From positions 248,001 through 312,000 of the forward strand of contig NC_015557.1 of assembly GCF_000213785.1 (NCBI RefSeq): DNA of 64,000 bases, given 5' to 3'. The notes below the pieces were generated by a model. The model saw only the letters and a list, made by a program, of their open reading frames with translations, was not told where the DNA came from and did no database searches. This DNA comes from Hydrogenobaculum sp. 3684 (GTDB lineage Bacteria; Aquificota; Aquificia; Aquificales; Aquificaceae). Positions 1 through 64,000 of the stretch are shown piece after piece (within the stretch, counting starts at the first letter, position 1; each line of letters starts with the position of its first letter). Position numbers and translations under genes: made by a program.

Positions 1-1
1 T

Positions 2-526
2 GTTGGTGGTGCTACATATTTACCTATTAAGCTAAACCCAGCTGGTGTTATACCTATTATATTTGCTCAATCTCTTTTAATTGTTCCTTCTACAATACTA
101 GGATTTATAAAAAATCCTATAGCTCAGTCTATACACGATGCTTTTAATCCTCTTTCTTTGCCTTACAATTTTGCTTACGTGGTACTAATAATATTTTTTA
201 CATATTTTTATACAGCTGTTTTGATTAACCCATACGATGTGGCTGAGAATTTGAAAAAAGCGAATGGTTTTATACCAGGCGTAAGGCCAGGTCAACAAAC
301 TGTAAAGTTTTTTGAAAGTGTTATCAACAGATTGGTTATTATAGGAGCTGTTTTCTTGTCAGTAGTGGCTATTGTACCTTTGTTTTTGACGGTTTGGCTA
401 AAAGTACCTTTTTACTTTGGTGGTACTACCGCTCTTATAGTGGTTGGAGTAGCTCTTGATACTTTAAATCAAATAGATGCTCAAATAATAACTAAAAAGT
501 ATAAAGCTTATACGAGGAAAAAATGA
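2..526 (+). CDS. secY: SecY preprotein translocase subunit, C-terminal part
   Basis: This is the 3' end of the gene for SecY, the channel subunit of the SecYEG translocase in the inner membrane. The reading frame is open from base 2 and gives 174 residues. It begins within the conserved stretch LPIKLNPAGVIPIIFA and continues through the last transmembrane helices. The cytoplasmic loop motif NGFIPGVRPG is present. The start lies outside the window. The stop codon overlaps the adk start by 4 nt (ATGA), as expected for the end of the ribosomal protein/sec operon. Identification is firm. Confidence 0.95.
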   Translation, partial: VGGATYLPIKLNPAGVIPIIFAQSLLIVPSTILGFIKNPIAQSIHDAFNPLSLPYNFAYVVLIIFFTYFYTAVLINPYDVAENLKKANGFIPGVRPGQQTVKFFESVINRLVIIGAVFLSVVAIVPLFLTVWLKVPFYFGGTTALIVVGVALDTLNQIDAQIITKKYKAYTRKK

Positions 527-1161
527 TGATTTTGGTGTTGTTAGGTCCTCCTGGTTCTGGTAAAGGTACACAAGGGGCTCTTTTGAAAAATAGGCTTGGT
601 TTTGAGCACATATCTACTGGTGATATGCTAAGAGCCGAAGTGTCTAAGAAATCTCCTCTCGGTCTAAAGGCTGAGGAGTATATGAAGCAGGGACTTTTGG
701 TGCCGGATGATTTAATTATAGCCATGATAAAAAATATTTTGATTCAAGCCCCTAATAAGAATTATGTTTTCGATGGGTTTCCAAGAAATGTAAATCAGGC
801 GGAAGCTTTTGAAACAATGCTAAATACTATGGGATTACAAGTAGATAAGGTATTTTACTTTGATCTAGACGATGATGTTATAATAAAACGTCTTTCTGGT
901 AGAAGAGTGTGTCCAAAGTGCGGCGCCACTTACAATATTTATTATCAAAAGCCCAAAAATGATACTTTATGCGATAACGATGCTACACCTCTAATTCAAA
1001 GAGACGATGATAAAGAAGAGGTTATAGCAAATAGACTGAGAGTCTACAAAGAACAAACCTTTCCGCTCATAGAGTATTACAAATCAAAAAACAAGCTTTT
1101 TGTGGTATCTGCTAATGGTACCCAAGAAGAGGTATTTGAAAAACTAAAAAGTATGTTATGA
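523..1161 (+). CDS. adk: Adenylate kinase with zinc-binding LID
   Basis: Adenylate kinase interconverts ATP + AMP and 2 ADP in the cytoplasm. The 212-residue product has the P-loop GPPGSGKGTQ at residues 8-17 and the AMP-binding FDGFPRN motif near residue 83. The long-form LID carries C130, C133, C150 and D153, the Cys3-Asp zinc site known from Gram-positive and thermophilic enzymes. The start overlaps the secY stop. A second ATG follows immediately at 526 and could equally be used. secY-adk-map order is typical of bacteria. Confidence 0.95.
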   Translation: MMILVLLGPPGSGKGTQGALLKNRLGFEHISTGDMLRAEVSKKSPLGLKAEEYMKQGLLVPDDLIIAMIKNILIQAPNKNYVFDGFPRNVNQAEAFETMLNTMGLQVDKVFYFDLDDDVIIKRLSGRRVCPKCGATYNIYYQKPKNDTLCDNDATPLIQRDDDKEEVIANRLRVYKEQTFPLIEYYKSKNKLFVVSANGTQEEVFEKLKSML

Positions 1162-1931
1162 TAGAGCTTTATTCAAAATCTGAGATAGAAAAGATAAAAA
1201 AAGCTTGTCAAATAGTTAGTGATGTGCTAAAATATATAGCTTCTATGGTAAAGCCAGGAGTTATAACTTACGATTTAGAGATGGCGGCTAGAGAAAAGAC
1301 TAAAGAGCTTGGTGGTATACCGGCTTTTTTGAACTATCAACCACCTTTTTCTAAGAAAAAATATCCAGCTGCTTTATGTGTTTCTATAAACGATGAAGTA
1401 GTGCATGGCATTCCATCGAAAACAAAAAAAATAAAAGACGGAGACCTTGTAAGTCTTGATTTTGGCGCTATATACGATGGCTATGCAGGCGATGCAGCCA
1501 TGACGATAGGAGTTGGTAATATTTCTTTAGAAAACCAGAAACTTATCGAGGCTACTAAAAAGGCTTTGTATGAGGCTATTGCACAATGTAAACCGGGAAA
1601 CTACCTTTATAATGTATCTAAAAGCATAGAAACCGTGGCAAAAGAGTATGGTTTTGGTGTAGTGTGCGAATACGGTGGTCATGGAATAGGCAGAAATAGC
1701 CATGAGGAACCTTTTGTAGCCAATTGTACAGAGGTTATCACTTCTAAAATGAATGTGCAGTTAAAACCTGGTATGGTTATAGCCATAGAGCCTATGTTTA
1801 CCACTGGTAACGGTGCTGTTTATAAAGCAAACGATGGATGGACTATAAAAGCAAAGGGTAAGTACGCTTGTCATTTTGAGCATACGGTAGCTATACTTGA
1901 AGAGGGTCCTGTAGTGTTAACGGAGTGGTAA
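1158..1931 (+). CDS. map: Methionine aminopeptidase, type I
   Basis: This enzyme removes the N-terminal methionine from nascent proteins. The 257-residue length fits type Ia without an N-terminal extension. The metal ligands are recognisable in order: Asp in [10 protein letters not shown] and AGDAAMT, His in [13 protein letters not shown], Glu in IAIEPMFT, and the terminal Glu in HFEHTVAI. The gene overlaps adk by 4 nt (ATGA), which suggests translational coupling. It is followed after one base by infA. Confidence 0.95.
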
Positions 1932-1932
1932 T

Positions 1933-2175
1933 ATGGCAAAGAAGAACAAGAACCAAGAACCAGAAAAAGAAAAGGGCATCGTGTTTGAAGGTGTTATAGA
2001 AGAGGCTCTTCCAAATGCTATGTTTAGAGTTAAATTGGACAATGGGCATACTATAATAGCCCACGTGTCTGGTAAGATGAGGATTCATTTTATAAAGCTC
2101 TTACCAGGTGATAGGGTTAAGGTGGAAATGACACCTTACGATCTTACGAAAGGTAGAATTATTTATAGAGTTTAG
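1933..2175 (+). CDS. infA: Translation initiation factor IF-1
   Basis: IF-1 is a single S1/OB-fold protein that occupies the ribosomal A site during initiation. The 80-residue product has the family motifs [16 protein letters not shown] and a C-terminal [10 protein letters not shown] lysine/glutamate-rich N-terminal extension of about 9 residues ([14 protein letters not shown]) makes it slightly longer than the usual 72 residues. It follows map by one base and precedes rpmJ, the standard order. Confidence 0.95.
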
Positions 2176-2184
2176 GAGGCTTTT

Positions 2185-2298
2185 ATGAAGGTAAGACCAT
2201 CTGTAAAACCGATATGTCCAAAGTGTAAGATTATAAGAAGGAAAAAACGTGTTATGGTGATTTGTGAAAATCCTAAGCATAAGCAAAGGCAAGGTTAA
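2185..2298 (+). CDS. rpmJ: 50S ribosomal protein L36 (zinc-binding form)
   Basis: L36 is the smallest protein of the large ribosomal subunit. The 37-residue frame reads [17 protein letters not shown] and ends KHKQRQG. C11, C14, C27 and H32 form the zinc site of the C+ paralogue. A clear Shine-Dalgarno (TAGGAGG, ending at 2179) sits in front of the ATG. It lies between infA and rpsM as in most bacteria. Confidence 0.95.
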
Positions 2299-2312
2299 GC
2301 TGGAGGTTTTAT

Positions 2313-2693
2313 ATGGCTAGAATAGCAGGTGTTGATTTACCAGATCATAAGAAATTGGAAGTGGCGTTGACATACATTTATGGCATAGGTTGGTCTAAGG
2401 CTAGAGAGGTTTGTGAGCAAACTGGTATACCGTCTACAAAGAGACTTGGTGAACTTACGCCGGAAGAGTTAAATCAATTAAGAAGGTATATAGAGCAAAA
2501 TATAAAAGTTGAAGGTGATTTAAGAAGAGAAGTGCAGTTAAATATAAAAAGGTTGGTAGATATAGGTACCTATAGAGGCCTTAGACATGTTAGAGGGCTA
2601 CCGGTAAGAGGTCAGCAAACCAAGACAAACGCTAGAACCAGAAAAGGAAAGAGAAAAGGTACCGTTGCCAACAAGAAGAAGGTAACAAAGTAA
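2313..2693 (+). CDS. rpsM: 30S ribosomal protein S13
   Basis: S13 lies in the head of the small subunit and contacts the P-site tRNA. The 126-residue product begins [14 protein letters not shown]. It contains the helix-two-turn-helix region and the conserved [19 protein letters not shown] near the C-terminus. The start is preceded by a GGAGG Shine-Dalgarno. It heads the rpsM-rpsK-rpsD-rpoA-rplQ block. Confidence 0.95.
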
Positions 2694-2705
2694 GGAGGTT
2701 TTGTA

Positions 2706-3098
2706 ATGGCTAAGAAAAGGACTAAAGAAACAAAGAAAGAAAAGCGTAATGTAAGCAGTGGGATAGTACATATTTACAGTACATTTAACAACACTATAGT
2801 AACTGTAACTGATCCTCTTGGAAATACTTTAGCTTGGGAATCCGGTGGTACCACTGGTTTTAAGGGTACTAGAAAAGGTACTCCTTATGCTGCTCAAGTA
2901 GCTGCTCAGAAGGCTATAAAGAAAGCTATGAACGAATATGGTTTACAGGAAGCAGAGGTTTGGGTAAAGGGCCCAGGTGCCGGTAGAGAATCTGCTATAA
3001 GATCTATCCAAGCCGCCGGCGTTAAAATAAAGGCTATAAGGGATGTTACCCCCATACCTCACAACGGTTGTAGACCAACTTCTAGAAGGAGAGTGTGA
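2706..3098 (+). CDS. rpsK: 30S ribosomal protein S11
   Basis: S11 forms part of the platform of the small subunit near the Shine-Dalgarno/anti-Shine-Dalgarno helix. The 130-residue product shows [27 protein letters not shown] and the C-terminal [18 protein letters not shown]. The N-terminus is lysine-rich. A strong AAGGAGG precedes the start. It follows rpsM after 12 bases. Confidence 0.95.
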
Positions 3099-3101
3099 TA
3101 T

Positions 3102-3725
3102 ATGGGAAGAAAAATACAAGCTTGGTCTAAAGTAGATAGAAGGTTTGGCGTTGTTGTTTCAGGGAAGTTAAGCGGCAACAAGATTTTAACCAGAAGAAAT
3201 TTCCCACCAGGTCAACACGGTAGAACCAAAGGTCGTAGGGCTAAATCTACAGAGTTTGGGCTTAGGTTAAATGAAAAACAAAAACTTAAAATGTTGTACG
3301 GTGGTTTAAGAGAGTCTCAATTTAGAAAGTACTTTGATAAAGCTTCAAAGGCAAAAGGTAATACAGCTTCTGTAATGATAGAGCTTTTAGAAAGACGCTT
3401 AGATAACGTAGTTTATAGATTGGGTATAGCTTGTACCAGAAGGCAAGCTCGTCAGTTTGTAGTACATGGCCATATAATGGTAAACGGAAAGAAAGTTGAC
3501 ATACCATCCTATCAGGTAAACGTTGGAGATATAATAGAGGTGTACTCTAAAGATATACCTCAGATAAGGCAAAACCTTGAAAACCTTGATCCAAGAAGCG
3601 TACCTCACTGGCTTGAAATAGATAAAGATAATTTTAGAGGTAAAGTTGTGGATAAACCTAAGGATGTTGTTTTGGAAGTGCCTATAAACATGCAGTACAT
3701 CATTGAGTATTATTCAAGGGTGTAA
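3102..3725 (+). CDS. rpsD: 30S ribosomal protein S4
   Basis: S4 is a primary 16S rRNA-binding assembly protein. The 207-residue product contains FPPGQHG and an S4 RNA-binding domain at about residues 93-155 (ERRLDNVVYRLGIACTRRQA). The N-terminal region lacks the cysteine cluster of the zinc-binding form, so this is the C-minus type. It starts 3 bases after rpsK. S4 sometimes autoregulates such operons, but no leader structure was identified here. Confidence 0.95.
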   Translation: MGRKIQAWSKVDRRFGVVVSGKLSGNKILTRRNFPPGQHGRTKGRRAKSTEFGLRLNEKQKLKMLYGGLRESQFRKYFDKASKAKGNTASVMIELLERRLDNVVYRLGIACTRRQARQFVVHGHIMVNGKKVDIPSYQVNVGDIIEVYSKDIPQIRQNLENLDPRSVPHWLEIDKDNFRGKVVDKPKDVVLEVPINMQYIIEYYSRV

Positions 3726-3735
3726 GGGGAAAGAT

Positions 3736-4695
3736 ATGAAAGAGTTTATTTTTCCGATGAAAATATATTGGGAAGAAAAAGATAAAAATTACGGTAGGTT
3801 TGTTGTGGAACCCTTAGAAAGGGGCTATGGCACCACAATAGGCAATGCTCTTAGAAGGGTTTTACTCTCTTCTATATACGGTAGTGCTATCACCGCTGTA
3901 AAGATAGAAGGTGTTCAACACGAGTTTTCTACTATTGAAGGTGTCCAAGAAGATGTTTTACAGATTATAGCAAATCTTAAAAATGTTAGATTTGACTTGA
4001 AAGATTCTGATTTAGAGATTTTATATTTAGAAAAAAATGCGCCAGGTGTTGTTTTAGCTTCCGATATCAAAACTCCTCCAAATGTCACCATTATAAACAA
4101 AGATGCTTACATTGCTACGATAAACTCTGCTAATACAACTCTTAAAATGGAAATACGTATAGAAAGAGGCAAAGGTTATGTCATGTCTGATGAAATGGAG
4201 CAAATAGGAGAAGCTGGATGGATAGTGCTTGATGCTGATTTTTCTCCTATAAAAGTTGTAGCTTTTAGAGTAGAGGCTACTAGAGTAGGCGATAGAACAG
4301 ATTACGATAAGCTTACTTTTGAGCTTACCACTAACGGTGTTGTATCTCCAGAGACTGCTGTTCAACAAGCTGTAGAACTTATAGTGAAACATATGAACAT
4401 GCTTACAAATATATCCTATGAAGTACCTACTTTGCCAGAGCCTATGCCCCCTGATGAGCTAATGGAAAAACTTACATTTTCTATAGAAGAGCTTGATATT
4501 TCTCAAAGAGCTTTAAATTCACTAAAAAGAATAGGGGTAACTACCATAGGAGAACTTGTACAGCTTACAGAGGATGAGCTTAAAAGCTCTAAAAACATAG
4601 GTAGAAAAGCTTTGACCGAGATAAAAGAAGCTCTTAAAAATATGGGTTTTTCTTTAGGTATGAACATAGGAGAACAAAGAGGTTCAGAGGTGTAA
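3736..4695 (+). CDS. rpoA: RNA polymerase alpha subunit
   Basis: The alpha subunit scaffolds RNA polymerase assembly, and its C-terminal domain contacts UP elements and activators. The 319-residue product has the N-terminal dimerisation domain ([14 protein letters not shown]). Its C-terminal helix-hairpin-helix domain carries [11 protein letters not shown] and [16 protein letters not shown] chose ATG 3736 because GGGGAAAG lies just before it and the protein then begins MKEFIFPMK; the frame is open to an ATG at 3703, inside rpsD. Confidence 0.95.
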
Positions 4696-4699
4696 TGGT

Positions 4700-5056
4700 A
4701 TGAGACATAGAGTTAAGAAAAAACATTTTAGTAGAACTGCTGAACAAAGAACCGCTTTGATGAGGTCTTTGGCAAGGTCTCTAATATTGTTTGAGAAGAT
4801 AGAAAGCTCTGAAGCCAAGTTAAAGGCTTTAAGACCGTTTGTGGAAAGGCTTATAACACTAGCTAAGAAAGGCGATTTGGCTTCTAGGAGAAGGGCTTTG
4901 TCGCTTCTTCCAGATAAAGAGGCAATTAGAAAGCTTTTTACAGAACTAGCTCCTAGGTTTGAAGGAAGGAACGGTGGTTACACAAGGATCGTTAAGCTAC
5001 CAAACCGGAAGCCAGGAGATAGTACAGAGCTTGCAATAATAGAGTTTGTTGAATGA
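4700..5056 (+). CDS. rplQ: 50S ribosomal protein L17
   Basis: L17 is a large-subunit protein near the exit tunnel. The 118-residue product begins [17 protein letters not shown]. It contains the conserved KLRPFVE-like segment ([16 protein letters not shown]) and ends with [23 protein letters not shown]. It follows rpoA closely. Its stop overlaps the yggT start by ATGA. Confidence 0.94.
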
Positions 5057-5289
5057 TAGCAAGACTTCTAGACGCTCTTATTGAGGTTTATATAATTTTT
5101 GTAATTATATATTCTCTTGGCTCTTGGTTTCCGCAATTTACAAACAACAGTTTTTTTGATTTTTTAGCAAGGATAATAGAGCCACCTCTTGAGGTTATAA
5201 GAAAGGTTATACCACCTATGGCTGGGCTTGATTTGTCCCCAGCGGCGCTTATATTTATATTGGTGGTATTGCAGCATATTTTGAGATAG
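5053..5289 (+). CDS. YggT-family small membrane protein
   Basis: This 78-residue protein has two hydrophobic helices, at about residues 5-25 and 58-77. It has the YggT-family pattern LGSWFPQF followed by [19 protein letters not shown]. The family is usually found near cell-division or envelope genes and its biochemical role is not settled. The 4-nt overlap with rplQ suggests co-expression with the ribosomal operon. It ends 26 bases before ffh. Confidence 0.8.
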
Positions 5290-5299
5290 CGTCATATTA

Positions 5300-5308
5300 T
5301 GGTATAAT
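5300..5308 (+). promoter_or_regulatory. Extended -10 promoter for leaderless ffh mRNA
   Basis: TGGTATAAT is a perfect extended -10 element. A TTGAGA -35 lies at 5281-5286, 16 bases upstream of the hexamer. The hexamer ends 7 nt before the ffh ATG, so the predicted transcript begins at or next to the A of the start codon. There is no Shine-Dalgarno sequence. Confidence 0.75.
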
Positions 5309-5315
5309 ATAGGCT

Positions 5316-6623
5316 ATGCTGGAACTTTTAACGGAAAAGATTAGCGGGAGTTTAGAGAAGCTAAAAGGTGCTAAAAAGTTAAACGAAAAGTTAGTTAACG
5401 ATACACTTAGAGACATTAGAGCTGCTTTGTTGGAAGCTGATGTAGATTACGATGTAGCAAAAGATTTTATTAAAAGACTAAGAGAACGTATTTTTTCTGA
5501 AGAGATAAAAACCCACCTATCCCCCACGGATATGATTATAATGAGCGTTTACGATGAGCTTGTTAAAACGCTTGGGGGAAATGCTTCTCCTTTAGAAGAA
5601 GGGGTGGTAATGTTTGTTGGTCTTCAAGGTACTGGTAAAACTACAACAATAGGTAAGCTGGCAAACCTCATGAAGAAAAACGGTAGAAGCGTTATGACAG
5701 TATCTACAGACGTAAGAAGACCAGCAGCCATGCTTCAATTAAAGCGTGTATCTGAGTTAGCGGGTGTAGAATATTTAGAATTTAGTCCAGACAAAAACCC
5801 TGTTGATATAGCCAAAGAGGCGTTTGAGGCTTTTAAAAGCAAAAAATACGATTATTTGTTTTTAGACACCGCCGGTAGGCTTCATATAGATAACGAATTG
5901 ATGGAAGAGTTAAGAGCTATCAAAGAAGCTGTAAAGCCGTCTGAGGTTATATACGTAGCCGATAGCATGCAAGGGCAAGAAGCTCTCTCTGTAGCAAAAA
6001 CTTTTAACGAAGTTGTAGGGCTTACTGGAGCTATTCTTACCAAAATGGATGGTGATACCAGAGGTGGCGTAGCGCTTTCTATAAAAGATGCCATAGGTAT
6101 CCCCATAAAGTATATAGGTGTGGGTGAAAAGTTAGAGGATATAGATCAGTTTTATCCAGATAGAATTGCTCAAAGGATATTAGGTCTTGGTGATTTGCAA
6201 AGTCTTATAGAGAAAGCCGAGCAGGTTATTAGTGAGGATGAGGCTCAAGCTATAACCTATAAAATGATGAGAGGTGAGTTTGATTTAAATGACTTGAAGA
6301 AAAATATAAGTTTTATGATGAATATGGGTCCTCTTGATAAAGTGCTTTCAATGTTACCAGGGGTTGGTTCCCAACTGAAAAATATAAAGATTGATCAAAA
6401 GATATTTAAACGTATTATAGCTATGATAGATTCTATGACTCCTGAAGAAAGGGCAAATCCAAACATTATAAACTTAAGTCGTAAACAAAGGATAGCCAAA
6501 GGTAGCGGTACTACCGTTTCCGATGTTAACAAGCTTTTAAAACAATATCAGGATATGAAAAAGATGATTAGAAAGCTGAAAAATCAAAAATCACCGTTTG
6601 GTGGTTTGGGGCTTCCGTTTTAA
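5316..6623 (+). CDS. ffh: Signal recognition particle protein Ffh
   Basis: Ffh is the SRP54 GTPase that binds 4.5S RNA and hydrophobic signal sequences and delivers ribosomes to FtsY. The 435-residue product has an N domain, then the G domain with GLQGTGKTTTIGKLA, the DTAGRLH motif and TKMDGDTRGG. A methionine-rich M domain follows from about residue 300 and ends FGGLGLPF. It has its own promoter with the start codon at the predicted transcription start. It probably heads ffh-rpsP-khpA. Confidence 0.95.
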   Translation: MLELLTEKISGSLEKLKGAKKLNEKLVNDTLRDIRAALLEADVDYDVAKDFIKRLRERIFSEEIKTHLSPTDMIIMSVYDELVKTLGGNASPLEEGVVMFVGLQGTGKTTTIGKLANLMKKNGRSVMTVSTDVRRPAAMLQLKRVSELAGVEYLEFSPDKNPVDIAKEAFEAFKSKKYDYLFLDTAGRLHIDNELMEELRAIKEAVKPSEVIYVADSMQGQEALSVAKTFNEVVGLTGAILTKMDGDTRGGVALSIKDAIGIPIKYIGVGEKLEDIDQFYPDRIAQRILGLGDLQSLIEKAEQVISEDEAQAITYKMMRGEFDLNDLKKNISFMMNMGPLDKVLSMLPGVGSQLKNIKIDQKIFKRIIAMIDSMTPEERANPNIINLSRKQRIAKGSGTTVSDVNKLLKQYQDMKKMIRKLKNQKSPFGGLGLPF

Positions 6624-6625
6624 CT

Positions 6626-6721
6626 ATGAAGAATATTTCAAATATAAATATCGCCAGAGTGGTAGGCGATTACAAATATCCACTCTATTTGGTTGTTAAA
6701 AGCCAAATAAAAGGGTACTGA
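6626..6721 (+). CDS. Possible 31-residue small protein between ffh and rpsP
   Basis: An ATG two bases after the ffh stop opens a 31-codon frame (starts MKNISNINIARVVGDYKY, ends SQIKGY). It fills the ffh-rpsP gap almost exactly, its stop lying 3 bases before the rpsP TTG. No clear Shine-Dalgarno is visible, but the same holds for many genes here. I recognise no family. Its fit between two co-transcribed genes suggests translation or a role in coupling, but it may be chance. Confidence 0.3.
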   Translation: MKNISNINIARVVGDYKYPLYLVVKSQIKGY

Positions 6722-6724
6722 GCT

Positions 6725-6976
6725 TTGGTAAAGATAAGATTGGCTAGATTTGGTAGAACACATCATCCTATATATAGGATAGTGGCTATGGATTCAAAGT
6801 CCCCAAGAGAGGGGCATTATTTGGATATTTTAGGCACCTACGATCCAAAATCTGGCAACGTAATAAACTTAAACAAAGAAGCCATAGATCAATGGATTAA
6901 AAAGGGTGCTCAGCTTTCCGATAGGGTGAAAGCTATCTTGAAACAAACCAACGCTAACGTTAATGCAAATTCTTAA
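6725..6976 (+). CDS. rpsP: 30S ribosomal protein S16
   Basis: S16 is a small-subunit assembly protein. The 83-residue product begins MVKIRLARFGRTHHPIYRIV and contains SPREGHYLDILGTYDP, both diagnostic. The start codon is TTG at 6725, fixed by the conserved N-terminus. An AAAAGGG stretch upstream may serve as a weak Shine-Dalgarno. ffh-rpsP-khpA order is conserved in many bacteria, but the usual rimM and trmD do not follow here. Confidence 0.93.
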   Translation: MVKIRLARFGRTHHPIYRIVAMDSKSPREGHYLDILGTYDPKSGNVINLNKEAIDQWIKKGAQLSDRVKAILKQTNANVNANS

Positions 6977-6989
6977 CAGGAGGTAACGT

Positions 6990-7229
6990 ATGAGTCAAGC
7001 TAAAGACCTTGTGGAAATCTTCGCAAAAAGCCTAGTAGAGGACGTATCAAAGGTGAACGTAGTTGAGGTCGAGGGAGAGCAAACCGTTGTTATAGAGCTA
7101 AGGGTTGGCCCTCAAGATATAGGTAAGGTCATAGGTAAACAAGGGCGCATAGCTAAGGCCCTGAGAACGCTTGTATCGGCTATGGGTAGAAAAAGCGGCA
7201 AAAAATATATGTTAGAGATTATAGAGTAA
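6990..7229 (+). CDS. khpA: KH-domain RNA-binding protein KhpA (YlqC family)
   Basis: This is a small single-KH RNA-binding protein, 79 residues long. The KH signature GxxG appears as IGKVIGKQGRIAKALR at about residues 45-60. It is preceded by a strong CAGGAGGT Shine-Dalgarno 5 bases from the ATG. KhpA proteins act with KhpB in small-RNA and cell-size regulation in some bacteria; the role here is inferred from the family. A terminator follows. Confidence 0.88.
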   Translation: MSQAKDLVEIFAKSLVEDVSKVNVVEVEGEQTVVIELRVGPQDIGKVIGKQGRIAKALRTLVSAMGRKSGKKYMLEIIE

Positions 7230-7245
7230 TAATTCATAAGACTAT

Positions 7246-7275
7246 CCGCCCATTAAATGTGGGCGGTGTTTGTTG
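7246..7275 (+). terminator. Intrinsic terminator after khpA
   Basis: CCGCCCA (7246-7252) pairs with TGGGCGG (7260-7266) across a 7-base loop and is followed by the T-rich tract TGTTTGTT. It closes the ffh-rpsP-khpA unit. Confidence 0.8.
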
Positions 7276-7349
7276 ATAATAAAAATATATGTTGCCTATT
7301 TTATAAAATATAATATATTTATATCAAAAGATTTATAAGGAGAGACAAA

Positions 7350-8444
7350 ATGTCATTATTCTCAAAACTTAGTTTAGAACTACAAAAAGCTTTGGAGGAT
7401 GCTGGATACAAAGAACCAACACCCATTCAAAGGGATACCATTCCTTTAGCGTTGGAAGGTTACGATATCTTGGGACAAGCTGCCACCGGGACCGGGAAGA
7501 CAGGAGCTTTTGCTATACCAATAGTGGAAAAGCTTCAAAAGGGAAAACCAGGTGTTAAAGCTCTTGTGCTGACACCCACTAGAGAGCTAGCTATACAGGT
7601 AAAAGAGCAAATATACATGCTTACCAAATATAAAAGGCTTTCTTCTTACGTATTTTATGGTGGGACTTCTGTAAAACAGAATTTGGATATTTTGCAAAAT
7701 AAAAACGTGGATATCTTAATAGGAACTCCTGGACGTATAAAAGACCTTATTGATAGGAAGGCTTTAAATTTGTCAAACGTAGAATATCTTGTTTTGGATG
7801 AATTTGATCAAATGCTTGATATGGGCTTTATAGAAGACATAGAATATATAATAAGCTTCTTACCAAAAGAAAGGACCACTTATATGTTTTCTGCCACTGT
7901 GCCAAACCGTATTGAGCTTTTAGCAAAAAGATTTTTAAAGAGTGATTTCAAATTTGAGAAAGTGCCATCGGTAGAGTTAAAACCAAACATAGAAGAGAAG
8001 ATGATAAAGTTATCTTCACCTGGAGAAAAAATACACGAGCTTATGCATATAATAGACACCCATCCTATGGAAAAAATGCTTGTTTTTGTAAAAACTAAAA
8101 AAGATGCGAAAGATTTATTTTTCTTGCTTACGAAAAAAGGCATAAGAGTTCAAGCTCTTCATGGAGATCTTACGCAAAGACAAAGAGAAAAAGCTCTAAG
8201 TGCATTTAAATCTGGTGCTGTTAGCATATTGATAGCTACCGATGTTGCTGCCAGAGGCCTTGATATAAAAGACGTAGGAGTTGTAATAAACTACAACATA
8301 CCAGAAGATCCAGAGCTTTACATACATAGGATAGGAAGAACTGGTAGAATAGGCAAAAGCGGTAAAGCGTTTTCTTTAATATGTCCAGAAGATTCCAAAG
8401 CGCTTTTACGCATAAAAAAGCTTAGGTCAAAAATATCGGTTTAA
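7350..8444 (+). CDS. DEAD-box family ATP-dependent RNA helicase
   Basis: This 364-residue protein is a minimal two-RecA-domain RNA helicase. Motifs in order: Q motif (GYKEPTPIQ), motif I (AATGTGKTG), Ia (PTRELA), Ib (GTPGR), motif II written DEFD rather than DEAD, motif III (SAT), and motif VI (HRIGRTGR). There is no long C-terminal extension. It likely works in ribosome assembly or RNA turnover. A Shine-Dalgarno (AAGGAGA) precedes the start, and the upstream region 7276-7349 is AT-rich with several TATAAT-like hexamers. Confidence 0.9.
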   Translation: MSLFSKLSLELQKALEDAGYKEPTPIQRDTIPLALEGYDILGQAATGTGKTGAFAIPIVEKLQKGKPGVKALVLTPTRELAIQVKEQIYMLTKYKRLSSYVFYGGTSVKQNLDILQNKNVDILIGTPGRIKDLIDRKALNLSNVEYLVLDEFDQMLDMGFIEDIEYIISFLPKERTTYMFSATVPNRIELLAKRFLKSDFKFEKVPSVELKPNIEEKMIKLSSPGEKIHELMHIIDTHPMEKMLVFVKTKKDAKDLFFLLTKKGIRVQALHGDLTQRQREKALSAFKSGAVSILIATDVAARGLDIKDVGVVINYNIPEDPELYIHRIGRTGRIGKSGKAFSLICPEDSKALLRIKKLRSKISV

Positions 8445-8483
8445 TTTTATTTTATTTTTATGTTTATATTATAGAATATATTT

Positions 8484-8573
8484 ATGACTATTTTACTTTA
8501 TGTGTTTGCTTTTGCGATTTTTGTAAGCGCTGTGTTGTTTGTGGCGTTCGTTTTGATAAAAGCTGAAAAATAA
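8484..8573 (+). CDS. 29-residue single-helix membrane peptide
   Basis: A 29-codon frame starts MTILLYVFAFAIFVSAV and ends VLIKAEK, giving one transmembrane helix with a short charged tail. A TAGAAT hexamer at 8472-8477 ends 6 bases before the ATG, the same geometry as the leaderless promoters elsewhere in the window. It sits alone between the helicase and the convergent thiD gene. Size and composition resemble accessory subunits of respiratory complexes, but I cannot assign a family. Confidence 0.5.
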   Translation: MTILLYVFAFAIFVSAVLFVAFVLIKAEK

Positions 8574-8577
8574 AAAA

Positions 8578-9357
8578 TTATGGGGTGCTTATGTTGAGTA
8601 CACCCCAGCTATCTTTGTCGTTGTTTAGCATATACCCTTGTTTTATTGCTCTATCTACGTAATCTTTGGCTTTTATTATGGAAGCCTTTACGTCGTTTCC
8701 AATAGCTAAATAAGACGCTATAGAAGAAGCGTAGACACATCCTGTGCCATGTGTAGTTCTTGTTTGTATAAAATCCTTTTTTATTTCAAAGCTTTCTTCC
8801 ATACTTTTGTAAAAATCAACGCCTGGTTCATCTTCTCTATGTCCACCTTTTATAACTACGTGCCTTACTCCCATATCAAGAAAGATGTTTGCCGCTTGTT
8901 CTATATCCTTTTTAGTTTTTATATCAATGCCTGTTATAAAAGAGGCTTCTTTTATGTTTGGTGTTATGATGGTGGCTTTTGATACTATTAAATCTTTATA
9001 AAGTTCTAAGCTTTTAAAAAGAGGTGTATCGTTTTTGGAAAAAAGAGGTGTATCCAATACCACGTGTTCTGGTTTTAATGTGTCTATAGCTTTTGATATG
9101 AGCCTTATGGCGTTGTCATCTCCTACTACGCCTATTTTTACAACTTTAGGCTTTACATCTAGTATATCTATATGTTTTTTAATAATATCTGGTTCTAAAA
9201 ATATTACTTCTTTTACCCCTTTTGTATTTTGAATCACAAAAGAGGTGGTTATGCAAACCGGGTGAGCTCCTATACAAGTTATTGTCCTGGCATCCGCTAT
9301 AACTCCTGCCCCAGAGGTTTGGTCATATCCTGCAAACACAAGCACTATACTTTTCAT
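8578..9357 (-). CDS. thiD: Hydroxymethylpyrimidine/phosphomethylpyrimidine kinase ThiD
   Basis: ThiD phosphorylates hydroxymethylpyrimidine twice on the way to thiamine pyrophosphate. The 259-residue ribokinase-fold protein begins with FAGYDQTSGAGVIAD. It has TPNIKEA in the middle and the anion-hole/catalytic motif THGTGCVYASSIASYLA near residue 205. The ATG overlaps the lptB stop by 4 nt, so it is translated from the NosL-like/lptB mRNA. No thiamine riboswitch lies directly in front, as expected for an internal gene. Confidence 0.9.
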   Translation of the reverse strand: MKSIVLVFAGYDQTSGAGVIADARTITCIGAHPVCITTSFVIQNTKGVKEVIFLEPDIIKKHIDILDVKPKVVKIGVVGDDNAIRLISKAIDTLKPEHVVLDTPLFSKNDTPLFKSLELYKDLIVSKATIITPNIKEASFITGIDIKTKKDIEQAANIFLDMGVRHVVIKGGHREDEPGVDFYKSMEESFEIKKDFIQTRTTHGTGCVYASSIASYLAIGNDVKASIIKAKDYVDRAIKQGYMLNNDKDSWGVLNISTP

Positions 9358-10070
9358 AGCTCTATTTCATATCCTATGTATACTTCTCTTACTTTGTTGT
9401 TTTTTAACAAATCTTTTGGAGTCCCTTCTGCCAACACGCTCCCGTGGTTTATTATATAACCTCTATCTATCAATCTTAAAAGCTCAAAAACGTTGTGATC
9501 GGTGATGAGTATACCGATGTTTTTTTCTTTTAAATCTAAAAGCATTCTTTTTATATCTGAAATAGCCACTGGGTCTACTCCAGCAAACGGTTCGTCAAGC
9601 ATTATGTAAGATGGTTCTATCAAAAGGCATCTTGCCACCTCTAATTTTCTTTTCATACCACCGGATAATTCACCTGCTTTTTTATCTTTGTGCTCTAAAA
9701 GCCCAAAATGTTGAAGGAGTTCTTCAGATATATTTTGTGCATCTTTTTTGTTTTTGTATATAAAATCTGCAAACATAAGCATGTTGTCCCAGGTTGTTAT
9801 CTCTTCAAACAAAGAATGCTCTTGAGGCAAAAAAGAAAGACCAAACTTTGCCCTTTTGTAAGGTGGGTAATGGGTTACTTCTTGATCGTCTATTTTTATA
9901 GTTCCCTTATCAACTTTTATAAAACCAGAAATAGCATTAAATATTGTGGTTTTACCAGCACCGTTTGGACCCATAAGCCCTATTATTTCGCCTGGGTTTA
10001 TTTGTAACGATACATCAGATATTATAGGGTTGTTTTTGATGCTTTTAGAAATATTTGATACTTCTATCAT
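9354..10070 (-). CDS. lptB: LPS transport ABC ATPase LptB
   Basis: LptB is the ATPase that powers extraction of lipopolysaccharide by LptFG. The 238-residue protein has Walker A GPNGAGKTT, the Q-loop region FLPQEHSLFEE, the signature LSGGMKRKLE, Walker B YIMLDEPFAGVDP and the switch LITDHNV. The LptB-specific pattern DEPFAGVDPVAISDI and the terminal VREVYIGYEIEL support LptB over other ABC ATPases. It lies between the NosL-like gene and thiD. Confidence 0.88.
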   Translation of the reverse strand: MIEVSNISKSIKNNPIISDVSLQINPGEIIGLMGPNGAGKTTIFNAISGFIKVDKGTIKIDDQEVTHYPPYKRAKFGLSFLPQEHSLFEEITTWDNMLMFADFIYKNKKDAQNISEELLQHFGLLEHKDKKAGELSGGMKRKLEVARCLLIEPSYIMLDEPFAGVDPVAISDIKRMLLDLKEKNIGILITDHNVFELLRLIDRGYIINHGSVLAEGTPKDLLKNNKVREVYIGYEIEL

Positions 10071-10076
10071 AAAAAT

Positions 10077-10640
10077 CTATGTAAGCAATTTATCAAAGGT
10101 CTTTATTTCGTGGACGTTGTTTAACGCTGCAAAATCTTTGGCAGATTCTAAGGATGAAAATGCATATATGTCGTCGTTTATGCTGACGTAAAAAGCTTTT
10201 TTACCATCTATCCACTGCTTTGTTTGGAAGTCTTTTGTATAAATAGATTTGATGTTTTTATCTTTTATATTTAGCTTTCTGTAAGATATATAAAAATCCA
10301 TATCTTTAATAAATTTTAACATATCTTTAAAAGAGTCAAAATACATATATTTACCATCTAAGTAAATTTCTGTTATGGTGTTTAGGTGTGAATATACGAA
10401 AGCCCCACAAACGGGACATCTGTCTGATGTTCTTACCTCAGAAGGTTCTTTGTATGCGTTTTTTATATTGTAATATGTATAGATACCAAAAAAAGACATC
10501 AATATCACGGGGCCTAAAACAACCCAAACAACTTCAAACCATCTTACGTTTAACCTTGTAAGTGTTAGCCTATAAAAGCCATAAAGTATAAGTCCTATTT
10601 GTGCAAGCATTAAAAGCCATAATGGATTTACCTTTCTCAT
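10077..10640 (-). CDS. NosL-like membrane-anchored protein
   Basis: The 187-residue product has two N-terminal transmembrane helices (about residues 8-27 and 37-57). A soluble domain follows with CPVCGAFVYSHLNT, GKYMYFDSFKDMLKFI, TKQWIDGKKAFYVS and AKDFAALNNVHEIKTFDKLL. This order matches NosL, a copper-binding accessory lipoprotein of nitrous oxide reductase. No nosZ is present and the protein lacks a lipobox, so it is probably a NosL-family metal-handling protein with another client. It heads a unit with lptB and thiD. Confidence 0.65.
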   Translation of the reverse strand: MRKVNPLWLLMLAQIGLILYGFYRLTLTRLNVRWFEVVWVVLGPVILMSFFGIYTYYNIKNAYKEPSEVRTSDRCPVCGAFVYSHLNTITEIYLDGKYMYFDSFKDMLKFIKDMDFYISYRKLNIKDKNIKSIYTKDFQTKQWIDGKKAFYVSINDDIYAFSSLESAKDFAALNNVHEIKTFDKLLT

Positions 10641-10692
10641 ATCATATTAAATATAAAAATTTTTTGAATTTTTCAAGCTTTTATAATATATA

Positions 10693-10701
10693 TGATATAA
10701 T
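10693..10701 (+). promoter_or_regulatory. Extended -10 promoter for leaderless sapC-like mRNA
   Basis: TGATATAAT is a perfect extended -10 whose last base is 6 nt before the ATG at 10708, so transcription should begin at the start codon. The -35 region (TTTCAA, 10671-10676) is weak. Confidence 0.7.
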
Positions 10702-10707
10702 TGTTTT

Positions 10708-11415
10708 ATGTTAGGTATATACAACTATCCAAAAGTTATCAATACAATGGAGGATAAACCTTTAGGAATTTGCATGCCAAAAAACTACTCTTTTAGTAGA
10801 GATTTTACGATAGTACCGGTGGGCATGTCTGAGTTGGTTTATTTAGCGGCTCTTTATCCTGTTGTATTCGCTCATCATGAAGGTGTTTTTGCAGCGTTTG
10901 CTGTTTTAGGAGGCGATTCAAACCACTATCTCACAAAAGATGGCAAATGGAAGATAGACCATAAGCCAAGAGTGCTTGACTTTTATCCTTTTGGTGCTAT
11001 AAGGGATAGGGCTACCAACAACATAGTGGTCTTTTACGATAAGATGCCAGAAGAGTCTACCGAATGTGAGGACATAGAATTTATAAATGTGCTTGGTGAA
11101 GCCACAGAACATCTTCAAAGAATATCTCAAATGGCTGTTGGTTTTTATCAGGATTTTGAAGTAGCGGCAAATCTTATAAAAGAGATGCATGATCTTAAAA
11201 TCTTAAGACAAACAGATTTAGAGTTAAAAATAGACAACGATGAAAAGTTTATTATAGAAGGTGCAGTGATGCCAGACCCTGGTGTGCTTCTTGGTATCTC
11301 TCCGGAGAAACTTTACGATCTTACAAGAAGAGGTGTTACACCTGTAATATACAACGTTGCATCTTCTCTTATGAATGTGGAATTTATAAGATATTTAAAG
11401 AAGATGGGCGGTTGA
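10708..11415 (+). CDS. SapC-family protein
   Basis: This 235-residue protein resembles the SapC family, named for a Campylobacter S-layer-associated protein. Family-like features include YPVVFAHHEGVFAAFAVLG near residue 50, KWKIDHKPRVLDFYPF, and alternating helices in the C-terminal half. No signal peptide is evident. It is followed after one base by the glycosyltransferase-methyltransferase fusion, which suggests a cell-surface glycan or S-layer role. Function is unproven. Confidence 0.65.
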   Translation: MLGIYNYPKVINTMEDKPLGICMPKNYSFSRDFTIVPVGMSELVYLAALYPVVFAHHEGVFAAFAVLGGDSNHYLTKDGKWKIDHKPRVLDFYPFGAIRDRATNNIVVFYDKMPEESTECEDIEFINVLGEATEHLQRISQMAVGFYQDFEVAANLIKEMHDLKILRQTDLELKIDNDEKFIIEGAVMPDPGVLLGISPEKLYDLTRRGVTPVIYNVASSLMNVEFIRYLKKMGG

Positions 11416-11416
11416 T

Positions 11417-13615
11417 ATGGAAATAATCAGAGTAAAAAAAACATTTAAACAGCCCTACGCTGGTGGTGCAGATTTTCATACATTCATGGAAAAAAGCAGA
11501 TATGTGATAGCTCGTGACCTAATGGCGCAGCTTCCAAGAGATAACTATGAACAAACGAAGGTGCCAGAGCTTCCTAAAGAATACTACGGTGAAGATTTAA
11601 ACGGAAAAAGTCTACTCATTTTAAACTTATTTGCTCTTGGTGACTCTTTAATGTTTACACCAATCTTAAAGCATCTTAAAATGAAGTATCCTAAAAGCTA
11701 CATAATAATGGAAACAAGGCAGGGGTATAATTTGTTGGAAGGCAACCCTTATGTGGATGAGTTTATATATACCCCAGTTCCTTACACAAGGTTTAAAGAA
11801 GTAGATTATTATACAGACTGCTACGAATACGTTGGATCTTATTTCTACAACTATATGAACCTTGTAGATTTTTGGGCAGCCAAGCTAAGACAGTTTGATA
11901 TAAAAGACAAAGACCCGGTTGTAGTACCAAAACAAGAAGCAATAGATTATATGAAACCCATCATTCAAAAGATAAGAGATGAGAATCCTGGTAAAAAGAT
12001 AATAATGGCACACATGGTAGCTTCATCTATACATAGAAGTTTACCTCCTTATCTTGTATCAAAAATAATAGACAAAATGAAGGATGAGTATGTTTTTATT
12101 ACCGCTCATCCAAAATGGGAAGCCCCAGCTGTAGATATATCAAAAGAGCTTTACATGATGGATGTGGAGAATTTATCCCCTTACATGGAAAAACCCCAGT
12201 ATCTTGTAGCGGCAATTCAAGAAGTAGATGGAGTTATATCTGCCGATACAGTTGTACCACACATAGCAGCAGCCCTTAAAAAACCATGTGTAGTAATATC
12301 TGGTGGTGTAGCCCCAGAAGCCCAGCATTTTCCTAAAATGAGCTATACCACATCTCAGCCAGTGTATGCCAAATATCTTGGCAATACATGTTCTGCCCCT
12401 TGTATTATGCACGCTATAGCAGGACCTTGTCAGGAAGCCCAAATAAAACAAAAATTTTATAGCCCTTGTTTTGATAACATAGATGTAGATGAAGTTGTTT
12501 CCAAGTTTAAAACTATAGTCCATTATATAGAAAATCCGGATAAAGATGTACCTACCGAGTGTCCAATATGTAAAGAAACAAATATATATTTTGAAGAGAT
12601 AGAAAAATCTTGGGGTTATAGGCTGTGGGAATGTAGCGTTTGTGGTTCTATATTCTCTTTGCCAAGAAAAGCGGAAAAAACTTTAGATGATATAATAAAC
12701 AAGGAACAGTTAAAAGCTTTTTACGATACAAAGGATATAGAAGATCTTGATAATCTTGACAATAAAGAAAAACTTGGCATTACCAATATCTTTACCATAT
12801 ACACCTATCCTACTATAAGAGCTTTGCTGGATGTAGAGCCCACACTGAAAGGCAAAAAAATGCTTGATATAGGTTTTAACAGCGGTAAGCTTTTAGCTGT
12901 AGCCCACGAACTTTTAAACTTAGATGTATATGGAGTAGAGCGCTCAGAAAACCAAGCAGAAAAGGTTAAAAAAGCTCTTAAAGATATAAACATAGATATT
13001 GCTAAAGCCCTAGATCATAAATATATTAAAAACCTAAAACAAAAATGGGGAAGCTTTGGTATTGTGATTTTAGAAAATATAATAGGAAACTTGGAATACC
13101 CGTACGAGTTTTTTGAAGCTGTTAAAGATTTGATAGAAGAAGATGGAGTAGCTATATTTACATTTCCTAACAAAGATAGACCTTATATAAAAGTTAGAAA
13201 AGGTTTAGATTGGTCTGTGGAAGACAATGATTATAAGTATACTCTTAATAGAGTAAGCGCAAGAGGTTTAGAGATAGCACTTAAGAAAGTTGGATTTGGC
13301 TATACATATGCTAACGCCACCCTGCTTTTCCCGGGTGATATAGTACAAATTATGGGTCCACCTCCAGTGTTGACTTTAAATACCGGCAACAACCAGCAAA
13401 TGAACATAAACCCAGCTGGCATGGAGACATATATTTATAACTATATGAAACCCATATTTAACGCTTTTTCCCTACATGGTCAATTTGGTATAGTGCTAGC
13501 TTCTAAAAAGCCTATAAACAACTATTGGTTTAAAAGGCTTGATGTATTGTGGGAACTTATTCAAACAAACGTTATGAGAAGAGAATATATAGTAAATACA
13601 TATTTAGAGCGATGA
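11417..13615 (+). CDS. Fusion protein: GT9-like glycosyltransferase and SAM methyltransferase
   Basis: The 732-residue product joins two enzymes. Residues about 55-370 look like a heptosyltransferase-type (GT9) glycosyltransferase, with LILNLFALGDSLMFTPILK and a late ISADTVVPHIAAALKKPCVV segment typical of the nucleotide-sugar site. A treble-Cys ribbon (C382, C385, C406, C409) follows. Then comes a class I methyltransferase domain with LDIGFNSG at 483-490. Zinc-ribbon methyltransferases often modify sugars. It is translationally coupled to the SdhB-like gene (ATGA). Confidence 0.75.
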   Translation: MEIIRVKKTFKQPYAGGADFHTFMEKSRYVIARDLMAQLPRDNYEQTKVPELPKEYYGEDLNGKSLLILNLFALGDSLMFTPILKHLKMKYPKSYIIMETRQGYNLLEGNPYVDEFIYTPVPYTRFKEVDYYTDCYEYVGSYFYNYMNLVDFWAAKLRQFDIKDKDPVVVPKQEAIDYMKPIIQKIRDENPGKKIIMAHMVASSIHRSLPPYLVSKIIDKMKDEYVFITAHPKWEAPAVDISKELYMMDVENLSPYMEKPQYLVAAIQEVDGVISADTVVPHIAAALKKPCVVISGGVAPEAQHFPKMSYTTSQPVYAKYLGNTCSAPCIMHAIAGPCQEAQIKQKFYSPCFDNIDVDEVVSKFKTIVHYIENPDKDVPTECPICKETNIYFEEIEKSWGYRLWECSVCGSIFSLPRKAEKTLDDIINKEQLKAFYDTKDIEDLDNLDNKEKLGITNIFTIYTYPTIRALLDVEPTLKGKKMLDIGFNSGKLLAVAHELLNLDVYGVERSENQAEKVKKALKDINIDIAKALDHKYIKNLKQKWGSFGIVILENIIGNLEYPYEFFEAVKDLIEEDGVAIFTFPNKDRPYIKVRKGLDWSVEDNDYKYTLNRVSARGLEIALKKVGFGYTYANATLLFPGDIVQIMGPPPVLTLNTGNNQQMNINPAGMETYIYNYMKPIFNAFSLHGQFGIVLASKKPINNYWFKRLDVLWELIQTNVMRREYIVNTYLER

Positions 13616-14262
13616 AGATAAGGCTTAAGATAAAAAGACAAGATAGGTTTGAAACTTACGAAGTGCCCTACAAAGAGGGTATGACGCTTTTAGACGCTTT
13701 AAAGTATATAAAAGAGTATATAGATCCTTCTTTGGCTTTTAGACAGTTTTGCGGTGCTGGTATATGTGGTACTTGCGCTATAAACGTTAATGGTTTTCCT
13801 AAGCTTATCTGTAAAGAACAGGCATTATCCTATGCTTTAGATGAGAATCCAACGCTTTTGGAACCTTTAAACAACGCTGAAGTTGTAAAAGATTTGGTAA
13901 TAGATACCTCAAATATGTCTTATAGAATAAAAGCTTATAAAGCTTGGATAACCCCCATTGAAACCAATTTAAAGATAGATCAAGAGCTTAGTAAGAAAAT
14001 AGAGGAATCATCTGATTGCATACTTTGTTATGCTTGTCAGAGCTTTTGTCCAGAAGTAGCTGATAAAGATTATGCAGGACCGCTGTTTTTTGCCAAACTC
14101 TATAGACTCTTTATAGACCCAAGAGACCGTGAGCACGGTATTAGGCTTTTAGAAGCAAAAGATAGCCTTATACTTCACTGTCTTTCTTGCAACAAGTGTA
14201 ACAACGCATGTCCTAAAGAGGTAAAACCTGCTACTTTGATAAGGGAGCTGCTTAATAGTTGA
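13612..14262 (+). CDS. SdhB/FrdB-like iron-sulfur protein
   Basis: The 216-residue product has the layout of a succinate dehydrogenase/fumarate reductase iron-sulfur subunit. An N-terminal [2Fe-2S] domain carries FCGAGICGTC plus a later Cys in KLIC. Two cluster motifs follow, CILCYACQSFCP and CLSCNKCNNACP. The second has an extra Cys at its fourth position, where the 3Fe-4S motif of ordinary SdhB has none, suggesting two [4Fe-4S] clusters. ATG 13612 was chosen because it overlaps the upstream stop. No flavoprotein or membrane subunit is adjacent. Confidence 0.8.
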   Translation: MKIRLKIKRQDRFETYEVPYKEGMTLLDALKYIKEYIDPSLAFRQFCGAGICGTCAINVNGFPKLICKEQALSYALDENPTLLEPLNNAEVVKDLVIDTSNMSYRIKAYKAWITPIETNLKIDQELSKKIEESSDCILCYACQSFCPEVADKDYAGPLFFAKLYRLFIDPRDREHGIRLLEAKDSLILHCLSCNKCNNACPKEVKPATLIRELLNS

Positions 14263-14732
14263 GTCAAGTTATATACCCAGGGACCTTCGATCCGCCTCAT
14301 TTAGGGCACCTTGATATAGTAAAAAGAGCCTCTTTTATATTCGATAAGGTATTTATAGCAATAGCGAAAAATCCTCACAAGAACCCAATGTTTGAAGCCG
14401 ATTTTAGGAAAAATCTTTTTGATAAAATACTAAAAGCAGAAAATTTAAAAAATGTCTATGTAGAGATTTTTGATACTACACTGGTTGAATATGCCAAATC
14501 AAAAGATATAAAGCTTGTGATAAGAGGTGTGAGGCTTTTTACGGATTTTGAGTACGAGCTTCAAATATCAATGAGTAATTATATACTGGGTGGTATTGAA
14601 ACACTTTTTATGATGCCAAGCCAAGAGCACATACATATAAGCTCCACCATCGTTAGGGATCTAATAAGATACAAAGCCTCTTTAAAAGGTTTTGTGCATC
14701 CTATTATAGAAAAAGATGTCCTTTTATCTTAA
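14259..14732 (+). CDS. coaD: Phosphopantetheine adenylyltransferase
   Basis: CoaD makes dephospho-CoA from 4'-phosphopantetheine and ATP. The 157-residue product begins with IYPGTFDPPHLGHLDIV, containing the HxGH nucleotidyltransferase motif. It also has KLVIRGVRLFTDFEYE and the ISSTIVRDL motif. The start is TTG at 14259, overlapping the preceding stop by 4 nt (TTGA). It is the last gene of the sapC-like unit. Confidence 0.92.
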   Translation: MSQVIYPGTFDPPHLGHLDIVKRASFIFDKVFIAIAKNPHKNPMFEADFRKNLFDKILKAENLKNVYVEIFDTTLVEYAKSKDIKLVIRGVRLFTDFEYELQISMSNYILGGIETLFMMPSQEHIHISSTIVRDLIRYKASLKGFVHPIIEKDVLLS

Positions 14733-14858
14733 AATATAAAATTTTTATAAAAATATTTGTTAAGCGTTATCTTTAAACAAACATATTGACTTTTCTTCTA
14801 TTTGGTGTCATTATATTATTAGAGTTTTATTTAGTTAGTATTAACTTGGAGGTTCGCT
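14733..14858 (+). promoter_or_regulatory. AT-rich intergenic region with promoter of the psr/sre-type operon
   Basis: A TTGACT -35-like hexamer lies at 14786-14791, with AT-rich -10 candidates (CATTAT 14809, TTATAT 14811) 17-19 bases downstream. A GGAGG Shine-Dalgarno precedes the ATG at 14859. An AT-only hairpin near 14735-14758 may be a weak coaD terminator. No sigma-54 or FNR site was seen. Confidence 0.4.
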
Positions 14859-17675
14859 ATGAACATTACGAGGCGTAGATTTCTAAAAGGAATGGCTGCA
14901 ACTGGTGCTGCTACGCTGGTTGGCAAAAAGTTACTAACTCCAGAACAGGCAAAGGCAATCCAAGCAAAAAACATCCAATACGCTTATAAACCAAACATAT
15001 GTAATTTTTGCGCAAATGCCTGTGGTATACAAGTAAGGGTTGCTTCTATCTCCGGTAAACCAAATAGACTTATGAAGATAGAGGGCAATATACATCATCC
15101 TTACAATAGAGGTGTTGCCTGTGCTAGAGGTCAAAGTGGTATATCTTACATATACGACAAAGACCGCATTAAAAAACCCCTTATAAGAATTGAAGGCTCT
15201 AAAAAAGGCGAGTGGAAATTTAGAGAAGCTTCTTGGCAAGAGGCTTTTAATTATATGATGAACAAGTTAAAAGATATAAAACCTTATGAAATGGCTCTTA
15301 TGGGAGGATGGCAAGGATGTGCTTTTTATGGTACTTATTTGCTTCCTTTTGTGGTAGCTGCTCAAATCCCAACGCTTTTTGGCTCTCCGATACAGCATTG
15401 TGTTGGTTCTGAGCATCTTGGTCTTCATACCGTGTTTGGCAACTACAATACCCACGATGAGGTGGTGTGTGATTACGATAGAGCAAAATATATATTGGCA
15501 GTAAGAAGCAACGGCTCTTTGGCCGGTATTTCCACTGGAAGAGCTCATAGGTTTGGAGCAGGCATTAAAAACGGTGCCAAAGTGGTGGTATTAGATCCAA
15601 GAGCATCGGAGCTTGCTGCCAAAGCGGATGAATGGATTCCCATAAGACCAGGCACCGACAACGCCTTTGCTTTGGCTATGCTTCATGTGATACTAAGAGA
15701 CCAAAAAGATGGAAAAGTACTTTACGATGAAGAAACCCTTAGATTTTTTACAAACGCTCCTTTTTTGGCTTATAAGGATGAAAAAGGAAATTTGCAACTA
15801 TTGTCTGATGTAGATAAAGACGGGGCTGTGGAGGCTTGGTACGTTTACGATGAACTTTCAAACTCTGTCCAGAAAGTATTTGGCTTTTACAATACAAACA
15901 AAATATCTAAAGACAACAAAGTATTGAAACCAGCTCTTTTTACAAAAAATCTCAATGTAAACGGTAAAAGCGTAAAAACTGTATTTGAGTATCTTATGGA
16001 TTATACGCAAAATTTTACACCAGAATGGGCTTCTAAGATAACCGATGTACCAGCATCTACCATAAGAAGAATAGCTATAGAGTTTGCCACTATGAAACCA
16101 GCCATAATAGAACCAGGGATTTACGACTCTAGGTATGAAAACACCATTCAATTAAGGAAAACATTGGCTATCATACAGGCTATAACAAGTGGATACGATA
16201 AACCAGGTACTTGGGTTACAGGCGGAAGTTACAAGATGCTTATAAATGACTTTTTTGAGTTTACCAAGAAAAATGGAAATAAGATCACCATTCCCGTAAA
16301 AGGATATCCAGATGTAGATATACCCGGCATACTTAGGGTATTGGATGTTGGTTTTAAATACTTTTTTAATCCAAAAGCTTGGACACATGGATATCCATCC
16401 GTACAATGGGCTTATTTGCAAACTGAACTTTCCAAAGGCAAAGAAGCAACCGTATTTCCTTTTATTACTGACAACGGTTTTTACGAATCTACCAAAAAAG
16501 AGGTTTTTTGGAACGGCCAGCCTTATCAAATAAAAGCTGTTTTTATATACGCCCTTAACTTAGTAAGAGGCGATGTGGAATCTCAAAGATGGAAAGAATT
16601 TTTAACAAATCTTGATTTGGTGGTGGGTTTTGATACTATGCCTTCAGATACCATGCTCTATGCAGATGTAATATTCCCAGATATTCCTTATATACTAAAA
16701 AAAGATGTTATTTTTGATATAAATACATCTCACGATTATAGTTTTGGCACGAGAGAAGCTGCTATGCCAAAAGACGGCGATGAAATGCACGCTTTAGATT
16801 TTATGTACATGCTATCAAAAGCCATGAATATACCTTGGCTTGATACGATAGCAGAGCTTTATCAGTACTGGAAGTGGGATAAAAAAGAGCTCAATCAAAA
16901 ATGCGAAGAATCTTGGAACAAATACGGCACCATAATACCAGCTATAAGAGAACTTCAGCTTAAAAACAAAGTAGCCCCTGAGCTAAAAAAATATAAAGGC
17001 ATATCGAAAACAGTACAAGAGTTGGAAGAAGAGATATCTAAAAAAGGTGTGATAACGGTGATGGATAGAGAAGAGCTTATGGCTAAATACTCTGTGCCAT
17101 GGCATCAACCAGTGCCTACTCCAAGTGGACGCATGGAAATCTATTCAAATATATTTGCCACACTTCAAAACATGTTTGGTTATAAGCCAAATTACGATCC
17201 TTTGATAGCATATATACCACCAAAATGGAAAGGTGATATAGCTCCAGAAGATGTAAAGCTTGAAGAAAACGAATTTTTTATAACACATGGTAAAGTACCA
17301 ATACAATCTCATACTTGTGCTGCTACAGTAGATAACCCTATATTAGTAAGCATAGGAAAGTGGAGAGAAGGTGTTTATTATGGTATATGGATTAACGAAA
17401 AAAAAGCTAAGTCTCTTGGTATAAAAGAAGGTGATGATATTTTGGTAATAAACGCTATGTATCCAAATTTAAAAGTAAAAGGCAAGGCTCATCTTACAAA
17501 ACTAATAAGACCAGATACGATATTTATACCGGCGGCTTTTGGAGCTTCTTCTAAAAAGCTAACATACGGCGGTGGTTTGGGAACTCCGTTAAATGATCTA
17601 ATACCCTATAGGCCAGAACCGGTTATAGGTGGATATAGAGCAAACGAATTTACTGTAAAAGTTGTGAAGGCTTAA
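14859..17675 (+). CDS. Tat-exported molybdopterin oxidoreductase, Psr/Sre-type catalytic subunit
   Basis: This 938-residue enzyme is the catalytic subunit of a CISM-type molybdoenzyme. It has a twin-arginine signal (ITRRRFLKG, residues 3-11) and a [4Fe-4S] motif C48, C51, C55, C88. The segment around C181 (IQHCVGSEHLG) is in the right place for a cysteine ligand to molybdenum. The C-terminal dinucleotide-binding domain includes IFIPAAFG. With the B and C subunits it should face the periplasm and reduce polysulfide or sulfur, as in Aquifex; tetrathionate, thiosulfate or arsenate cannot be excluded. Confidence 0.8.
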   Translation: MNITRRRFLKGMAATGAATLVGKKLLTPEQAKAIQAKNIQYAYKPNICNFCANACGIQVRVASISGKPNRLMKIEGNIHHPYNRGVACARGQSGISYIYDKDRIKKPLIRIEGSKKGEWKFREASWQEAFNYMMNKLKDIKPYEMALMGGWQGCAFYGTYLLPFVVAAQIPTLFGSPIQHCVGSEHLGLHTVFGNYNTHDEVVCDYDRAKYILAVRSNGSLAGISTGRAHRFGAGIKNGAKVVVLDPRASELAAKADEWIPIRPGTDNAFALAMLHVILRDQKDGKVLYDEETLRFFTNAPFLAYKDEKGNLQLLSDVDKDGAVEAWYVYDELSNSVQKVFGFYNTNKISKDNKVLKPALFTKNLNVNGKSVKTVFEYLMDYTQNFTPEWASKITDVPASTIRRIAIEFATMKPAIIEPGIYDSRYENTIQLRKTLAIIQAITSGYDKPGTWVTGGSYKMLINDFFEFTKKNGNKITIPVKGYPDVDIPGILRVLDVGFKYFFNPKAWTHGYPSVQWAYLQTELSKGKEATVFPFITDNGFYESTKKEVFWNGQPYQIKAVFIYALNLVRGDVESQRWKEFLTNLDLVVGFDTMPSDTMLYADVIFPDIPYILKKDVIFDINTSHDYSFGTREAAMPKDGDEMHALDFMYMLSKAMNIPWLDTIAELYQYWKWDKKELNQKCEESWNKYGTIIPAIRELQLKNKVAPELKKYKGISKTVQELEEEISKKGVITVMDREELMAKYSVPWHQPVPTPSGRMEIYSNIFATLQNMFGYKPNYDPLIAYIPPKWKGDIAPEDVKLEENEFFITHGKVPIQSHTCAATVDNPILVSIGKWREGVYYGIWINEKKAKSLGIKEGDDILVINAMYPNLKVKGKAHLTKLIRPDTIFIPAAFGASSKKLTYGGGLGTPLNDLIPYRPEPVIGGYRANEFTVKVVKA

Positions 17676-17693
17676 ATATTTTAGGAGGCTTTT

Positions 17694-18365
17694 ATGGAAA
17701 AAGTTATACCAAAATGGGTGTTTGTGGTGGATTTAAACTCTTGTGTAGGATGCAATGCGTGTATGGCAGCTTGCGCCCAAGAAAATCAAACGCCTTATTG
17801 GTCAGAAAAGTGGAGAACAAAAGTAGAGCAAATAGAAATAGGTGAGTTTCCAGAGGCAAAACGCGTATTTTTCCCACATCTTTGTATGCAATGCCAAAAC
17901 ACTCCTTGCTATTACGCTTGTCCTACTGGCGCTACTTATAAAACCGAAGAGGGTATTGTGCTTGTAAACCACGAAAGATGTATAGGTTGTGAGGCTTGTG
18001 TAATAGCTTGCCCTTACGGAGCTAGATATCCTTATGAATCTGATGATGTAGATGAATGTGAAAAGTTGTACGGTGAAGAGGCAAGGCATACCACACCTCA
18101 CATAGACAAATGCACATGGTGTTATCATAGGCTAAAAGAAGGTTTAGAACCAGCTTGTGTGGAAACATGTCCTACCAACTGCCGTATGTTTGGAGATTTA
18201 AACGTAGATTCTTACGTATCTAGGCTTGTATTAGAAGGTAAGGCTATACCACTAAGTCCTCAGCTTGGTACAGAGCCAAAGGTGTTTTATGTAACCTCAA
18301 AAGAAACACCTGTGGGCGTTGTCTCTCATCATCTTGATGAACCACCTTACAAACAAACTATTTAA
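17694..18365 (+). CDS. Electron-transfer subunit with four [4Fe-4S] clusters (PsrB-like)
   Basis: The 223-residue product is the iron-sulfur subunit that carries electrons between the molybdenum subunit and the membrane anchor. Ferredoxin-type motifs include CVGCNACMAAC, CMQCQNTPC, CIGCEACVIACPYG and CTWCYHR, enough for four clusters. A strong TTAGGAGG Shine-Dalgarno precedes the start. It sits between the catalytic and NrfD genes, the standard order. Confidence 0.88.
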   Translation: MEKVIPKWVFVVDLNSCVGCNACMAACAQENQTPYWSEKWRTKVEQIEIGEFPEAKRVFFPHLCMQCQNTPCYYACPTGATYKTEEGIVLVNHERCIGCEACVIACPYGARYPYESDDVDECEKLYGEEARHTTPHIDKCTWCYHRLKEGLEPACVETCPTNCRMFGDLNVDSYVSRLVLEGKAIPLSPQLGTEPKVFYVTSKETPVGVVSHHLDEPPYKQTI

Positions 18366-18378
18366 AAGGAGGTAAAAC

Positions 18379-19278
18379 ATGGACGGACTTACTATGTATT
18401 TTGGTAATTATCAGCACTTTGTGCATCAAACAGCTTGGGGATGGATGATAGCTGTTTATCTTTTCTTAGGTGGCCTTGGCGGTGCCATGGGTGCTTTGTC
18501 TTCTTATTTTTACCTTATAAAAAAAGAAAATAACCCGGTGCTATTTGGGCTTTCTACACTTCTTGGTATAGGTTTTGTAAACTTTGGTGGTATATTTTTG
18601 CTTATACATATGCTTAAACCTTGGTTTGCGTTTTTTGTATGGGCTCATCCTACCAGCTGGATATTTTGGGGTGCATCCTTTATTATGATATACACTATCA
18701 CAGGTGCCATTTGGGGACTTTCGCTCATATCAACTCATATTAACTTTCCTTTTTCTCAAAAGCTTAAAAACCTAAACCCTTCTTTAGTGGATAAACTTGG
18801 TTATATAAGCGGTGTTATGGGACTTTTAACGGCCGTTTATACCGGGCTTTTGCTTTCTACTGCACCAGCCATAACACTTTGGTCAAACCCTGGCTTACCG
18901 GTGCTTTTTATGGTATCTGCTCTTTCTACTGCTACAGCTTATTTTATGCTGGTATCTCCTTCTCATATAGCTCATGAAAATGAAAAACTTGATATAGCTT
19001 TGCTTGCATTAGAGATTATTATAATATCTGCTTTCTTTAACTACCTATTTATATCAAGTGCTGCTGGTAAATATATAATCTCTAAAATGCTTTCTTCTGT
19101 TGGTTTCATGGGCTTTTTTGTAATACTTGGTCTTTTGGTGCCGTTTTTGCTTGAAATTTATGCCATCAAAAAGCACTCAAAATCTTTGGTAATCCTGGCT
19201 TCTTTACTGGTCCTGATGGGCGGGTTTTTGCTTAGATTTTACATTCTAAAATTTGGATATTACACATACCCATGGTAA
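18379..19278 (+). CDS. NrfD/PsrC-type membrane quinone-reactive subunit
   Basis: The 299-residue integral membrane protein has about eight hydrophobic helices. It begins with WGWMIAVYLFLGGLGGAMG, characteristic of NrfD/PsrC anchors that exchange electrons with menaquinone. The start has an AAAGGAGGT Shine-Dalgarno. The tail overlaps the start of the following ferredoxin gene by 7 nt. Confidence 0.88.
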   Translation: MDGLTMYFGNYQHFVHQTAWGWMIAVYLFLGGLGGAMGALSSYFYLIKKENNPVLFGLSTLLGIGFVNFGGIFLLIHMLKPWFAFFVWAHPTSWIFWGASFIMIYTITGAIWGLSLISTHINFPFSQKLKNLNPSLVDKLGYISGVMGLLTAVYTGLLLSTAPAITLWSNPGLPVLFMVSALSTATAYFMLVSPSHIAHENEKLDIALLALEIIIISAFFNYLFISSAAGKYIISKMLSSVGFMGFFVILGLLVPFLLEIYAIKKHSKSLVILASLLVLMGGFLLRFYILKFGYYTYPW

Positions 19279-20237
19279 ATGTTTTTGGGCTTTTAGAGCT
19301 AAATGCGCCTTTGGCTCTTGATGAGAAGCGCTGCGTAAACACTATAAAACCGCAAAAAGAGTGCAATCTTTGTGAGAAGATATGCCCCACAAAGGCAATA
19401 GATTTAAATACATTCTCCGTAGAATCTTCCTCATGCACCCTTTGTGGTGCATGTTCTTTAGTATGTCCTACTGAGGCTATAAGCGTTGAAATAGATTATG
19501 TAGGGGTTATAAAGGATTTTGAAGCTAAAGAAATATGTATAGGGTGTGTAAGATCAGATAAAGCCGAGGTTATATTGCCATGTATAGCAAATTTAAATGA
19601 AAAAGACATTTTAAATATATCCACAAAGAAAAAGCTTTATTTTGATATAAGCCCTTGTGAGAGCTGTGTTTATAGCTTTTCAAAAGATATTAAAAATTTA
19701 ATCTCAAAAGCTATATACCTATCAAAAGTCTTTAGAATAGGCAATATACCTTCTTTTGCGGAAGAAGATTATAAGCCAAAGTTTAGACATACTTCTTTTA
19801 AAAACAAACAAAAAGAAGAATTTTCAGTATCAAATAAAGAAGAACTATGTTCTAACAAAATACCTTTTGAAGGGAAGTTTGGCCACATAGAAATATCTGA
19901 AGGTTGCGATCTTTGTGGGGCTTGCGAGGCCATATGTCCCCAAAGAGCTATAAAGATAGAAAACGCTTTTATAAACTTTTCTCATGGGCTTTGTATAGCA
20001 TGTGGTTTGTGTGAATACGCTTGTGGTTTAAGCCATCCTTCAAGACCTCTAACTTTAAGAAAAGCTGTTATACCATCAAAATATACAAAAGATTATGAAC
20101 CGATATCCATATCTCACAAACATATATGTGAAAATTGCGGTAAAGTATTTTATACAAAAGAAGATAATCAAAGCTTATGTATAATCTGCCAAAAAGAGAA
20201 AAACCTTCAAAATATGATATTGGATTTGTTGAAATAG
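19272..20237 (+). CDS. Multi-cluster ferredoxin-like protein with C-terminal zinc ribbon
   Basis: The 321-residue protein has an N-terminal pair of [4Fe-4S] motifs (CNLCEKICP, CTLCGACSLVCP). A middle region carries CIGCVRSD and CESC. A second pair follows (CDLCGACEAICP, CIACGLCEYACG), and a terminal CENCGKVF...CIIC ribbon lies at residues about 276-300. No signal peptide or membrane helix is seen, so it is probably cytoplasmic. It overlaps psrC. Archaeal sre clusters have an additional Fe-S gene (sreD) here; correspondence is an inference. Confidence 0.6.
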   Translation: MVNVFGLLELNAPLALDEKRCVNTIKPQKECNLCEKICPTKAIDLNTFSVESSSCTLCGACSLVCPTEAISVEIDYVGVIKDFEAKEICIGCVRSDKAEVILPCIANLNEKDILNISTKKKLYFDISPCESCVYSFSKDIKNLISKAIYLSKVFRIGNIPSFAEEDYKPKFRHTSFKNKQKEEFSVSNKEELCSNKIPFEGKFGHIEISEGCDLCGACEAICPQRAIKIENAFINFSHGLCIACGLCEYACGLSHPSRPLTLRKAVIPSKYTKDYEPISISHKHICENCGKVFYTKEDNQSLCIICQKEKNLQNMILDLLK

Positions 20238-20244
20238 ATTGTCA

Positions 20245-20273
20245 TTGATAATTATCAAATTTTGATCTAAAAT
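20245..20273 (+). promoter_or_regulatory. Promoter with FNR-type operator over the -35 element
   Basis: TTGATAATTATCAA (20245-20258) is a perfect palindrome matching the FNR/CRP-family consensus TTGAT-N4-ATCAA. Its first six bases serve as a -35 (TTGATA) located 17 bases before a TAAAAT -10 at 20268-20273. An operator over the -35 would repress. The downstream gene starts at 20322. Confidence 0.55.
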
Positions 20274-20321
20274 ATTTATATGAAATTTAAAACGAAAGCA
20301 ATTTATTAACAGGTTTAAACT

Positions 20322-21212
20322 ATGACGGATACTTTTAACTCTTTTTGGGATAGCGATAAAATAAACGAAAACCAATGGGAAGAGACAGTCCAGGGTATAG
20401 ATGAATATGTAGAGACCTCTGATTGGACTCTTATAGAGGTTAAAGATGTTGATATTTCTGATGATATAGCTTTTCTTGATGGTATAGTAAGACTTGATAG
20501 TGAAATTTTTTATAAAGAAAACAAATCTAGGCTTAGGTTGTTTAGTTTGGCAAGTGGTATATGCGAGATGAAGCCCAATTTTTATAATGATTTTGAGGCT
20601 TTTAAAAGCATAAAAACAAAGAAAATAGCAATACCAGACAAAGAAATACCAAAAAACCAAATCATTGTAAAAAACGCAAAATACGATTTAGTGGCCAAAG
20701 ACCAAGACCATCTTGTTTTATTAAAACAATTAGAATATGAGACTTTAATAGATTATGTAAGTTATTCGCACACAAGATTTATAATATGGGACGGCTCGTT
20801 ACCTATTACGTTTTCAGGTTTGGATAGTAAGCTTGTGTTTGGTTTTATTAAATCTCATAGAAAATATTTTGTAAATCCTAAAAACTTGGAGCTTTTGTAT
20901 GAGATAAAGGCTTTTCAAAGAACACCTATTATACACTACACGAGTCAAGACCAAAAAAACTTTTACTACACTTGGTATACCACATTAAACAACGATATAA
21001 CTGGACTTGTTAGAATTGAGACGCTGGCAAATATAGATATAAAAGAAGCCTCTTATTTGGCTAACGCTGTTTGTGTTATTTTAAGAAAGTTTGCATCAAG
21101 TCCATTGTATGAACAAAGAGCTCCTCAAAATTTAGCCCCTATAAGTGCTTTGGAACGCTATCTCAGAGCTTATCTTGGATATTACTTTTTTGATGCTCCA
21201 GTGTTTGTTTGA
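20322..21212 (+). CDS. Uncharacterised protein with NurA-nuclease-like features
   Basis: I do not recognise this 296-residue protein with certainty. The spacing of acidic and positive segments is reminiscent of the NurA nuclease fold: DGIVRLDSEIFY near residue 53, FIIWDGSLP near 148, GFIKSHRKYF near 168, GLVRIETLAN near 227, and APISALERYLRAYLG near the end. No signal peptide or membrane helix is visible. It has its own promoter and an FNR-type operator. Its 3' end overlaps the convergent rlmB gene by 31 bp. Confidence 0.4.
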   Translation: MTDTFNSFWDSDKINENQWEETVQGIDEYVETSDWTLIEVKDVDISDDIAFLDGIVRLDSEIFYKENKSRLRLFSLASGICEMKPNFYNDFEAFKSIKTKKIAIPDKEIPKNQIIVKNAKYDLVAKDQDHLVLLKQLEYETLIDYVSYSHTRFIIWDGSLPITFSGLDSKLVFGFIKSHRKYFVNPKNLELLYEIKAFQRTPIIHYTSQDQKNFYYTWYTTLNNDITGLVRIETLANIDIKEASYLANAVCVILRKFASSPLYEQRAPQNLAPISALERYLRAYLGYYFFDAPVFV

Positions 21213-21937
21213 TGCTTGTAAACTTCCCATAAACATATAGCTCCAGCTGCACTTACATTAAGAGATGTTACTTTGCCTTTCATGGGTATTGATACTCTAA
21301 CATCCGAATGCTCCAATACATTTTTTGATACGCCTTCACCTTCGGAACCAAGCACTATACACATAGGATATGCAAAATCTACTTCTGTTATGTCTTTTCC
21401 ACCTTTTTCAAGGGCGTAAACCCAGCCACCCATCTCTTTAAAGGTTTTTAGAGCCTTGCTGATGCTTGGGGTTTTTGAGATTTTAAGATGAAATATAGCA
21501 CCAGATGAAGACTTTACAACGGTTGCATTTATAGGAGCGCTTCTATCTTTTGGTATTAAAAGCCCTATACCTCCAAATACTTCAACAGTTCTTGCTATAG
21601 AACCTACGTTTTGTGGGTCTGTTATATGATCAAGCACCGCAAAAAAGCCTTTTTCTTTTATGGTTTTTCTAAAAAGCTCTTCTTCTGACACATAGGTGAT
21701 AGGGCTTAGTATGGCTACGACTCCTTGGGTTTTTTTGGTGTTTGCAAGTTCTTCTAGTTTTTGCCTTGGTGCAATCTGGACTTTTATACCTCTTTCTTTG
21801 GCAAGGTCTAAAAGCTCTTTTGGTGCTTTTGAATCATGCGCTATAAGTATTTTTTCCATAGATTGACCAGCTACAAGCGCTTCTATAACTGGATTTCTTC
21901 CCCATATTACGTAGTTTTGCGTAGTGTGCTTTAGCAT
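21182..21937 (-). CDS. rlmB: 23S rRNA 2'-O-methyltransferase, RlmB/TrmH (SPOUT) family
   Basis: This 251-residue SPOUT methyltransferase modifies the 2'-hydroxyl of a ribosomal or transfer RNA nucleotide. The N-terminal substrate-binding domain begins YVIWGRNPVIEALVAG. The catalytic motifs are HITDPQNVGSIARTVEVFG, LGSEGEGVS and SIPMKGKVTSLNVSAAGA. I chose ATG 21937 because it has an AGGAGAAAAG Shine-Dalgarno and matches the family's N-terminus. The frame is open upstream to 22018 through a duplicated sequence, which would add 27 residues. Confidence 0.85.
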   Translation of the reverse strand: MLKHTTQNYVIWGRNPVIEALVAGQSMEKILIAHDSKAPKELLDLAKERGIKVQIAPRQKLEELANTKKTQGVVAILSPITYVSEEELFRKTIKEKGFFAVLDHITDPQNVGSIARTVEVFGGIGLLIPKDRSAPINATVVKSSSGAIFHLKISKTPSISKALKTFKEMGGWVYALEKGGKDITEVDFAYPMCIVLGSEGEGVSKNVLEHSDVRVSIPMKGKVTSLNVSAAGAICLWEVYKHQTNTGASKK

Positions 21938-22169
21938 TTTTCTTTTCTCCTGCAATTTGGTTATTGGATCTCCATTAGCTCCAAAACGCGATTTCATCGC
22001 TCTAGTGTGCTCTCGCATTTCTCACATCTCCTTAGTGTCATTGTCTGTTCTTTAACTCCAAAATGCGTCTTTGCCGCTCTAGTGTGCTTTAGCATTTTTC
22101 TTTTCTCCTGCAATTTGGTTATTGGATCTCCATTAGCTCCAAAACGCGATTTCATCGCTCTAGTGTGCT
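21922..22169. repeat. Tandem duplication: two identical 90-bp copies and a diverged middle unit
   Basis: Bases 21922-22011 and 22080-22169 are identical over 90 bp, by direct comparison. The 68 bases between them look like a diverged copy of the same unit, so the array is about three units of 77-81 bp, each bounded by TAGTGTGCT. On the minus strand each intact unit contains the Shine-Dalgarno and first codons of rlmB (MLKHT). The array thus arose by tandem duplication of the rlmB 5' region. Confidence 0.9.
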
Positions 22170-22421
22170 TTAAGCCGTGGCATACTTGTCAAACCACATT
22201 ATTCAACCTCTATTCAAAAAGTTTAATAGGAAAGCTTCGATATGTCAAGAGTGCTTTAGCATGTTTCAGATAAGCATGTTCTTAGAATATACTTATCACA
22301 CGACAAGTCTACCACGGTTTACAAGTCTACCAAGGTTTACAAGTCTACCACGGTTTTCATTGTTCTTTAGGTTATAGAACGTCTGCTGAAGTAGCTTACA
22401 AGTATAACACGGTTTATGTGT
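22170..22421. other. Gene-poor degenerate region with inverted and partial repeats
   Basis: No convincing gene lies here. A fourth partial rlmB-type unit starts at 22161 (TAGTGTGCTTTAAG), and a fragment (GAGTGCTTTAGCAT) recurs near 22250. GCCGTGGCATACTTGTC near 22174-22190 is an imperfect inverted copy of the 18-bp repeats at 22303-22356, and the two flank about 110 bp. It looks like a decayed, rearranged junction downstream of the arsenite oxidase locus. Confidence 0.6.
22303..22356. repeat. Three tandem 18-bp repeats
   Basis: ACAAGTCTACCACGGTTT occurs three times head to tail. The middle copy has one substitution (CCAAGG for CCACGG). A further degenerate copy with two changes lies at 22398-22415. 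There are no spacers, so it is not a CRISPR array. Confidence 0.92.
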
Positions 22422-22679
22422 TCACGCTGTAATGAAACTTATACACCCAGCGCCTGCTTGAGTTTTTACGTCAAAGTTAAGTCTTAATTTTAAGTCTTAA
22501 TTTGAGAAATCATGCTGGTTGTTAGACTTGATGTTGGAGTTGTTGTACATTGCACGGTACTGAGTGTCGAAATCAATACCAATGCCCTTGTCTTTAAGAC
22601 TTGTGATCTCCACAGCATACGCTGGGGATAAAATGACTGCACCTAAAAGTGCTGCACATGCTACTCTTTTCATCTTCAA
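22422..22679 (-). pseudogene. Decayed outer-membrane porin gene (5' remnant)
   Basis: The frame begins with a signal peptide (MKMKRVACAALLGAVILSPAYA). It continues into a porin-like first strand (DFDTQYRAMYNNSN) and ends at TAA (22497-22499) after 60 residues. In the same frame beyond that stop, 24 further codons read DLKLRLNFDVKTQAGAG, a typical second porin strand, before a second stop at 22422-22424. The rest of the gene is missing. A Shine-Dalgarno (AGGAAG) remains. It lies downstream of the aioA terminator. Confidence 0.7.
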
Positions 22680-22699
22680 CTTCCTAAAATTTTTTATTT

Positions 22700-22723
22700 A
22701 TTAAAGGGGGGCGTATGCCCCCC
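22700..22723 (-). terminator. Strong intrinsic terminator after aioA
   Basis: On the minus strand a perfect 7-bp GGGGGGC/GCCCCCC stem with a 4-base loop (22706-22723) is followed by TTTAAT and an A/T-only stretch. It lies just after the aioA stop and separates the oxidase genes from the porin remnant. Confidence 0.85.
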
Positions 22724-22730
22724 TACAGCC

Positions 22731-25352
22731 TTAGATTCTAACATCATTTGTCGGCAACAATGATGTATTCTTTAGGATATCTTCAAGCTTTCCTTTAAGC
22801 TTTCTTATCGCAACCCTTGAACACTTATACCAAGGAATATTAGTTTTTGGGTCGGTATAGCTGGTGGTAAGGTGATTGAAAGTACCGTTCCAGTGGTACA
22901 TTAAACCAAGTACCATTCCAGGAGGAGGAGCATCGGTTACATATACCAACGCCACTACATTACCTTCTAAGTTATAAACCTCAACCATATCTCCGCTATT
23001 AATTCCAAGTCTTCTTGCATCTTCTGGGTTCATTTGTATGTATGGTAAAGGAATAGTTGCAACCTTTTCTGGAAGGTATCTGTCATTGTAGGCTGATTGC
23101 CAGAGTATTTGGGTTCTTCCCGTAGTAAGCCAGAATGGGTATTTACTATCGTTTCCATCTTGGAAGTACTTGGTAATCTGGGGTGGGTAGAACTTCATGG
23201 GATCTGGCTCCCATGGGTCAGATCCATACCATTTAAACTTACCATCCGGAGTTCCAAATCTGTATACGTATCTTCTTTTTGTGCCGACAAGCTCTCCGGT
23301 TTCAGGGTCTATGCGAGTAGGAACTTGTATACCTTTCTGACCTACTTTTCTGAGATATTCATATGTAACACCTTTGAAGGATTCTTGTGGTAGAAGTGCT
23401 TCATCTGCCGCTGGAACTCTATTGTCTGGGAGATAATGTGAATTCTGTAAGAAAACTTCTTCAGAAGTTTTCCAATCCATTCCAGAACAGTATTTAGCTG
23501 CCTCATAGTTTCCTTCAGCCTCATATAATTCCTTCATTCTTGTAGCAATTCTTCCCCATATCCACCAGTCTGGTTTTGCATCTCCTGGAGGTGCCATAAA
23601 TTGTTCCGAAATTCTCATAAGTCTACTGTTACAGTTTATATAGGTACTAGTTTTTTCTCCCCAACCCGCGGCAGAAAGTATTACATGTGCATCCTTTGCT
23701 GTTTCAGTTTTATAAATATCCACAACTACCATAAATAAACCATTTGTTTTTTCGAGACCTTCTAATATTCTTCTAGCTCTCTCTTCTGAACCAGCTGGTT
23801 CTCCATATAACCTTGCCAGCTCTGATAGATACTTATTAAGTGTCATGATTCTTTCACTGACTTTTTCCCTGAAAGCTTGTGAGTTTAGTGTAGATAGGTA
23901 TGGATTTGTTCCAGCTACAAAATAGATCTTTGCTTTTGGGTCATTTTTTACATACTCATCGACGTTTGGAGGCGGTCCGCCATGATATATAGAACCAACA
24001 AGCTTCGCTCTGGATATATTATCAGGTCCTGCATAACCTTCCGCATGTCCTCCCTGTCTTCCGCATGCTGAACCTGGCTTTCCGTAGTTTCCAGTGAGGG
24101 CAGCAAGCTGTGCGATAGATGCTATGGTATCATAGTTTTTATAGTTCCATATAGCACCTTTTTCGTATAGGATAAACGCTCTTCTTCTAAAGTTTCCTGG
24201 TTTTGGACTTGCTATCCATTCAGCCGCTTTTTCTATATCTTCTTTCTTTACGCCGGTTAGCTTTTCTACTCTACTCATAAACTCTTCATAAGGAACGTCA
24301 AGCATTAATGATTTCTTCTTATATTCTTCAAAAAGATTTAAATCTGTCCTCTTCTCTACGAAGTCTTTATCCCACCATCCTTTTTCCCATACGGCTCTTG
24401 CTACAGCATTTGCAAGTACGTAGTCTGTTCCAAGATTTGGTCTTAAATGAAGAACTCTACCAGGTGCAACAATCTCTGAAACTTCTACGGTGGCTCCTTT
24501 TCTTGGGTCTACAATAACCATTCTTGCAGGTTCTGCTGGCTCTCCCTCTAAATACTCTTTTTTCTTTTCATCAATGGTTGCACCTTGAAGGTTTGGCATC
24601 ATGTGTTCTGTGTAGAAAACAGTAGCATTGACAAAAGTGTTGGCACCCCAAAGTACTATGGTATCAGCAAGCCTTGCATCCTCATAAGTATAGTTAAGCT
24701 CAAAAACTCCTCTTTCTCTTTGACCCCAAACCTCGGCGTTGTTGGCCGGTCTATTGTGTATAGATAACATTCTTGTACCAACTGCTACCATGAAGAATTT
24801 CCAAAGTGCCCAGTTCGCCTCGTATCCAGCACCAGCGCCTCCATGGTCATGTCCTTTCATAGCTACTGAGTCTGGGCCATATTTATCCACGACGCCTTTG
24901 GTTACTCTTGCGACTAAATCTATTGCTTCTTCCCAGGTAACTGGCATGAACTCATCCCCAACTCTAATTAATGGTCGGCGTAATCTTTCTCTTGTGGGCT
25001 TTGTAGGTGAATATAACGTCTCTGCATTAGCCCCTCCCCTTATAGAGTAGTTTCCTCTATTTATAGGCGAGTCTTGTGCTGGTATTATTAATACGTTGTA
25101 AAGGTTGCCGTCCTCTCCTTTTACTACGCTGTACATAGTTTCGGTTATTGATTGACTTTGCAGGGCTACTCCTTGTTTAGTAAAGTCTATACCAAGTGCA
25201 TTTTCGTTTGGCTTTGGCCCACCTTCCTTGCCCACAGGCCATCTATAAATGTTATAACCACAACCTACGCCGCAGTACTGGCAAGGTGATATAAATTTTT
25301 GTGCGTCTTTTGGTGGAATTGGTATGCTATCCCTTCTTTCAAATACTGCCAT
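22731..25352 (-). CDS. aioA: Arsenite oxidase large (molybdopterin) subunit
   Basis: AioA oxidises arsenite to arsenate at a molybdenum bis-pterin centre in the periplasm. The 873-residue product has the family's [3Fe-4S] motif C24-x2-C27-x3-C31. H199/E207 and R432/H436 have the same spacing as the arsenite-binding residues H195/E203 and R419/H423 known for the Alcaligenes enzyme. No signal peptide is present, which fits export with the Tat-signalled AioB. A strong AAGGAGGT precedes the ATG. Sampled lines show somewhat higher G+C than neighbours. Confidence 0.9.
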   Translation of the reverse strand: MAVFERRDSIPIPPKDAQKFISPCQYCGVGCGYNIYRWPVGKEGGPKPNENALGIDFTKQGVALQSQSITETMYSVVKGEDGNLYNVLIIPAQDSPINRGNYSIRGGANAETLYSPTKPTRERLRRPLIRVGDEFMPVTWEEAIDLVARVTKGVVDKYGPDSVAMKGHDHGGAGAGYEANWALWKFFMVAVGTRMLSIHNRPANNAEVWGQRERGVFELNYTYEDARLADTIVLWGANTFVNATVFYTEHMMPNLQGATIDEKKKEYLEGEPAEPARMVIVDPRKGATVEVSEIVAPGRVLHLRPNLGTDYVLANAVARAVWEKGWWDKDFVEKRTDLNLFEEYKKKSLMLDVPYEEFMSRVEKLTGVKKEDIEKAAEWIASPKPGNFRRRAFILYEKGAIWNYKNYDTIASIAQLAALTGNYGKPGSACGRQGGHAEGYAGPDNISRAKLVGSIYHGGPPPNVDEYVKNDPKAKIYFVAGTNPYLSTLNSQAFREKVSERIMTLNKYLSELARLYGEPAGSEERARRILEGLEKTNGLFMVVVDIYKTETAKDAHVILSAAGWGEKTSTYINCNSRLMRISEQFMAPPGDAKPDWWIWGRIATRMKELYEAEGNYEAAKYCSGMDWKTSEEVFLQNSHYLPDNRVPAADEALLPQESFKGVTYEYLRKVGQKGIQVPTRIDPETGELVGTKRRYVYRFGTPDGKFKWYGSDPWEPDPMKFYPPQITKYFQDGNDSKYPFWLTTGRTQILWQSAYNDRYLPEKVATIPLPYIQMNPEDARRLGINSGDMVEVYNLEGNVVALVYVTDAPPPGMVLGLMYHWNGTFNHLTTSYTDPKTNIPWYKCSRVAIRKLKGKLEDILKNTSLLPTNDVRI

Positions 25353-25366
25353 ATTTTGTACCTCCT

Positions 25367-25876
25367 TTATAAGTTGCTTGTTTTGCTAAATTTTAAAATG
25401 TTTCTAATTCTTCCCCATATAAGTCCTTCTACCCCTTCTGCGTATATGTTTCCAGTTCTTGGTTCAAAACGCAAAATCATCTGAGGAAGCCATTCAGATG
25501 CATGCCCCTGGAATGTTTGCCCATTTTTTGCAGGGTCAAACATTGAGTAATGGCAAGCACAAACAAACCTCTTTTTAGAATAGACAACAGGACAGCCCAT
25601 ATGGGTACATATTGACGAGTAGGCTACGATGTCCCCTTCTGGTCCCACACCACCATCAGCCTTCTCTCCAAGCTTAATAAGAATTGCTGGAGATTGTTCA
25701 TCTGGGTAATTAAAGATTACCGGCTCTCCTACCTTTAAGTCCTTAATGTTGGCTATTTTTACTCTTGGGTATGGCTGGGTTATAAGAGCCATTGCCCACT
25801 CTGGTGTAGATAAAAGTGCAGCCATAGCCGCACTTCCACCGATAAAAGTCCTTCGTGAGATCTTCGTCATAAACAT
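25367..25876 (-). CDS. aioB: Arsenite oxidase small (Rieske) subunit, Tat-exported
   Basis: AioB carries the Rieske [2Fe-2S] cluster that takes electrons from AioA. From ATG 25876 the product is 169 residues. It has a twin-arginine signal (SRRTFIGGS, residues 7-15). The Rieske ligands are C90-x-H92 and C106-x2-H109, with C95 and C108 placed to form the usual disulfide. I preferred 25876 to a TTG at 25894 because the GGGGGT Shine-Dalgarno lies inside that extension. It precedes aioA by 14 bases and has a sigma-54 promoter. Confidence 0.9.
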   Translation of the reverse strand: MFMTKISRRTFIGGSAAMAALLSTPEWAMALITQPYPRVKIANIKDLKVGEPVIFNYPDEQSPAILIKLGEKADGGVGPEGDIVAYSSICTHMGCPVVYSKKRFVCACHYSMFDPAKNGQTFQGHASEWLPQMILRFEPRTGNIYAEGVEGLIWGRIRNILKFSKTSNL

Positions 25877-25917
25877 CGCTGTACCCCCTAACAAGTTTTA
25901 ACTAACACAATAAATTA

Positions 25918-25933
25918 TGCAAACTTTGTGCCA
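25918..25933 (-). promoter_or_regulatory. Sigma-54 (-24/-12) promoter of aioBA
   Basis: On the minus strand the sequence reads TGGCACAAAGTTTGCA, with the invariant GG and GC exactly 12 bp apart. This matches the RpoN consensus TGGCAC-N5-TTGCA. Transcription should start near 25907, about 31 nt before the aioB ATG. It would need the activator encoded at 26160-27536 or a relative. Confidence 0.88.
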
Positions 25934-26007
25934 AATTTTAAAACCTTTAAAAATTAAGGATTTTTATCAGTAGATTTTTTTGAATGTTCAAATTTTTATA
26001 GGGTTAT

Positions 26008-26022
26008 GCTCAAAAATTGAGC
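26008..26022. promoter_or_regulatory. Palindromic upstream activator site candidate
   Basis: GCTCAAAAATTGAGC has two perfect 6-bp arms around AAA. Its centre is about 80-95 bp upstream of the -24 element, the usual range for enhancer sites of NtrC-family activators. It could also form a weak RNA hairpin, but no U-run follows. Confidence 0.55.
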
Positions 26023-26113
26023 AACGTTAAAATAGATTTAAAAATTCATTTGGAATGGAAGTATTATGACAAAGTGACAAAATGAAAAAGCAGCGAAATA
26101 TAAGAGTAATAGT

Positions 26114-26126
26114 TGATAAGTTATCA
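26114..26126. promoter_or_regulatory. Second palindrome upstream of aioBA
   Basis: TGATAAGTTATCA is a perfect 6-bp-arm palindrome with a single central base, about 190 bp upstream of the aioB promoter and just beyond the activator gene's stop. It may be a distal regulatory site. Its sequence differs from the 26008 palindrome. Confidence 0.3.
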
Positions 26127-26159
26127 GCGACAAAATAATAAACAGAACACTTTACACGT

Positions 26160-27536
26160 CTAATTTGAAAAAATCTCTCTTAACCTATTTTCTAAGGTAT
26201 TTCGAGATATTCCTAAAAGACCTGCCACTTTTGACTTGTTGCCTGAGTATTTTTCGAGAAGTTTTTTTATAAGATAGGCTTCTATCCTTTCAAGAAGATT
26301 AGGAAGATCCTCTTCCGGTGTTGAATCAAGCAACATCTCTATAAATCTATCAAAAGAACATGTTGTACTGTAAACAGTTGTTTTTTCTTGATGTATATCA
26401 AAATCTTTTATTTTCCCAAATTTTGTTTCAATAGCTGCCTTATAAATCAGGTTTTTTAGCTCACGTACATTCCCTGGGAATGAGTAATCCATTAGCTTTT
26501 TCATAGCTTCTTCTTCCACTCCTTCAATCATGGTTCCTATTTCTGCGTTAGCAAAAGCTATAAAATAATCGACTAACTGTTTTATGTCTTCCTTTCTTTC
26601 TCTAAGAGGTGGTATGTAGATATCCATTTGACTTATTCTATGATACAGATCTTCTCTAAATTTTCCTTCTTCTACCATTTTTTTTAGGTCCTTGTTTGTA
26701 GCAAAAATAAGTCTAACGTCTGCTTTCTCTTCCTTGGAGCTTCCCAATGAGAAATAGCTCTTTCTTTCGACAAAAGCCAAAAGCTTTGGTTGAAGTTTGT
26801 AAGGAATGTCTCCTATTTCGTCTAAAAAAAGGGTTCCACCTTCAGCTAACTTTACCTTTCCCTTTTTATCTACCAAGGCACCCGTAAATGCTCCCTTTAC
26901 ATATCCAAACAGCTCTGCTTCGAAGAGGTCCCAAGGTATAGCAGGGCAATGCAATATAACAAAAGGTTTTTCTTTTCTCGGGCTATTTTCGTGGATTAAC
27001 CGTGATACCACTTCCTTTCCTACACCTGTTTCTCCGGTTATCAAAACATTGAGATCGTTTTGGCAAGCTAAACCTATTTTTTTAAAAACTTCAAACATGG
27101 CCTTTGAAGAGCCGATTACTTTAAACTCTTTACTATGTGGAATATCAGGATTTAGGTTAAATCCCAACATCTCTTTTACAACTCGTAAAAGCTCTTCGGC
27201 GTTTAAAGGTTTTTTAAGTAAATTTGTAGCAGAAAGTCTTGATGCACTTATTACTGTATCCGCATCTGTATAGTCGGTTAAAAAAATTACTGGGATGTTA
27301 AAACCTTTTGTCCTCAACCTTTCTACTACATCTATTCCATTCTCATCTTCCAACTTTATATCTATCAAAAGCAGGTCGCTATTTGGTAGATAATCTTCTA
27401 AACCTTTAGAGGATTGTAGTGTTATTACTTCAAAACCCTTTGTACTAAGGATCTTTTTTACGAAATTTAATACAAAACATTCATCATCTACAACTAATAC
27501 TCTCATATTTTTATCTTTATTGAGGATATGAATCAT
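26160..27536 (-). CDS. NtrC-family sigma-54-dependent response regulator (AioR-like)
   Basis: The 458-residue activator has three domains. A receiver (residues 11-125) carries the acidic pair D17/D18, phosphoacceptor D59 and Lys in LLKKPL. An AAA+ domain has Walker A GETGVGKE, the sigma-54-contact loop GAFTGA and Walker B GGTLFLDEIGD. A Fis-type helix-turn-helix ends the protein (NKSKVAGLLGISRNTLENRL). It lies directly upstream of the aioBA sigma-54 promoter, so it is the obvious candidate activator, like AioR. No sensor kinase is in the window. It overlaps kdsB by ATGA. Confidence 0.85.
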   Translation of the reverse strand: MIHILNKDKNMRVLVVDDECFVLNFVKKILSTKGFEVITLQSSKGLEDYLPNSDLLLIDIKLEDENGIDVVERLRTKGFNIPVIFLTDYTDADTVISASRLSATNLLKKPLNAEELLRVVKEMLGFNLNPDIPHSKEFKVIGSSKAMFEVFKKIGLACQNDLNVLITGETGVGKEVVSRLIHENSPRKEKPFVILHCPAIPWDLFEAELFGYVKGAFTGALVDKKGKVKLAEGGTLFLDEIGDIPYKLQPKLLAFVERKSYFSLGSSKEEKADVRLIFATNKDLKKMVEEGKFREDLYHRISQMDIYIPPLRERKEDIKQLVDYFIAFANAEIGTMIEGVEEEAMKKLMDYSFPGNVRELKNLIYKAAIETKFGKIKDFDIHQEKTTVYSTTCSFDRFIEMLLDSTPEEDLPNLLERIEAYLIKKLLEKYSGNKSKVAGLLGISRNTLENRLREIFSN

Positions 27537-28261
27537 TTATCCGTCTCCTTCCGAAACACGTTAAAACGTTCTAATATCTCCTTTACAATATCTATATCTT
27601 CTTCTACATCTACCCCATGGTAAAAGTTTTTTGTGTAAACCATCTTTATCGGTATACCATTTTCTAAGAATCTTAGCTGTTCTAAGCCTTCTATTTGTTC
27701 TAGCTGGCTTTGGGGTAATTTTACAAACGTTTCTAATATATTTTTTCTAAAAGCATAGATACCTATATGTTTGAGTGGATAAATAGATGTTATATCGTTT
27801 CTTTTGTAAGGTATCAAAGCTCTTGAAAAATAAAGGGCGTTTGAGTCTTTATCAAGCACAAGCTTTACATTGGCTGGTGAGTCTAAATCAAGCTTTGTGT
27901 ATAAGCTTGAAACAGGAGCGTTTTGTAGGCTTTTAAGAAGAGCTTCTATATCCTCTTTGTATGAAAAAATTTCATCCCCTTGATGGTTGATAATAAAATC
28001 TACATCAAAATCTTTTGAAGCCTCATAAACCCTATCGCTTCCAGAGGGTAAATCCTCTCTTGTTTTTACAAAGTTTATATCTAGGTCTTTTACTACTTTG
28101 TAAACTTCTTCACTGTCTGATGTAAGAAGTATATCAAATCCTGTTTTTTTTAGATTTTCAATCACCCATCTTATTAGGGGTTTGCCACATATATTTAAAA
28201 GAGGCTTATGCTTTAGCCTTGTAGATTTTATGCGGGCAGGTACTACTATAAGCGTTTTCAT
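27533..28261 (-). CDS. kdsB: CMP-KDO synthetase
   Basis: KdsB activates KDO with CTP for lipopolysaccharide inner-core synthesis. The 242-residue product begins with the nucleotidyltransferase motif VVPARIKSTRLKHKPL. It has LLTSDSEEV, GSDRVYEA, NHQGDEIF and LYFSRALIPY, and ends with GVDVEEDIDIVKEIL. It overlaps the coiled-coil gene upstream and the activator gene downstream by 4 nt each. This places a regulator gene inside an envelope-biosynthesis unit. Confidence 0.9.
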   Translation of the reverse strand: MKTLIVVPARIKSTRLKHKPLLNICGKPLIRWVIENLKKTGFDILLTSDSEEVYKVVKDLDINFVKTREDLPSGSDRVYEASKDFDVDFIINHQGDEIFSYKEDIEALLKSLQNAPVSSLYTKLDLDSPANVKLVLDKDSNALYFSRALIPYKRNDITSIYPLKHIGIYAFRKNILETFVKLPQSQLEQIEGLEQLRFLENGIPIKMVYTKNFYHGVDVEEDIDIVKEILERFNVFRKETDK

Positions 28262-28608
28262 GATCTTAGAGAAAAGACTATGACAATGGCTATCAAGATA
28301 AGCGTTGCTATGAAAAGCCCAACGTTTAACATAGTAAGTCTTTTCTTTTCTTCTTCCAAAGATTTTATATATTGGTCTTTTGATTCTATAAGAGCTTTTA
28401 CATCTTCTACTATCTTTAGTATTTTGTCAAGTTCTTGTCTTATCTCTTTGTTTCTTTTTTCTAAAAGCTCGTATTCGGTTTTACACTTTACCAACTCTCT
28501 ATCCAACGTTTCGATGGTTTTATTTTTTTCTTCTATCATTTTCTTTTGTTCTTCTACTTTTAGCCTCAAATTTGTAAGCTCTGTATTTATACTTTGAATA
28601 CTATCCAT
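28258..28608 (-). CDS. Coiled-coil protein with C-terminal membrane helix
   Basis: The 116-residue product is a continuous heptad-rich coiled coil (about residues 1-90, rich in Glu, Lys, Leu and Ile). A single C-terminal transmembrane helix follows (VGLFIATLILIAIVIVF), so it is probably tail-anchored with the coil in the cytoplasm. I cannot assign a family. It is coupled by short overlaps to the MATE gene (8 nt) and kdsB (4 nt). Confidence 0.65.
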   Translation of the reverse strand: MDSIQSINTELTNLRLKVEEQKKMIEEKNKTIETLDRELVKCKTEYELLEKRNKEIRQELDKILKIVEDVKALIESKDQYIKSLEEEKKRLTMLNVGLFIATLILIAIVIVFSLRS

Positions 28609-29950
28609 ATCTTATCTCAAGCATATTTTTTTCTAAAATCTTAAATACTACCAAAAAACAAATAGCCCTTGCTACGGTTTCAACACTCATAAACACCCAC
28701 GGGATATAAGGATTAAAGATATATTTTAACATAACAACTATAGGTATTATTCTAAAAACCCAAAAAGATAGTATATTCACAAACATAGGTATGTAAGTTT
28801 TGCCTAAGCCTTTTATAGCACCAGATAAAACAAAACTATAAGACAAAAACACCTGTGTTAAACCTACCATAATAAGATATATTTCGGCATAGTGTATTAT
28901 ATTTTTATCGCTTGTAAATATCATAGCCATGTATTTTGACAAAATAATCACCATAAGACCAACTATACCCATTGCCAAAGCGCTAAAGTTTGCTATTATC
29001 TTTGCTCCTCTAAAAGCTCCTTTTATGTTGCCAGCTCCAAAATTTTGTCCAGTCAACACGCTTGCCGATATACTTAAAGCATAACCTATCATAAAAGATA
29101 TGCTTTCTAATCTAAGGCCTATTTGATAGGCTGCCAAAATGGTATTACCAAATCTTGCCACAAACCCTACAAAAAGATTGAAGGATAAACTTGTAAGACC
29201 TCTATCTACTGTAACAGGTATACCAAGCTTCAACATTTCTAAAATAGTTTTTAGGCTTTTAAAAGAAAATTTACCAAAAGGTTTATCAACAAAGAGTACA
29301 TAAGTGTATATTAGAAATCCAACCACTTCAGATATCACAATACCAAAAGCAGCACCTTCTATACCAAAAGCCCTAAAACCAAGTTTTCCGTTTATAAGGA
29401 CATAAGAGCTTGCTATATTGGTTATATTCATAATTACAGATACTTTAAAGGGAAATTTTGTTTGACCCATACCGCTGTATGTAGCATAAAACACCTCTGT
29501 GGCAAACTGTATAAAAGCCGCTAAAAATATGGGTTTTAAGTATATCGTGGCTATGTTTGCTATGTCTTTTTTAGCCCCAAACAAAAGCATAAGCTCTGGT
29601 ATAAACTTTGTGCCAAAAAGAGCAATTGGTATTGATAGTAAAAGCGATAAAACCATACCGCTTAAAAATACATCAAAAAACGGCTTACCAGCTCCTACTC
29701 TGTGGGACACCATAATAGATGTGCCGTTGTAAGTTAGAGCCATCAAAGAATAAACAAACCACATCATGGATATCGAATAACCAACACCGGCTATGGCGCT
29801 TTTACCAAGATGAGACACCAAAAGAAGCGATACAAGCGTTTCAACGGTGTAAAGTAAATTTGAGATAATTACCGGCGTTGCGACATTGAGCACCGCCTTT
29901 AATATATCTTTTGATTTTTTAGACTCATCGACAACAAGATTAGCTTCCAA
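28601..29950 (-). CDS. MATE-family efflux transporter
   Basis: This multidrug and toxin extrusion family protein has about twelve transmembrane helices in two homologous halves. The family-like LLVSHLGKSAIAGVGYS lies near residue 45 and the second half includes FVARFGNTILAAYQIGLRLES. I propose TTG 29950 as start (449 residues) because the extended -10 element lies just upstream; the frame is open to a TTG at 29974, inside that promoter. It heads the unit that includes kdsB and the sigma-54 activator. Substrate unknown. Confidence 0.8.
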   Translation of the reverse strand: MEANLVVDESKKSKDILKAVLNVATPVIISNLLYTVETLVSLLLVSHLGKSAIAGVGYSISMMWFVYSLMALTYNGTSIMVSHRVGAGKPFFDVFLSGMVLSLLLSIPIALFGTKFIPELMLLFGAKKDIANIATIYLKPIFLAAFIQFATEVFYATYSGMGQTKFPFKVSVIMNITNIASSYVLINGKLGFRAFGIEGAAFGIVISEVVGFLIYTYVLFVDKPFGKFSFKSLKTILEMLKLGIPVTVDRGLTSLSFNLFVGFVARFGNTILAAYQIGLRLESISFMIGYALSISASVLTGQNFGAGNIKGAFRGAKIIANFSALAMGIVGLMVIILSKYMAMIFTSDKNIIHYAEIYLIMVGLTQVFLSYSFVLSGAIKGLGKTYIPMFVNILSFWVFRIIPIVVMLKYIFNPYIPWVFMSVETVARAICFLVVFKILEKNMLEIRYG

Positions 29951-29959
29951 GGTTTTAAT

Positions 29960-29968
29960 AGTATAGCA
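29960..29968 (-). promoter_or_regulatory. Extended -10 promoter in front of the MATE gene
   Basis: TGCTATACT on the minus strand is an extended -10. The hexamer ends 9 nt before TTG 29950, giving a leader of at most about 3 nt. It lies inside the longest possible reading frame and argues for the shorter protein. Confidence 0.55.
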
Positions 29969-30070
29969 TAGCAACGTTTTTAGTATATATACTAAATTTT
30001 CTAAAAGCTTAATCGTTTTTTCATGATTTTGGTATAAAATAATTATATATTTGATTCAAAGGAGGTGCCT

Positions 30071-30403
30071 ATGAAAGGTATCGTAAACGTAAGATTGGCT
30101 TTAGCTACGCTAATGAGTTGTGGTGTACTTGTAAGTGCTGGAACGGCAATGGCAATAAGCCCACAAGCGTTGGCTCAGGAAAAGGGATGTTTTGCCTGTC
30201 ATGCCATTGACCACAAAGTAGTAGGACCTGCTTTTAAAGATGTGGCAGCCAAATATCACCACAACCTAAAATACGTCCCATACCTTGCAAAAATGATTAA
30301 AAACGGAAATGCTGGTGTATGGGGTCCAGTGCCTATGCCACCTCAAAACGTTACCCAAGCTCAAGCTGAAGAGCTTGCCAGATTTATCTTATCTCTTCAT
30401 TAA
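30071..30403 (+). CDS. Periplasmic class I cytochrome c
   Basis: The 110-residue product has a signal peptide (about residues 1-28) and one haem motif C40-F-A-C43-H44. M89 in GPVPMPPQNV is the likely sixth ligand, as in cytochrome c551/c552. It would shuttle electrons in the periplasm and is a plausible acceptor for AioB. ATG 30071 has a perfect GGAGG 5 bases away. Upstream, TGGTATAAA (30030-30038) is an extended -10 leaving a leader of about 25 nt. Confidence 0.88.
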   Translation: MKGIVNVRLALATLMSCGVLVSAGTAMAISPQALAQEKGCFACHAIDHKVVGPAFKDVAAKYHHNLKYVPYLAKMIKNGNAGVWGPVPMPPQNVTQAQAEELARFILSLH

Positions 30404-30411
30404 TCACCAAG

Positions 30412-30440
30412 AGCCCCCTTTTTCGGGGGTTATAATCTTT
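30412..30440 (+). terminator. Intrinsic terminator after cytochrome c
   Basis: AGCCCCC (30412-30418) pairs with GGGGGTT (30425-30431) around a T-rich loop, followed by ATAATCTTT. It ends the single-gene cytochrome transcript. Confidence 0.75.
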
Positions 30441-30660
30441 ATATTAAAATCCTAAAAATTATCTTACTTATTATATAAAAAATAAAAAGATGGTCTATTA
30501 TGTTTGCATCATTGTAAGCAAGCTCTACCTGCCTTGCAAAAAGTTGTAGTTTATAACAAATATTAATATAAATATTAATATAATAATTATTGTTGCATAT
30601 TTTATTTATCAGATTGATTTATTGTGGCTTTAGGTATATTATAATATTTGAAATTGGAGG
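30441..30660. other. AT-rich intergenic region with tandem palindromes and rhodanese promoter
   Basis: AAATATTAATAT occurs twice in tandem (30558-30569, 30570-30581), and each copy contains the 10-bp palindrome ATATTAATAT. A small inverted repeat GCAAG/CTTGC lies at 30518-30537. Downstream, TTGATT (30614-30619) and TATTAT (30637-30642), 17 bp apart, form a likely promoter for the rhodanese gene. A 19-codon frame at 30490 lacks support. Confidence 0.45.
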
Positions 30661-30670
30661 TTTAATGTAG

Positions 30671-30982
30671 ATGTTTAATATACCAGAGATTACACCTGAA
30701 GAAGCTAAGAAGATATTGGAATCAGATCCAAACGCTGTACTTTTGGATGTAAGGACGCCTCAAGAGTATAGACAGATAAGGGTACCGGGTAGTGTGCTAA
30801 TACCGGTGGATGATCTTAGGTTTAAGTTTAAAGAGCTTGATAAGAACAAGAAGTATATTGTAATGTGTAGAAGTGGAAACAGAAGCGCTTTTGCCACTTA
30901 CGCTTTGAGACAACTTGGTTTTGAGGCTTTTAATATGATAGGTGGTATATTAAATTGGCCTTACGAAACAGAAAGAGGCTAA
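30671..30982 (+). CDS. Single-domain rhodanese-like sulfurtransferase
   Basis: This 103-residue rhodanese domain has the N-terminal LLDVRTPQEY signature and the active-site loop CRSGNRS. Such proteins accept sulfane sulfur from thiosulfate or persulfides, which fits a sulfur-metabolising cell. No signal peptide. A TTGGAGG Shine-Dalgarno ends at 30660. An ATG-TAG start-stop pair at 30665-30670 sits between it and the real ATG. Confidence 0.88.
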   Translation: MFNIPEITPEEAKKILESDPNAVLLDVRTPQEYRQIRVPGSVLIPVDDLRFKFKELDKNKKYIVMCRSGNRSAFATYALRQLGFEAFNMIGGILNWPYETERG

Positions 30983-30983
30983 C

Positions 30984-31850
30984 ATGAAATATATAATAGA
31001 AGCCCAAAACATAAAAGATATATACAAAACTATATTAAATAGGGCTAAAGAGTTTAAGGAAAAAAGGATATATCCCACTTACAAAGCATCCTGTGCTCTT
31101 TTTTTTGAAGAACCATCCACAAGGACAAGGCTTTCTTTTGAAAAAGCCGCCAAGAATTTGGGTTGTGAGACTTATTATATACAAGGCAATTTTTCATCGG
31201 CTGTAAAGGGTGAAAGTTTTTTTGATACACTTTTATCTTTTAAAAAGATTGGCATAGATATCGTTGTTTTTCGTACATCTGATATCGTATTTGATTATGA
31301 GCCACTTCTAAATATAGATATAGGCCTTATAAATGCTGGAGATGGTACCCATGAGCATCCATCTCAAGGTCTTCTTGATGTTTTTACGCTTTTAGAAAAA
31401 GTAAATAGTTTGGAAAATCAAAATATACTATACGTAGGAGATGTTTACCACAGTAGAGTGTTTAGGTCAGGCGCTTACTTTTTCAAGTTAGAAGGGGCAA
31501 ATATAGGTGTTTGTGGATATCCAAGCTTTATACCAAAAGATTATCCTTTTATGGACAAAGCTTTTACAAATTTGGACGAGGCGCTTAATTGGGCTCATCA
31601 TGTGATAGCTCTACGCATTCAAAAAGAAAGACACAAAGAAGCTTACAATTTAGAAAGTTATTTTGACATATATGGTATAACAAAAGAAAGGTATAATAAG
31701 ATAAGAGGATTTTTGATGCATCCTGGCCCTGTAAATAGGGATGTTGATATAGATGGTGATTTGCTCTATAAAGATAAATCTTTGATAGCAAATCAGATAG
31801 AAAACGGCGTGTTTGTCCGTATGGCTATGATAGAATATGTTTTAGGATAG
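30984..31850 (+). CDS. pyrB: Aspartate carbamoyltransferase catalytic chain
   Basis: PyrB joins carbamoyl phosphate and aspartate in the second step of pyrimidine synthesis. The 288-residue product has the carbamoyl-phosphate loop EEPSTRTRLSFE, DGTHEHPSQGLLDVFTL and the aspartate-site MHPGPVNRDVDID. It starts one base after the rhodanese stop. No pyrI regulatory chain is adjacent. Confidence 0.92.
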   Translation: MKYIIEAQNIKDIYKTILNRAKEFKEKRIYPTYKASCALFFEEPSTRTRLSFEKAAKNLGCETYYIQGNFSSAVKGESFFDTLLSFKKIGIDIVVFRTSDIVFDYEPLLNIDIGLINAGDGTHEHPSQGLLDVFTLLEKVNSLENQNILYVGDVYHSRVFRSGAYFFKLEGANIGVCGYPSFIPKDYPFMDKAFTNLDEALNWAHHVIALRIQKERHKEAYNLESYFDIYGITKERYNKIRGFLMHPGPVNRDVDIDGDLLYKDKSLIANQIENGVFVRMAMIEYVLG

Positions 31851-31860
31851 GAGATGGTTT

Positions 31861-32730
31861 ATGTATACATATATAAGATATATGGACACAAACAAGATAG
31901 GCCTTTTGGAAGGTACAAATGAGGTTTTACCAAAAGACTCTTACGTAATCATAAGCAAAGATGACTCTACGGATATTGCTAAGGTGGTGGGAGCATCTAA
32001 AAAGCTTTACGACGTAAAACCTTCTTTTTTTATAAGAAAAGCCACAAAACAAGATATATCTAAAATGCATCATTTTAATAGAGTTTCTCAAAGCTATATG
32101 AAAATTGCCAAAGAACTTTCCAAACAGCATAATCTATCTCTCAAATTTATAAAAGCTTACACTCCAATAGATGGGTTAAAATCTTACTTCTTTTATACCG
32201 CTGAAACAAGGATTGACTTTAGGCAGTTTGTAAAAGATTTGGCTAAAGCCATAAAAAAAAGGATTGAGATGAGACAAATAGGTACCAGAGATGCCGTCCA
32301 GATGCTTGGTGCCGTTGGAATGTGCGGATGTAAGACCTGCTGTTCAAACTTTATAGATGTGTTTGAATCTGTAAACTTAAAAGATATACAAATGCAAAAC
32401 TTACCCATGTCTCCTTCAAAGTTTACAGGTCCATGTGGTAAACTTGTTTGTTGCATGTCTTTTGAGAAGATAAACTATGTAATAAAGTATATACTTCCCC
32501 CAGAAGGCACAAATATTTGTTTTGACGGCAAAGAATACACTGTCTCTTACATAGATCCACTTACAAACCTTATAACATTAAACTCTCAAGAGGAAAAGAT
32601 AAATGTAAATATTTTGGATATTGTGCCAGAAGGCTATGAAGTAGCTGTTAAAAAGTGTGCTTCTTGTGGTGGATGTTGTGCTTCTAATATGGATCAACAA
32701 AGCGTTGTTTTTGAAGAAGCTTTAGCTTAA
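31861..32730 (+). CDS. PSP1/YaaT-domain protein
   Basis: The 289-residue protein belongs to the PSP1 (YaaT) family, with the typical FRQFVKDLAKAIKKRIEMRQIGTRDAVQ region. A cysteine cluster lies in GMCGCKTCC and PCGKLVCCMSFE. A second set (CASCGGCCAS) lies at the C-terminus. In Bacillus, YaaT belongs to the Y-complex affecting RNA processing and development. An AGGAG motif precedes ATG 31861. Its stop and the next start share bases (TAATG). Confidence 0.8.
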   Translation: MYTYIRYMDTNKIGLLEGTNEVLPKDSYVIISKDDSTDIAKVVGASKKLYDVKPSFFIRKATKQDISKMHHFNRVSQSYMKIAKELSKQHNLSLKFIKAYTPIDGLKSYFFYTAETRIDFRQFVKDLAKAIKKRIEMRQIGTRDAVQMLGAVGMCGCKTCCSNFIDVFESVNLKDIQMQNLPMSPSKFTGPCGKLVCCMSFEKINYVIKYILPPEGTNICFDGKEYTVSYIDPLTNLITLNSQEEKINVNILDIVPEGYEVAVKKCASCGGCCASNMDQQSVVFEEALA

Positions 32731-33302
32731 TGCTTTTTTATGGTGAGTTTGAAGATTTTAAGATAGGTATAACAAAAAACCCACAAGAGGTATTTTTACC
32801 AAAACAAATCCATTCAAACGTTGTAGTTTATATAAAGGGTTTTACTGAAAACGTAGAGGCCGATGGTGTTATAACAGATAAGATAAACTTTAAAATAGGT
32901 ATAAAAACGGCCGATTGCGTACCTATAATTTTAAAATCCAAAAACTTTGTAGGAGCTATACATGCTGGCTGGAGAGGACTTTACAACGGCATACTAAAAA
33001 ATGCTTTTTTGCTGTTTGAAAGCTTTTCAGAAAAACCTTACTTTGCTTTTATAGGCCCATCTGCTAAAGAATGCTGTTATGAGGTAGGACCAGAATTTAA
33101 AGACTATTTTAAAAGCTTAAAAGTTGTTGATAACAAACTATTTTTTGATACGCAAAAAGAAGCTATAAATCAATTAAAAGCTCTTAACAAAGATATTAAG
33201 CTTTTGGTATATGAGACATGTAGTATATGCAACAAAGAAATTCCAAGCTATAGAAGAGATAAGACAAAAGAGAGAATGGTAGTTTTTGTGGAAAAGGTGT
33301 AA
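32730..33302 (+). CDS. PgeF/YfiH-family purine nucleoside phosphorylase-like protein
   Basis: The 190-residue protein is a short member of the YfiH/DUF152 family, formerly called multicopper polyphenol oxidase. It has TADCVPIIL, the signature HAGWRGLYNGI, and CCYEVGPEF, supplying the Cys and His zinc ligands. Relatives are adenosine/purine nucleoside phosphorylases or laccase-like enzymes. It lacks part of the N-terminus seen in members of about 240 residues. It is joined to the PSP1 gene by TAATG. Confidence 0.82.
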   Translation: MLFYGEFEDFKIGITKNPQEVFLPKQIHSNVVVYIKGFTENVEADGVITDKINFKIGIKTADCVPIILKSKNFVGAIHAGWRGLYNGILKNAFLLFESFSEKPYFAFIGPSAKECCYEVGPEFKDYFKSLKVVDNKLFFDTQKEAINQLKALNKDIKLLVYETCSICNKEIPSYRRDKTKERMVVFVEKV

Positions 33303-33334
33303 GCCTCTTTTATGTATCTAAAACATAAACGGTG

Positions 33335-33343
33335 TGGTAAAAT
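33335..33343 (+). promoter_or_regulatory. Extended -10 promoter for near-leaderless thrC mRNA
   Basis: TGGTAAAAT ends 8 nt before ATG 33352, so the predicted leader is only 0-2 nt. It falls inside a longer frame that would begin at GTG 33334, and so supports the ATG. Confidence 0.65.
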
Positions 33344-33351
33344 ATTTGGAT

Positions 33352-34410
33352 ATGGGATATTGGAAAGGACTAATACACGCATATAGAGAATATTTGCCGG
33401 TTTCTGAGAAAACTCCTATTATAACCCTTTACGAAGGCAACACTCCTCTTATAAAAGCTCAAAGAATACCAGACATGCTAAAAGTAGGGGTGGAGCTTTA
33501 TTTTAAGTTTGAAGGCCTAAACCCCACTGGTTCTTTTAAGGATAGAGGTATGACAATGGCTATATCAAAAGCCGCCGAATCTGGTAAAAGAGCCGTTATA
33601 TGTGCATCCACTGGCAATACCTCAGCTTCGGCTGCTGCTTACGCTGCAAGAGCTGGTATGAAAGCTTTTGTGGTACTTCCAAAGGGTGCTGTAGCTCTTG
33701 GTAAACTATCCCAAGCTATTATATACGGGGCCAAGGTAATAGCGCTTCTTGGAAATTTTGATGATGCTTTATTTATAGTAAGAAAAATAGGTGAAATATT
33801 ACCAGTAGAAGTGGTAAATTCTGTAAACCCTTATCGGATAGAGGGTCAAAAAACCGCTGCCTTTGAAATAGTGGATGCTTTAGGGGATGCTCCCACTTAT
33901 CATTTTATACCCGTTGGAAACGCTGGTAACATAACAGCCTATTGGAAAGGTTATAAAGAGTATCATGCTATAGGAAAATCAAAAAAACTTCCCATTATGA
34001 TGGGTTATCAGGCAGAAGGATCAGCTCCTATAGTAAAAGGTTATCCTATAAAAAACCCTCAAACCATAGCCACCGCTATAAAAATAGGCAATCCTTACAG
34101 CTGGAGAAATGCCATCCAAGCCGCCAAAGAATCAAACGGTAAAATCGATGCGGTTACAGATGATGAGATACTTTACGCTTACAACCTTGTGGCTTCTTGT
34201 GAAGGGGTTTTTTGTGAACCAGCTTCCGCTGCATCTGTAGCAGGCTTTATTAAAAGCGCCAAAGAAGGTATTTTTAAAGAAGGCGATGTGGTAGTCTGCA
34301 CATTGACTGGTTCTGGCTTAAAAGACCCAGATACCGCTATGAAATCCGCCCAAAGCCCTATAGAAGTACCACCGGATTTAAACCAGGTTTTGAAGCTTAT
34401 AGAGATTTAA
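33352..34410 (+). CDS. thrC: Threonine synthase
   Basis: ThrC converts O-phosphohomoserine to threonine using pyridoxal phosphate. From ATG 33352 the product is 352 residues. It has the PLP-lysine motif [30 protein letters not shown] and the phosphate-binding [14 protein letters not shown]. Length fits the short bacterial/archaeal class. Its 3' end overlaps the convergent scpA gene by 4 bp. Confidence 0.92.
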
Positions 34411-35015
34411 AGCTTTTCTATTATAATGTCTCCGTAGTGTTCTTTTTGATATATATCTGCATGTTTGTCGTATTGGATAAACATAAGGGCTGTAAATTGG
34501 ACTGAGGCTTTGTCTTGCTCTACTATCTCAGAAAAGTATAGCTTTGGTTTTTGATTTATGGTAGCTTTTAGATGCTCTATCACATCTTTTAATATGGATC
34601 TATGAAGAGGAATTTTGCGTTTTTTCATTAAAGAACGATGTCTTTCTTTTGTGAGAGTATACTTTTTTCTTTCTTTTGGTATTTTTGGCGTGTTTTGTTG
34701 TTCTTTAGGTTCATCTATAGGTTCTGTTTGAGATTCATCATACATTTGTACAAGCTCTTTTAACGTGAGTCTTTGACGGTGTATTTTTGGTTTTGGAAAT
34801 AGTATCTCAAGCTTTTTTTTAAATAAAAATGTGGCAGCAGAAAGGGCATTTGCTGGTATACGCATATCAAGAAGTTCCATGTTTCTTATTTGTTCTATGT
34901 AAAGTTGTGCTAAATTTGCTATATCTATACTCCAGGGGTCAATTTTACCCTCTTCTACAAGCGGTATCAAAAGGCTAAACGGATGGTCTTCTGGAAGTTT
35001 AAAATCCACTGACAT
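34407..35015 (-). CDS. scpA: Segregation and condensation protein A
   Basis: ScpA is the kleisin that bridges SMC heads with ScpB in chromosome condensation. The 202-residue product has the N-terminal signature [21 protein letters not shown] and continues into [12 protein letters not shown]. The winged-helix C-terminus includes [18 protein letters not shown]. It is slightly short for the family. The start overlaps mobB by 17 bases. No scpB or smc is in the window. Confidence 0.9.
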
Positions 35016-35415
35016 AAGTTTCTACAAACTTTTTAAGCGCTTCTTTATCGCCGTTATATTCATAAACTATATTTTCTAAAGGTTCTTTTATATCGCCTAC
35101 TTTTACTTTAGGAAAAGCCATATACTTAAAACCTTCTAATATTATCAAATCGTAATCTTTAAAAAACTCTATAGCTTCTTCTATGGTTTTTGGCTTTTGG
35201 TATAAAACAAACGTGTCTTTTGATAAAATAGCACTTTGATGGTTTATATTAAATATTCTTGAAGTATCGGAGTTTTCTTTATCAAAAACAGCATGGCCTT
35301 TGGGGTCGTGTTTTATGTAGGCTATTTTGTATTTGTCTTGGAAGCTTTTGATAATATACTCTATTAAGGTGGTTTTTCCGCTGTTGTGATATCCTACAAA
35401 AGAAAGGATTTTCAT
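34999..35415 (-). CDS. mobB: Molybdopterin-guanine dinucleotide biosynthesis protein MobB
   Basis: MobB is a P-loop GTP-binding protein that assists attachment of GMP to molybdopterin. The 138-residue product begins ILSFVGYHNSGKTTLIEYI (Walker A GYHNSGKT) and contains YIKHDPKGH and LIILEGFKY, all family features. It supports supply of bis-MGD cofactor for the molybdoenzymes elsewhere in this window. It overlaps argB by 4 nt (ATGA). Confidence 0.88.
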   Translation of the reverse strand: MKILSFVGYHNSGKTTLIEYIIKSFQDKYKIAYIKHDPKGHAVFDKENSDTSRIFNINHQSAILSKDTFVLYQKPKTIEEAIEFFKDYDLIILEGFKYMAFPKVKVGDIKEPLENIVYEYNGDKEALKKFVETYVSGF

Positions 35416-36275
35416 AAAGATATCTCGGTGCCTATACCTTCTTTTGTAAATACTTCTATAAGTATTGAGTGTTTTATTTTACCGTTTATTATATGCACTT
35501 TTCTAACGCCTCTTAAAATAGCATCTATGGCAGAGTTTATCTTGGGTATCATACCTTTTGTAATAGTACCATCTTCTATAAGCTCTTTGTATTGGTTTTT
35601 ATGTATAGAAGATATAGTTTTACCGCTTTTATCTAAAATACCATCTGTATCTGTCAAAAATATGAGTTTTTCAGCTCCAAGCTCACAGGCGATTTCTGTA
35701 GCTGCCATATCGGCATTTACATTGTACATTTGATTTGATTCTGGGTCTATGCCTATTGGTGCTATAACAGGGGTATAGTCCATCTGTATAAGCTCCCTTA
35801 TAAGTTTTGTATTTACAGTTTTTACTTTCCCCACATATCCTATATCTTCGCTGTCTTGATAGTACTTTGTACATATCAAAAGATTTGCGTCTATACCAGA
35901 GAGCCCTATAGCCCCATGCATGTTTGACATTTCTTTGTTTAGCATTGATACTATATCTTTGTTTAGTTTTCCTATGAGCACCATCTTTGCTACGTCCAAA
36001 GACTCTTTATCGGTTTTTCTTATGCCGTTTATAAATTCTGTTTGTATGTTTAGCTTATTTAACATGTTTGTAATGTCTTTACCACCCCCATGCACAAGCA
36101 CTACCTTTATACCTACGTACCTAAGAAGGGCTATATCCTTTGCAAAAGAATGTTTTAGTTCCTCTTCTTCCATGGCAGCCCCGCCGTATTTTACTACAAA
36201 AATCTTACCGTAAAAATCTCTTATAAAAGGTAGTGCCTCTTGAAGTATAAGGGCTTTTTCTAAAAGCTGTTCCAT
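35412..36275 (-). CDS. argB: Acetylglutamate kinase
   Basis: ArgB phosphorylates N-acetylglutamate in arginine synthesis. From ATG 36275 the product is 287 residues. It has VVKYGGAAM, VLVHGGGKDI, the NVNADMAATEIA substrate motif and LTDTDGILD. I preferred 36275 because the frame upstream runs back into the end of lpd. It overlaps mobB by 4 nt. Confidence 0.92.
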   Translation of the reverse strand: MEQLLEKALILQEALPFIRDFYGKIFVVKYGGAAMEEEELKHSFAKDIALLRYVGIKVVLVHGGGKDITNMLNKLNIQTEFINGIRKTDKESLDVAKMVLIGKLNKDIVSMLNKEMSNMHGAIGLSGIDANLLICTKYYQDSEDIGYVGKVKTVNTKLIRELIQMDYTPVIAPIGIDPESNQMYNVNADMAATEIACELGAEKLIFLTDTDGILDKSGKTISSIHKNQYKELIEDGTITKGMIPKINSAIDAILRGVRKVHIINGKIKHSILIEVFTKEGIGTEISL

Positions 36276-36285
36276 CTTAAAAGCC

Positions 36286-37647
36286 TCATAAAAGTTTTTT
36301 CTGAGAAGACATAACAACAGTTTCAGATAAAGAAGGATGAGTGTACATGCATCTTGATAAAAACTCTAAATCTTTTCCAGCTTTTACTATGTGTACCAAT
36401 TGATGAATTAGCTCTCCAGCTTGAGGTCCCAGTATTTCTGCTCCTAAAATCTCTTTTGTGTTGGCATCGTATATTACCTTTGCGTATCCTTCAGCTTCAT
36501 CGTCTATAATAGCTTTTGGATTTTTAGCAAAGGTGGCAGTACCTACTTCATAGTCTAATTCCATATCTTCCGCTTGATCTATATTTATACCAAAAGATGC
36601 AATTTCATAAGCTGAGTATATAATCTTTGGCACAAGCTTATAATCTAATTTTTCTGCATCGTTGTTTATATGGGCTACAGCGGTTCTTCCTTCGTACATA
36701 GATTTATGGGCAAGCATCAAAGGCGATGTCACATCACCACAGGCGTATATATGATTTACAGATGTTTTGGCGTATTCATCTATTTTTACATATCCTTTTT
36801 CTGTAAGAGCTATATCTGTATTTTCTATACCTATGTCTTTTGTGTTTGGAGCTCTTCCAACAGCTTCCAATATAATATCGTATTCTATAATAGTGCCGTC
36901 TTTTAAAATAGCTTTTCTTTTACCATCTTCTTCTATAAGATTTTCTATAGTGTTTGAAGTAAATATCTTTACACCTAAGCTTTTAAGCTTTTTACTAAGA
37001 TAAGAAGCGCTATCTTCTGATTCTGAAGGTATTATCCTTTTTGAAATATCTACTAAATATACATCTATATCATACATTCTAAATATATACGCAAACTCTA
37101 CACCCACTACGCCTGCCCCTACTATGAGAACTGATTTCGGTTTTTCTGTGATACCCCAGATGGTATCCGTGTTGTATATTTTAAACTTTGTTTTGTCGTA
37201 ATGAAGTATGCTAACCACAGAAGAACCAGTAGAAAGAAGTATATATTTGCCTTTTATTACATCCCCTCTTGTGGTTTCTATGGTGTTGTTGTCTTTAAAT
37301 CTACCTTTTCCATAATATATATCTATTTTTAAGCTTTTAGCATAAGCTTTGAAACTTTCCCTTATATCGCTGACGGCGTTGTCCCTATGCTCTTTAAAAG
37401 CAAGCCAGTCTATATCTTGGCTGTCTATCTTGATACCGTATTTTATACCTCTTGAAAGATGCTCTCTTAGTTTAGCACCAAATCTCATATATTTTGATGG
37501 TATACAGCCTCTATTTAGACAATTGCCACCTATGGTTTTTTCGGATATATCTATCATTGCAACGTGCATTCCGTATCTTTTAGCATGGAGTATAGCCTCA
37601 TAACCACCAGACCCGGCTCCAAATATAACTATGTCATATTCTTTCAT
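36286..37647 (-). CDS. lpd: Dihydrolipoamide dehydrogenase-type flavoprotein
   Basis: The 453-residue disulfide oxidoreductase has an FAD motif (FGAGSGGYEA) and the redox disulfide C43-x4-C48 (GGNCLNRGCIPSK). An NAD motif follows (VGAGVVGVEFAYIF), then YACGDVTSPLMLAH and the C-terminal catalytic motif HPSLSE. This is the Lpd layout, oxidising dihydrolipoyl groups. No 2-oxoacid dehydrogenase genes are adjacent, so the partner complex is unknown. Its start overlaps the small gene upstream by 14 bases. Confidence 0.85.
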   Translation of the reverse strand: MKEYDIVIFGAGSGGYEAILHAKRYGMHVAMIDISEKTIGGNCLNRGCIPSKYMRFGAKLREHLSRGIKYGIKIDSQDIDWLAFKEHRDNAVSDIRESFKAYAKSLKIDIYYGKGRFKDNNTIETTRGDVIKGKYILLSTGSSVVSILHYDKTKFKIYNTDTIWGITEKPKSVLIVGAGVVGVEFAYIFRMYDIDVYLVDISKRIIPSESEDSASYLSKKLKSLGVKIFTSNTIENLIEEDGKRKAILKDGTIIEYDIILEAVGRAPNTKDIGIENTDIALTEKGYVKIDEYAKTSVNHIYACGDVTSPLMLAHKSMYEGRTAVAHINNDAEKLDYKLVPKIIYSAYEIASFGINIDQAEDMELDYEVGTATFAKNPKAIIDDEAEGYAKVIYDANTKEILGAEILGPQAGELIHQLVHIVKAGKDLEFLSRCMYTHPSLSETVVMSSQKKLL

Positions 37648-37879
37648 CTTCCTTACTCCTATCCTTTTTGCTATTTTTAATTTTATTCTTTCTTCGTTCT
37701 TTGTAAACCTCTTGTCTTATGTCTTTTATCAATTTTTTGTATTTATAGAATACACTAGGTACTTTTATTGGTAAATGGTAATATTTTTCAAGCATAAGCA
37801 TAATATCTTCTGTGGTAAGATATTTTTTGTTGGTAATAAGGGTTTTTATATATTTGTATATCCTTGAATCTTTTTTCAC
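37634..37879 (-). CDS. Small basic protein, unknown
   Basis: This lysine/arginine-rich product has 81 residues if started at GTG 37879, which overlaps the preceding stop (TAGTG), or 87 from GTG 37897. The N-terminal part (RIYKYIKTLITNKKYL) looks helical. The tail is highly charged (KERRKNKIKNSKKDRSKEDERI). No family recognised; a nucleic-acid-binding role is only a guess. It lies between the M16 protein and lpd with overlaps on both sides, so it is probably real. Confidence 0.5.
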   Translation of the reverse strand: MKKDSRIYKYIKTLITNKKYLTTEDIMLMLEKYYHLPIKVPSVFYKYKKLIKDIRQEVYKERRKNKIKNSKKDRSKEDERI

Positions 37880-39054
37880 TATGTTACCACTACGCACTTG
37901 TGATGATTTATGTATGTTTTATAAACATGCTCTATGTCTTCTTTGGAGACTTTGTTTACAAGATTTTCGTAATCAAAAACTGTGTCTTTACCAAGTCCTA
38001 TAAGCTCATAATATCCCATGGTGTAAGATTTGCTAAACCTCGTTTGATGCTCCAAAGAAAAGTTTCCTATTAGCTTTTGTTTGGCAAGCGTTATATCCTC
38101 TTCATCTATTTCAAGGTTTTTGATGATGTCGTTAAGGTCTTCCAAAGCGCTTTGAGATTTTTCTACAGATGTTCCTATGTAAGCTATCATCTTAGAGCAG
38201 TAAATATTTGTAGAAATAGAGCTATTTACCGCATATGCATAACCTTTTTCTTCTCTTAAAATCTTAAAAAGTATAGAGCTCATACCGTTTCCAAGGATTG
38301 CATTTAACACTTTAAAAGCAAAATACTCATTTTTATCTATTGGCAAAGGAGCATCGTATCCACACATAATACTAGCCTGAGCCCCGCCCCTTTTTATATT
38401 TATAACTTCATCTTTGTCTACTTTAGGACAGATGTTTGCTGGTGGTGTTCCTTGGCTTTTAGAAAAAATATCCAATACGCTTTTTATTGTTTCAAGATCT
38501 TCATCTTCTAAATTGTCTGCTACTACGCTTATGATAGGTTCTTGGTTTAATATATCGGCGTATCTTTTTTTAACATCTTCAAGGGATATACTTTTAACAC
38601 TATCTTCAGTGCCTAAACTTGATATCTCATAGGGAGTATTTTTATACAATATTTTTCTTAAATTGTCAAAAGCAAAATCAAAAGGCCTTTCTTTTCTTGA
38701 TTTTAAAGTAGATAATACGTTTTGTTTTTCTATCTCTAAAGTTTCTTCTTCAAATACGCTATTTGTAAGTATATCTTTTAAAGTATCTATAGATTCTTTT
38801 ATATTGGCTTTTTTTGTAGCTATTGATATTGTTATAAAATCTCCGTAGGTTTTAAATCTTAGAAATCCCCCAACATTTTCAAATACTTCGTTTATTTCCT
38901 GGGAAGTTTTTGAAGTGGTTTTTTTACCCATTAGTGATGTGGTGATGTTTGTAAGGCCCTTTATAGGCTCATACATAGCCCCGCCTTTTAAAAAAATGTT
39001 TATAGCCACTATATCAAAATCAGAGTTTGTGTTATGGTATATAAATTTCTCCAT
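37879..39054 (-). CDS. M16-family peptidase-like protein lacking the zinc motif
   Basis: From ATG 39054 the product is 391 residues with the two-domain M16 fold. It includes GGAMYEPIKGLTNITTSLM, where active enzymes have HxxEH, and later VLNAILGNGMSSILFKILREEKGYAYAV, the conserved C-domain segment. The inverzincin motif is replaced by NITTS. This is therefore a non-catalytic subunit or pseudoprotease, usually paired with an active partner that is not seen here. TTGGAG precedes the start. It belongs to the pspA unit. Confidence 0.8.
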   Translation of the reverse strand: MEKFIYHNTNSDFDIVAINIFLKGGAMYEPIKGLTNITTSLMGKKTTSKTSQEINEVFENVGGFLRFKTYGDFITISIATKKANIKESIDTLKDILTNSVFEEETLEIEKQNVLSTLKSRKERPFDFAFDNLRKILYKNTPYEISSLGTEDSVKSISLEDVKKRYADILNQEPIISVVADNLEDEDLETIKSVLDIFSKSQGTPPANICPKVDKDEVINIKRGGAQASIMCGYDAPLPIDKNEYFAFKVLNAILGNGMSSILFKILREEKGYAYAVNSSISTNIYCSKMIAYIGTSVEKSQSALEDLNDIIKNLEIDEEDITLAKQKLIGNFSLEHQTRFSKSYTMGYYELIGLGKDTVFDYENLVNKVSKEDIEHVYKTYINHHKCVVVT

Positions 39055-39056
39055 AT

Positions 39057-40097
39057 TTAACTCCAAGAATCATCTTGATTTGTATCTATATCGTTGCCCC
39101 AATCATCTCCACCTGCAAAATCTATGTTGTTGTCTGTATCTTGGTTTGTTATGTCTTGGGTGTTATCTATGGGCGGTTCGTTGTAATAGTTATTTTCTAC
39201 GATAGTAGGACCCATTCCAAAACCACCACTAAACACAGAACCCATCAAAGAGCCCATCGCCATCATGCCAAGCAGGTCCATAAAAGACATCCCACCGCCC
39301 ATCATGCCAGGTCCCATAGTTTGCTGGTTTTGATAGTTTTGCTGGGGATTTGTATTTTGAAGGTTTTTTAAATCATCGTGGGTTTCATAGGTGTTTTTGA
39401 CCCCTGTAGCCACTTCTTTTAGTTTGTCTTTGAGATTTTCAAAGTATATATAAGAGCCTTCTATATCTTGAATTTCGTTGTTTTTAAGCTTTTGAAGTAA
39501 ATCTATCATCTTTTGTTTTATTTCGCTTAGTTCGTTTAATCTGTCTGATAAATCTTTTTTGGCTGGATCATCGTCTTTTAAAGACACCAAATCTATAGAT
39601 AGTTTTGTTTTCACCTTTTCAATATTTTCAAGATACAACGTAAGTTCTTGCATAAGCTTTGTCTTTATATCTTCTTTGTTTTTGTTTGTAAGTTTGTTTG
39701 ATATGTATAAAAATACAGCCCCCGCTATCAGCAAACCACCTATTAAGAAAAATATCATAGCACCTCCAAAAGTACCCTTTTTGACTTTGACAGATTTTTC
39801 TAAATCCCTTTCGTAATTTTTTAAATAACCTTTATGGGCAAAGGACTCTGAAGGGTCAAGTTTTTTTGCTATGTTTAACTCGTTTAGAGCTTTGTTGTAT
39901 TTTCCTTCAATATAGTAAACTTGAGAAAGCATATAATGGGCTTTTGCGGAGTTTGGGTCTTTTTGCAACACTTCTTTTAAAAGCTCTTCTGCTTTATGAT
40001 AATGCCCAGCTTGAACTTCTTTAGCTATATCGGAAGGAGTTGGTAGTGCCAAAGCTAAGCTAAACCACATCAAAAAGAATATTATATATTTTTTCAT
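39057..40097 (-). CDS. Secreted/membrane TPR protein with coiled coil and Gly/Met-rich tail
   Basis: The 346-residue product has a signal peptide (ending about residue 18 in LALALPTPSD) and two TPR repeats (residues about 25-92). A transmembrane helix follows at about 112-130 (GAMIFFLIGGLLIAGAVFL). A coiled-coil segment then leads to a low-complexity tail rich in Gly, Met, Asn and Asp (GPGMMGGGMSF onward). The stretch MMAMGSLMGSVFSGGFGMG resembles tails of TPM/PspA-associated proteins. It overlaps the 47-residue membrane protein upstream by ATGA. Confidence 0.65.
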   Translation of the reverse strand: MKKYIIFFLMWFSLALALPTPSDIAKEVQAGHYHKAEELLKEVLQKDPNSAKAHYMLSQVYYIEGKYNKALNELNIAKKLDPSESFAHKGYLKNYERDLEKSVKVKKGTFGGAMIFFLIGGLLIAGAVFLYISNKLTNKNKEDIKTKLMQELTLYLENIEKVKTKLSIDLVSLKDDDPAKKDLSDRLNELSEIKQKMIDLLQKLKNNEIQDIEGSYIYFENLKDKLKEVATGVKNTYETHDDLKNLQNTNPQQNYQNQQTMGPGMMGGGMSFMDLLGMMAMGSLMGSVFSGGFGMGPTIVENNYYNEPPIDNTQDITNQDTDNNIDFAGGDDWGNDIDTNQDDSWS

Positions 40098-40237
40098 ATA
40101 TTAAACCTTTTTCTTCCTATGTTAAAAGCCAAAAACACCGCAAACAAAAACGCCCCAAGCATAAGAAATCCCATAATCTTCCATACTATTATACCTATTA
40201 CAAGCACAATGGCTAGCAAAATAACTTGTTCTATCAT
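40094..40237 (-). CDS. 47-residue membrane protein of the pspA operon
   Basis: This small frame starts MIEQVILLAIVLVIGI and ends FNIGRKRFNI. It is almost wholly hydrophobic, with two helices broken by WKIMG and a basic tail, so the C-terminus is probably cytoplasmic. Its ATG overlaps the pspA stop by ATGA and its stop overlaps the TPR gene start by ATGA, so it is tightly coupled on both sides. Position next to PspA recalls PspB/PspG-type membrane partners, though no sequence match is claimed. Confidence 0.7.
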   Translation of the reverse strand: MIEQVILLAIVLVIGIIVWKIMGFLMLGAFLFAVFLAFNIGRKRFNI

Positions 40238-40908
40238 TTTAATCCCATTTCTTTCTTTAGGGCTTCAAGTTTATCGTCTACGGTGCTTGTTTTTTCAAGG
40301 TTTTCAAATTCTTTTTCTATATCGGCACCGGTTTGCTCATCTTCTATATTTTTCATAGCTTTTGCTTTTGCCTCTTCTTTTAGGACTTTTTCTTCAACAG
40401 AGTCAAGCTTTTCCTTAGCATGAGAATCGCCTATACCTGTGGTGATTTCGGAAGCTTTTTCTTGGGCTTTTGCCACTTCGTACCTTGTGCTTAGGATATC
40501 TGCCTTTGATTCTAGTTCTTGTTTTTTATTTTTTAACTCTTGTATTTTGGCTTTTAACTCGTTTATAGATGGTTCTAAAGCTTCAATCTGTTTTTGATAG
40601 ATATCTGCTTGTTTTTTCGCTTGTTCTTCTTGCTCTAAGGCTTTTTTGGCCAAATCTTCCCTGTTTGCTTGTAAAGCCTTTTTAGCCCTTTCATGCCATT
40701 CGTTGGCTTCTTCCTCATATTGGGTTTTCTTTTGTTTTAAGAGCTCATACTCGGCCATTACGTTTACCATGCTGGCATTGGCTTTTTCTATCTGCTCTTC
40801 TAAATCCCTTATCACTTGTCTTGCGGTTCTTCCAGGCTCTGACGCTTTGTCTAAAGCATCGTTTAAAGCCCCTTTAATCTGGGTCATTAGATTTTCTAAA
40901 AAGCTCAT
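40234..40908 (-). CDS. pspA: PspA/IM30-family membrane-stress protein
   Basis: PspA/IM30 proteins are ESCRT-III-like coiled-coil proteins that bind and stabilise stressed membranes. The 224-residue product has the family N-terminus (NLMTQIKGALNDALDKASEPGRTARQVIRDLEE, residues 6-38) and long helices with heptads to about residue 150. A TATAAT -10 lies at 40926-40931 and AAGGAGGT precedes the ATG. No sigma-54 motif is seen, unlike the E. coli psp operon. It heads the chain pspA-47aa-TPR-M16-small-lpd-argB-mobB-scpA. Confidence 0.85.
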   Translation of the reverse strand: MSFLENLMTQIKGALNDALDKASEPGRTARQVIRDLEEQIEKANASMVNVMAEYELLKQKKTQYEEEANEWHERAKKALQANREDLAKKALEQEEQAKKQADIYQKQIEALEPSINELKAKIQELKNKKQELESKADILSTRYEVAKAQEKASEITTGIGDSHAKEKLDSVEEKVLKEEAKAKAMKNIEDEQTGADIEKEFENLEKTSTVDDKLEALKKEMGLK

Positions 40909-40962
40909 AAACTTACCTCCTTTTTATTATAATCTATATCCCCTAAATAAAATATTTGTGAG

Positions 40963-41280
40963 TTATAGAAAATTTTTTAGTTTTTCTTTTATAAACTCTT
41001 TTGGTATAACACCGCTTATATTACCATTTATGTTGAAAGTCCTACAAGAATATGATATCTGGTCTGGCTCCTTGTTCGTATATATATCTATACCGTTTAC
41101 ATATATAGACGGTGAGCCCATAAACTTAACTTTTTGAGCTGTTTCTAAATCTTTTACATCTATACTCTTTATTGGTATATTTATGTTTAGCTCTTTCAAA
41201 GCCTCCATTAGATTTTTATATGTGGGTTCAGAGTTTGGGCAACCTTGGAAAAATAAAAACTCTATTTTTTCTATACTCAT
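40963..41280 (-). CDS. Thioredoxin-fold protein (DUF2703-like)
   Basis: The 105-residue protein has a thioredoxin-like beginning, IEFLFFQGCPNSEPT, with C14 as the single active-site Cys (CPNS), and a cis-proline region MGSPSIYVNGID. It resembles DUF2703/glutaredoxin-like proteins that handle thiol-reactive metals. It follows the TetR gene by one base, suggesting regulation by that repressor. Confidence 0.65.
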   Translation of the reverse strand: MSIEKIEFLFFQGCPNSEPTYKNLMEALKELNINIPIKSIDVKDLETAQKVKFMGSPSIYVNGIDIYTNKEPDQISYSCRTFNINGNISGVIPKEFIKEKLKNFL

Positions 41281-41281
41281 T

Positions 41282-41851
41282 TTAGACTCCTTCTTTGCTG
41301 CTTTTAAAAATATTTAATAAAAGCCTATAAGCTTTTTCTTGTATATCTTCTTCTATGTCGTCTATGAAACCCATCTCATAGAATAAAAATATACGCTCTA
41401 ACGTGCCTATGAAAAGCGCAGTGGCATATTCTGGTTGTATGCCTATCTCTTCATGGCTTTTAAAAAATTCGTATATAACATCTTTTGGCATTTTACCATC
41501 TTTTAGCTTTAGCTCATAGTCTATTTTAAAATAATGAAATAGATTTATAAACTTAAAAGCCTCTGGGTTTGTAAAAGCATAATTTAAAAACGCTTCGGAT
41601 AGATTTTTTAAAGCTTCTTCAAAGTTTTGGGCTTTTGATAAGGCGCTACTTAAATGGTTATAAAACTCCTGTGAGCTATTTAGAAAAAGAGATTTAACTA
41701 TTTGCTCTTTGCTGTCAAAATGCCTATATATGGCTCCTTCTGTTATGCCCACCGCTCTTGCTATGTCTTTTATGGTAGTTTCTCTAATGCCTTTATTTGA
41801 AAATATTTTAAGAGCCTCGTGCAATATCCTGTTTCTTGTTCTTCTTGGCAT
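41282..41851 (-). CDS. TetR-family transcriptional repressor
   Basis: The 189-residue protein has the N-terminal TetR helix-turn-helix (ETTIKDIARAVGITEGAIYRHFDSKEQIVKSLF, residues 20-52). A helical ligand domain of the AcrR/FadR type follows. A palindrome overlapping the start codon and the likely -10 suggests autorepression. It shares its transcript with the thioredoxin-fold gene. The ligand is unknown. Confidence 0.88.
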   Translation of the reverse strand: MPRRTRNRILHEALKIFSNKGIRETTIKDIARAVGITEGAIYRHFDSKEQIVKSLFLNSSQEFYNHLSSALSKAQNFEEALKNLSEAFLNYAFTNPEAFKFINLFHYFKIDYELKLKDGKMPKDVIYEFFKSHEEIGIQPEYATALFIGTLERIFLFYEMGFIDDIEEDIQEKAYRLLLNIFKSSKEGV

Positions 41852-41866
41852 GTTAAGATATTAACA
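41851..41866. promoter_or_regulatory. Candidate TetR operator and leaderless promoter
   Basis: TGTTAAGATATTAACA has perfect 6-bp arms around a 4-bp centre and touches the tetR start codon. A TAATAT hexamer on the minus strand (41858-41863) inside it would act as a -10, 6 nt from the ATG. A third half-site TTAACA lies at 41878-41883. Binding would block autogenous transcription. Confidence 0.55.
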
Positions 41867-41876
41867 TAAGTAAACA

Positions 41877-42635
41877 TTAACAGCTATGATTTATATTTCT
41901 GCTAAATATCAGTATAGCTGTATGAGCTGGCATAAAATCTTCTGGTCTTAGCCTATCTGGATTTGGTTTTAACTTTCTAAGTAATATCTCAGATATTTCA
42001 TAAACAAAGAATTTATCTTTTAATGATTCTAAAAGCTTTGAAACTTGGTTGTAGGTGGGTACCAAAAAACATACGTTTGCACCAGGTTTAAGCTCTTTAT
42101 GCAACTTATCTATGTATTCCCAAGGTTCTTTTGTGTCTATAAAAGCACAGTCAAAAAATCCTTCGTCGTATTTTGCATCGTTGTAGTTTGCTAGTGTGGC
42201 TTTTAACCTATCGTCTAAAAATCCAAAGGTTTTTAGGTTTTTAATAGCGTTGTCGTAAGCTTTTTGGTTTTCTTCGTGGGTGTATAAAATGGCATCTTCT
42301 TTCATGGTTTTTAATATAATGGCACTCATTACAGCGCTTCCCATACCAAACTCAAGGATTCTTTTACAAGATGGTATATCTAATTTTATAGTCGTATAAA
42401 AAGCATCTTTTGGATATACTATTTGAGTTTCTCTTTTAAACCCATATTTTACAATTTCTTCAAGCGTGGGTTTTGCTACAAAAAATCCGTTTAAGAAAAT
42501 GCCTTCTTCTTTGCCTATGATGTCATCGTATTTTAGTATGTGAGATTTTACGTTTAGGCTTTCGCCCTTTTTTACTCTTTTTATATAGACTCTATCGCTG
42601 TATCTTATTATAACTAAATCGTTTTCCAATATCAT
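41877..42635 (-). CDS. trmI: tRNA (adenine-58-N1)-methyltransferase TrmI
   Basis: TrmI makes m1A58 in the T loop of tRNAs and is important in thermophiles. The 252-residue product has an N-terminal beta domain, the bridging region QIVYPKDAFYTTIKLDI, SAM motif I (ILEFGMGSAVMS) and LKPGANVCFLVPTYNQV. Motif I reads EFGMGSAVMS where many TrmI have EAGTGSGALT, a modest variation. It begins at a TAATG junction with accB. Confidence 0.82.
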   Translation of the reverse strand: MILENDLVIIRYSDRVYIKRVKKGESLNVKSHILKYDDIIGKEEGIFLNGFFVAKPTLEEIVKYGFKRETQIVYPKDAFYTTIKLDIPSCKRILEFGMGSAVMSAIILKTMKEDAILYTHEENQKAYDNAIKNLKTFGFLDDRLKATLANYNDAKYDEGFFDCAFIDTKEPWEYIDKLHKELKPGANVCFLVPTYNQVSKLLESLKDKFFVYEISEILLRKLKPNPDRLRPEDFMPAHTAILIFSRNINHSC

Positions 42636-43081
42636 TATAGAGGGGATATTTCAAAGAGAGGCTGACCGTATTCTACTACTTCACCGTTTTCTACCAAAAT
42701 GTTTTCTATTCTCCCTCTTACATCGGATTCTATTTCGTTCATAACTTTTAAAGCCTCTATTATACACAAGGTTTGGCCTGGTGATACTATGTCTCCTACT
42801 TCTACGAAAGGTGGTGCATCTGGAGAAGGCGCTCTATAAAAAGTACCCACCAATGGGCTTGTGATAACGTGATAGTTAGATTTTTGCTCTTCTTTCGGTG
42901 CTTGGGCTTCTTCTTTTTGTCTTGAAACTTCCAATGGCCTTGTATCCTTTGGCACTTCTTCTACTATATAAGTCTGGCCTTTTTCAAGTTCTAACGTAAA
43001 ATCTCCAGAGGTAAGCTTCAATCTATGTAAACTCGAGCTATCTAAGGCTTTTATAAGGGCTAGTATAGGTTCTAAATCCAT
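42635..43081 (-). CDS. accB: Biotin carboxyl carrier protein of acetyl-CoA carboxylase
   Basis: AccB carries biotin for acetyl-CoA carboxylase. The 148-residue product has an N-terminal dimerisation part, a Pro/Glu-rich linker and the biotinyl domain with [12 protein letters not shown]. The biotinylated Lys is K112 in EALKVMNE. The methionine normally before this Lys (AMK) is Leu. ATG 43081 was chosen because it follows the efp stop; upstream frame is inside efp. It lies between efp and trmI. Confidence 0.9.
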
Positions 43082-43082
43082 A

Positions 43083-43667
43083 TTACTTTTTCTGGGCTCT
43101 ATCAAGCCTTTCTAAATATTGGCCTGTTCTCGTATCCACTTTTACTATATCACCTTCGTTTATAAAAAATGGCACTTGAATAACGGCTCCGGTTTCAAGT
43201 TTTGCAGGCTTTGAGCCACCAGCTGCGGTATCTCCTTTGAAGCCTGGGTCTGTTTCTATTACTTCAAGCTCCACTGCCTTTGGAAGCTCTATACCTATTG
43301 GTTTATTCTTGTAGATAAAAACTACTACGGTCATACCTTCTTTTAAAAATTTTGCCTCTTCCTTTATATCTTCCGCATTTATGCTTATCATTTCGTGAGT
43401 GTTTTGGGTAAGGAAGTGATATTCGTCTGCATCCTTATAAGAAAACTCTGCAAATACTTGCTCAAAATCTGCAAGTTCTATACTATCAGAAGACTTGTAG
43501 GTGATTTCGATAGCGTTGCCAGTGTTCATGTTTTTGGCTTTTACTCTGACAAAAGCCTGGCCTTTACCAGGTTTTACGTGGTCGTAATCCACAACTCTGT
43601 AGGGCTCACCCTTGTACTCAATAAACATATCCCTTTGAATGCGGTTTATATCAATCTTTTCAGCCAT
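43083..43667 (-). CDS. efp: Elongation factor P
   Basis: EF-P rescues ribosomes stalled at polyproline. The 194-residue product has the KOW-like domain with [24 protein letters not shown]. The tip residue expected to be modified is K31/K33 in VKPGKGQ. The C-terminal OB domains include [19 protein letters not shown] and [12 protein letters not shown]. An extended -10 ends 7 nt before the ATG. efp-accB is a common gene pair. Confidence 0.93.
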
Positions 43668-44415
43668 GGTTTTTATTATAGCATAAATTTACCGTTAGAT
43701 ATTTTGCAAATTGTTTTGCACTTCTACCAGAATAACCACCGGCGTTTAGGGCAAATCTATCGGCTTCTTTCTCAAATTCTTCGTTCCATGTTAGGTTTAG
43801 GCTTTTAACATAATGTTTTACAATATTTATATACTGCTCTTTTGAAAAGCCCCAAAAACCAAGCCTAAGACCAAACCTATCCACCAAAGCGTAAGCGTCG
43901 TTTAGGCTATCTTCTGGAAACTTTTCGTCTTGTAGCTTTTCTATGGTAAGGTCTCTTCTATTTGAAGTGGCATAAACTATGAGGTTATCTGGTCTTTGTT
44001 CTATATCTCCTTCTAAAAGGGCTTTCATCAAAGAAAACCTTTCATCTTTTTCACTAAAAACAAGATCATCAAAAAACAGTATAAACCTATAAGGTTTATC
44101 GTAGATGTATTCGTATATAAAAGCCAAATCTTCAAGGTTTGATTTGTAAGCTTGTATCATCCTAAGCCCTTCGTCTTTAAATCTAAAAAGCATAGATTTT
44201 ACCAAGGCAGATTTGCCGCTTCCCCTTCTTCCCCAAAGTAAAACATCGTTTGCCATATACCCTTTTACAAAGCAATGTGTATTTTTTATAAGTTTTTCTT
44301 TTTGGTCATCTATGAAAAGAAGATCATCTGGGTTTATAAGATCTGGTCTTTTGATGGGTTCTAAGTTTTTTTCTATTATCCTAAAAGCCAAAAAGGTTTT
44401 TAGTTCTAAACTCAT
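43660..44415 (-). CDS. DUF815-family P-loop ATPase
   Basis: The 251-residue AAA-like ATPase has Walker A GRRGSGKSALVKS and a Walker B-like FILFFDDLVF. The DUF815-typical ATSNRRDL segment and RFGLRLGFWGFSKEQYINIVKHY follow. The C-terminus ends in GYSGRSAKQFAKYL. Its biological role is not established. It is coupled to dapA by a 4-nt ATGA overlap, and its 3' end overlaps efp by 8 bases. Confidence 0.8.
   Translation of the reverse strand: MSLELKTFLAFRIIEKNLEPIKRPDLINPDDLLFIDDQKEKLIKNTHCFVKGYMANDVLLWGRRGSGKSALVKSMLFRFKDEGLRMIQAYKSNLEDLAFIYEYIYDKPYRFILFFDDLVFSEKDERFSLMKALLEGDIEQRPDNLIVYATSNRRDLTIEKLQDEKFPEDSLNDAYALVDRFGLRLGFWGFSKEQYINIVKHYVKSLNLTWNEEFEKEADRFALNAGGYSGRSAKQFAKYLTVNLCYNKNHG
43675..43683 (-). 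promoter_or_regulatory. Extended -10 promoter for leaderless efp mRNA
   Basis: TGCTATAAT on the minus strand is a perfect extended -10 ending 7 nt before the efp ATG. It lies within the last codons of the upstream DUF815 gene. No Shine-Dalgarno is present. Confidence 0.72.
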
Positions 44416-45284
44416 ATAAGGTTATATCTTTTTAGGACTTCTTTTAATTTTTCTTCGTTTTGAGGAAGCATTTCACAAAGAGGTAGTCTAAACTCTTTTT
44501 TTACCATACCCATCAAAGAAAGAGCGGTTTTTACAGGGATTGGGTTTGTCTCTATGAACATAATCTTAAATATTTCCAAAAGATAATAATGCATATCTCT
44601 TGCTTTTTCAAAATCCCCTTTTAAAGCGTAAGAGGTAAACTCCTTTATCTCTTTTGGCATCACGTTGCTTATAACAGAGACCACACCTTTAGCCCCTAAA
44701 CTCATCATAGGAAGTGTCAAAGAATCATCTCCAGAAAATACCGTGAAGTTTGGCATTCTTTTTAAAATCTCAGATATTCTATCCATATTTGGTGTAGATT
44801 CTTTTGAGCCTTTTATATTCTTGTGGTCTTTTGCAAGCCTTTCTAAAGTATCTACAGATATTTCTATACCTGTACGAGAAGGTATGTTGTAGATGTATAT
44901 GTCTATATCTACTTCTTTGGCTATCTTGCTAAAATGTCTATAAAGCCCTTCCTGAGTTGGTTTGTTATAATACGGTACCACTAAGAGGGCGCTATCTGCT
45001 CCTACTGCTTTTGCAAACGTAGTAAACCTCAAAGCTTCTTCGGTGGAGTTTGCACCGGTTCCAGCCATTATATGTATGCGTTTTTTTGCGCTTTTAACGG
45101 CAAACTCTATAACAGATTCGTGCTCTTCGTAGCTTAAAGTAGGTGATTCGCCAGAAGTCCCGCATACCAATATGCCGTCTGTACCGTTTTGTATTTGAAA
45201 TTCAATGAGCCTCTCAAAAGCCCCGTAATCTACCTCGCCGTTTTTAAAAGGTGTTACTATGGCTGTTATGCTTCCTGTTAACAT
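44412..45284 (-). CDS. dapA: 4-hydroxy-tetrahydrodipicolinate synthase
   Basis: DapA condenses pyruvate with aspartate semialdehyde on the lysine/diaminopimelate pathway. The 290-residue TIM barrel has GTSGESPTLSYEEH, VVPYYNKPTQEGLYRHF, the YNIPSRTG motif and the Schiff-base Lys in IKGSKESTPNMDR. The start is fixed by MLTGSITAIVTPF. It is followed by the DUF815 gene. Confidence 0.94.
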   Translation of the reverse strand: MLTGSITAIVTPFKNGEVDYGAFERLIEFQIQNGTDGILVCGTSGESPTLSYEEHESVIEFAVKSAKKRIHIMAGTGANSTEEALRFTTFAKAVGADSALLVVPYYNKPTQEGLYRHFSKIAKEVDIDIYIYNIPSRTGIEISVDTLERLAKDHKNIKGSKESTPNMDRISEILKRMPNFTVFSGDDSLTLPMMSLGAKGVVSVISNVMPKEIKEFTSYALKGDFEKARDMHYYLLEIFKIMFIETNPIPVKTALSLMGMVKKEFRLPLCEMLPQNEEKLKEVLKRYNLI

Positions 45285-45290
45285 ACTAAT

Positions 45291-45296
45291 AATATA
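45291..45296 (-). promoter_or_regulatory. -10 element for leaderless dapA mRNA
   Basis: TATATT on the minus strand ends 6 nt before the dapA ATG. It lacks the TGn extension but has the spacing of the other leaderless promoters. Confidence 0.5.
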
Positions 45297-45320
45297 ACCT
45301 AAAAATTGATATTTGGTTTT

Positions 45321-46832
<1,512 letters not shown>

Positions 46833-46851
46833 TTAAAAGCCAAATAAGATG

Positions 46852-46857
46852 TATAAT
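46852..46857 (+). promoter_or_regulatory. -10 element for leaderless RHH/coiled-coil gene
   Basis: A perfect TATAAT ends 6 nt before ATG 46864. TG directly abuts the hexamer without the usual spacer base. The divergent metG promoter lies only 34 bp away. Confidence 0.6.
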
Positions 46858-46863
46858 ATGGTT

Positions 46864-47265
46864 ATGAAAGTTTCAAAAACCTATAGGCTTAGTTCAAAAG
46901 CTATTATGAAGATAGAAGCTTTGGTTGAAAAACTTGATATATCTGCCACAGAAGTAATAGAAAGAGCTGTAGAAGAATTCTATTCTAAAGAGATAAAAGG
47001 CTTGCAGTGTATAGCCATAGACAAATATAACGAAATAGTAGACAAGTTAAAAGAATCCAACGATACTATTTTAGATTTAAACAAACAGATAATGTCTTTG
47101 TATGAAAAGATAAAACAATTAGAGTACGATAAAATATCCTTAGAATTTAAGCTTAAAGAAAAAGAAAAAGCATACAACAGGCTTAAAAAGAGGATAGAGA
47201 ATGTACCTTTCTGGAGAAAAGATATATCTGAGCTTTTTGGTCATAAAGATGAAGATGAAGATTAG
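46864..47265 (+). CDS. Ribbon-helix-helix-like N-terminus fused to a coiled coil
   Basis: From ATG 46864 the product is 133 residues. Residues 1-45 (VSKTYRLSSKAIMKIEALV, then LDISATEVIERAVEEFY) look like a ribbon-helix-helix DNA-binding motif. The rest is a long coiled coil. I chose this ATG because a TATAAT at 46852-46857 ends 6 nt before it; the frame is open to 46849, inside the promoter. No partner is adjacent. It converges on the DUF503 gene with a 4-bp overlap. Confidence 0.6.
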   Translation: MKVSKTYRLSSKAIMKIEALVEKLDISATEVIERAVEEFYSKEIKGLQCIAIDKYNEIVDKLKESNDTILDLNKQIMSLYEKIKQLEYDKISLEFKLKEKEKAYNRLKKRIENVPFWRKDISELFGHKDEDED

Positions 47266-47549
47266 ATGTTTACAAACTCTAAACTTACGTTAAAAAGTAT
47301 ATCTGGCCACTGTTTTTCGCTAAATTTTACCACTGAGCTTAAAACTTGATTTACGCCTTCTTTGTCTCTTCCTATCACAACTGCCCCTATTCTTGAACGT
47401 TGCCAAGAATCGTGAAAATCTATCTCAGATACAGATATTTTGAAGTTGCTAATTAGCTTATCTTTTATAGATCTTATGTAATGTCTTTTTTCTTTTAAAG
47501 AAAGAGCCTGTGGAATATAAAAATCTATGATGATCACACCTACCACCAT
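47262..47549 (-). CDS. DUF503 (YlxP-like) protein
   Basis: The 95-residue protein matches the DUF503/YlxP family, with IIDFYIPQALSLKEKRHYIRSIKDKL, VSEIDFHDSWQRSRIGAVVIG and a hydrophobic end. YlxP sits in the rbfA/nusA region in many bacteria, suggesting a ribosome-associated role that is not proven. A TATAAT (47556-47561, minus strand) ends 6 nt before the ATG, so it may be transcribed separately and leaderless. Confidence 0.8.
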   Translation of the reverse strand: MVVGVIIIDFYIPQALSLKEKRHYIRSIKDKLISNFKISVSEIDFHDSWQRSRIGAVVIGRDKEGVNQVLSSVVKFSEKQWPDILFNVSLEFVNI

Positions 47550-47563
47550 AAAAGTATTATAGC

Positions 47564-47986
47564 TTAGTATTGGTTAGTTTCGCTTTCTATTTCTTTTAAG
47601 GTATCTTGATAAGCTTTGTTGTTGGGTTCAAGTTTTAAGGCTTTTAATATATAAAACTTTGCTTTATCAAAATCACCGAGCTTATAGTAAGTGTAGGCCA
47701 AGTTGTTCATGGCATCTGTGTTTTTAGGGTTTATATCTATGGCTTTTTTATAGTATTTTATAGCGTCTTTGTAATTCTTTTCTTTAAAAAGCGCATTTCC
47801 TAAGTCAAAGTATGCAATGTCATAGTGTTTATCTTTTCTTATCGCCATTTTATATTGATATATAGCGTCTTTAAAATCCTTTTGTTTTTCGTAGGTGTAT
47901 CCAAGCTCTACATGCTCTTTAGCACTAAGAGGATCGTGTACTATAACTATGTAAGAACAAGAGCTTAGTATCATAGTAAAAGCCAA
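47564..47986 (-). CDS. TPR lipoprotein
   Basis: The protein has about three TPR repeats (residues 22-125, including DIAYFDLGNALFKEKNYKDAI and TDAMNNLAYTYYKLGDFDKA). The N-terminal FTMILSSC is a lipobox, so the mature protein is lipid-anchored. TTG 47986 gives 140 residues but a short signal peptide without basic residues. In the same frame, an ATC at 48005-48007 lies 9 bases after AGGAGG and would give a better signal (LKKLVFLAFTMILSSC). The true start is uncertain. Confidence 0.72.
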   Translation of the reverse strand: MAFTMILSSCSYIVIVHDPLSAKEHVELGYTYEKQKDFKDAIYQYKMAIRKDKHYDIAYFDLGNALFKEKNYKDAIKYYKKAIDINPKNTDAMNNLAYTYYKLGDFDKAKFYILKALKLEPNNKAYQDTLKEIESETNQY

Positions 47987-48000
47987 AAAAACAAGCTTTT

Positions 48001-49029
48001 TTAAGATATGATGCCACCTCCTAAAAGTATATCCCCAAAATAAATAGCTCCTACTTGTCCTTTTGCTACTTGCGTTGCTGGTTCTTTTAGAAAAACTCTT
48101 AAATCATCTTTGTCTTCTTCTATATGCTTTATAGGTATGGGTTTTGAGTTGTATCTAATTTGAATATACATATTATCTTTTTCAAAATCTTCTAACTTGT
48201 TGTAATCTTTTAATGTTATTGTATCTTTGAAAAGATATTCTTTTTCACCTACGTAAAGTATATTGTTTTCAATATCTTTTTCTACCACATAAAGCGGTTT
48301 ATGATAAGACACTCCTAATCCATGTCTTTGGCCTATGGTATATCTATGTATGCCTTTGTGTTTTCCAAGTTTTTTTTGAGTGGCTATATGCACTATATCG
48401 CCTTGCGTCATGTCTATAAATTGAGACAGATAATCTTCTAAGTCCATACCTTTTAAAAAACATACATCTTGAGATTCTATTTTGTTAGCCACTGGAAGGT
48501 TTATTTTCTTTGCAATCTCTCTAATTTCTTGCTTTGTCATATAACCCACAGGAAACATAAGATAATCAAGACTTTGTTTAGGAATAAGCGCCATAAAGTA
48601 AGATTGATCTTTTTCTTTAGCTCTTTTTATTTTACCTTCTTCTTTTATCACGTAGTGCCCTGTAGCTAAAAAATCTATATCTGCAGTTTGTTTTAGATAA
48701 AAGCCCAAAAACGCAGTTTTTACATCTTTATTGCATATGGCACAAGGATTTGGCGTGAGGCCAGTTTTGTAGCTTTTTATAAAATAATCTATCACTCTTT
48801 CTTTGAATAGATTTTCCCAATCAAGCGTAATATGTGGTATACCAAGGATATCGCAAACAAGCCTTGCATCTTGCACATCTTTTGGAGAGCAGCATACTCT
48901 GGCGTTTTCTTTGCATTCTTCTTTATAAAACCTTAATGTAACGCCTATTACATCATGACCTTGTTCTTTTAGCAAGTATGCGGCTACGCTTGAATCGACG
49001 CCGCCACTCATACCAACGGCAATTCTCAT
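48001..49029 (-). CDS. mnmA: tRNA-specific 2-thiouridylase
   Basis: MnmA installs the 2-thio group on wobble uridine of Lys, Glu and Gln tRNAs. The 342-residue product has the PP-loop GMSGGVDSSVAAYLL, the catalytic Cys in NPCAICNKDVK and the persulfide Cys in SQDVCFL. A C-terminal beta barrel ends LLGGGII. It lies in a compact unit with the thioredoxin-like, MlaE-like and TPR genes. Confidence 0.94.
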   Translation of the reverse strand: MRIAVGMSGGVDSSVAAYLLKEQGHDVIGVTLRFYKEECKENARVCCSPKDVQDARLVCDILGIPHITLDWENLFKERVIDYFIKSYKTGLTPNPCAICNKDVKTAFLGFYLKQTADIDFLATGHYVIKEEGKIKRAKEKDQSYFMALIPKQSLDYLMFPVGYMTKQEIREIAKKINLPVANKIESQDVCFLKGMDLEDYLSQFIDMTQGDIVHIATQKKLGKHKGIHRYTIGQRHGLGVSYHKPLYVVEKDIENNILYVGEKEYLFKDTITLKDYNKLEDFEKDNMYIQIRYNSKPIPIKHIEEDKDDLRVFLKEPATQVAKGQVGAIYFGDILLGGGIIS

Positions 49030-49031
49030 AT

Positions 49032-49472
49032 TTACTTGTAAAGCTTACTTAGTATGTATAAAAATTGTTCTTTTGTTTTGTACCCTTGATAAACTCTAAA
49101 ATGCCCGTTTGGATATACAACAGCAAAAGCAGGGGTACCAAACAATCTAAACTTTCTAATAAACTTATTTCCACCGGAGTCGTCTACATTTACCGAAGAA
49201 AATACAAAGTGCTTGTTTATAAAATCCACTACGTCTGGCTTTTGTAACACGTATTGGTCAAAAAGATCACAGTACGTACAATCGTTTCCGTAAAAGTATA
49301 AAAGCACAGGTTTATGCTCTTTTTTTGATAGCTCTTTGGCTTGGTTGTAGTAATAAATATATAGCCCGTGCCATATAGTAGGGTTAGCGTTTGATACATT
49401 GCTTGTGGTGTCATCGGCAAATACCATAATACTAAAAGCCAAAAACGTTAAAAATATCCTAAAATACCTCAT
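49032..49472 (-). CDS. Periplasmic thioredoxin-like protein
   Basis: The 146-residue product has a signal peptide (FRIFLTFLAFSIMVFADD) and a thioredoxin fold with the active site CTYC in LLYFYGNDCTYCDLF. The cis-proline segment is LFGTPAFAVVYP. It resembles SoxW/TlpA-like proteins that reduce periplasmic disulfides in sulfur oxidisers. It overlaps the mlaE gene by ATGA and precedes mnmA by 2 bases. Confidence 0.82.
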   Translation of the reverse strand: MRYFRIFLTFLAFSIMVFADDTTSNVSNANPTIWHGLYIYYYNQAKELSKKEHKPVLLYFYGNDCTYCDLFDQYVLQKPDVVDFINKHFVFSSVNVDDSGGNKFIRKFRLFGTPAFAVVYPNGHFRVYQGYKTKEQFLYILSKLYK

Positions 49473-50209
49473 GTATATATGATAGCAGTTAAAAAGTAAT
49501 CAAGTATAAGAATTAACATAGAAGAGATTACAACTGAGGATGTAGTAGCTCTACCAACACCTTGATTTCCACCGCTTGCCTTGAAACCAAAATAGTTGCT
49601 AACTATGGCAATTACTATACCATATGCAAAAGCTTTATACAATCCCCCGTATATATCGTAAAAATCTACAATTTCCTTTGTTTTATCCCAGTACATATGC
49701 CCGTTTATATGGAATATTATGGTACTTACGAGGTATCCACCAATTATGCCAGAGATGTCTGATAGTATTGTAAGAAGTGGTAAATCAACCATGCAAGCAA
49801 AAAGTATTGGGCTTGTAATATAAGCGTAAGGGTTTATAGCCAGTGTTTCAAGAGCGTCTATTTGTTCGGTAACTTTCATAGTGCCTATAGAAGCTGTGAT
49901 GGCTGAGCCTACTCTTGCCACTACCATAAGAGAGGTTAATACAGGTCCAAGCTCTCTGCCCATAGAAAGAGCTACGAGTGCCCCAATGAGGTATTCGGAG
50001 TTAAACTTATGAAGTGTAGAATAAGTTTGTAGCGCCAAAACCCCACCGGTGAACATAGAGGTTATAACCACTACCGGCACAGTATCAGCTCCTATGTAAA
50101 TTACTCTATCTACAAAGTGCCTTATTTTCGGCCTATCTTTAAAAATGTGCAAAAGCGCCGTTAGGAAAATATAAAAAGCCTCTCCTAAAGCGTTTATAAA
50201 CTCTACCAT
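49469..50209 (-). CDS. mlaE: MlaE-family ABC transporter permease
   Basis: MlaE-type permeases work with MlaF and MlaD in retrograde phospholipid transport at the inner membrane. The 246-residue product has the family signatures VVVITSMFTGGVLALQ, ELGPVLTSLMVVARVGSAITASIGTMKVTEQIDALETLAINP and a C-terminal GVGRATTSSVV. The ATPase and substrate-binding genes are not in this window. It starts two bases after the globin-PsiE gene. Confidence 0.88.
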   Translation of the reverse strand: MVEFINALGEAFYIFLTALLHIFKDRPKIRHFVDRVIYIGADTVPVVVITSMFTGGVLALQTYSTLHKFNSEYLIGALVALSMGRELGPVLTSLMVVARVGSAITASIGTMKVTEQIDALETLAINPYAYITSPILFACMVDLPLLTILSDISGIIGGYLVSTIIFHINGHMYWDKTKEIVDFYDIYGGLYKAFAYGIVIAIVSNYFGFKASGGNQGVGRATTSSVVISSMLILILDYFLTAIIYT

Positions 50210-50211
50210 GT

Positions 50212-51108
50212 TTACTTTTTCTCCACTTTGTTTATTATAAAGTAAACTATACCTATAAAAAGCATCAGTATACCAAGTATTAAAAGCTCAATACTTTTTT
50301 TTGGATACAAAGATATTATAAGTATTTTTCTTATAATGGCAGCTAAAGCTATGCCTGCAAACACTTTAAGAGACAGCGGAGCTCCTTTTAAATGTTTTAA
50401 TTCTTCGTTTAAAAGCTCAGATATAGCGTACAAAATAAGCGTAGAACCAAGTATCTCAAGGGCTGTAGACTCTGGGGACACTCTACCAAGTACCAAGTTT
50501 ACCAATTCGTACAGTATCCATCCACCACCCACTATAGCCAAAAAGCTCATTATGGTAACGATAAAAAGATCTATTGATCTTGAAACTCCTTGAATGCCTT
50601 TTATAAATATTTTTTGGATTTTAGAAGTACCTAAATAAGTTTTAAATTCTTCTTCTCTATAAGCTTCTGTGATAATATCGAGGTTTATATCGAGAATTTT
50701 ATCTATAGACTTTAAAATCTTTGTCTTTTCGTTTGCATCGGCGGTTTTTTCTATGACTAGGGTTTCTATGAACTCTCTAACAAAATTCATTGAAGAGTTT
50801 AGATAGTGGGGCGGTAAACCTATCTGAACATGTCTTGTGCCTATACGCTGAACTTTTGAAATATAAAGATGATCTAAGTTTCCCTCAAAAAGCTCCAAAA
50901 ACCAAGCTTGTAAGTGGGCTTTGTGTCTTTCTTTTATTTTTTCATCTTTTAAGTACCTGTCTTTATCTTCAAAGATATTAAAATATTCATAAAGCTTATT
51001 GACAAAATCATCCTTGTATTTAATCGCTATATTTTTCATTTGTTTAAGGTGTTTTTCATCTTCTTCATTCCAATTGTAATGCTTTTTAATTTCTTCTATG
51101 CTTCTCAT
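50212..51108 (-). CDS. Protoglobin-type sensor fused to a PsiE-like membrane domain
   Basis: The 298-residue protein has two parts. Residues 1-165 form an all-helical globin-sensor domain with RIGTRHVQIGLPPHYL near residue 88. H93 is the expected proximal haem ligand of globin-coupled sensors and protoglobins. From about residue 180 there are four transmembrane helices with the PsiE-like segment LEILGSTLILYAISELLNEELKHLKGAP. This suggests a haem gas or redox sensor signalling into a membrane domain of unknown output. Confidence 0.75.
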   Translation of the reverse strand: MRSIEEIKKHYNWNEEDEKHLKQMKNIAIKYKDDFVNKLYEYFNIFEDKDRYLKDEKIKERHKAHLQAWFLELFEGNLDHLYISKVQRIGTRHVQIGLPPHYLNSSMNFVREFIETLVIEKTADANEKTKILKSIDKILDINLDIITEAYREEEFKTYLGTSKIQKIFIKGIQGVSRSIDLFIVTIMSFLAIVGGGWILYELVNLVLGRVSPESTALEILGSTLILYAISELLNEELKHLKGAPLSLKVFAGIALAAIIRKILIISLYPKKSIELLILGILMLFIGIVYFIINKVEKK

Positions 51109-51119
51109 TTACAACTAAT

Positions 51120-51134
51120 ATTATATGCTAAAAT
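51120..51134. promoter_or_regulatory. Back-to-back divergent -10 elements
   Basis: On the plus strand TGCTAAAAT (51126-51134) is an extended -10 ending 9 nt before ATG 51144. On the minus strand TATAAT (51120-51125) ends 11 nt before the ATG at 51108. The two elements abut with no base between them, so the two promoters should compete for polymerase. Confidence 0.65.
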
Positions 51135-51143
51135 AAAAATCTT

Positions 51144-52025
51144 ATGCATAGGTCTATAGATAAAAAAGCTTTCTTTTTGTTGATAGTATTATCTTTTATA
51201 TGGGGTTACAACTGGGTTTTGATGAAGCAGGCTATAAGTTATATGCCAGAGCTTTATTTTGCCTTTTTTAGAACTATATTTGGTGCTTTTTTGCTTTTTG
51301 GTATCTTGGCTTTTAATAAGAAAAGCCTAAAAATAACGCATTTTAAATATGTGAGCATACTAGGGCTTTTGCAAACCACAGGTTTTGTAGGCCTTACTAT
51401 CCTGGCTCTTAAATTTGCTAAGGCTGGTAAAACCGCCATCTTGGTTTACTCCATGCCTTTTTGGTTAGTGTTGTTTTCTTGGAAGATTTTAAAAGAAACA
51501 CCAGATAGAAAGGAAATAATTAGCAACGTCGTAGCTTTTTTAGGACTTTTTCTTGTGTTAGAACCTTGGGATATGATGGGCAACAAGGGGTTTTTAGGTG
51601 ATGCTCTTGCTGTTTTAAGCGGTATCTCTTGGGCTTTTGCGGTAATTTGGCAAAAAAGACATCACAACTTAAATGCCGATATAGTCTCATTAAACGCATG
51701 GCAGATGCTTATAGGAAGTATAGGTATTTTGATATGTGCTTTAATGTTTGAGAGATTTTATATGAAGTTTTCTTATTTTCTTTTGTTTGCTATATTTTAT
51801 AATGCGGTTTTAGCAAACGCTTTAGCTTGGGTTATATGGAGTTATGCGATAAAAAGGCTCCCTTCTGGTTTTATGGGGCTTACTATGCTTACGACACCTG
51901 TAATAGGTATGATTAGTTCTATGATTATTCTAAAAGAGCGTATGGATTTTTACGAAATAGTTGGGTCTTCTTTTATTTTATTGGGACTTTTAATAAATAC
52001 TTTAGATCATATAAGAAAAGCTTAA
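51144..52025 (+). CDS. EamA/DMT-superfamily transporter
   Basis: The 293-residue protein has about ten transmembrane helices in two EamA repeats. The first repeat includes FIWGYNWVLMKQAISYMPELYFAFFR, and the second ALSGISWAFAVIWQKRHHNLNA and LGLLINTLDH. Relatives export amino acids or metabolites; the substrate is not deducible. It is a single gene with an extended -10 promoter, converging on galE. Confidence 0.85.
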   Translation: MHRSIDKKAFFLLIVLSFIWGYNWVLMKQAISYMPELYFAFFRTIFGAFLLFGILAFNKKSLKITHFKYVSILGLLQTTGFVGLTILALKFAKAGKTAILVYSMPFWLVLFSWKILKETPDRKEIISNVVAFLGLFLVLEPWDMMGNKGFLGDALAVLSGISWAFAVIWQKRHHNLNADIVSLNAWQMLIGSIGILICALMFERFYMKFSYFLLFAIFYNAVLANALAWVIWSYAIKRLPSGFMGLTMLTTPVIGMISSMIILKERMDFYEIVGSSFILLGLLINTLDHIRKA

Positions 52026-52027
52026 AA

Positions 52028-52999
52028 TTAACGTTGTTTTTTCTCCCATTCCCAAGCGGTTTTTACTATAAAGTAAGGATCGTCGTATTTTGGTTTCCAG
52101 TTTAAATTGTTTTTTATCTTATCAACGTTGGCAATAAGAACAGGTGGATCTCCCGGTCTTCTATCGTAATTGTATACTGGAAAATCAACACTTGTTACCT
52201 CTTTTACTATATCCACTACCTCTTTTACACTCAAACCTCTTCCGTAGCCACAGTTAAATAAATCTGATTTGCCACCTTCTTCGAGATATCTCATTGCCTC
52301 AAAATGAGCATCCACAAGATCTGATACATGGATATAATCTCTTATGCAAGTACCGTCTTTTGTGTTGTAATCTGTGCCGTATATACCAAAATCTTTTATC
52401 TCACCTTTTGCAGCTTTTAAAGCCCTTAATATAAGATGTGTTGGTTTTTTGGAAATTTGCCCAAGCTCTCCTTCTGGATCTGCCCCAGCTACGTTAAAAT
52501 ATCTAATGGCCACATACTTTAAATCGCTTACTCTTGATACATCTTCTAGGGCTTTTTCAAAGTTTGCCTTCGCTCTGCCATAGGGGTTTATTGGTTCTAT
52601 TGAATCCGTTTCTTTTACAGGTTTATCGGATTTTATACCGTAAACGGCTGCAGTGGATGAGAATATAAAGTTTTTTATACCTGCTTTTAAAGCGTATTCT
52701 AAAAGCTTTAAACTGTTGCAAAAATTGTTTTCATAATATTTTATAGGCTCTTGCACAGATTCTTCAACAGCTATATAGGCTGCAAAATGTACTATTGCAC
52801 CTGGTTTAAACTCTAAAAGTGCTTCTAATGTCTCTTTACTTTGTATATCAGCTTGCAAAAACTTTCCACCTTTTATAAACTCTTTATGCCCTGTAGATAG
52901 GTTGTCTATAACAAGAACATCGTACCCTCTTTTTAGAGCTTCTTTTAGCATATGAGAGCCTATATAACCAGCCCCTCCGGTGATGGCTATTTTTTTCAT
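52028..52999 (-). CDS. galE: UDP-glucose 4-epimerase
   Basis: GalE interconverts UDP-glucose and UDP-galactose for surface polysaccharide. The 323-residue short-chain dehydrogenase has the NAD motif GGAGYIGSHM, VIDNLSTGHKEF, the catalytic Ser/Thr in FSSTAAVYG and YxxxK as YGRAK, plus DGTCIRDYIHVSDL. It begins directly after the rpiB stop and ends the gatB-rpiB-galE unit. Confidence 0.93.
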   Translation of the reverse strand: MKKIAITGGAGYIGSHMLKEALKRGYDVLVIDNLSTGHKEFIKGGKFLQADIQSKETLEALLEFKPGAIVHFAAYIAVEESVQEPIKYYENNFCNSLKLLEYALKAGIKNFIFSSTAAVYGIKSDKPVKETDSIEPINPYGRAKANFEKALEDVSRVSDLKYVAIRYFNVAGADPEGELGQISKKPTHLILRALKAAKGEIKDFGIYGTDYNTKDGTCIRDYIHVSDLVDAHFEAMRYLEEGGKSDLFNCGYGRGLSVKEVVDIVKEVTSVDFPVYNYDRRPGDPPVLIANVDKIKNNLNWKPKYDDPYFIVKTAWEWEKKQR

Positions 53000-53446
53000 T
53001 TATATACCTTCTTCTTCAAAAGATGATATAATCCTTAATCTTCTTTCGTGTCTTCCACCTTCAAAGTGGGCATCAAACCAAGCATCCACTATAGATTTTG
53101 CCAATTCAACCCCTATTACTCTACCGCCTAAACATAGGATGTTTGCGTTGTTATCTTTTACGCTCATCCTTGCCATATATTCGTTTAGGCAAAGAGCAGC
53201 TCTTATGCCCTTTATCTTGTTGGCACTGATAGACATACCAAGCCCACTTCCACATATTAGTATGCCTCTGTCGGCTTTTTGGTTTTTAATATGAAGAGCC
53301 ACTTCTTTGGCATAAAGAGGATAATCTGTGGATTCTTTGGAATGTGTACCGCAATCTATTAGCTCATGGCCTTTTGATATTATGTGTTCTTTTAAGGCTT
53401 CTTTTAAGTCAAACCCAGCATGATCTGAGCCTATGGCTATTCTCAT
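53000..53446 (-). CDS. rpiB: Ribose 5-phosphate isomerase B
   Basis: RpiB interconverts ribose 5-phosphate and ribulose 5-phosphate. From ATG 53446 the product is 148 residues, begins [15 protein letters not shown] and has [22 protein letters not shown] with the catalytic Cys. The start overlaps the gatB stop by ATGA; an upstream ATG at 53452 is inside gatB. Confidence 0.93.
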
Positions 53447-54843
53447 AAACACTCTCTTATAAGCTTGTTTACAAGTTTCGGATTAGCTTTGCCTTTGGTA
53501 ATCTTCATAACCTCCCCTACTAAAAATCCAATTAGTTTTTCTTCGCCGTTTTTTAGCCTTTCTCTTTCTTGTGGGAATTTTTCTAATACGCTTATTACCA
53601 CCGCTTTTATCTCATCTTCGTTTGATATTTGCTTTAAGCCCTTTTCTTCTATAATAACATCTGGGTCTTTTTTACTTGTTAGCATCTCTTTTATAACTTC
53701 TTTTGCTATTTTTGTAGATATGACGTCTTGTTTGATAAGTTCCACTAGTTTTGCCAAATGTTGTGGTGTTATGGGTATTTCTTCTATCTGATTTTCGTTC
53801 ATAAATCCAAGTACATCGTTCAAAAGCCAATTGCTAAGAGCCTTATACTCTTTAGTATACTTTGTGGCTTCTTGGAAAAAATCTCCTAACTCTTTTAGGT
53901 TTGTAAGCACAGACGCTTCATATCTACTAAGACCGTAATCTTTCATCAACCTTTCTATGCGCTCATCTGGAAGCTCAGGCATATTATCTTTTATGCTCTT
54001 TAAAAGCTCTTTAGTTATGACAAGAGGAAACAAATCTGGATCTTTAAAATATCTGTAATCTTCTGCTTCTTCTTTGGTTCTCATTACAAAGGTCTTACCG
54101 CTTTGAGGATCAAAGCCTCTTGTTTCTTGTTCTACAGCTTTTCCTTCAAGCAATATAGCTTTTTGGCGCTCTATCTCATATTCTATAGCTTTTTGCACAA
54201 ATTTAAAAGAGTTTACGTTTTTTACCTCTACTCTCGTGCCAAGTTCTTGAGAGCCTTTTGGTCTTAGAGATACGTTTACATCGCATCTTAACTGGCCTTT
54301 TTCCATATCTGCTTTTGAAACACCAGCATATCTTACTATAGCTCTTAGTTTTTCTAAAAACTCTTTTGCTTCTTCTGCGGAGTTTATATCTGGTTCTGTA
54401 ACTATTTCCATAAGAGGTGTACCAGCTCTGTTTAAGTCCACCAAAGAACTGTTTTCATAGTGGTTGTTTTTCCCGGCGTCTTCTTCTAAGTGTAGTCTTC
54501 TTATCCTTACTTTTTTGTTTTCTAAAAGCACAAAACCATGTTCAGCTAAAGGTTTTTCGTATTGAGATATCTGGTATCCTTTTGGTAAATCTGGATAAAA
54601 ATAGTGTTTTCTTGCCATTATAGATGTTAGGTTTATATTGCAGTTTAACGCTAAGGATGTCCTGATACCATATTCTACTGCTTTTTTGTTTATAACCGGA
54701 AGACTCCCTGGCAACGCCATACACACTGGGCATACGTTTGTATTGGGAGGAGCATCGTATTCAATCTTGCAAGAGCAAAACATCTTTGTTTTTGTGTCCA
54801 TATGCACATGCACTTCCAACCCTATAACTGGCTCAAATTCCAT
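53443..54843 (-). CDS. gatB: Asp/Glu-tRNA amidotransferase subunit B
   Basis: GatB is the tRNA-binding kinase subunit of the amidotransferase that makes Gln-tRNA and Asn-tRNA. The 466-residue product begins [23 protein letters not shown]. It contains [15 protein letters not shown], the LHLEEDAGK motif and a C-terminal helical tail domain (YqeY-like). I chose ATG 54843 rather than 54849 because the upstream ATG is only 3 nt from the -10 element. gatA and gatC are not in this window. Confidence 0.93.
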
Positions 54844-54852
54844 AGCCATTAC

Positions 54853-54861
54853 ATTATAGCA
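54853..54861 (-). promoter_or_regulatory. Extended -10 promoter for near-leaderless gatB mRNA
   Basis: TGCTATAAT on the minus strand is a perfect extended -10. The hexamer ends 9 nt before ATG 54843 and only 3 nt before ATG 54849, so an mRNA from this promoter would miss the first ATG. Confidence 0.7.
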
Positions 54862-54902
54862 TAAAGCTTTATTAAAGTTTAATTGGTTTTATGCTTTTAG
54901 TA

Positions 54903-54911
54903 TGATAAAAT
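54903..54911 (+). promoter_or_regulatory. Extended -10 promoter for leaderless gyrA mRNA
   Basis: TGATAAAAT is an extended -10 ending 7 nt before the gyrA ATG at 54919. No Shine-Dalgarno lies in between. The divergent gatB promoter is 41 bp away. Confidence 0.7.
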
Positions 54912-54918
54912 TTTAATT

Positions 54919-59052
<4,134 letters not shown>

Positions 59053-59056
<4 letters not shown>

Positions 59057-60024
59057 AAGCAAAGTTTAGGGGTATCGCTCTTGGGTCTGCGATAGGAGAC
59101 GCTATAGGAAAATCTTTTGAGGATTTAGATATTTATCAGGTGGAAGAGTTTTATAGGGATTTGCCTATAACAAACTTTGTAGAACCCCACCCTAGCTCTC
59201 CGGCGTTTTTCCAAAAGCCAAACGAAACTTCAGATGAAACTACTGTTGCAAAGCTTTTGATAGAATCTATATTAGAATCTAAGAAACTTGATATTTATAA
59301 TTATTTCGATAAACTTAAAGCTTGGGCTTTTGATGAGACAACGCACAGATATCCAGATCCATTTATACTAAAAGCCATATACAATTTGTCAAATAACATA
59401 ATAGAAGGCTTGCGATTTTCTTCTGTAGAAGGCATACTTAGGGTTATAGCCACTTCTATGCTTCACTTTGAAAATGAAGCCCTATCCGAAGAAGCGGCTA
59501 AGTTGGTTACAATGCTTACCCATAGAAGCGACGAAGCTTTGGACGGTGCTATTTTGTTTAATCGCTTTTTAGTAAAATCCATAAAAAACGATGAATCTTT
59601 GGAAACTTTAGAAAATAGAATAGAGCTTTTAAAGGAGTTAAAATCTTGTGTTAAAAGCTTTTATACAAAAAAAATGTTAGATATTTTGATAGATGCTTTA
59701 GAAGAAGGATATTCCAAAGAAAAAGCTATTGTAAACATAGGTAATGGTAATTTTGTATTGGAGAGTTTAGGGTTATCTTTGTATTATTTTCTAACGGAAG
59801 GTATTGAGTATCCATTTGATACTTTTGTTAGTGCTATAAATTCCTATTGGGAATTTGGCGGTGATACAGATGCTATAGGTTTTATTACAGGAGCTTTGTT
59901 GGGTGCTTACCATGGATATGAGTTTTTACCAGAGGATTTGATACAAAATTTAGAAAACCATCAGTATTACATATATTTAGCGGATAACCTTTATGAGCTT
60001 AGTAAAAGATTACATGCAAAATAG
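59053..60024 (+). CDS. ADP-ribosylglycohydrolase family protein
   Basis: The 323-residue protein belongs to the ARH/DraG family that removes ADP-ribose from proteins or small molecules. It has the N-terminal [19 protein letters not shown], the acidic metal site SDETTVAK in place of the usual DDT, and the C-terminal [23 protein letters not shown]. The dinuclear metal ligands appear conserved, so activity is likely. No ADP-ribosyltransferase was seen in the window. It is last in the gyrA-serS-hisB unit. Confidence 0.85.
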
Positions 60025-60026
60025 GT

Positions 60027-60032
60027 TAAAAT
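60027..60032 (+). promoter_or_regulatory. -10 element for leaderless mreB mRNA
   Basis: TAAAAT ends 6 nt before the mreB ATG at 60039 and lies just after the preceding stop. No TGn extension and only a weak -35, but the spacing matches the other leaderless promoters. Confidence 0.5.
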
Positions 60033-60038
60033 ATTAGT

Positions 60039-61049
60039 ATGTTTGGATTCATGAATAGTGCAATAGGTATTGATTTGGGTACGGCTAACAGTTTGGTATT
60101 CATTCCAGGACGAGGCATTGTATTGGAAGAGCCTTCTATAGTAGCTATAGATTCGAGAAAGAATAAAGTTTTGGCAGTGGGGACGGAAGCTAAGGAAATG
60201 CTTGGAAAAACCCCTGATTATATAAAAGCTGTGAGACCTTTAAAAGATGGTGTTATTACAGACTTTGAAATAACTCAGGTTATGATATCTCATTTTATCA
60301 AGAAAACGTTGGGTAAGGGTATATTAAAACCTAAGCCTCGAGTTGTAGTAGGTGTACCTTCTGGTGTTACACCAGTAGAAGAGCGAGCAGTTATAGATGC
60401 TGCAAAGTCAGCTGGGGCAAGGGAGGTATATCTCATAGCAGAACCAATGGCAGCTGCTATAGGGGCAGATTTGCCAATTTCTGAGCCTATAGGTAATATG
60501 GTAGTGGATATAGGTGGAGGAACCACGGATGTAGCTGTTATATCTTTGTCAGGTATAGTTATATCCCATTCTCTTAAAATAGCTGGTGATGAGATGAACG
60601 AAGCTATCATTGAATATATAAAAAGAAAGTTTAGTATGCTTATAGGTGAGCAAACCGCTGAAAAAATAAAATTAGATCTTGGCTCTGCCACAATGCCAAC
60701 GGAGAGGAAAGAAATGGAGGTAAGGGGAAGAGATGCCACTGGACTTCCAAGGTCTATAGTTGTTGATTCTGTACAAATATACGAAGCTTTGGAAGATACG
60801 TTAAATGCCATAGTGAGCGCTGTCAAAACTACTTTAGAAAAAACTCCACCGGAATTGGCTGCCGATATAGTAGAAAGAGGCATTGTGTTAGCGGGTGGAG
60901 GGTCTTTGCTTAAAAATATGCATCATAAATTAACTCAAGACATTGGTATAAAAACATACTACTGTGAAGATCCTTTGAGAGCTGTGGCAAGAGGTGTTGG
61001 TAAAGTTGTGGACGATATAGAGCTTTTAAAGAAAGTATCCTTTGCATGA
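60039..61049 (+). CDS. mreB: Rod-shape-determining actin homologue MreB
   Basis: MreB polymerises under the membrane and organises the elongasome. The 336-residue actin-fold protein has the phosphate-1 motif GIDLGTANSLVF, phosphate-2 VVDIGGGTTDVAVISL and the adenosine motif GIVLAGGGSLLKNM. The amphipathic N-terminus MFGFMNSAIG may aid membrane binding. It heads mreB-mreC-mreD-mrdA, all coupled by ATGA overlaps. Confidence 0.96.
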   Translation: MFGFMNSAIGIDLGTANSLVFIPGRGIVLEEPSIVAIDSRKNKVLAVGTEAKEMLGKTPDYIKAVRPLKDGVITDFEITQVMISHFIKKTLGKGILKPKPRVVVGVPSGVTPVEERAVIDAAKSAGAREVYLIAEPMAAAIGADLPISEPIGNMVVDIGGGTTDVAVISLSGIVISHSLKIAGDEMNEAIIEYIKRKFSMLIGEQTAEKIKLDLGSATMPTERKEMEVRGRDATGLPRSIVVDSVQIYEALEDTLNAIVSAVKTTLEKTPPELAADIVERGIVLAGGGSLLKNMHHKLTQDIGIKTYYCEDPLRAVARGVGKVVDDIELLKKVSFA

Positions 61050-61819
61050 GGCTTACTTTTTTATATATATTTTTGCTTTTTTCATCTTTCATCTTTATTT
61101 TTATTCCAAATACGGCTTATTTGGTCAAATACGATCCTTTTAACTATATAACCAACTATAGACTCTCGTTTTATGCTTTTATTAGCGACATGTTTAAATT
61201 ATATGTTGATTTGGTTGATGTTAAAAAAGAAAATATTATCCTAAAGAAAGAGCTAAGTTATTATAAAACCTTTAGCTACGAGCTTCAAAAATGCCAAAAT
61301 GAAGCTAGGCAATTATATTATATATCAAATAGTTTAGCTTTCATAAACAAACAATCAAACCCAAACGTATATATCTCAAGAGTTGTTGGCTATGATATGT
61401 CTGGGAAGAAAAGTTTATTAGAAATACAAAACAACGGTAAAATAAAAGAAGGAAGCCTAGTGTCTTCCAATGGATATTTTGTTGGCGTAGTTTATAAAGT
61501 CTATAAAGATGTGGCTTATGTTATGACGGTTTATAACAAAATGTTCAATACAATAGTGTACAATTATAGGACTGGAGATACTTATATTTACAAAGGTGGT
61601 TACCCTTATGGTAGCATAATAAACGCTACTTCTAACGATGATATAAAGGTAGGAGATTTAGTTTATTTTAGAAGCTTGAAAAACCAAAACATACCGTATT
61701 TATTGGTGGGCAAAGTTATAGAGGTTAGTAGATCAAAAAATTTATTTTTTTTAAACATAAAATTAAAACCTATGGCCAATCCTAACATATACGATTTTGT
61801 GGTGGTAATTAATAGATGA
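61046..61819 (+). CDS. mreC: Rod-shape-determining protein MreC
   Basis: MreC links MreB to the periplasmic wall synthesis machinery. The 257-residue product has an N-terminal membrane helix (LTFLYIFLLFSSFIFIFIP), a coiled coil (about residues 65-95) and the beta-barrel domain with LVSSNGYFVGVVYKVYKDVAYVM and DDIKVGDLVYF. Sequence is diverged but position and layout are clear. ATGA overlaps join it to mreB and mreD. Confidence 0.88.
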   Translation: MRLTFLYIFLLFSSFIFIFIPNTAYLVKYDPFNYITNYRLSFYAFISDMFKLYVDLVDVKKENIILKKELSYYKTFSYELQKCQNEARQLYYISNSLAFINKQSNPNVYISRVVGYDMSGKKSLLEIQNNGKIKEGSLVSSNGYFVGVVYKVYKDVAYVMTVYNKMFNTIVYNYRTGDTYIYKGGYPYGSIINATSNDDIKVGDLVYFRSLKNQNIPYLLVGKVIEVSRSKNLFFLNIKLKPMANPNIYDFVVVINR

Positions 61820-62256
61820 TTGGTAAGCGTTTTGTTGTTTGGTTTTTTGTAATTTTTATATTGGAATTCTTCTTTTTAGAGGGAAACAGTGTATATCCAT
61901 TTCCAGAAGCATTTTTACCTTTGATATTTTTAAATTTAGAAAACAAGTATATTCCGCTTTGGTCATTTTTAATGGGTATTTTAATGGATCTTAGTGTAAA
62001 TACGTTGGGAGTTTTTACTTTCAGCTATACGCTTTATAGTGTAATAATAAGAGTTTTGCTTAGCTACACTTTAGAAACCGGTTTTCTAAAATTACCCATG
62101 TTTCTTATCTTTGATCTACTTGTAAAGCTAACGAACGTTGGTATTATTTATATAAAGTACCATCATATTGATTTTGGATTTTTAAGTTTTTTCATGTCAA
62201 TTTTTATAGATTGTATAATATTTTTTGTGTTAGATAGGTTTTATAAAAATGTATGA
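61816..62256 (+). CDS. mreD: Rod-shape-determining protein MreD-like
   Basis: The 146-residue polytopic membrane protein has about five hydrophobic helices. It contains FLMGILMDLSVNTLGVFTFSYTLYSVIIR, which carries the MreD-family pattern of a Gly/Asp-containing helix. MreD sequences are poorly conserved, so the call relies strongly on its place between mreC and mrdA. It overlaps both by ATGA. Confidence 0.8.
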   Translation: MIGKRFVVWFFVIFILEFFFLEGNSVYPFPEAFLPLIFLNLENKYIPLWSFLMGILMDLSVNTLGVFTFSYTLYSVIIRVLLSYTLETGFLKLPMFLIFDLLVKLTNVGIIYIKYHHIDFGFLSFFMSIFIDCIIFFVLDRFYKNV

Positions 62257-64000
62257 AGAAAAATTACATCGTTTTTGCGCTTTTAATATTATTAGCTTAT
62301 ATTGCAATAGGTGCCAGATTATTTTATTTACAGGTAATAAAAGGAGACAAATATTACGAAGAGTCTAAGCAAAACTATACCAGACTTCAGATACTTTACC
62401 CTCCAAGAGGTGCTATAGAAAGTTCAGATGGCAAAAAGCTTGCCTATGACGTTCCCACTTACGATCTTTATATAGATCCTCAAGAAATATCTGAAAATAA
62501 AGATTTATCAAAAGAGATAGAAAAATTTAAGAACATGTTTGGTATAGATATAACTAATATTATCAAGGTAAATAAAAATTCTATAACACCTATAAAAATT
62601 ATGGACAACCTAAGCACCCAGCAGCTGGAAACATTTTATGCAAATTCTTACAAGTTTCCTGGTATTTTTGTAGGTATAGTACCAAAAAGGGTGTATCCTT
62701 ATGGAGATGAATACGCTCATATCCTAGGTTATGTAGGCTTGCCATCTCAAAAGGATTTAAAAGAATACAAGATAGGTCCTCAAAGCCTTGTAGGTAAAGC
62801 TGGTATTGAAAAGCGATTCAATAAATATCTTATAGGTGAGCTCGGTTATAAAAAAATAATGGTGAATGCTTTGGGAAAAGAGCTTTACACTATTGATAAA
62901 AAATTACCCGTACAGGGTGATACAGTAGTACTTACTATAAACTCTCAGATTCAAGACATAGTGCATAATGTGTTTTTAAGCTCTGGTCAGAAAGTGGGTG
63001 CAGTTATAGTTATGAACGCTCACAACGGTGAGATATTGGCATTGGATAGCTTTCCTGAATACAACCCAAACGATGTTTATAAAGATTGGGATAAGATTAT
63101 AAATAACCCTTTGAGGCCCTTTTTAAATAGAGCCACTGAGGCTATATATCCACCCGGCTCTGTTTTTAAGATCCCTATTGCAATAGCTGCTCTAAAATAC
63201 GGTGTTATAACTCCATCTTCTACCCTTGATTGTTCTGGGTACATTAAAGTAGGTAATCATATTTTTTATAACTGGATTAGATACGATACAGGATATCAGA
63301 CAATAGACCAGGCTATACAAAACTCTTGTGATACATTCTTTTATCAACTTGGTATGAAGCTCGGCCAGAGAAAGATATACGAAATAGAAAAAGACTTTGG
63401 ATACGGCTCTAGTATACCTTTTGAACTTTACAATTCTCCTGGGTTTTTACCTACTAAAAGCTGGAAACTAAGGAAATTTCATCAACCTTGGTATGAAGGT
63501 GATACGGTTAACATGAGTATAGGTCAAGGTTATGTGTTGGTTACTCTTCTACAGCAAGTTACCATGATGGAAGGTATAGCAAACAACGGCGTGATATATC
63601 AACCTACTTTGCTAAAAGAAATAAAAACTGCCGATGGAAAGATTGTATTTGAGAATCACCGCAAGGTTTACAAGTATGTACGAGCACCGCTAGAAGATTA
63701 CTCAATAGTTAAAAAAGGCTTAAGGGAAGTTGTTTTAAAAGGTACTGGTACAAACGCATTTTCTACTATTGTGGATATAGCAGGCAAAACTGGCACAGCT
63801 CAAGTGGTATTTGGAAAACATGTAGGCCCAAACAGTCCGTGGAAATATCAACCAGATGCTTGGTTTGTGGGCTTTGCACCGTATAGAGACCCTAAGTATG
63901 TGGTGGGAGTTATAGTAGAGCACGGTATTGAAGGAAATCTCACAGCTGCTCCTATTGTAAAAAGAATATTGGAACAAATATATATAAAAGGTATAAATAG
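62253..64000 (+). CDS. mrdA: Penicillin-binding protein 2, partial
   Basis: PBP2 is the elongasome transpeptidase. The frame starts at ATG 62253, overlapping mreD by ATGA, and remains open to the window end after 582 codons, so the C-terminus is missing. It has an N-terminal membrane anchor (FALLILLAYIAIGARLFYLQ), the pedestal domain (PPRGAIESSDG), catalytic S303-x2-K306 (GSVFK), SCD as the SxN motif, and K512-T-G. All transpeptidase motifs are inside the window. Confidence 0.93.
   Translation, partial: MKKNYIVFALLILLAYIAIGARLFYLQVIKGDKYYEESKQNYTRLQILYPPRGAIESSDGKKLAYDVPTYDLYIDPQEISENKDLSKEIEKFKNMFGIDITNIIKVNKNSITPIKIMDNLSTQQLETFYANSYKFPGIFVGIVPKRVYPYGDEYAHILGYVGLPSQKDLKEYKIGPQSLVGKAGIEKRFNKYLIGELGYKKIMVNALGKELYTIDKKLPVQGDTVVLTINSQIQDIVHNVFLSSGQKVGAVIVMNAHNGEILALDSFPEYNPNDVYKDWDKIINNPLRPFLNRATEAIYPPGSVFKIPIAIAALKYGVITPSSTLDCSGYIKVGNHIFYNWIRYDTGYQTIDQAIQNSCDTFFYQLGMKLGQRKIYEIEKDFGYGSSIPFELYNSPGFLPTKSWKLRKFHQPWYEGDTVNMSIGQGYVLVTLLQQVTMMEGIANNGVIYQPTLLKEIKTADGKIVFENHRKVYKYVRAPLEDYSIVKKGLREVVLKGTGTNAFSTIVDIAGKTGTAQVVFGKHVGPNSPWKYQPDAWFVGFAPYRDPKYVVGVIVEHGIEGNLTAAPIVKRILEQIYIKGIN

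Follow-up and report, generated by a model that had tools for sequence, protein, structure and literature searches.

Which proteins does PspA work with in Hydrogenobaculum sp. 3684, where its gene stands at the head of a chain of small, largely overlapping genes? The locus lies in a 64,000-nucleotide stretch of contig NC_015557.1 (hereafter the window), within a complete genome of 1,552,775 bases. On the reverse strand pspA is followed by a 47-aa frame, a TPR protein gene, an M16 gene, a gene for a small basic protein, lpd (a dihydrolipoamide-dehydrogenase-like gene) and argB, most of them overlapping (Table 1). An earlier note, made from the sequence alone, had described the first five as a chain on that strand, which we could trace frame by frame, and had suggested that they form a distinct Psp-related envelope-stress module that includes a pseudoprotease. 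As set out below, a core of pspA, the 47-aa frame and the TPR gene stands up to comparison, but the M16 and basic proteins do not belong to it as Psp parts. The reading that we favour, and hold to be probable, is that PspA here has two membrane partners, a TPR protein facing the periplasm and a small co-anchor, and that passenger genes share their transcript; the functional steps of this reading are those that we infer.

Table 1. Features of the pspA operon, with positions in the window and the evidence for each
Feature	Coordinates	Strand	Evidence
Probable promoter region with TATAAT and GGAGG	40909..40962	-	just upstream of pspA; conserved among 5 genomes
pspA, PspA/IM30 (bacterial ESCRT-III-like), 224 aa	40234..40908	-	Pfam PF04012 9.6e-35
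47-aa membrane protein	40094..40237	-	ATGA overlaps at both ends in 5/5; frame-controlled selection test
TPR protein, proposed partner	39057..40097	-	TPR_2 2e-9; alignment of 5; hydropathy
M16 peptidase non-catalytic subunit (M16B)	37879..39054	-	PF05193 1e-22, PF00675 1.8e-17
81-aa basic protein, Aquificaceae-wide	37634..37879	-	present in 62/136 genomes

The gene order from pspA to argB is the same in all five Hydrogenobaculum genomes, so it is not a peculiarity of a single genome within the genus; it was not seen in other Aquificota genera, where the earlier note had proposed to look for it. That note had the genes coupled by overlaps almost throughout. The 4-bp ATGA overlaps at the pspA/47-aa and 47-aa/TPR junctions are indeed present in 5/5 genomes, but the 10-bp overlap at the M16 gene holds only with a TTG start; the ATG at 39054, separated by 2 nt from the TPR stop codon, is the more probable start. 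The genes upstream of pspA vary: a thioredoxin-like gene adjoins it in four of the five genomes and a TetR gene is present in three, while neither occurs in the stretch of UBA2488 that was examined. As TATAAT and GGAGG are kept even in UBA2488, where the upstream gene differs, the operon probably starts at pspA. The thioredoxin-like gene that precedes pspA in four of the genomes (window 40963-41280) encodes a DF-family (seleno)protein; pairs of pspA and thioredoxin genes are reported from other phyla.

The pspA product is a full-length member of its family. The PspA_IM30 domain of Pfam covers residues 6-221 (120.6 bits; cut-off 33.9), and solved PspA/Vipp1 structures are matched over the full length (best 4.5e-24). 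The N-terminus, Met-Ser-Phe-Leu, is amphipathic, with an amphipathic helix by calculation, and Pro25 is conserved. The gene occurs in 5/5 Hydrogenobaculum genomes with dN/dS of 0.02-0.08. These genomes lack PspB and PspC (0/5 for PF04024 and PF06667, with a positive E. coli control), and no pspF lies next to pspA, the upstream genes being those for the thioredoxin-like protein and TetR. The arrangement is non-standard, as had been claimed, and the absence of PspB and PspC from the genus leaves room for other membrane partners.

PspA exceeds the Pfam cut-off in only 11 of 136 Aquificota genomes and two of 30 genera, Hydrogenobaculum and Aquifex, and a scan of the genome collection with the PspA alignment matched only Hydrogenobaculum and UBA2488. 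Both genera are Aquificaceae, but the Aquifex PspA is distant (27-32% identical) and its partner genes differ. The Aquifex operon (L052:8038-12039), which differs from that of Hydrogenobaculum, appears from our reading of its sequence to resemble the CesT/Tir-PspA-DUF4178-lipoprotein-DUF350-spermidine synthase association, the second group of Ravi 2024. Inheritance of the psp operon from an Aquificaceae ancestor is not supported, given PspA in two of 30 genera and the differing operons, and the PspA tree is resolved too weakly to name a donor. The closest plasmid relative of the window PspA is encoded on Paraburkholderia pBIL (34%), and no match was found in annotated phage records. On conjugative plasmids of Citrobacter and Serratia (L142:5992-7154, L143:4995-6180) pspA overlaps the downstream gene, whose product on the Citrobacter plasmid has an N-terminal TM segment.

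The 47-residue frame proposed in the earlier note is a real gene, based on its conserved junctions, its conserved sequence and an excess of synonymous changes in the coding frame. The other copies are 94, 77, 70 and 43% identical to that of the window, with 17 invariant columns and a conserved C-terminal GRKR. In pairwise comparisons with enough divergence for the test, synonymous changes exceed expectation at p 7.5e-5 to 4.5e-4 in three cases and at about 0.01 in two more, while the other two same-strand frames over the gene are interrupted by stops and lack this excess. The ORF is under purifying selection. The window copy and that at L044:11700-11843 differ at a pS of 0.03, whereas the flanking genes differ at 0.45-0.49, which suggests from sequence divergence a local recombination tract spanning the 47-aa gene.

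The hydrophobic part of the 47-aa protein spans about 35 residues (about 5-39) and has a polar interruption at K20, where the UBA2488 copy reads LKVFHDT. AlphaFold2, which knows no membrane, models one helix over residues 2-45 (pLDDT 91); the hydrophobic stretch and its polar break would suit a short hairpin, and the protein is probably either a short helical hairpin or a single helix. No Pfam or NCBIfam model matches it above cut-off, and its gene is confined to Hydrogenobaculum among the 136 Aquificota genomes. No similar frame lies between pspA and the TPR gene in the plasmid and viral loci.

The TPR protein consists of a signal peptide, a TPR domain (about 20-90), a TM segment (about 110-134), a helical/coiled-coil region (141-247), a hydrophobic stretch rich in Gly and Met (262-300) and an acidic tail ending QDDSWS. 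The AF2 model places helices at 141-171, 178-205 and 212-239, at a mean pLDDT of only 61, and a fold search with this model returned generic TPR matches only. Based on the signal peptide and the single TM segment, the TPR domain would be periplasmic and the tail cytoplasmic.

The earlier note had cast this protein as a membrane anchor beside PspA. Outside the genus, homologues adjoin pspA on a Paraburkholderia plasmid and in viral contigs. Nine matches were found in plasmid records at 1e-3, all on Burkholderiaceae plasmids; on pBIL the homologue directly follows pspA and has the architecture of the Hydrogenobaculum protein. A comparable PspA is encoded on five distinct IMG/VR contigs, and in four of them a TPR protein of like layout adjoins pspA, its gene lying downstream in L151 and L152 and upstream in L160/L150 and L156. 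Proteins with the order of signal peptide, TPR, TM, helical region and acidic tail thus stand beside pspA in the window, L139, L151, L152, L160 and L156. Pfam TPR models match three of the four viral proteins; that of L156 has no match at 1e-3 and was assigned by layout and alignment. Two of the viral contigs with the pair, of 297 kb and 178 kb, carry a terminase and are therefore phages.

Compared as profiles, the Hydrogenobaculum and other TPR proteins match at an E value of 1.4e-30 over the signal peptide, TPR and TM, a similarity that is in part generic, as TPR domains are common, although no more than the nine plasmid records reach 1e-3. Beyond the TM segment no significant alignment was found between them, only a shared composition and a DSW- or DDW-like ending. 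Scans of viral sequences with the Paraburkholderia TPR protein and with the first TPR alignment gave no match; in annotated phage records the L152 TPR protein has no match and the L151 PspA has one weak match. The TPR homologues of Cupriavidus and B. contaminans have no adjoining pspA.

One alternative is that a small genome has simply packed unrelated genes into long overlapping operons, so that the TPR and 47-aa proteins have nothing to do with PspA. The downstream lpd and argB are clearly unrelated to it, and M16B, like the basic gene, occurs family-wide, as this explanation would have it; however, it does not account for a pspA-TPR adjacency that recurs in Paraburkholderia and four viral contigs, in both gene orders, and we consider it unlikely. 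Alternatively, the TPR and 47-aa proteins could be effectors of a separate periplasmic quality control system, with PspA incidentally recruited to protect the membrane from it. The combination of signal peptide and TPR and the Cupriavidus homologues without pspA are compatible with such a system, which becomes very improbable given that pspA directly adjoins the TPR gene in most sampled lineages. Because the pair is adjacent both on a Burkholderiaceae plasmid and in phage contigs, the TPR protein looks like an overlooked PspA partner. By gene neighbourhood, the pspA-TPR pair, which extends to another phylum as well as to phage contigs, is the apparent portable core of the system; the earlier note had missed this. 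The main texts of Ravi 2024 (PMC11237479) and Popp 2022 (PMC9239133) name no Aquificota, M16 or TPR partner of PspA, TPR appearing once in that of the former, beside a VPS4-like ATPase, and the pairing is provisionally new relative to those main texts.

The remaining genes of the chain have a different history. As the earlier note had observed, the M16 protein lacks the zinc-binding motif: NITTS stands in place of HXXEH and the distal Glu is lost, while the LREEKGYAY motif retains its R and Y. An active partner, which that note had proposed to look for, is encoded about 400 kb away (M16A, with HFLEH, at 687.3 kb). M16 heterodimers comprise one HXXEH subunit and one without it, the latter bearing an R/Y pair, and their genes are usually adjacent (PMC12731061). 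HXXEH and the distal Glu accordingly occur in one of the two Hydrogenobaculum subunits only, and the R/Y pair falls in the non-catalytic one (M16B ILREEKGYAYAV versus M16A EIKEKGIVYSF, as judged from a sequence alignment only). Ten sampled Aquificaceae have the two genes next to each other or almost so, and in a genus designated g10 active and inactive subunits are fused in a single 832-aa ORF (L090:6687-9185); on this genomic evidence M16B and M16A make up the predicted M16 heterodimer of Aquificota. TTHA1264/TTHA1265 and SPH2681/SPH2682 likewise pair one subunit with HXXEH and one without, but the Hydrogenobaculum genes are far apart and neither product has a signal peptide.

In sampled Aquificaceae relatives both subunits carry signal peptides; M16B of the window has none, and M16A has none in 5/5 Hydrogenobaculum genomes (L089:7330-8577). 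The shared loss argues well for their still acting as a pair, and suggests that the protease may have moved from the periplasm to the cytoplasm. This could be fitted to a module comprising the whole operon, in which M16B made under stress activates a cytoplasmic M16A/B that removes membrane-derived peptides or regulates PspA. PspA and both subunits would then share one side of the membrane, and in 5/5 genomes the psp operon has retained M16B. However, M16B-like genes occur in 130 of the 136 Aquificota genomes, most of them without PspA, the partner gene is distant, none of the plasmid or viral loci examined has an M16 gene beside pspA, and lpd and argB follow in the same operon. A whole-operon module is thus improbable, and M16B, being so much more widespread than PspA, is better seen as a relocated housekeeping subunit. 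The notion of a psp-specific pseudoprotease, for which we found an inactive partner of M16A instead, is rejected as a false lead; a heterodimer subunit that is found with or without PspA, and that adjoins or is fused to its active partner in relatives, is not supported as a functional Psp part.

The basic protein, which the earlier note had also placed in the module, fares no better. In all genomes the alignable product is 81 aa long rather than 87, with its start at 37879, and its gene directly precedes lpd in the window and in four genomes of another genus, designated g4 (L117, L118, L123, L126). A family-wide gene that is linked to lpd in g4 was rejected as a psp component.

On this view the locus would protect the envelope in the manner of Psp systems, PspA remodelling the membrane as a cytoplasmic polymer in concert with two membrane-bound products of its operon. 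One of these, the TPR protein, probably passes through the membrane once, with its TPR domain exposed to the periplasm and its helical region and acidic tail, which contains Trp, available to PspA in the cytoplasm. The other is the 47-aa protein, whose translation would be linked by stop-start coupling to that of pspA before it and the TPR gene after it, and which is most likely a membrane co-anchor or assembly regulator, by analogy with the role of LiaI for LiaH. Together, the two may recruit PspA to the inner membrane, or release it there, upon envelope damage or a periplasmic signal, as the LiaI-LiaH and YdjGHI systems suggest. M16B and the basic gene would be co-transcribed Aquificaceae genes, with M16B expected to supply what the active site of the distant M16A lacks.

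Several known systems offer parallels. In the Lia/Psp response of Bacillus subtilis a PspA-family gene likewise adjoins a small membrane protein gene, and LiaI is described as anchoring LiaH (PMC9239133, PMC8581546); the 47-aa gene differs in lying between pspA and a TPR gene, and its product is likened to LiaI by proposed role rather than by homology. The same papers hold YdjG/H to be needed for PspA placement at the Bacillus membrane. According to PMC8581546 and PMC11237479, B. subtilis PspA is placed at the membrane by integral membrane proteins encoded in its operon, one of which has a coiled coil or low-complexity tail, as the TPR protein does. The YdjGHI domains are TPM, zinc-ribbon and SPFH, whereas that of Hydrogenobaculum is TPR. 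In E. coli PspFABC, too, small membrane proteins accompany a member of the PspA/IM30 family; the Hydrogenobaculum set departs from this system by its lack of PspB, PspC and an adjoining pspF.

A broader proposal, which we advance tentatively and hold somewhat less probable than even, is that the TPR-TM proteins are an unrecognised, mobile family of PspA partners, acting as transmembrane receptors that inform PspA on the state of the periplasm. Bacterial chromosomes, plasmids and large phages would all carry such proteins, in the last case possibly to hold the host membrane intact during infection, and the 47-aa microprotein would be a third component added by Hydrogenobaculum. For the attachment and switching of PspA outside Proteobacteria and Firmicutes, the recurrent neighbour of pspA provides a concrete protein candidate. 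If the proposal is correct, large phages bring along two genes, for PspA and a TPR protein, as a kit for membrane protection. Phage-borne PspA-type membrane-remodelling proteins deserve a study of their own.
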